A stretch of 21,619 nucleotides of DNA. Origin: a virus. Position 1 is the first letter of the stretch. Each line of letters opens with the position of its first letter. A program made the position numbers and the translations under genes. Location: positions 1 to 21,619 of the IMG/VR virus record IMGVR_UViG_3300034104_001971. The stretch is one strand, 5' to 3'. Below the pieces are notes generated by a model. It was not told the DNA's origin and searched no databases. It saw only the letters and a program-made list of their open reading frames with translations. Below, piece by piece: positions 1 to 21,619 of the stretch.

Positions 1-908
1 TCAAACTCTCTTGATCTCGCTTTTGCTTTTCTTGAGGCCCATGAATAGGCTTTTTTGTCATCCAACTTTGTAATAGCTTCAACCCAATCTTTGACATTAT
101 TCCTATCTTTAATATAAACACCTGCCTTGTCACAATTCTCCTTTAACCCAGGTGTATCAGTACAAATTACCGGAATCCCACTACACATCGCCTCTGTTGC
201 TGTCCGTCCCCAACTCTCATACTTTGATGGCATGAGAAGTATCCTTGTCTTAGCGTACCATTGCTTGATATTAGGCGAATTAGGCACATAAGTCACATTT
301 GGTAGGTTTGGAGTTATTTGCTCATCATACGAGCCAAAAACGCCTAAAAATGACTTGTGTGGCATTGCTCTTGCAATCTCGCCAAATATCTTACCGCCTT
401 TGTTTTCGTTTAAGTTTATTAAAGTGATATATTCAGACTTCTCAGGCTCATTCTCCAAGTCATAGTAATTGTAGTCTACTGGCGGAGTCACTATAAAATT
501 ACTAAAATTATAATTCAAAAGTTCTTTTAACCATAAAGAATTGTAGATTATATGTTGTTTTTTCTCCGCATCAATAATCTCTGGGTATGGATGACTATTG
601 TGGATCAGATGGAATACAGGCTTTCTATACATCTTTGCTGCATGGATTGTCCATCTTGTATAGTCCAAATGAGTAAACACCGCGTGACACCATCTCATCA
701 AGTTCTCAATCACATTTGGGTTTGGGGGAAATACATCAATTCCATCAAAAACATAATTATCCCTAATCTTGTACTTATTGGCATCATGTAAAAGAACTCT
801 TATATTGTGGCCCTTAGATTGTAAATCCTTCAGTATAAAATGTATCATATATTCCGCTCCGCAGTTATGCTCTGGCGGATATAGATGAATTGATGCAACT
901 ATATTCAT
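1..908 (-). CDS. GT4-like glycosyltransferase, GT-B fold (partial, 3' end outside window)
   Basis: The reading frame opens at ATG 908 and stays open to the window edge, giving 302 residues without a stop, so the C-terminus is missing. The sequence has the layout of a GT-B glycosyltransferase. An N-terminal Rossmann-like half begins MNIVASIHLYPPEH. The C-terminal half carries the family signature YESWGRTATEAMCSGIPVI, which contains the E-x7-E nucleotide-sugar motif, followed by TDTPGLKEN. Such enzymes move a sugar from a nucleotide-sugar donor to an acceptor in the cytoplasm. ATG 908 overlaps the stop of the FkbM gene as ATGA, so the two are translationally coupled. In this context the acceptor could be a virion protein or a host surface glycan; the sequence does not tell which. 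Confidence 0.85.
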   Translation of the reverse strand, partial: MNIVASIHLYPPEHNCGAEYMIHFILKDLQSKGHNIRVLLHDANKYKIRDNYVFDGIDVFPPNPNVIENLMRWCHAVFTHLDYTRWTIHAAKMYRKPVFHLIHNSHPYPEIIDAEKKQHIIYNSLWLKELLNYNFSNFIVTPPVDYNYYDLENEPEKSEYITLINLNENKGGKIFGEIARAMPHKSFLGVFGSYDEQITPNLPNVTYVPNSPNIKQWYAKTRILLMPSKYESWGRTATEAMCSGIPVICTDTPGLKENCDKAGVYIKDRNNVKDWVEAITKLDDKKAYSWASRKAKARSREF

Positions 909-1486
909 AATTTTAGTATTATATCCGCACCAACAATCTCACCTTTGTACTGCGGATATTTAATTAGTAATTCACTATAAAAATTATCGCTTATATAATG
1001 ATTCTCAAATTTAAGTTCTTTTACGCTATACTTTTTTAAATCAATTGTATTTAATATCCTCTCATCACATCCCTCTGTATCTATTTGTAAATAATGTATA
1101 TCTTTTATATCATGTAATTTACAAAACTGCTCAAATGTAATTGAATTTATTTCTATTGTTTCCAAAATATTTTTAGGTACTTCTTTTAAATATTTATTTA
1201 ACGGAATATTATTTTCAACCAATGAACTACATCCGTCTAAAAAAGATTCTTTTGGTAAAAATTCTGGTTTTACAAATGCCATTTGAACACTTGCATTATT
1301 ATCTAAAATAAATAAATTATAAGCATTTGCATTTGACAATTGCTTTATATTCTCTTTTAACTTTTCAAAATAGTATGGTACTGGCTCAATAAAATATGCT
1401 TGATAGTCTGTTTCATCTTTAAGTCTATCAAAGATATTGTCATGGCTTATGCCATCCATTGCACCAATAATTACATAATTTTTCAT
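905..1486 (-). CDS. FkbM-family SAM-dependent methyltransferase
   Basis: This 193-residue protein opens with MKNYVIIGAMDGISHDNIFD, a Rossmann motif I with the acidic residue typical of FkbM methyltransferases. It continues with YFIEPVPYYFEKLKENI, where the acidic residue at the end of strand 2 would bind SAM, and has the FkbM hallmark LQIDTEGCDERIL near residue 135. Family members usually O-methylate sugars or small molecules. It abuts the upstream GT25-like gene (stop TAA begins at the base next to this ATG) and overlaps the downstream glycosyltransferase by ATGA. This suggests a three-gene unit that builds and methyl-caps a glycan. By eye the gene is more AT-rich than the head genes, which hints at separate acquisition. 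Confidence 0.85.
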   Translation of the reverse strand: MKNYVIIGAMDGISHDNIFDRLKDETDYQAYFIEPVPYYFEKLKENIKQLSNANAYNLFILDNNASVQMAFVKPEFLPKESFLDGCSSLVENNIPLNKYLKEVPKNILETIEINSITFEQFCKLHDIKDIHYLQIDTEGCDERILNTIDLKKYSVKELKFENHYISDNFYSELLIKYPQYKGEIVGADIILKL

Positions 1487-2044
1487 TTATATCAATTTAG
1501 CTGCCGAGTCATCAAATATTCTCGTGTAGTCAACATATCCATTCCATAAATCGCTTTCATGTGGTCTTTGCCACGCTATCATGGGTTTAATAATATATGT
1601 GTTTCCTCTTGGATGTATATTGGTCTTTAACCAATCATCAAACATTATGCTTGTATCGCTATATCCTTTGCATAGTTCTTTTGGGTTATTGTACATCACA
1701 GCGTGTGTTGTCCATGCACCAAATGTCTTGTAAAGATTCTCACTATACTTCTCAATAGGAGCAATTAGATTCGCCCCAAGATAGCACAATTCCCAATCAC
1801 TTGGTAGTTGAGATATAGCCTCCTCAAAATGCGTAAAATCCCTTATCTCAACATCATCTTCAAAGAGCAATAGTACACCATCTGTGGTGTGCATTATCTT
1901 TTGCATTGATAGGTTGAAAGATGTCTTTGCGTCTATATGTGGAACAGCATAGACAACCTCACCACTCAATGAGTTCCTATGCATCTCTTTCAATGCACCA
2001 TAAAGCATTTTTGAGTTATTAGTAGATAGTATTTTTACTTCCAT
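1487..2044 (-). CDS. GT25-like glycosyltransferase
   Basis: This 185-residue protein has the short architecture of family-25 (LPS/collagen-type) glycosyltransferases. A leading strand is followed by a helical stretch, then LLLFEDDVEI near residue 60 with the acidic EDD metal/donor motif, then WELCYLGAN, and later THAVMYN, where GT25 enzymes have a conserved aromatic/His segment. It would be a cytoplasmic sugar transferase. It is the first gene after the terminator that closes the capsid operon and is followed directly by the FkbM and GT4-like genes. The family call is by motif only; another GT-A type transferase is possible. The acceptor is unknown. Being next to the major capsid gene makes a structural protein or the host envelope plausible targets. 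Confidence 0.7.
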   Translation of the reverse strand: MEVKILSTNNSKMLYGALKEMHRNSLSGEVVYAVPHIDAKTSFNLSMQKIMHTTDGVLLLFEDDVEIRDFTHFEEAISQLPSDWELCYLGANLIAPIEKYSENLYKTFGAWTTHAVMYNNPKELCKGYSDTSIMFDDWLKTNIHPRGNTYIIKPMIAWQRPHESDLWNGYVDYTRIFDDSAAKLI

Positions 2045-2055
2045 AGTACAAAGTT

Positions 2056-2084
2056 AAAAAAAGGGGCGATAAGAATACCGCCCC
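2056..2084 (-). terminator. Rho-independent terminator after the major capsid gene
   Basis: Read on the minus strand, GGGGCG (2084-2079) pairs with CGCCCC (2068-2063). The stem can be extended by a G-T wobble and two A-T pairs, leaving a TTCT tetraloop. Seven Ts follow at 2062-2056. It sits about 30 nt past the major capsid stop and separates the head operon from the modification cassette. Confidence 0.9.
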
Positions 2085-2085
2085 C

Positions 2086-2093
2086 CAAATATA
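2086..2093 (-). promoter_or_regulatory. Possible Bacteroidota -7 box overlapping the terminator
   Basis: The minus strand reads TATATTTG, a full match to the Bacteroidota -7 consensus TAnnTTTG. No good TTTG -33 element is present at the expected distance (near 2113-2116). Start of transcription would fall within the 5' arm of the terminator stem, so a transcript begun here could not form that hairpin. It could drive the glycosyltransferase cassette. The match may be chance in AT-rich DNA. Confidence 0.25.
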
Positions 2094-2114
2094 CACTTTA
2101 AAAAAACAACCTAC

Positions 2115-3284
2115 TTAGATAGCACCATAAACCGCAGCTGTTGGTTGGAACTGAAGCAGTTCACAACGAGCTTCGCAACGGAAGGTAATCAAGTTCTTGA
2201 TAAAGTCATCTTGATCAAACTCTGTGCTACGAACATTCAAACCAGATTGCTGAGCAATGGCGAACTTAGTAGTGTCCATTACATACATTCTGTTTGCAGT
2301 AACCAAAGAATGAGGAACAACAGGGATACCAAGGATTCTTACATTACCATTGTTGTCAATAACCATTCCACCAGGAAGTGAATAGTCATTTGGCTTGGTT
2401 TTCAACAAAGCAGCCCAACCGGCATGGGTAATCAAAGAAAGATTCGGCATCCAGTTCAAAGCACCCAACTGAGCAACATAATCAATGAACTTCTCAGCGG
2501 TGTTAGAACCAGAAGAAGAACCTGCGGTTGCAGAAGATGCAATGGCATTAAGATAATAAGTATCTTCTGCCCTTTGGAAATCTTCAATCAAAGACTGCTG
2601 AAGATATGCTTGCAAGAACGGCAAGTCATCAATCATCTGACGGCTTACTTTAGCGTAACCAGCGATGAAAGAGAGAGCTGTGTTTACAACTGTTACATCG
2701 TAATCAACTTGAGGCTTATCAGAACCTTCAGTTTGCTTACCGAAAGAACCTTCACCTACTGGAGTGTTACCACGAGGGAAAGAAACCGAACCGGTAGAAA
2801 CGGGGATGATGTTGAATACAGAACGCAGATGTGGGTTTACATAAGACCTCAAATAAGCGTTGTCAACATAAGATGTATAAACAGAACCAGTCAGGTTAGT
2901 ACCGATGGTCATTGTTTGTACGGCTTTGGCATCCATCTCATAAATGAAACCTTTACCATTGCCACGAGCAGCAGCTTTGATGTCGCCCCAACCTTTCTCG
3001 ATTGCAGTGCCAATCTCGTTCTTAATGTTCATGATGTGCTCACCATAAGAAGTAGCAACTTTTGCACTTTCTTTAGCTTGCAACTTTCCGAAAGCAGCTT
3101 TAGCTTCAAGAACTTCATTCCTTGCTTCAGCAGCAGTCTTGTTAGCTTTAACCAACTCTTCGTTGATTTGCTCAATCCTTGATTCGAAAGCCTTTGCAGC
3201 TTTCTCTGTGTTAACGGCTACTTCAGCCTTCTGCTCTGCGAACTTCGCATCAAGAGCAGCTTCAAACTTTTTTAAATCTTCCAT
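2115..3284 (-). CDS. Major capsid protein, HK97 fold
   Basis: This 389-residue protein forms the icosahedral shell. Residues 1 to about 75 are rich in Ala, Glu and Lys and predict a coiled coil, as in the scaffolding delta domain of HK97-type capsid proteins that the head protease removes. The remainder has the family look: a segment with TGSVSFPRGN, a helical spine region near YAKVSRQMIDDLPFLQAYLQ, and a late AWAALLK/GGMVIDNNGN/GIPVVPH stretch typical of the A-domain. It follows the S78 protease gene by 12 nt and is last in the head operon, before a strong terminator. This is the standard order portal, MuF, protease, capsid. No obvious cleavage site could be fixed by eye. Confidence 0.92.
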   Translation of the reverse strand: MEDLKKFEAALDAKFAEQKAEVAVNTEKAAKAFESRIEQINEELVKANKTAAEARNEVLEAKAAFGKLQAKESAKVATSYGEHIMNIKNEIGTAIEKGWGDIKAAARGNGKGFIYEMDAKAVQTMTIGTNLTGSVYTSYVDNAYLRSYVNPHLRSVFNIIPVSTGSVSFPRGNTPVGEGSFGKQTEGSDKPQVDYDVTVVNTALSFIAGYAKVSRQMIDDLPFLQAYLQQSLIEDFQRAEDTYYLNAIASSATAGSSSGSNTAEKFIDYVAQLGALNWMPNLSLITHAGWAALLKTKPNDYSLPGGMVIDNNGNVRILGIPVVPHSLVTANRMYVMDTTKFAIAQQSGLNVRSTEFDQDDFIKNLITFRCEARCELLQFQPTAAVYGAI

Positions 3285-3296
3285 TTTACTTTAAAT

Positions 3297-4442
3297 TTAG
3301 AATTTTCTTAATATTGATATAAGTGATTGCTCAAGCTCCTCGTTGTTCTTTTGCTGCACAGGTGTATTTTCAACTGCCTGTGTGCTACTCGCCTTTTCAA
3401 TTGCTTGCGCCAATTGCCTGACCTTAATCAGACATAGTTCAATTGTCTCATCAGTCACATCGCTGTTTCTGATAAACTTTTCAAATGTCTTAATTTGTTC
3501 TTGTATCTTAGTACATTCCTCCAAACTTTTTATCCCCAAAATTGGTGTATATTCATTTGCGCCCCAAGCAGTAAGGCTTGAACCTTCAAAAAGCATCACT
3601 TCATATATCTCATTAGCCTCTCCGCCTTTTTGCTCCCTCAGAGTCCTAAATCCAATTGAGTGTTCACCAATCAATCCACTCTCAACCATTTTAATGAAGT
3701 CTTGACCAAGCCTATGAGTTCCTACTTGTGAACGGTAGTATAGACCATAACCATCTTCCTTCAACTCAAGTATTTTACCAAGTGGTTGGCTTGGGTCATG
3801 GTTAAGCAAATGCTTTACCCTTCCTTTTGCCTCTGGCCCCCAATCTTGGATTGACCTCTTGAACGCACCTGGCATCATTATATCGCCATCAGAGTCAACC
3901 ATTCCGAATGCAGAGAAATAACCACTTACCTCGCCTTTCTTTGAGTCAACATCTTTTACGTTAGCCTCAAATGATTTGTAATTGTATATCATACTTTTTT
4001 TATTGTCAATTTGATTTAATTTTCTAATTGCCCACTCAATACCTGCATCTCCTCCCCATGCATCCCACATGATGCCACCACAACCCTCAGAGTATGGCAC
4101 ATCCTTGTTTTGCTGATGCCTTTTAAAAGATGCCATTCTTGCAATGGTATCTCTGCTTATTCTCTCTCTACTTGCCAATTGATTGGCTCTTGCCCAACCG
4201 ACAGGAGTACCACAATCACTACCATTCTCCTCTTTATACTTCAATGCCCTTTTAGCATTGTTGGTTGCTGCTTCTGGGTAATCGTTGTAGGTTTCTTCTT
4301 TGTACTTATCCGGTTCTCCCTTCTCATCTTCCTCTTGAGCAAGATAGGCAACGTAAGCGCGTTCAACACTTTCTCTTGATGTGTACATACACTCACCATC
4401 TCCTATCCTAAATGTTCCGTCACCGCAACTATATATCGGCAT
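3297..4442 (-). CDS. S78 (HK97-type) prohead protease with an extra N-terminal domain
   Basis: This 381-residue protein has two parts. Residues 151-300 are an S78 prohead protease: GYFSAFGMVDSDGD, then LLNHD with the likely catalytic His215, then GEHSIGF with the likely nucleophile Ser262. It would cut the capsid delta domain during head maturation. Residues 1-150 hold an additional module with NNAKRALKYKEENG, GTPVGWARANQLA, DTIARMASFKRH and EGCGGIMWDAWGG. I recall this module from other phage head proteins, but its function is unknown to me. ATG 3992 (Met151) lies after an A-rich tract and could be an internal start giving the bare protease. The C-terminal 80 residues are charged and helical. 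The gene lies 2 nt after the MuF-like gene. Confidence 0.9.
   Translation of the reverse strand: MPIYSCGDGTFRIGDGECMYTSRESVERAYVAYLAQEEDEKGEPDKYKEETYNDYPEAATNNAKRALKYKEENGSDCGTPVGWARANQLASRERISRDTIARMASFKRHQQNKDVPYSEGCGGIMWDAWGGDAGIEWAIRKLNQIDNKKSMIYNYKSFEANVKDVDSKKGEVSGYFSAFGMVDSDGDIMMPGAFKRSIQDWGPEAKGRVKHLLNHDPSQPLGKILELKEDGYGLYYRSQVGTHRLGQDFIKMVESGLIGEHSIGFRTLREQKGGEANEIYEVMLFEGSSLTAWGANEYTPILGIKSLEECTKIQEQIKTFEKFIRNSDVTDETIELCLIKVRQLAQAIEKASSTQAVENTPVQQKNNEELEQSLISILRKF
3990..3992 (-). promoter_or_regulatory. Possible internal translation start of the prohead protease
   Basis: An in-frame ATG (residue 151 of the long product) falls precisely where classical S78 proteases begin. The minus strand upstream reads GACAATAAAAAAAGT, an A-rich leader like those of other genes here. 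It could yield a second, shorter protease lacking the N-terminal domain. No direct evidence of use. Confidence 0.3.
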
Positions 4443-4444
4443 TG

Positions 4445-5275
4445 TTACTGTTTTAAAATTAACCTACCATTGGCATCACGCTTTGGAATGAATCCAACCG
4501 TACACCTACAATTTATAGTAAATCCTTTAGGACTCTTTGGGTCACCAGGTATCTCAGCTACCACAGGTCTCCCAAGTTTATCCCTACTGGTAAAGTTCTC
4601 ATCAAATGCAACCACTTGCCCATCCATATCCCAATGATCATAAGAGTCTCTTGGAATCCTTCTTGTCCTGCTATCCCTTGTTGCAATCCAAATCTTGTCA
4701 ACCAAGAAGTCATGCTTACTTGCTCCAACAAACGCAGCATAGTTGCTTGACCTCATCACCTCAGTCCTTGCTATTCTTGTTGCCCTCATCTTGGCATAAC
4801 CAAGCTCCTCATCCTCCATTATCAATTGTGCTATCTCATCACTACTCAACCCTTGTGCAATGCCAAGTGAGATAATGGCATCAATCTTCATCTTAGTAGT
4901 ATTGGTCATGTTGGCAACCAATTGCAGTCCAAATTTAGTTAAAAAAGTAAGCATCTCATTAACCCAATCTAAATTTAAGCCAAATGGATTGCTTGCCTTC
5001 CTACTCATTATCCCAACCGCCCTATAACTCGCATTTCCGAAAAGTATCGCAGCTTCTTTGTAAAGTTCCTGCATAATAGTAAACATCTCCTCATTCCACA
5101 CATAAGTACCCATCATGCTACGAGTAGCCTCTGGGCCGTTCTTCTTGAGCATCACAATAAACCGCTTCATGTCCTTGTCAATCGCGTTAGCAAAAAGTGC
5201 AATGTACTTGGCATCAAGTTGGTTTCTCAACCTCTCCACTTTCAACCAATATTGCTCTCGCTGCTTCGCGTTCAT
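4445..5275 (-). CDS. Phage Mu gpF-like (MuF) minor head protein
   Basis: This protein of about 276 residues has the head-morphogenesis (MuF) layout. The N-terminal half is long and helical (WLKVERLRNQLDAKYIALF). The C-terminal domain carries ATRIARTEVMRSSNYAAF, KIWIATRDSRTRR, DSYDHWDMDGQVV and the closing INCRCTVGFIP with its paired cysteines. MuF proteins are minor capsid components bound near the portal and may travel with the DNA. The frame can also begin at TTG 5281. ATG 5275 is preferred because it follows an A-rich tract and GAAG. It lies 50 nt after the portal stop and 2 nt before the protease, so all three are one transcript. No toxin domain is fused to its C-terminus. Confidence 0.9.
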   Translation of the reverse strand: MNAKQREQYWLKVERLRNQLDAKYIALFANAIDKDMKRFIVMLKKNGPEATRSMMGTYVWNEEMFTIMQELYKEAAILFGNASYRAVGIMSRKASNPFGLNLDWVNEMLTFLTKFGLQLVANMTNTTKMKIDAIISLGIAQGLSSDEIAQLIMEDEELGYAKMRATRIARTEVMRSSNYAAFVGASKHDFLVDKIWIATRDSRTRRIPRDSYDHWDMDGQVVAFDENFTSRDKLGRPVVAEIPGDPKSPKGFTINCRCTVGFIPKRDANGRLILKQ

Positions 5276-5325
5276 CTTCAAGTCTTTTTTTATGCCACAA
5301 CCTAAGTTTGGCCATCATCATTTGC

Positions 5326-6777
5326 TCAGTTCGGCATTTCCTCTCCGACTCCATTTTGGGATGCAGAGTCATCACCATTGACCATATTGTCTGATCCGAA
5401 GTCGTTGCCGTTATTTGTTCCATCTGGTACAGTTAAATCCATTCCTACTTGGTCAAGCCTTACAAGTCCACCATTAACGTAAGCATACCCAAACTCACCC
5501 TCTCTCTCAGAGTAGTTCATCGCTACACGCTTCTCATCAAAGGTCAACCAGTTTGCATCACGAAGTGAACGAGTCATCCTCTCCATGTCTTGTTGCATCT
5601 CTGGCAATGCCGTAATATCAAAATCAATATACAAGTCCTCACCAAATTGAGGCACTAACCACTTGTTCAACTCATCACGCAATTGGCACAACTTTGGCAC
5701 AATTGTGTTGGTAACGAGGTCACGCATTGCATTCTGGTAGTTGTTGTAGCTTGATGTATCTGTGTCAAACAACACAGCAGGCAATCCAAACACCCTACAC
5801 CATTGGTGCATGGACATTTGCATTGTCTTAACCAACTCCATATCAACACTACTCAATCCAAAATTAAGATAGTCCCAAGGTGTTTGCAATACATCAATCC
5901 TACCTTTGTTTTGTGTACCATTCACATCATCGTTTAGTTTCCTCTTAATGATGTTTGCTTGCTCAAGTGATGGTTGAGCAGAGATTGAACCCACAACTTT
6001 TGGAGTTAGTGCGCCCTTTGCTCCACCATTGAACGCCATCATCGCAGATGCATCAGCAGCAGCGTTTGACATTCTTAGGGTTTTGTAAGATGCACGCAAA
6101 GGTGATAGACCCCTAAGGTGAGACCTTGTGCTTGAGTTGAAGTCTGGGTTCCATGTTTTCCATTGGCAGACCCGACTTTTCTCTATGTCAATTCCTTGGT
6201 CAACCATTAGTTTATATCCAAGGATGCCATACAGGTCATTTGGGTCAGGGTATATGTCAAGGAACTGCGTTGGAAGAACGAACATCTCCAACACCTTGCC
6301 ACCACTTATTCCCATGTTACCATATATGTTACCCTCACCACTTAGGAAATGGTAACCAATTAGGTTCTCAAGGAACTGATCTTGTGCTTGAGATGGATTA
6401 GGTCTTTCCAAGAGTTTAGAAAGAGGAGTGTCCATCACTACGTTCTCAGAGTAAGCGTTCTTCCTTGCAAGGATGGCTTGCTCGTATGCACCTTGTCCGG
6501 CTTGCAATCCACGAGAGAGTTGCTTGTACCTCATCAATGATGTCCTCGCTTTTTCGCCATTGTTCAAGCGATATACATACCAAGGGATGCTCGCCGACTT
6601 TCGTGCAAGAAAGCTGACAATGGCATACACATCAGCATTGCCGAGGTACCCATCAGTTACATAAGACTCTTGATTATACTTTTGAAGGACTGCACCATTT
6701 ATACCTTGAAACGAAGGAGGAACATTTTGATTCGGATTCAACCCCTTCTTCTTACCAAAAATATCAAATAGACCCAT
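5326..6777 (-). CDS. Portal protein, HK97 family
   Basis: This protein of 483 residues forms the dodecameric portal ring at one head vertex, through which DNA is packaged. Family features are visible: NADVYAIVSFLARKSASIPWYVYR near the N-terminus, LIGYHFLSGEGNIYGNM in the central region, FGLPAVLFDTD, and YNNYQNAMRDLVTNTIVPKL. The tail is acidic and rich in Asn and Gly (about residues 440-483), as often seen in portals. The frame extends to TTG 6798, inside terL, but ATG 6777 (MGLFDIFGKKK) follows an A-rich stretch and begins 5 nt after the terL stop, so it is the better start. The portal is followed by MuF, protease and capsid on the same strand. Confidence 0.93.
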   Translation of the reverse strand: MGLFDIFGKKKGLNPNQNVPPSFQGINGAVLQKYNQESYVTDGYLGNADVYAIVSFLARKSASIPWYVYRLNNGEKARTSLMRYKQLSRGLQAGQGAYEQAILARKNAYSENVVMDTPLSKLLERPNPSQAQDQFLENLIGYHFLSGEGNIYGNMGISGGKVLEMFVLPTQFLDIYPDPNDLYGILGYKLMVDQGIDIEKSRVCQWKTWNPDFNSSTRSHLRGLSPLRASYKTLRMSNAAADASAMMAFNGGAKGALTPKVVGSISAQPSLEQANIIKRKLNDDVNGTQNKGRIDVLQTPWDYLNFGLSSVDMELVKTMQMSMHQWCRVFGLPAVLFDTDTSSYNNYQNAMRDLVTNTIVPKLCQLRDELNKWLVPQFGEDLYIDFDITALPEMQQDMERMTRSLRDANWLTFDEKRVAMNYSEREGEFGYAYVNGGLVRLDQVGMDLTVPDGTNNGNDFGSDNMVNGDDSASQNGVGEEMPN

Positions 6778-6782
6778 TTTTT

Positions 6783-7928
6783 TTATATTGCTCCCCAAGT
6801 TATCTTAGGGATTGTTAACTTGCTAAAAATGCTATATCTTAGGGCATCAAGTATGTGGTCACCAAACTTTACAGGTGAATCAAGTTTATTGCCATTTCTA
6901 TCGGTTTTCCACCGATAATTCTTCAATTCCTTTAGTAAATTTACACTACTTTCCTCAATAAACAAAGGAGTGCCTTTTATAGTACGAATTCCCTCCGTCA
7001 CATCTTTGTTTGCGTGCTTGGCATTAAACCCATTTCTCACCAACTCCTCAATTGTCTTTGGCTCGGCTGCATCGCAAAATATCTCATCGTTGGGGTCAAT
7101 ATTAAGAACCTTTAGCCTATCCACCAAATCATTTGTGGTCAACCTGGTCTCATACAGCAATTCTTGGGCATAAGCAGCACCCTCAACAAACATAACCTTA
7201 ACCAATGCACTTGGAACATTAAACCCAAAGTCCAACCCATACACCACCTCACCGTCCTCTGGCATTTGTTGGGTTGTTCGGTAGTGGGTATATATCAAGT
7301 CCTGACTAAGACCACGTTCACCAAGGCCGTAAATTTGCCAGTAGTTAGGGTCGGCATCTTTTAGGCGTTCAAGTTCGTCAACCAATTCTTTAGGGAGGAA
7401 GGGGTTGTCTCTGAAGGTAGTTATGTTGAAGTCAGCATCATCCCTTGGAATCACAGAGTCATAAATCCAACTCGCCACATCAGATGGATTGTAGTCAATC
7501 ACTATCTTACCCTCAGTTCTCATGATCAACTGCATCCAAGCCTCGTAGGACAATTCATTTGCCTCATTGCAGAATAAGTACGTTCTTGCCCTACCCCTAA
7601 TCTTTTGAGGTTGGTCGGCACTCACAAACTCAATCGTATTGCCATTAAGGCTATATATCTGCTCAGTCTTGTTGTGGTTGTCCTCTGAATATATGTTAAG
7701 TTTTGTTAATATGTCCACAAAGTCTCTGAGAACAGAACCTTTAATGGATGGAAGCGATTGCCTGACAATAGTTAGAGTCTTGTTGTTTTCTTGAAGCAGT
7801 TTTACAATGAACCAGATAAGTATGTTGTAAGTCTTGCCCGACCTTGATCCCCCTTGCATGACTGATATGCGCTTGTCACTTTCGTTTAGGATTTCGTAGA
7901 TTTTGTTGGTTTGGAGGGTGGCGTTCAT
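6783..7928 (-). CDS. terL: Terminase large subunit (PBSX/Terminase_3-like)
   Basis: This 381-residue protein is the packaging motor: an ATPase that pumps DNA into the prohead, and a nuclease that cuts the concatemer. Walker A is GGSRSGKT at residues 26-33. Walker B and the coupling Glu lie in TYLFCNEANE near residue 120, and IVIDYNPSD follows. The RNase H-like nuclease domain shows its three acidic sites: GLDFGF near 230, FCDAAEPKTIEEL near 290 and DHILDALRY near the C-terminus. The length is somewhat short for the family but all motifs are present. It precedes the portal by 5 nt. Upstream lies a 346-nt gene-free gap and then the small subunit. Confidence 0.95.
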   Translation of the reverse strand: MNATLQTNKIYEILNESDKRISVMQGGSRSGKTYNILIWFIVKLLQENNKTLTIVRQSLPSIKGSVLRDFVDILTKLNIYSEDNHNKTEQIYSLNGNTIEFVSADQPQKIRGRARTYLFCNEANELSYEAWMQLIMRTEGKIVIDYNPSDVASWIYDSVIPRDDADFNITTFRDNPFLPKELVDELERLKDADPNYWQIYGLGERGLSQDLIYTHYRTTQQMPEDGEVVYGLDFGFNVPSALVKVMFVEGAAYAQELLYETRLTTNDLVDRLKVLNIDPNDEIFCDAAEPKTIEELVRNGFNAKHANKDVTEGIRTIKGTPLFIEESSVNLLKELKNYRWKTDRNGNKLDSPVKFGDHILDALRYSIFSKLTIPKITWGAI

Positions 7929-8274
7929 TGTACTTTTGAGTTGTTTAGTTTATAGTCAACCAAAGGTAGTTGAGTTTCAAGCGAAAAAAAAAATTTGGGA
8001 ATGGGATTTGAGGTTGAAAAGTAGAGGTGGGAAGGGGGGGCATCGTATATATAAGATTTATAAAGGTTGTGTAGACTACTTTCAAAAATAGTTCTGTATA
8101 TGGCCGGCCCAAAAAAGTAATTCCTTTAAGTCCCCCCCGTCGTGCCAGGCCTTGCCCGTCTACCTTGCCAATACAAAACAAAAATAGGTTACCTTATAAC
8201 TAATATTATGTTAAGTAGAGCGTTAACTACTTATATATCAATACATTATAAATATAGATAGTTATAATGTATAT
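7929..8274. other. Gene-free gap between terS and terL; candidate packaging (cos/pac) region
   Basis: No convincing ORF is present on either strand. The stretch holds a run of seven Gs (8034-8040) and a run of seven Cs (8132-8138), the GC-rich palindrome GGCCGGCC (8103-8110), the short dyad GTAGACTAC (8071-8079), a dyad TAAGTAG/CTACTTA (8212-8218, 8227-8233), and a 10-bp inverted repeat at 8241-8272. A TACCTTTG box on the minus strand (7968-7961) resembles a -7 element before terL but lacks a clear -33. Terminase recognition sites often lie next to terS and terL in phages, so a packaging site is a reasonable inference. Confidence 0.4.
8241..8272. repeat. 10-bp perfect inverted repeat directly after terS
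   Basis: ATACATTATA (8241-8250) and TATAATGTAT (8263-8272) are perfect reverse complements around a 12-nt spacer, starting 2 nt beyond the terS stop codon. There is no T-run, so it is not a standard terminator. It could be a stem-loop at the end of the terS message or a protein-binding dyad, for example for terminase. Confidence 0.7.
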
Positions 8275-8613
8275 TTATTCTGCCTTATTGTCATCTATTT
8301 GCAGTGTTCGGTTGTCTTGTACCAGGATATTAGGCTTAATTATCTCAATGGCTATTTGGTTTAGGTTGCCTTCGATTTTGCTTTCTATCTTCTGTGTTGG
8401 TAGACCAATATAGTAGGCGCAAAAGAGCTGAATGGCTTTCATATCCCCCTCTTTGATCTTCTCATGTAGTTTGGTAAAGGCTGTAGTTGCCATTGGGTGT
8501 AGCTTCTCTCTTATTGCATCTTCATCCATGCGCTTAGGTCGACCAGAGTTAGGACGTGGGCCGCCCCACTGTCCCTTTGGTTTCTTTGTCTCTATTATTT
8601 CAGCTTCGCTCAT
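8275..8613 (-). CDS. terS: Probable terminase small subunit
   Basis: This protein of 112 residues is counted from ATG 8613 (MSEAEIIETKKPKG). It has the Gly/Pro/Arg-rich opening GGPRPNSGRPKR seen in many small terminase-like proteins, followed by a helical DNA-binding region with LHPMATTAFTKLHEKIKEGDMKAIQLFCAYYIGLP. Small terminases recognise the packaging site and load the large subunit. The frame is open to ATG 8718, but that start would read through two palindromes and overlap the preceding gene, so the internal ATG is preferred. Its position, first in the head operon and before terL, supports the call; the sequence alone would be weak. Confidence 0.75.
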   Translation of the reverse strand: MSEAEIIETKKPKGQWGGPRPNSGRPKRMDEDAIREKLHPMATTAFTKLHEKIKEGDMKAIQLFCAYYIGLPTQKIESKIEGNLNQIAIEIIKPNILVQDNRTLQIDDNKAE

Positions 8614-8651
8614 AGTTGGTTCTGTTTGGTTATTCAACCTTTGTAATGTAG

Positions 8652-8717
8652 TAAAGTTAACTTTATTGCAACTTGGTTGCATTTTATTTATCGCTATCCT
8701 TTTGCAACATCGTTGCA
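8652..8717. promoter_or_regulatory. Three palindromes upstream of terS (candidate operators)
   Basis: Two copies of the 15-bp dyad TGCAACnnnGTTGCA lie at 8667-8681 (spacer TTG) and 8703-8717 (spacer ATC), starting 36 nt apart. Each is flanked by a T before and TTTT after. A perfect 14-bp palindrome, TAAAGTTAACTTTA, lies at 8652-8665. The rightmost copy overlaps the 3' end of the upstream small gene; the other two lie between that gene and terS. Repeated dyads just before the first late structural gene suggest binding sites for a regulator, or terminase sites. Confidence 0.55.
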
Positions 8718-8903
8718 TTTTTCTTTCTGCTGTATTATTTCCATATTATGGCTAAACCCTTTCGGATCATTCACTTTCTCAAATATTTTAAACTTGATCC
8801 AGTCACCAGGTTGATCATTAATGTATTCAATAAAATCCGGTTTAAATATGTTTAAGTATAAACCGGATTCAGCCTTTTTAATATAGAAACCTTTTCTTTT
8901 CAT
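8694..8903 (-). CDS. Small conserved-looking protein of unknown function
   Basis: This 69-residue protein is not recognised. It begins MKRKGFYIKKAESGLYLNIF and contains GDWIKFKIFEKVNDPKGFSHNMEI, a pattern of alternating hydrophobic residues that suggests a small beta-rich fold. The frame has normal composition and a start after an A-rich leader, so it is likely real. It is the first minus-strand gene at the divergent junction with the plus-strand island and precedes terS by 80 nt. Its last codons run through one of the TGCAACnnnGTTGCA dyads, giving the ending KCNDVAKG. No minus-strand promoter with a good TAnnTTTG box was found in the 158-nt AT-rich region before it. Confidence 0.6.
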   Translation of the reverse strand: MKRKGFYIKKAESGLYLNIFKPDFIEYINDQPGDWIKFKIFEKVNDPKGFSHNMEIIQQKEKCNDVAKG

Positions 8904-8993
8904 GTAAGTAAAAATAAATAGAATTTACATAAACTATTGATATTTATTTGTTTACATATCATTGAAATAAATATTTAAAAATAATTATATTAA

Positions 8994-9027
8994 ATTGATA
9001 TTATATTGACATACAATACTATATTTG
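8994..9027 (+). promoter_or_regulatory. Bacteroidota-type promoter of the plus-strand island
   Basis: TATATTTG at 9020-9027 matches the -7 consensus TAnnTTTG in full. A partial -33 element, ATTG, lies at 8994-8997, with 22 nt between the two boxes. Transcription would begin near 9033, about 30 nt before the first ATG at 9062. The surrounding 8904-9061 is strongly AT-rich and otherwise holds nothing recognisable. Confidence 0.6.
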
Positions 9028-9061
9028 TATAAATATTAACACAAACAAAAAACAAACTATT

Positions 9062-9139
9062 ATGAAAGCATTTATCCTGATCTCAGCAATTTTCGCCGGT
9101 ATTATTCTTTTTAACCTTAGCGCATGGAGTTTAATTTAA
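9062..9139 (+). CDS. Tiny hydrophobic membrane peptide (25 aa)
   Basis: A 25-residue ORF begins MKAFILISAIFAGIIL and is almost wholly hydrophobic after Lys2, forming one predicted membrane helix. ATG 9062 follows an A-rich leader and is the first start codon after a good promoter. The stop is 6 nt before the next gene, so it would be translated as the first gene of the plus-strand island. Its function is unknown. Peptides of this size can act as membrane toxins, regulators of membrane proteins or leader peptides. A second tiny membrane peptide occurs in the same unit. Confidence 0.5.
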   Translation: MKAFILISAIFAGIILFNLSAWSLI

Positions 9140-9145
9140 TTAATC

Positions 9146-9334
9146 ATGTTTACATTAATCAACTCTCAGGGCCATTTCCTCACTAATTATGGTATGCAAA
9201 AATGGTGGTTTATTGATAGCATTGAATTTGCTTTCACTTTTGACAATTTCCAGGATGCTCAAAGCTTTATGGAATATCATGAAATAAGCAATTTAAAAGA
9301 CTTAAAAGTTTACACTATTAATACTAAATTCTAA
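9146..9334 (+). CDS. Small protein of unknown function (62 aa)
   Basis: This 62-residue soluble protein is not recognised. It begins MFTLINSQGHFLTNYGMQKW and is rich in aromatic residues (eight Phe, three Tyr, two Trp). A middle segment, FDNFQDAQSFMEYHEISNL, is predicted helical, and the C-terminus is a short strand (LKVYTINTKF). It may be a compact alpha/beta domain. It starts 6 nt after the 25-aa peptide and ends 13 nt before the next gene, as expected for one transcript. The composition and A-rich leader support a real gene. Confidence 0.6.
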   Translation: MFTLINSQGHFLTNYGMQKWWFIDSIEFAFTFDNFQDAQSFMEYHEISNLKDLKVYTINTKF

Positions 9335-9347
9335 AAAACAAAACAAC

Positions 9348-9734
9348 ATGAACACAGAAAAAACAGCAACAGAAATTATTGTTTCTAACATCATTGAAAC
9401 AATTAACACAATGGATGAGAACGAATTAGTTCAGCTTAACAATGAATATTGTCGGTCTATTAATGCGACAGATAGTGAAATTTATGGTAACGATGATGAT
9501 TTTATGGAAACTTTTTTCGGTAGAGGAACAGCTCCAATGCGATTAGCCCAGGCTATTTGTTACGGCGATTATCACTACTATCATGAATATGTACGCTTTA
9601 ACGGTTACGGAAATTTAGAAACATTTCAGAATATGACGACCGACCAACTTTGCGAACTTGTTCCAACAATGGCCGAATATATTGCTGAAAACTTTTATGA
9701 ATTTGAATACTTATTCCCTAATTATGAAAATTAA
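9348..9734 (+). CDS. Acidic phage-associated protein of unknown function (128 aa)
   Basis: This 128-residue, strongly acidic protein has a helical N-terminus (residues 1-40) and a distinctive central block: YGNDDDFMETFFGRG, then YGDYHYYHEYVRFNGYGN. The block combining NDDDF with YGDY and FNGYGN resembles uncharacterised proteins I recall from Bacteroidota phages and mobile elements; I know of no assigned function. High negative charge could suit a DNA-mimic or inhibitor role, but that is speculation. The start follows an A-rich leader. Its end overlaps the start of a 30-residue membrane peptide by 11 nt, so the two are likely coupled in translation. Confidence 0.75.
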   Translation: MNTEKTATEIIVSNIIETINTMDENELVQLNNEYCRSINATDSEIYGNDDDFMETFFGRGTAPMRLAQAICYGDYHYYHEYVRFNGYGNLETFQNMTTDQLCELVPTMAEYIAENFYEFEYLFPNYEN

Positions 9735-9816
9735 CCCACAACTTTTGCGCTTAATCATCGCGCTAATTATCGCGGGCCTAATTATTGGGCAACTCCAGGA
9801 TACTTACTCACTTTAA
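9724..9816 (+). CDS. Tiny membrane peptide (30 aa)
   Basis: A 30-residue ORF begins MKINPQLLRLIIALIIAGLI, giving a short basic N-terminus, one strongly hydrophobic helix of about 15 residues and a polar tail QLQDTYSL. This is the layout of a single-pass membrane micropeptide. ATG 9724 lies within the last four codons of the preceding gene (11-nt overlap), which argues for translational coupling. The stop is 20 nt before the next gene. Function unknown; a membrane toxin, an anti-lysis factor or a superinfection-exclusion peptide are all possible. Confidence 0.5.
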   Translation: MKINPQLLRLIIALIIAGLIIGQLQDTYSL

Positions 9817-9836
9817 AAACTATAAAAAAAACAATC

Positions 9837-10385
9837 ATGAAAACAGTATTTTCTAGCAATTCAGAACTATCAAAAGTATGGGCTAAACAAACGCAACAAA
9901 TAGGCCGGGCCTCTAATATGTTTTTTGATGGTGAAATAATTTATTCATACGGTCATCATTATCAAATAGCACATTTTATTGATGCTCCAAACGGTCAAAA
10001 AGTTTGTTTTATCAATTCAAATGGTTTCAGTAATTCAACCGCAAAACATACAAACCACGTTTGGCGATCTATCCCAAACAATATTTTGACTTTTTATGTT
10101 CCTTTCATTATTGACGGCTGTTATTGGTATAAAGAACAATATATAAAAATTGAGCATTTGCCAACCATAATAAATAAAATGATGGAAAACATTGATAAAA
10201 TAATATCAAAGCAATTAACGGCTAAAACCAATTTTCACTATTTTGGTCAGGCATACAATCAATACGCAAAGGTTTTGCACATTTGCGAACTTTTTAACAT
10301 ATCAAACCCATCAATACCCCAAAAATGGTTTGAGGCCGAAAAAAAGAGTAATTTAATATCCTATAAAATGGCATTGGTTAACTGA
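9837..10385 (+). CDS. DUF8033-like phage protein of unknown function (182 aa)
   Basis: This 182-residue protein carries the series WAKQTQQIGRASNMFFDGEI, IYSYGHHYQIAHF, then a turn with NGQKVCFINSNGFSNSTAKH. The W-x-x-Q, GRaxNMxF-x-G, YSYGxHxxIA and final S-x-T-x-KH pattern matches a domain of unknown function common in phages and mobile elements (DUF8033 from memory, not verified). The C-terminal half, from about residue 95, is helical and Ile/Lys-rich with no motif I recognise. It is the last gene of the plus-strand island and is followed by a clear terminator. Its start follows an eight-A leader. Confidence 0.75.
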   Translation: MKTVFSSNSELSKVWAKQTQQIGRASNMFFDGEIIYSYGHHYQIAHFIDAPNGQKVCFINSNGFSNSTAKHTNHVWRSIPNNILTFYVPFIIDGCYWYKEQYIKIEHLPTIINKMMENIDKIISKQLTAKTNFHYFGQAYNQYAKVLHICELFNISNPSIPQKWFEAEKKSNLISYKMALVN

Positions 10386-10409
10386 TGAGGCCATAAGGCC
10401 GAAACAATT

Positions 10410-10436
10410 AAAGGGCATTAGATTTGCCCTTTTTTT
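10410..10436 (+). terminator. Rho-independent terminator of the plus-strand island
   Basis: AAAGGGCA (10410-10417) pairs with TGCCCTTT (10425-10432) around a 7-nt loop and runs into a seven-T tract (10430-10436). It lies 25 nt past the last plus-strand stop. A smaller GGCC-ATAA-GGCC hairpin (10389-10400) sits just before it. Confidence 0.9.
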
Positions 10437-10457
10437 GTATTAACCTAAATAGATAAG

Positions 10458-10607
10458 ATGGAAAATTACGAAAACCTTTATAATTGGATAAACTCCAATT
10501 ATTCAGCCCTTCAAATATCCTATATAAATTACCACAATAGAGAGAATATAAATTTTACGCTGTATTGTATTGGTATGTATGTTAAGCATCAAAGCCTTTT
10601 TTCATAA
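10458..10607 (+). CDS. Possible small protein (49 aa), convergent with the DnaA-like gene
   Basis: A 49-residue ORF starts at ATG 10458 with MENYENLYNWINSNYSALQI and is rich in Tyr, Asn and Ile. It looks like a compact helical peptide of unrecognised family. It lies after the island's terminator, so it would need its own promoter, and none is obvious. Its end overlaps the end of the minus-strand DnaA-like gene by 26 nt. It occupies what would otherwise be an empty stretch, and its composition is protein-like, but support is weak. Confidence 0.35.
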   Translation: MENYENLYNWINSNYSALQISYINYHNRENINFTLYCIGMYVKHQSLFS

Positions 10608-10992
10608 CATCAACAGCACAGCCTAAATTTTTTATCTGTTCAATTACCTGTATGCTATCCAATTCGCATGGGATGGCAACCATAATAATTGTAGGTATAA
10701 GATACTTTTGTTTTATGCATGAATTAACCTGATCAATAAAATTACAGGTTATTTCATCGCCTATACTTATCATGTCCTTAATCTTATTAATCCCATGAAT
10801 TACAGTCGTATGATCACTACCAAAAAATAAGCCAATTTCAGCCAATTTAAGACCCATATTTTTACGGGCAATGTAATAGTAAGCATGACGGCATAAAACC
10901 AAGCCACGCGCCCTATTTTGCCCTTTAATCGCATCCTCAGGCATACCACTAACAAAACTTACAACAGACAATAAATTTTCTTTTGTTAACAT
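10582..10992 (-). CDS. Stand-alone DnaA domain-IV-like DNA-binding protein
   Basis: This 136-residue protein holds a helix-turn-helix like the C-terminal domain of the replication initiator DnaA. Residues 35-73 run RHAYYYIARKNMGLKLAEIG, FFGS, then DHTTVIHGINKIKD, which includes the DnaA signature DHTTV. The AAA+ ATPase domain is absent. About 60 extra C-terminal residues (IPTIIMVAIPCELDSIQVIE and onward) look like a small alpha/beta unit I do not recognise. It probably binds DnaA-box-like DNA. It could recruit host replication proteins to the phage origin or block host DnaA. It sits beside a repeat-rich non-coding region and the primase-helicase gene, which supports a role in initiation. Confidence 0.85.
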   Translation of the reverse strand: MLTKENLLSVVSFVSGMPEDAIKGQNRARGLVLCRHAYYYIARKNMGLKLAEIGLFFGSDHTTVIHGINKIKDMISIGDEITCNFIDQVNSCIKQKYLIPTIIMVAIPCELDSIQVIEQIKNLGCAVDVMKKGFDA

Positions 10993-11016
10993 AACTTATT
11001 TTTTAAAATGTATAAA

Positions 11017-11041
11017 ATAGTACCTTGTATTGCATAGTACC
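11017..11041. repeat. Direct repeat ATAGTACC upstream of the DnaA-like gene
   Basis: ATAGTACC occurs at 11017-11024 and 11034-11041, a 17-nt period, 25 to 49 nt before the start of the DnaA-like gene. The spacing and position would suit an operator pair or autoregulatory site. No full TAnnTTTG -7 box is visible on the minus strand here. Confidence 0.5.
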
Positions 11042-11111
11042 CTTTCTTTTATCTTTAATGAACCTTTTATTATCAAAGAGAATATATCTTATTAAGTAAC
11101 CATGTATATAC

Positions 11112-11215
11112 CAAAAACCCCAAAAACTCCCAACCTACTGGTTGACAAAAAACCCGCAAAAATCCCTGACAAAAACTCCCCAAAAATCCCTGGCAAAAAA
11201 CCCCACCAAAAATCT
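11112..11215. repeat. Iteron-like array of CAAAAAnCCC units
   Basis: Units of the form CAAAAA(n)CCC start at 11112, 11121, 11146, 11157, 11170, 11181, 11194 and 11207 (the last degenerate), with steps of 9, 25, 11, 13, 11, 13 and 13 nt. In the gap between units two and three lies a short inverted repeat, CAACC-TACT-GGTTG. The minus strand therefore carries seven runs of three or four Gs separated by T-rich loops and could fold as G-quadruplexes. Steps of 11 and 13 are not multiples of three, which argues against coding. Confidence 0.75.
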
Positions 11216-11258
11216 TCTGTGAACGTAGTGAACAGAACCCAAACCAAAATAGCAGGAT

Positions 11259-11448
11259 ACACGATTACACGATATTTTCATCTTTCCTTCTTTCTCTATA
11301 TATATAAGAATCCCAAAAAAAAACAAACATACCCTAAAAAACAGAAAAAATCGTGTAAATGACGTATCCGCATTGATTCTCAACCACTTAGCTACCCAAA
11401 ATCGTGTAAAAATCGCGTACCAATGACGTTCCCGACCAAAAATGACGT
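11259..11448. repeat. Dispersed repeats ATCGYGT(A) and ATGACGT
   Basis: ATCGYGT occurs as its reverse complement at 11259-11265 and 11267-11273, and forward at 11350-11356, 11401-11407 and 11412-11418. Two more inverted copies lie in the 3' end of the primase gene (11554-11560 and 11573-11579). ATGACGT occurs at 11359-11365, 11423-11429 and 11442-11448. Between the inverted and forward groups is an AT-rich and pyrimidine-rich stretch (11274-11310). Confidence 0.65.
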
Positions 11449-11467
11449 ACCCAATTTATATGTCATA

Positions 11468-13966
11468 TTAAAATAAATCATCATGTGTTTCTTTTCCTTT
11501 ATTAAAGTTATACATCTTTTTTCCTCCAGCACTTTTTTCTCTCTTATTTAGGTACGCGATATTTAAAATGGTACACGATTCTTCAATTCCTTTGGTGAAC
11601 CTTTTTACGCTATAATCCTTCTTATCAAAACCCGACATTGTCATAAAATCGTTATATAATTGCTCTAGCTTTATCCACCCAACTTCCTCCTCCAAAAACC
11701 CTAAAAAATACTCCAAAAACTCCTCCCCGAACTGCACTCTGATCTGCTTCCTTTTTATTTTCTCAGACGATGCAACCTCCAAAACCCCAAACTCAAGGTA
11801 TCCTTGCACGCAGTCAAACATCAAATTATAGAACCTGTTCCACTCATCTTTATCCCAATCATCAAAAAGCTTATGTCCAAACTCATCTTCTGGTGTCCGC
11901 TTCGGCCCAAAATATCCGCTAAACTCCAACACCTTCTGCCTTCTCTTTGCGTGGTTACCACTATTTGGAATGGTGTAGTTCGTGGTGAACATCACCTTTG
12001 GTGAGTCACTATATGGTATAAACAACTCATCCTTGTTCTTCTTTTCTACTGTAATCCCTTCAGTTATAATGCTATAAAAACCCTCAAAATCCACGTTCCT
12101 TCGCGTATCCTCAATAGCCAGTATCCTTGTATCGAGGTCAACCCTTTGAAAGGCAAATGACTTGTCAAATTTGAAGTTCTTACCATCAACCCGAACAATA
12201 TTAAGTAAATACCCCAATGCCTTTACAAAAATTCCCTTTCCAGTACCTCCTCCATTGGCTTCCTTCTCAGTCTCCTCTGCCAATATCACCGAAAATGGGC
12301 GAGATGGGTCTTTATAATTGTGCAATAAATAGCCTATCAACCCCAAAGCATAGATGTACCTATCCTTGTCCGAGTCCGAAATCTTCTCAATAAACCTAAA
12401 ATATTCTATCTTTTCTAACTCAATATCCCCATCAATCACAATAAAATGGTCAATAACTTGCGATTTCCATACTACTTTTCCCAACTCTCCATAGCTTTTT
12501 AGAGTTATTTCCGTTTTGGAAACAACTGCCACTCCATTTTTAAATGGAAAGTAAGCCTCATTCTTGGTATCCTTTAAAAAACTAAGATCTGCCCTCTCAA
12601 AGAACTCAAAAAAAGCATCGCTAAACAACACAGTTGCCCCCTTATAGATCAACTCAAGTAAATCTTGAGGTGTGACCCCACCATCAAACGAGTCTGGCAA
12701 TTTATCCACATAATCCTTGATAAATCTCTTAATCTGCTCAGTAGATGCCTCCTCTACAAACCCATCTTTTACCCTTACAAGCCTATAAATGGTTGACCCA
12801 CTATCATAGAAGTATAGCCTAAACCCTCCTATTGTGGTAAGAAATACTTGCAACTTGTACCTGTTGACTGATGCTTTTCCCTTGTCATCAACATCCCAAA
12901 ACGTGCAAATCTCATCTCCCCACCTCGCATCAAGCTCATCAACCATTACTTTAGCATCATCCAAACTTTTGTTATGCTTTTTTACCAAAATCGTAACAAG
13001 GTCATCCTTACTTGCCCCATCATTCTTCTTGGAAAACAACTCTCTTTCTACCCTATCACCGAAGGATGTTTTTTTTTCTCCGTATCCTTGGTCAAGCAAC
13101 TGCCGAGCAGCCTGCTTGAAATCTCCTCCACATTCCAAAATGGCAAACACAGCAGCCAATTTGTAACCTTTTTGTACTGTAAATGGTGTGTTCACACTAA
13201 ATACACTAAAAAGTCCAAGTCCTTTGTTCCATGATCCACTATGCTCTGCCTCCGAGCCAGGTCTTAAAAAGTAAATCCTATCACTATTCTCTTTCACAAC
13301 TCTCCATCCGTTCCTACTCATCAACTCAACCACATCTCCTCTCCTATTGTAGTCATCAAACGGACTAACCCCATAATCCTTGGTTGACGGCCTTTGGTGT
13401 GCCTCAATGATTACTTCCTCATATATTTCATTAAATGACCGCATAATCTCAAATAAAACCTCGCGTTCATCCAACGATATAACATTTATCCCTTCTTGTT
13501 CGACCTCATAACCATCCGTAGGCGGTGCAACAACATATCCACCTTCTCCCCTTGTCTCAATAATGCAATAAGATTTGATGGAAGGGTTATTCTTACTTTC
13601 TTCCAATGTCGGTAATCGCTGTGCGAGTTTCTGATTCTTTTCAATCGCCTCGCATTGATAGATGAGGTGTTTGCCATTGCTTCTTGTTTTTACGATGTGC
13701 AACTTCTTGTACAAGTCAGGTGGAATCGCAGATTGTATCGCCTCCCACAGGTCATAGGTCTCATACTTTGTATCAATATCAATCACCTCAAGATTGCCAC
13801 TAACCGCCCCACAAATAATAGCCACTCCTTTTGCCCTATTATCTGCCATTTGACGGGCTAATTCTTCTTCCTTTATCATTTCCTCTTGGTAGACCTTCCA
13901 AGGGAAAATAGCCTGCTTATTTTCATTTACAGCAATAGTATTGATGCCGAGTTGTAAGTAGTTCAT
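11468..13966 (-). CDS. PrimPol and SF3 helicase fusion (primase-helicase)
   Basis: This 832-residue protein joins two activities. Residues 1 to about 170 are a bifunctional primase/polymerase domain: EVIDIDTKY with Asp63 and Asp65 as the metal-binding pair, then SNGKHLIYQC with the conserved His, then IETRGEGGYVVAPP. A middle region (about 215-310) resembles the linker of other phage primase-helicases. The C-terminal half is an SF3/D5-type helicase: Walker A in GGGTGKG near 573, the acidic motif LAIEDTRR near 618, and motif C in VMFTTNY followed by the Arg pair in HAKRRQK. It would prime and unwind phage DNA. It is last in the early operon, 2 nt after the VRR-NUC gene, and faces the origin candidate. 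Confidence 0.92.
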   Translation of the reverse strand: MNYLQLGINTIAVNENKQAIFPWKVYQEEMIKEEELARQMADNRAKGVAIICGAVSGNLEVIDIDTKYETYDLWEAIQSAIPPDLYKKLHIVKTRSNGKHLIYQCEAIEKNQKLAQRLPTLEESKNNPSIKSYCIIETRGEGGYVVAPPTDGYEVEQEGINVISLDEREVLFEIMRSFNEIYEEVIIEAHQRPSTKDYGVSPFDDYNRRGDVVELMSRNGWRVVKENSDRIYFLRPGSEAEHSGSWNKGLGLFSVFSVNTPFTVQKGYKLAAVFAILECGGDFKQAARQLLDQGYGEKKTSFGDRVERELFSKKNDGASKDDLVTILVKKHNKSLDDAKVMVDELDARWGDEICTFWDVDDKGKASVNRYKLQVFLTTIGGFRLYFYDSGSTIYRLVRVKDGFVEEASTEQIKRFIKDYVDKLPDSFDGGVTPQDLLELIYKGATVLFSDAFFEFFERADLSFLKDTKNEAYFPFKNGVAVVSKTEITLKSYGELGKVVWKSQVIDHFIVIDGDIELEKIEYFRFIEKISDSDKDRYIYALGLIGYLLHNYKDPSRPFSVILAEETEKEANGGGTGKGIFVKALGYLLNIVRVDGKNFKFDKSFAFQRVDLDTRILAIEDTRRNVDFEGFYSIITEGITVEKKNKDELFIPYSDSPKVMFTTNYTIPNSGNHAKRRQKVLEFSGYFGPKRTPEDEFGHKLFDDWDKDEWNRFYNLMFDCVQGYLEFGVLEVASSEKIKRKQIRVQFGEEFLEYFLGFLEEEVGWIKLEQLYNDFMTMSGFDKKDYSVKRFTKGIEESCTILNIAYLNKREKSAGGKKMYNFNKGKETHDDLF

Positions 13967-13968
13967 AA

Positions 13969-14241
13969 TTATTGTAGTTTATAGCAAAAAACATCCACAT
14001 CGCTAACATCCCTAACCACACGAGCAAATATGCCCATTGCATTCAGTTTGTCAATCATGTACTGTTGCAGTTCAGACACAACTCCTTTGTCAGTTTTGAC
14101 CTCAAGCATGATGACTGTACCTTTCCTAATCGCCATCAAGTCGCAAATCCCAGGTGTTGAGGTGCTGATCAGCTTTGTCACAAACCACCCATTATCTTTA
14201 AGTCGCTTAACTATTTTTGTCTGGAGTGTTGATTCTTTCAT
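13969..14241 (-). CDS. VRR-NUC domain nuclease
   Basis: This 90-residue protein consists of one VRR-NUC domain (PD-(D/E)XK fold). Visible features are the N-terminal helix ESTLQTKIVKRLKDNGW, the substrate loop STPGICDLMAIRKG with the catalytic Asp, VIMLEVKTDKG with the E-x-K pair, and the helix ELQQYMIDKLNAMG with the conserved Gln. Stand-alone members act as structure-specific endonucleases or Holliday-junction resolvases. In a phage this fits resolving branched replication or recombination intermediates before packaging. It is placed between the methyltransferase (1 nt gap) and the primase-helicase (2 nt gap), which indicates one operon. Confidence 0.9.
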   Translation of the reverse strand: MKESTLQTKIVKRLKDNGWFVTKLISTSTPGICDLMAIRKGTVIMLEVKTDKGVVSELQQYMIDKLNAMGIFARVVRDVSDVDVFCYKLQ

Positions 14242-14242
14242 A

Positions 14243-15202
14243 TTAAAACATTTTGGTTTGCATTAGATAAGGTTTGATGTTTTGTTCGCATATTTTGATA
14301 TACTCTGTACTCATTTCGCTTCCTACAAAGTTCCTATTTGCTCTCAAAGCTGCCATTGCTGTTGTGCCTGTTCCCATAAATGGGTCATAAATCAGTCCAC
14401 CTTCAGGGCAGCCTGCAAGTATAGGCTTTTTTATTAAATCTGTGTTGTATGACGCAAAATGTTGGTCTGTGCTTCCTTTGGTTGTAATATCCCAAAAGTC
14501 TGATACTGTGCCAGGATTCTTACCTTTCGGATTAAATGATACAGCATTTGTTGCAATCCATTCATTATTTTGTGATTTTACATCACCTTTATATTCATGC
14601 CTTTTGCCATCATTTCGCTTATCGTTTGAGTGCTTATGCTTATCTCTTATTGAATCCAAATCAAAATAATACTTCTCTGACTTAGTCATAAAAAATATGT
14701 ACTCATGCTTCTTGGTGAACCTATCTGTTACAGATTCTGGCATACCATTGCGCTTTGCCCAAATTATGTCATTTCTTACAATCCATCCTCTGTCAATGCA
14801 ACCGATAGCGAACCTGTGCGGAATCAACAGAAGGCATTTATTTGGTAGATTCTTAGGTTTTAAAAGCTTTCCACTTTCTCCTCTATTAATAATATAGGTT
14901 GACTCAGATTGATAATCTTTACCTCTTGCGAGTGCTGCATTTGTGCCACTTTGAGTTGAGAAACTATCACCCAAATTTATCCAACAAGTTCCTTCATCTT
15001 TTAGCACTCTGTATATTTCATCCATCATTTCCCAAAGATGGTCAAGGTATTCCTGAAAGGTAGACTCTAATCCCCATTGCCCATCATAACCATAGTCACG
15101 AAGTTGCCAATAAGGAGGTGATGATATAACACAATCTATGCTTTTGTCTTGCATCTTTTTAAGAGTATCAAGACATGGTTCATTAAAAATAGTGTTAATC
15201 AT
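14243..15202 (-). CDS. DNA (N4-cytosine or N6-adenine) methyltransferase, beta class, orphan
   Basis: This 319-residue enzyme has the circularly ordered motifs of type II amino-methyltransferases. The catalytic motif IV SPPYW is at residues 28-32, and the SAM-binding motif I YDPFMGTGTT lies near residue 273, followed by NRNFVGSEMSTEY. Catalytic-before-SAM order marks the beta class, and SPPY is common among N4-cytosine enzymes, though N6-adenine is also possible. A target-recognition insert lies around 165-245. No restriction endonuclease is next to it, so it probably methylates phage DNA to evade host restriction or to regulate the phage. It starts within the stop of a small upstream gene (ATGA overlap). 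Confidence 0.9.
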   Translation of the reverse strand: MINTIFNEPCLDTLKKMQDKSIDCVISSPPYWQLRDYGYDGQWGLESTFQEYLDHLWEMMDEIYRVLKDEGTCWINLGDSFSTQSGTNAALARGKDYQSESTYIINRGESGKLLKPKNLPNKCLLLIPHRFAIGCIDRGWIVRNDIIWAKRNGMPESVTDRFTKKHEYIFFMTKSEKYYFDLDSIRDKHKHSNDKRNDGKRHEYKGDVKSQNNEWIATNAVSFNPKGKNPGTVSDFWDITTKGSTDQHFASYNTDLIKKPILAGCPEGGLIYDPFMGTGTTAMAALRANRNFVGSEMSTEYIKICEQNIKPYLMQTKMF

Positions 15203-15414
15203 TTTATCTTAGTTTTATCAGGATTGCTTCCTTTGTCATTAAATTTAATGTATTCGTAGCTTGGGTAATAAATTTCAAACATCTCCTCTGATCCCCATAT
15301 CTTAGGATGTATCTCAAACATCCATTGCCCATCTTTTAGTCGCCATCTTGCGTTCTTCCTATCTAAATTGCCTTGGATGTACTCAGTAATTGAGTTAGTC
15401 TTTTTTTGATGCAT
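15199..15414 (-). CDS. Small basic protein of unknown function (71 aa)
   Basis: This 71-residue protein is unrecognised. It is rich in Lys, Trp and Tyr, with RWRLKDGQWMFEIHPKIWGS in the middle and YYPSYEYIKFN after it, which suggests a small beta-sheet domain. The basic ends (MHQKKTNSI and DKTKIK) could touch nucleic acid. The stop overlaps the methyltransferase start as ATGA, so translation is coupled. Its start lies within the tail of the preceding 55-residue membrane ORF (52-nt overlap). Confidence 0.6.
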   Translation of the reverse strand: MHQKKTNSITEYIQGNLDRKNARWRLKDGQWMFEIHPKIWGSEEMFEIYYPSYEYIKFNDKGSNPDKTKIK

Positions 15415-15530
15415 AGTGTTGTTTGTTTAAGTGTATAAAATGTGTGAGTGAGGATAAAAATAATGATAAATACGGGAATTGATACAACGAAAAAATAAAT
15501 TACCATTAGGATGTAAGGGATTGTTTTCAT
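15363..15530 (-). CDS. Small single-pass membrane protein (55 aa)
   Basis: A 55-residue ORF fills the space between the SNF2-like helicase and the 71-aa gene. It begins MKTIPYILMVIYFFVVSIPV and remains hydrophobic to about residue 28, one long membrane helix, then has a polar basic tail (CIKKRLTQLLSTSKAI). ATG 15530 overlaps the helicase stop as ATGA, the same coupling used by several neighbours. That is the best evidence that it is translated. Its 3' end overlaps the next gene by 52 nt. Function unknown; an inner-membrane anchor or regulator is possible. Confidence 0.55.
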   Translation of the reverse strand: MKTIPYILMVIYFFVVSIPVFIIIFILTHTFYTLKQTTLCIKKRLTQLLSTSKAI

Positions 15531-16765
15531 ATATTAAAGTCCTTTTTGAAGTGATAAGTGGTATAATCTTTCTTATTCATCACAGCCTCATATATCTTGT
15601 CCTCAATGCCACCCTTACTAAATATCCAATGAATATTTGCTTGTTTTACCCGATCTTTCGTTTGGATTCTTGCTCGTGCTTGCCAGTAACTAACCGCCGA
15701 AAAGTCAATATTTAAGAATATTAGCGCATCAGCAGTTGAGATGTTGACCCCTTCGCGACCCGATTGTATTTGAGAAATGAATACCAAATTGGTTGACTCG
15801 TTGAACACAGTTGCCTCAGTTGTAATCCTATCAGACCCGAACACATACCTAATTGCCATTTCTTCAGCTATAAACTTATAATATATGGCAATCTTAGTAC
15901 CCCTAAACGTCTCCTTGACGTATTTAACCTTTGTGTAGTCAACCACCTTCGCCATCCTTTCTGGTTCATCAACTATCACAGTACCACTATAAATCTGGTG
16001 TAGCTTCTGCATTAATTTAACCGCCGTATCCCCAAGCACTACCTGCCCTTCTTTGTTCCTCACCACCTTATCAATCCTAAGCCTATTTGCAAGCGTGTAG
16101 GTTGACTCAAGCATCTCAACGTGATGGATGTGTTCATTTACAAGTGACTCAAAGCCTGCTTGCTCTTGGGTGAAGGTAAGGAACAAATGCCCACATAAGT
16201 CCATAACCATCTTTTTATCAGCCTGGTCATAATTATTAAATGACTGACCATTTATCTTCATCTTCTTCACGTTGACAAATTGCGTTGCCCATTTGTAGAA
16301 GTTAGCATAGTGGTCAAATGGTGAGTAACTACTAACCCAGAACTGATGGTAAAGCTGAGAGAATGACTCAGGGTTTGGTGTACCACTAAGGTAGATAATA
16401 GGCTTACCAAAGCAGATGCGCTTCAACTCTTTTGCACGAGCAGATGGGATAGGATAAGCAGCCAAGCTATGCGCCTCATCAATAATAATAAGATCAAATG
16501 ACTCATGCACATTACCGAGCTGCTCAAAGTTCGTGACATATATACCCATCTCAATACCACTCTCACTAAATTGGTTGACAATATCAGTAATTGCTTTCTT
16601 CTTAGTAACAAACAAGACTGACTTAGCACCAAACTTGTGGGCCGTTGCCATAGCTGTAAGAGTTTTTCCTGTGCGAACTTGCATTGCGAGGTAAGCAATT
16701 CTATACTTATTTAATAGACTAACTGCCTTATCACTTATCTCCTCCTGGTAGTCCCTTAGTATCAT
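15527..16765 (-). CDS. SNF2-like superfamily 2 DNA helicase/translocase
   Basis: This protein of 412 residues from ATG 16765 shows the ordered SF2 motifs: MILRDYQEE (Q-like), Walker A MQVRTGKT at residues 28-35, the DEAH box in LIIIDEAHSL near 98, LSGTP (motif III), then in the second RecA-like domain SQIQSGREGVN and SYWQARARIQ (motif VI). Phage enzymes of this type unwind or translocate along DNA in replication or recombination. The frame extends to TTG 16798. ATG 16765 is preferred because it overlaps the previous stop as ATGA and begins immediately before the Q-like motif. It lies in the middle of the early operon. Confidence 0.92.
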   Translation of the reverse strand: MILRDYQEEISDKAVSLLNKYRIAYLAMQVRTGKTLTAMATAHKFGAKSVLFVTKKKAITDIVNQFSESGIEMGIYVTNFEQLGNVHESFDLIIIDEAHSLAAYPIPSARAKELKRICFGKPIIYLSGTPNPESFSQLYHQFWVSSYSPFDHYANFYKWATQFVNVKKMKINGQSFNNYDQADKKMVMDLCGHLFLTFTQEQAGFESLVNEHIHHVEMLESTYTLANRLRIDKVVRNKEGQVVLGDTAVKLMQKLHQIYSGTVIVDEPERMAKVVDYTKVKYVKETFRGTKIAIYYKFIAEEMAIRYVFGSDRITTEATVFNESTNLVFISQIQSGREGVNISTADALIFLNIDFSAVSYWQARARIQTKDRVKQANIHWIFSKGGIEDKIYEAVMNKKDYTTYHFKKDFNI

Positions 16766-16947
16766 GCCTTTTGTATTTCTTGTTTTACTTCTTCCCAATA
16801 TTCTTTATCATATCCTACATAATTAAATGCAAGAGCAGTCATTATCTCATCTACTGTTACCAATGCACATTGCTTAGAAATATTTAGACTAATAAGTTTT
16901 GACATAAATTTCAAAACTAACCAAGATGCTTTTTCTTTTGGTGTCAT
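16762..16947 (-). CDS. Small helical phage protein of unknown function (61 aa)
   Basis: This 61-residue protein opens MTPKEKASWLVLKFMSKL, has a central KQCALVTVDEIMTAL helix and ends YWEEVKQEIQKA. The combination KQCAL-x-x-VDEI followed by YW-x-EVKQEI is one I recall from many small uncharacterised Bacteroidota phage proteins; no function is known to me. It is predicted all-helical. Both ends overlap neighbours by ATGA (16944-16947 upstream, 16762-16765 downstream), so it is tightly coupled to the helicase. Confidence 0.8.
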   Translation of the reverse strand: MTPKEKASWLVLKFMSKLISLNISKQCALVTVDEIMTALAFNYVGYDKEYWEEVKQEIQKA

Positions 16948-17132
16948 AATTCTTGATTTTCTGGTAAAATAATAGACCTAACATACCCAAGCATTCTAAA
17001 TTTCTCTACTGTTGCTTGTAGATGCTCAACAGCTTCTCCATGATAGATCATGGCATCAATAAGTTCTCCTAAGAGTTTGTGTCTTTCGTTGATGTTAAGG
17101 TCACCCCATTTAGGCAATTGCATTTCGGACAT
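16944..17132 (-). CDS. Small protein of unknown function (62 aa)
   Basis: This 62-residue protein starts MSEMQLPKWGDLNINERHKL and is followed by two predicted helices (LLGELIDAMIYHGEAVEHLQ and TVEKFRMLGYVRSI), ending ILPENQEL. It is not recognised. Its acidic, helical make-up resembles other short early phage proteins. It overlaps the next gene by ATGA. Its start lies inside the 3' part of a possible zinc-ribbon ORF in another frame, so its exact start (Met1 or Met4) is uncertain. Confidence 0.65.
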   Translation of the reverse strand: MSEMQLPKWGDLNINERHKLLGELIDAMIYHGEAVEHLQATVEKFRMLGYVRSIILPENQEL

Positions 17133-17215
17133 AGTGATTGTTTTTTTAGTGTGATTGTGTATAAAGATTTACAGCATCGGCATTTAATCCAACTCGGCGT
17201 CATGTTGCGTTTCAT
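17069..17215 (-). CDS. Possible tiny zinc-ribbon protein (48 aa) overlapping both neighbours
   Basis: This frame reads MKRNMTPSWIKCRCCKSLYT and then TLKKQSLCPKCNCLNG, two Cys knuckles (C-x2-C or C-x-C-C, and C-P-K-C) about 15 residues apart, the layout of a zinc ribbon. ATG 17215 follows GAAGAAG, a good ribosome-binding context. It overlaps the 3' end of the 83-aa gene by 32 nt and the 5' end of the 62-aa gene by 64 nt, and it covers the 51-nt gap between them. Heavy overlap is the main argument against it. If real, it could bind nucleic acid. Confidence 0.45.
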   Translation of the reverse strand: MKRNMTPSWIKCRCCKSLYTITLKKQSLCPKCNCLNGVTLTSTKDTNS

Positions 17216-17435
17216 CTTCTTCGTAATAGTTGCCATATTTTTCTTTTTGCCAGAGTTCATAAGGTGATAGATATTGCTTCTCCATTGCTTTTGCTTCTGC
17301 AATATCTTCTTGAGATAGGTAACCTTGCCTGTGGTGGTATCTTAGTGCCAACCATTCAACTGCTGTTAAGTTTTTAAGTATTCCAATATTCATATCGGCA
17401 TTACTTGTTTGTGTTATTTTTATTTGTTGTGCCAT
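17184..17435 (-). CDS. Small helical phage protein of unknown function (83 aa)
   Basis: This 83-residue protein contains the pattern TAVEWLALRY, then LSQEDIAEAKAMEKQYL, and ends in an acidic tail (YYEEDETQHDAELD). Short proteins with TAVEWL followed by AKxMEKQ recur in Bacteroidota phages in my recollection, without known function. It is predicted to be mainly helical and acidic. It starts 3 nt after the 110-aa gene and belongs to the early operon. Confidence 0.75.
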   Translation of the reverse strand: MAQQIKITQTSNADMNIGILKNLTAVEWLALRYHHRQGYLSQEDIAEAKAMEKQYLSPYELWQKEKYGNYYEEDETQHDAELD

Positions 17436-17438
17436 AGT

Positions 17439-17771
17439 TTATTTGATTGTTACTTCAATTGTTTTACCTCTAAGAATATCAGTTAGCAGTCCATCAAGTT
17501 CCTCACGTTGTTCAGGGTTTAGTAGTGCAATCTTCTCAGTCAGCGAGTCATACGAAAATGCATCAGATGCAATCTCCTTTCTCATCCCTTCTCTCACCTC
17601 ATCATCAAAGTGAGGGTAAGTTACAACATCTCTAAGTATCCAATTTAGCTTTAACGAATAATTGGCAAATATTGTAGCCCCACGAGTTCCAGGTGCTGAC
17701 CGAACAAAGTCCTTTGCATATTCATCAGCTAATTTTAAATGATGGATACATGATACTACTGAGCTACCCAT
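17439..17771 (-). CDS. Protein of unknown function (110 aa)
   Basis: This 110-residue protein begins MGSSVVSCIHHLKLADEYAK and has a conserved-looking block, SAPGTRGATIFANYSLKLNWIL, followed by an acidic helical half with DEVREGMRKEIASD and LNPEQREELDGLLTDIL. No family is recognised. It is predicted largely helical and soluble. It overlaps the upstream gene by 8 nt (ATGGGTAG contains this start and that stop), which supports the start chosen. Confidence 0.7.
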   Translation of the reverse strand: MGSSVVSCIHHLKLADEYAKDFVRSAPGTRGATIFANYSLKLNWILRDVVTYPHFDDEVREGMRKEIASDAFSYDSLTEKIALLNPEQREELDGLLTDILRGKTIEVTIK

Positions 17772-17952
17772 TGATGTCTTTTTTCATACGTTCTAAATAA
17801 AGGATGGCATCCATTAACTCCTCTTGCAAGTGGTTCATCCAATCAACAACATCAAGATCATTTCTCTCTAAGGTTGACCCATACTTTGTGATGCCTCGTT
17901 GTGACCTTTCGTTGAACTTCTGCACCACTTGCTCTACTATTTTATCCTTCAT
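17764..17952 (-). CDS. Small MazG-like helical protein (62 aa)
   Basis: This 62-residue protein has RSQRGITKYGSTLERNDLD followed by WMNHLQEELMDAILYLERMK. The pairing of RG-x-x-KYG with a helix carrying EE-x-x-DA-x-x-YL is common in short phage proteins distantly resembling MazG-type nucleotide pyrophosphohydrolases, in which EExxD binds metal. A single such helix is too little to claim catalysis; it may act as an oligomer or have another role. It overlaps both the nuclease gene (11 nt) and the 110-aa gene (8 nt). Confidence 0.7.
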   Translation of the reverse strand: MKDKIVEQVVQKFNERSQRGITKYGSTLERNDLDVVDWMNHLQEELMDAILYLERMKKDING

Positions 17953-18694
17953 TCTTCTGATGTGTTATTTGGTAAGATGTGCGCTTTGGCTTGATGTCAT
18001 CGTTGATTGACTTCCAAAGTGAAAATGTTGTTTGGAATGTCTGCCAATCCTTTGCTGACTCGTCAAGTGTTCTGGTGAGTAGTTGCCAACCAATACCTTG
18101 TATTGCTCCTCCTTTGCCTGCTGTCCTTGTTTTTGCATTGAGCCAAAGTATTGCCACTCCATCAACATGGTAATCATATTCCTTTAACAACTCATTATAA
18201 GCTGCCAATTGAAGCCAATATGACTCATGCATATTGTTGGAGGTCTTGATGTCAACGAGGTACTCTTTGCCATTTATCTCAAGCACTCTGTCAACTGTGC
18301 CGGCAAAGCCAAGCACATCAGATGAGAAGTGCATCTCCATCATTCGCATTTTTGGAGTCTGTGTATTGCAGAAGTCAACATACCTCTCAAACATCGCCCA
18401 CTCTAACATCTTATATTTAGGCTTTCCGTATTGGTTGACAAATGTCACCTCTTGGTGCTGATCGTATTGCTCAGTCAACTCATGCACAAGAGAGCCTCTC
18501 TTACCAGCCTCATCACGAATGGTATCAGCATCTTGACCCACATCTTTGAGCCATTTGAAGAACGCTGCATCTTTTGGATATGCTTCTAAAATTGTGGTGA
18601 CTGATGGCACATAATTGCCATTCTCAGTAGCATAGAACCGATTGTCCACGAACTCAATACGGCCTTTGTTGATGTCAATGTTGAAATTTTGCAT
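17942..18694 (-). CDS. PD-(D/E)XK nuclease (RecB/Cas4-like exonuclease)
   Basis: This 250-residue protein has the motifs of phage RecB-like nucleases. After an N-terminal part with YVPSVTTILEAYPKD, it shows GSLVHELTEQY (His-containing motif), GFAGTVDRVLEINGKEYLVD with the catalytic Asp, VDIKTS with the D-x-K pair, and WLQLAAYNELL, the QxxxY motif. Such proteins are 5'-3' exonucleases or recombination nucleases that prepare single-stranded ends. The gene next upstream encodes an SSB-like protein, a common pairing. A hairpin separates the two genes. An iron-sulfur cluster as in Cas4 is not evident. Confidence 0.88.
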   Translation of the reverse strand: MQNFNIDINKGRIEFVDNRFYATENGNYVPSVTTILEAYPKDAAFFKWLKDVGQDADTIRDEAGKRGSLVHELTEQYDQHQEVTFVNQYGKPKYKMLEWAMFERYVDFCNTQTPKMRMMEMHFSSDVLGFAGTVDRVLEINGKEYLVDIKTSNNMHESYWLQLAAYNELLKEYDYHVDGVAILWLNAKTRTAGKGGAIQGIGWQLLTRTLDESAKDWQTFQTTFSLWKSINDDIKPKRTSYQITHQKNEG

Positions 18695-18715
18695 TAGTTT
18701 GTTTTTTTAAAGTGA

Positions 18716-18738
18716 GGTGTGGGCGATATACCCACACC
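18716..18738. other. Intercistronic GC-rich stem-loop after the SSB-like gene
   Basis: GGTGTGGG (18716-18723) and CCCACACC (18731-18738) form a perfect 8-bp stem with a 7-nt loop. On the plus strand it is followed by ATTTTTG. On the minus strand, the direction of the operon, it is followed by TCACTTT, a poor T-run. It may be a partial terminator or attenuator, or a 3' stabiliser of the SSB message that lowers expression of the genes beyond it. Confidence 0.65.
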
Positions 18739-18746
18739 ATTTTTGT

Positions 18747-19322
18747 TTAGAAAGGAACTTCATCGTTATCAGCTACCATTTTGTTAGAGCCAACGAAAAG
18801 GTTTTTTGCATTATTCTCAAGGAACTCCATCCTATCTGAGTCATCCCAAGTGTCCTTGCCTTTTACTTTGATCTTCACCAGGTCAGGCATTCCATTGGGG
18901 TTCTCACGAGTGAACGCCCACTTTAGTCCACTACCATTTTGGTTTAGGAAGCATACCGACTTCTTCTTGTCACCCTCAATGGTCAGCTTTGGGGTGATTT
19001 GTACCCTGTCAGAAAGCTTTACATTAGGCAAAGTCTTTAGGAAAGATGCACTATAACCAGATGAGAAGTTCATCTCAAGCTGATAGTTCACACCATTTGA
19101 CTCAACTTGGACCACCAAGAACTTGCCATAATCTGACTCCTTTGTGCCAACTCCTGTGATTGTACCTTCAAGCGAGTCATAGAACATCTCATATACTTCA
19201 CGACCCGCCTTGTTGATGCGAGAAACCGCACCCTCTGTCTTTTCTTTGAAGCTTCTTACAAGCTTGCCATTGCTAATTGATAAAAACACTTTTGATCCAC
19301 CTTGACTGTTAGTTAGTCCCAT
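18747..19322 (-). CDS. Single-stranded DNA-binding-like protein with acidic SSB-type tip
   Basis: This 191-residue protein is predicted mostly beta, with strands such as SKVFLSISNGKLVR, GTITGVGTKESDYGKFLVVQ and RVQITPKLTIEGDKKKSV. It ends DNDEVPF, close to the acidic, Phe-terminated tip by which bacterial and phage SSBs recruit partner proteins. The order beta-core, linker, acidic tip supports a role in coating single-stranded DNA during replication and recombination. I recall similar proteins from Bacteroidota phages without annotation. It sits between the regulator end of the operon and the exonuclease and overlaps the previous gene by 14 nt. Confidence 0.6.
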   Translation of the reverse strand: MGLTNSQGGSKVFLSISNGKLVRSFKEKTEGAVSRINKAGREVYEMFYDSLEGTITGVGTKESDYGKFLVVQVESNGVNYQLEMNFSSGYSASFLKTLPNVKLSDRVQITPKLTIEGDKKKSVCFLNQNGSGLKWAFTRENPNGMPDLVKIKVKGKDTWDDSDRMEFLENNAKNLFVGSNKMVADNDEVPF

Positions 19323-19647
19323 TTTTGTTTGTTTTATTGTTTAAAAATTCTTGCTTCTTTTTGTAAGATGCGAGTATATCTGCCATCCTATCGTTGTACA
19401 CCATTTGGTCAATTGTCTGAGCATACTTGTACTCAAAGTCCTCAATCTTGTACCTAATGGCTTCTGCACTTGCTTTTGACATATAGTAGATGTCAAGTGT
19501 GAGTGAGTTGTACTCATCCCAAAAGGCTGAGGGTATCTGATATAAGGTTCTGCGTTGTACCATTTCTTTATTGGATACTTTGTCATATTTAATCATTGCA
19601 ACACCAACCAAGCTACAAGCTATTAGTAGAAGGCATAGATACAGCAT
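19309..19647 (-). CDS. Membrane-anchored protein of unknown function (112 aa)
   Basis: From ATG 19647 the protein begins MLYLCLLLIACSLVGVAMIK, one hydrophobic segment, followed by a soluble helical part (FWDEYNSLTLDIYYMSKASA, then DFEYKYAQTIDQMVYN). The segment contains LIAC, which looks like a lipobox, but the lack of a basic n-region makes a lipoprotein doubtful. This start overlaps the regulator gene by 35 nt. An alternative ATG at 19596 avoids the overlap but loses the membrane segment. No family recognised. It overlaps the SSB-like gene by 14 nt. Confidence 0.6.
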   Translation of the reverse strand: MLYLCLLLIACSLVGVAMIKYDKVSNKEMVQRRTLYQIPSAFWDEYNSLTLDIYYMSKASAEAIRYKIEDFEYKYAQTIDQMVYNDRMADILASYKKKQEFLNNKTNKNGTN

Positions 19648-19810
19648 CTTCCAATGTGTTTAATGTGTTGACCAATTTGATATAAGTTGATTGTCTCATC
19701 TTACCAGAGTTTTCTGCTCTGTTAACTGTTACTGTGGTGACACCACTTAGGTATGCCAACTTCTCTTGGGTAATCCCCTTTTGTTTTCTTAGTTCTCTAA
19801 TTTCTTTCAT
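19613..19810 (-). CDS. XRE/Cro-type helix-turn-helix regulator
   Basis: This protein of 65 residues from ATG 19810 begins MKEIRELRKQKGITQEKLAY and continues LSGVTTVTVNRAENSG, a classic HTH_3 domain with the recognition helix around TTVTVNRAE. It is Cro/CI-like and would bind short operator DNA. The frame is open to ATG 19867, but that lies upstream of the predicted promoter, so 19810 is the better start. It is the first gene of the early operon. Direct repeats bracket its promoter, which suggests autoregulation and control of the early genes. No partner repressor is seen in the window. Confidence 0.88.
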   Translation of the reverse strand: MKEIRELRKQKGITQEKLAYLSGVTTVTVNRAENSGKMRQSTYIKLVNTLNTLEDAVSMPSTNSL

Positions 19811-19834
19811 TGCGATTTGTTTTTGTTTATAAAG

Positions 19835-19879
19835 CAAAGATATATACTTAACATATACAAAACACAAAAAAGATATATA
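19835..19879 (-). promoter_or_regulatory. Early-operon promoter with paired direct repeats
   Basis: On the minus strand TATCTTTG (19842-19835) matches the -7 consensus TAnnTTTG. TTTG at 19868-19865 is a -33 candidate with 22 nt between the boxes. On the plus strand AAAGATATATA occurs at 19836-19846, over the -7 box, and at 19869-19879, just before the -33 box, 33 nt or about three helical turns apart. These repeats are candidate operators for the HTH protein encoded 25 nt further on. Confidence 0.6.
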
Positions 19880-19895
19880 TTTTTTTTAGTAATAT

Positions 19896-19927
19896 GAAAA
19901 AGAAACCCCCTCATAGAAATGAGGGGG
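19896..19927 (-). terminator. Rho-independent terminator of the lysis cassette
   Basis: CCCCCTCAT (19906-19914) pairs with ATGAGGGGG (19919-19927) around an AGAA loop (TTCT on the minus strand). On the minus strand the stem is followed by TTTCTTTTT (19905-19897). It lies 25 nt past the endolysin stop and isolates the lysis cassette from the early operon. Confidence 0.85.
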
Positions 19928-19951
19928 GAAAAACAATCATTATGCTCAACC

Positions 19952-20416
19952 TTAATACACCAGATACGATGTCTTTCCGTTATTTCTTACTGCTTTGAGT
20001 ATTTGCTTTCTTTGCTTACCACTTGACTCATACGAAACGTGTACCCAGTCAGGGTTGTTTGCATCTCCGAACTCATAGATGAGCTGATCAAACTCAAGGT
20101 TGTCCTTGATATAATCAAAAACCATCCTATTGGTAACTCCGTTTGGTGTACCATCCATGTCTATGTCAATCGCTTCGCCCTGGCAATGTTGTGAGGTCAA
20201 TGATCCACCAATGGCAGCATTCAATTCCTTGCTTCTATACCCACTTGAGATATGTATAGGGCATCTGAAATGCTCTCTAATTGGTTGGAATACTTTCTCC
20301 GCTAATAACTTAAAATTAGCAATATGTTCTGCGGTTGGCATATTTGAAATACCTCTACGCTTTGCTGACTCTGACCTTACTACTTCTGATAGAGAAAGAT
20401 GCTCTGATAATTTCAT
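19952..20416 (-). CDS. Endolysin: M15-type peptidoglycan peptidase
   Basis: This 154-residue protein has the Peptidase_M15_3 layout. HISSGYRSKELNAAIGG precedes SQHCQGEAIDIDMDG with zinc ligands His77 and Asp84, and DWVHVSY holds the third ligand, His126. Such enzymes cut peptide bonds in peptidoglycan (D-Ala-D-Ala or cross-bridge) and serve as phage endolysins. There is no signal peptide, so release would depend on a holin. It starts within the stop of the spanin-like gene (ATGA overlap) and is the last gene before a terminator. Confidence 0.92.
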   Translation of the reverse strand: MKLSEHLSLSEVVRSESAKRRGISNMPTAEHIANFKLLAEKVFQPIREHFRCPIHISSGYRSKELNAAIGGSLTSQHCQGEAIDIDMDGTPNGVTNRMVFDYIKDNLEFDQLIYEFGDANNPDWVHVSYESSGKQRKQILKAVRNNGKTSYLVY

Positions 20417-20904
20417 TTCCTAAGTTTTAAATATATAAATAATGCAATAAGAACCAAAAGCGATATTAACCAAGATAAGCGACTATCTGCTTTTCCTTTC
20501 CATTGTATCACCTCGCCCGTTAAACGTGCTGAATCAGCCTGTAACAACCTCACACGAGCATTGTCAACAATGAATGACTTAATGGTATCGTGAATGGTGA
20601 TTGACTTTGTTATTTCACGAGTTTTCCACTTGGTGATGTAGGTTGTATCATTTAGGACATAAGTATCAGTAAGAGTATCAATCCTCACCAATGTATCAAC
20701 CTCAACAAGTGTATCTGATGTGGTGATGAATGTGGTATCATTTGCACAAAATCCACCAGCGACAACAACCTTTGCAACTTCTTCAAGTTTCTTCTGGTCA
20801 CGCAAAACCTGCTTTACTGGATTACAGGATAGCAACCAAAAAATAGTAAATACCAATATCAATGCAATTAGCAAGACATTAAGTGGGTCAATCTTTATTT
20901 TCAT
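20413..20904 (-). CDS. Candidate unimolecular spanin (lipoprotein signal plus C-terminal TM)
   Basis: This 163-residue protein starts MKIKIDPLN, then VLLIALILVFTIFWLLSC, a signal sequence ending in a lipobox-like LLSC with Cys27, and ends with one membrane helix, SWLISLLVLIALFIYLKLRK. The part between is rich in Thr, Val and Asp (for example TSDTLVEVDTLVRIDTLTDT) and predicted beta. A lipid-anchored outer-membrane end, a periplasmic beta-rich linker and an inner-membrane C-terminus are the defining layout of u-spanins such as phage T1 gp11, which fuse the two membranes in the last step of lysis. It sits between a holin candidate and the endolysin. No sequence similarity to known spanins was established. 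Confidence 0.6.
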   Translation of the reverse strand: MKIKIDPLNVLLIALILVFTIFWLLSCNPVKQVLRDQKKLEEVAKVVVAGGFCANDTTFITTSDTLVEVDTLVRIDTLTDTYVLNDTTYITKWKTREITKSITIHDTIKSFIVDNARVRLLQADSARLTGEVIQWKGKADSRLSWLISLLVLIALFIYLKLRK

Positions 20905-21106
20905 CTTTCTTAAATATTTTCTCTGCTGAAGTTAAACCAAGGCAACCAAAGGCAAGAGCAGAAACGCTATAAACCAATGCTTCGCTTGGTTCGGTTTCAT
21001 GGAATGAATTGTGATACATTGTAACGCAAATGATTATTACACAGATAAATCCGCATAAACGCTTCATTGAAAGTCTGCCGTTTTCTTCACAAAAAAATTG
21101 TTTCAT
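20888..21106 (-). CDS. Holin candidate (two membrane segments, 72 aa)
   Basis: This 72-residue protein begins MKQFFCEENGRLSMKRLCGF and has two hydrophobic segments: about residues 18-30 (GFICVIIICVTMY) and 43-60 (ALVYSVSALAFGCLGLTS), then a charged end, KIFKKDENKD. Size, two segments and the charged C-terminus fit a class II-like holin, which would open the inner membrane for the endolysin. Position supports this: 3 nt after the PAS-domain gene, 17-nt overlap with the spanin candidate, endolysin next. A second start at Met14 (ATG 21067) could make a shorter form, as in dual-start holins. Confidence 0.6.
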   Translation of the reverse strand: MKQFFCEENGRLSMKRLCGFICVIIICVTMYHNSFHETEPSEALVYSVSALAFGCLGLTSAEKIFKKDENKD

Positions 21107-21109
21107 ATT

Positions 21110-21619
21110 TTATTTTTTGTCTTGTGTTGCATATTTAATACCCATGATTGTACCTACTATTGAGAATGCATTTGTTAATAATACACTAAACATATTTGAC
21201 CACGTTGACCCAATAATCTGCGTATCCTTACCCGTTACCATTGCCATCCAATACATCACAGTCGTAACCAAACCAACACCTACAATTACCACCAACGCAA
21301 CCACAACGATTGTCTTAATCAACTCGGATTGTGATTTTTTCATCAGTATGTCCAAGTCATTCAATGCAGCGTTCTTCTCTATCTCAATGGCATTTTTTAG
21401 TTGTTGCGATTTATCCAATTCAAGTTGCAAGTCTTTAGAAAGAGCATCAATCTTGTTCTTATAATTGACTGTTTCTGTTATGTCAGTAGCAATCTTCATC
21501 ACCTTAGTGATGACATTGTTTTCATCAAAGATAGGATTGTAGGTTGCCTGTAAAAATATAGGTGCACCATCCATCTTCTTCCTTTCAAACTCACCCTCAA
21601 AGAACTTTCCGCTTCTTAG
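21110..21619 (-). CDS. PAS-domain membrane protein (partial, 5' end outside window)
   Basis: The frame stays open through the right window edge, giving 169 visible residues, so the N-terminus is missing. The first visible part, LRSGKFFEGEFERKKMDGAP then LQATYNPIFDENN, ending KIATDITE, is the C-terminal half of a PAS domain of the Aer/chemoreceptor type. A coiled coil follows (KNKIDALSKDLQLELDKSQQ and onward), then a hydrophobic segment, IVVVALVVIVGVGLVTTVMY, and a second weaker one, MFSVLLTNAFSIVGTIMGIK. PAS domains sense redox, oxygen, light or small ligands. No kinase, cyclase or chemotaxis domain follows. It ends 3 nt before the holin candidate, so the sensor may act on membrane permeability or lysis timing. 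Confidence 0.75.
   Translation of the reverse strand, partial: LRSGKFFEGEFERKKMDGAPIFLQATYNPIFDENNVITKVMKIATDITETVNYKNKIDALSKDLQLELDKSQQLKNAIEIEKNAALNDLDILMKKSQSELIKTIVVVALVVIVGVGLVTTVMYWMAMVTGKDTQIIGSTWSNMFSVLLTNAFSIVGTIMGIKYATQDKK

Follow-up and report, generated by a model that had tools for sequence, protein, structure and literature searches.

The time at which a phage lyses its host is usually viewed as being set by a holin-intrinsic clock or by a response to superinfection. The antiholin RI of T4 is a lysis-timing regulator that responds to superinfection (PMC11413866), and the protein described here would share with it the idea of a lysis time that is set in response to a signal. On the sensory side, BdlA and McpS have a layout of two PAS domains plus an MCP domain, and their PAS domains are predicted to bind FAD (PMC8694187); in Aer, the flavin pocket includes Gly28, His53, Trp70, Asn85 and Arg115 (PMC9668731). 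The four solved sequences nearest to our protein are those of MmoS (3ewk), Aer (two entries, including 8dik) and NifL (2gj3), all flavin redox or energy sensors, and these three proteins are also among its nearest matches by fold. In contrast to MmoS, Aer and NifL, the phage protein carries no kinase or signalling output: its PAS region leads through a coiled coil into a membrane hairpin, and we therefore refer to it as PAS-TM. Among the papers searched, none describes a PAS-containing protein within the lysis cassette of a phage. We propose that PAS-TM is a PAS sensor, specific to phages and anchored in the membrane, that sets the time of lysis from within the lysis cassette, a reading to which we assign a probability of roughly one half (0.52).

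The window analysed here, 21,619 bases in length, is an entire IMG/VR record and contains phage genes for a portal, a terminase, a prohead protease, a Mu F-like head protein and a primase-polymerase, among others. The PAS-TM gene lies on the reverse strand at the right edge (21110..21619 (-)), where 169 codons of its 3′ part are present and the 5′ part runs past the window edge. Numbered according to a full-length relative, L002, the visible frame comprises the C-terminal half of a PAS domain (21479..21619 (-), residues 78–124); a coiled-coil or long-helix linker (21320..21478 (-), residues 125–177), which forms part of a helix spanning residues 125–206 in the predicted model; transmembrane segment 1 (21233..21319 (-), residues 178–206), which is strongly hydrophobic, variable and non-amphipathic; and transmembrane segment 2 (21125..21223 (-), residues 210–242, TQIIGSTWSNMFSVLLTNAFSIVGTIMGIKYAT), which is amphipathic and invariant. 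In profile searches, the PAS half in the window gave only sub-threshold matches to PAS_9 and PAS_3 when taken alone.

A block of lysis genes follows on the same strand. The first gene encodes a 72-aa small membrane protein of the cluster that we call c1 (20888..21106 (-)), which starts 3 nt past the PAS-TM stop and is holin-like by position; it matched no curated family in profile searches of Pfam, PHROGs and NCBIfam. Next is a 163-aa spanin-like protein (20413..20904 (-)) that drew no match from the Pfam and PHROGs profile libraries. Read directly off the sequence, it carries a lipobox-like motif, ...FWLLSC, near its N terminus and a membrane helix, WLISLLVLIALFIYLKLRK, at its C terminus, a u-spanin-like arrangement. 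The last gene encodes a 154-aa M15 peptidase endolysin (19952..20416 (-); PF08291, E = 7.8e-19; phrog_894 endolysin, E = 6.9e-38), in which the Peptidase_M15_3 domain scores 68 bits against a cut-off of 23. The initial annotation had described a gene at the right edge with half a PAS domain, a coiled coil and two membrane segments, followed within 3 nt by a holin candidate and then by a spanin-like protein and an endolysin. The domain layout is borne out by the 169-residue frame, the 3-nt spacing is exact, and the two downstream genes are present as described; the 72-aa protein stays a candidate holin, a name that reflects its membrane segments and its position only.

Several other features of the locus were recorded in passing. 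Across PAS-TM cassettes, look-alikes of unimolecular spanins fall into three unrelated families (window:20413-20904 (-), L067:221-697 and L010:523-954), each with a lipobox at the N terminus and one membrane helix at the C terminus. Elsewhere in the window, a group 1 glycosyltransferase, an FkbM methyltransferase and a further sugar-transferase-like gene (3-2044 (-)) adjoin the presumed capsid gene (2115-3284); the S78 prohead serine protease (3297-4442 (-)) has an N-terminal extension of ~160 aa; a protein with the DnaA C-terminal DNA-binding domain (PF08299; 10582-10992 (-)) is encoded within a replication region of the primase-polymerase type; and a small gene block (9146-10385 (+)) runs in the opposite direction to nearly all other genes in the window.

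Because the window is the whole IMG/VR record, the remainder of the PAS-TM gene was taken from relatives. The full-length relative, of 246 aa (L002:5770-6510), has a C-terminal part identical to the 169 residues in the window. It starts at MKNLSKEELLSR and consists, in order, of an N-terminal helix, one PAS domain, the coiled coil and the membrane hairpin. Its PAS domain matches PAS_9 at 45 bits (cut-off 27), PF13426 at E = 1.2e-11, PF08447 at E = 4.5e-10 and TIGR00229 (sensory_box) at E = 1.8e-12; together with the fold match given below, these profiles place it in the PAS superfamily. In an AlphaFold model (mean pLDDT 67), the PAS strands extend up to residue 123 and are followed by two helices (residues 125–206 and 211–243) that are separated by a four-residue turn, and the best PDB fold match for model residues 21–132 is MmoS (3ewk; VIA-align, Z 8.5, 95 residues, rmsd 3.6). 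Two hydrophobic helices joined by a short loop are seen both in the model and by hydropathy, and both ends of the protein are predicted to lie in the cytoplasm (N-in/C-in). Many relatives have a second PAS domain and reach ~370 aa. Among the members scanned, none has a kinase, GGDEF, EAL or MCP domain, and the longer ones gain only the second PAS domain. The membrane region had been described as the only visible output on the basis of the half gene, with the caveat that the full gene might prove to be a host kinase or chemoreceptor. In complete members, the chain terminates with the membrane hairpin, and MCP, kinase and GGDEF domains are all lacking, in agreement with the original description.

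Two complementary scans of IMG/VR addressed how tightly the sensor and the hairpin are joined. In the first, which was chosen to avoid selection bias, the probe was a DNA pattern that covered a 13-residue stretch of helix 2 alone, and 92 of the 93 complete open reading frames (ORFs) picked in this way encode one or two PAS domains. The single exception is a 158-aa ORF from one contig (L125/L195) that starts within the PAS region; on this contig, the PAS-TM frame appears to be broken inside the PAS region with helix 2 intact. The second scan relied in the same way on 13 residues from the N-terminal region alone, and every complete ORF with this motif (207/207, pooled across all fetched loci and including contigs fetched more than once) ends in the identical 33-residue helix 2. 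The PAS sensor and the hairpin therefore constitute one fixed unit.

The PAS module has recognizable counterparts in bacterial chemoreceptors. An MCP encoded on a Pseudomonas putida plasmid (WP_121404315) shares 41% identity with the two-PAS form over 316 aa, and the PAS pair of the phage protein is 45–48% identical to those of chemoreceptors from several other species. With the MCPs of the BdlA/McpS type it shares the motifs GKHH, FW, FER and YNP, together with the tandem PAS pair, which is complete in two-PAS members and represented by one of its two domains in single-PAS members. By contrast, those MCPs end in PF00015, whereas the phage protein ends in the coiled coil and membrane hairpin: PF00015 was found in both bacterial relatives tested and is absent from L002 and L027. 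Because PF00015 is missing, PAS-TM is not a chemoreceptor; as judged from these alignments, the chemotaxis signalling domain is replaced by a membrane hairpin in the phage protein.

Comparison of the sensing pocket with those of Aer and MmoS gives a mixed result. The phage PAS domain keeps the flavin-stacking His (H57), the adenine-stacking Trp (W75) and the loop Gly (G29). However, the flavin-contacting residues N85 and R115 of Aer are replaced by Arg90 and Ala121, which are invariant throughout the family. The check for cofactor-binding residues that had been called for thus came out in part, with His, Trp and Gly kept and two key flavin-contact residues different, and a flavin or another redox cofactor in PAS-TM is plausible. 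These differences, together with the loss of the MCP signalling domain, would also be expected if PAS-TM were a captured chemoreceptor fragment with a dead sensor that has been kept as a coiled-coil or membrane scaffold, for example as an antiholin-like anchor. Several observations weigh against such a scaffold, which we consider highly improbable. An Arg at the R90 position is shared with related chemoreceptors, hence there is no phage-specific loss; many members retain two PAS domains; and N35, H56, H57, F60, W75, R90, Y104-N105-P106 and A121 of the PAS core are invariant in proteins that otherwise vary, which indicates that the PAS domain is under selection.

Constraint is strongest in the second membrane helix. 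In a set of 55 non-redundant proteins (<90% identical, plus L002), residues 210–242 are 100% identical, whereas the mean column identity elsewhere is 80% for the PAS domain, 78% for the coil and 77% for helix 1. Codon diversity in helix 2 (1.13 bits) matches that of the other regions (1.01–1.24 bits), which places the constraint at the level of the protein rather than of the DNA; conservation at the nucleotide level, through an overlapping gene or an RNA signal, is ruled out by the same measurement. An artefact of the search pattern is likewise ruled out as the source of the invariance, given that selection by the N-terminal motif yields the same helix 2. This helix is amphipathic (shuffle p 0.009), whereas helix 1 is not. 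Six small residues, spaced four apart between G214 and T234, extend along it as a small-xxx-small run (p 0.012). Between the window and L002, the PAS-TM genes differ by 21 synonymous and 0 nonsynonymous codon changes and the genes for the 72-aa c1 protein by 17 synonymous changes with no amino-acid change; the adjacent spanin-like genes differ by 25 nonsynonymous changes.

We examined the genomic setting in 27 large contigs (62–272 kb), in each of which PAS-TM is present as a single copy. Peptidoglycan hydrolases were sought with Pfam models for GH19, M15 and phage lysozyme, and an endolysin was recognized in 22 of the contigs. In 20 of these 22 it lies within 2 kb of PAS-TM; in the other two the recognized endolysin is 10–18 kb away. 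Random placement would give such proximity in ~5% of cases per contig, corresponding to P of about 7e-25 for 20/22, a figure that is in truth weaker, because some contigs are closely related, and still overwhelming. Hydrolases also lie within 2 kb of PAS-TM at 37 of the 45 non-redundant loci whose flanks are long enough, and about a fifth of the loci have none recognized within that distance. The initial annotation had held that its reading would fall if homologues were unlinked to lysis genes and had suggested a search for PAS-TM genes beside M15 endolysins; the association found is strong and extends beyond M15 to GH19 and GH24, three unrelated endolysin families. With complete members that end in the hairpin and homologues that sit beside lysis genes, a sensor domain within lysis cassettes that has the membrane region as its one visible output is well supported.

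A place in the late-gene region would suit other late functions as well. PAS-TM might be a late membrane sensor with a role outside lysis, such as superinfection exclusion or the manipulation of host respiration or membrane energy, and the invariance of helix 2 despite changing neighbours would fit a conserved host target. Extra genes that are unrelated to lysis do cluster near the lysis genes of known phages. However, linkage to three unrelated endolysin families in phages of ~60–270 kb is tighter than a drifting accessory gene would be expected to show, and none of the known defence families in PADLOC matches PAS-TM, so we regard a non-lysis role as unlikely.

The genes beside PAS-TM bear on a different alternative, that PAS-TM serves as the main holin, a hole former resembling class II (N-in/C-in) that is gated directly by the attached PAS domain. 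It has in common with class II holins and pinholins a predicted two-helix hairpin, a position in the lysis cassette and a small-residue zipper in helix 2, and the size of the hairpin and the position of the gene both fit; moreover, helix 2 is amphipathic and invariant, which could suit a pore helix that self-assembles. In three non-redundant cassettes (L176, L180 and L244), the gene immediately after PAS-TM encodes a GH19 endolysin, and no other recognizable membrane protein lies between or beside them on that strand, although the holin is frequently encoded elsewhere in large phages. By contrast, a PF05105 holin is found in the same cassettes at no fewer than four of the loci tested and at six more by resemblance, and many cassettes carry other small membrane proteins; relatives of the 72-aa c1 protein are present at 21 of the 45 non-redundant loci. 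(A distant and weak c1 relative also occurs among the baseplate genes of Flavobacterium phage MaF61 (L295:3989-4192), with no PAS-TM adjacent.) PAS-TM, at 246–370 aa, is far above typical holin size, consists mostly of a sensory domain, differs from class II holins and pinholins in often standing beside a PF05105 holin, and its pore activity is putative. Searches of Pfam, PHROGs and NCBIfam matched it to no holin family. On balance, a role as the main holin appears improbable.

To return to a sensor that sets lysis time, we infer that PAS-TM senses a redox signal or a ligand and thereby affects holin activity or lysis timing, as had originally been suggested. In the mechanism that we envisage, the PAS domains would lie in the cytoplasm as dimers held together by the coiled coil, and the redox cofactor or ligand bound to them would report the respiratory or energy state of the host. 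A change in the PAS domain would then travel along the long helix and rearrange the membrane hairpin, which would permit or trigger loss of the membrane potential and hence the action of holin and endolysin. Because helix 2 is constant while the neighbouring holins and endolysins vary, its partner is probably either itself or a conserved host membrane component, and less likely the variable holin of the phage. A self-partnering helix 2 would form a homo-oligomer, possibly a pore or a proton leak, in which case PAS-TM would act as a sensor-gated PAS-holin. Where a PF05105 holin co-occurs, PAS-TM may instead serve as a co-holin or an antiholin. There is a real chance that PAS-TM represents a new kind of gated holin. 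The fuller proposal, that a captured chemoreceptor PAS module and an invariant pore-like hairpin couple the redox or energy state of the host directly to permeabilization and lysis timing, is tentative, and we hold it with considerable doubt.

PAS-TM is widespread in uncultured phages: a first scan of IMG/VR recovered 219 relatives, and an alignment-based scan with conserved segments recovered 552. The same method applied to 84,980 bacterial and archaeal genomes, which requires exact octamers and may miss remote relatives, found none with the hairpin and none with the N-terminal part. A host-gene or contaminating origin is rejected on this absence of exact helix-2 and N-terminal octamers and on the portal, terminase, prohead protease and primase genes of the window. 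Among 50,697 records of isolated or deposited phages, no whole homologue was found and PAS-only matches occurred in three records; PHROGs contains no family that matches PAS-TM. The 33-residue helix also poses a puzzle by its invariance, in that its partner, whether PAS-TM or a host component, must match across very different phages. If the proposed reading is correct, PAS-TM would be a natural module that joins a PAS sensor to a membrane effector, and these phages would gauge the physiology of the host through a dedicated intracellular sensor ahead of the release of their progeny.
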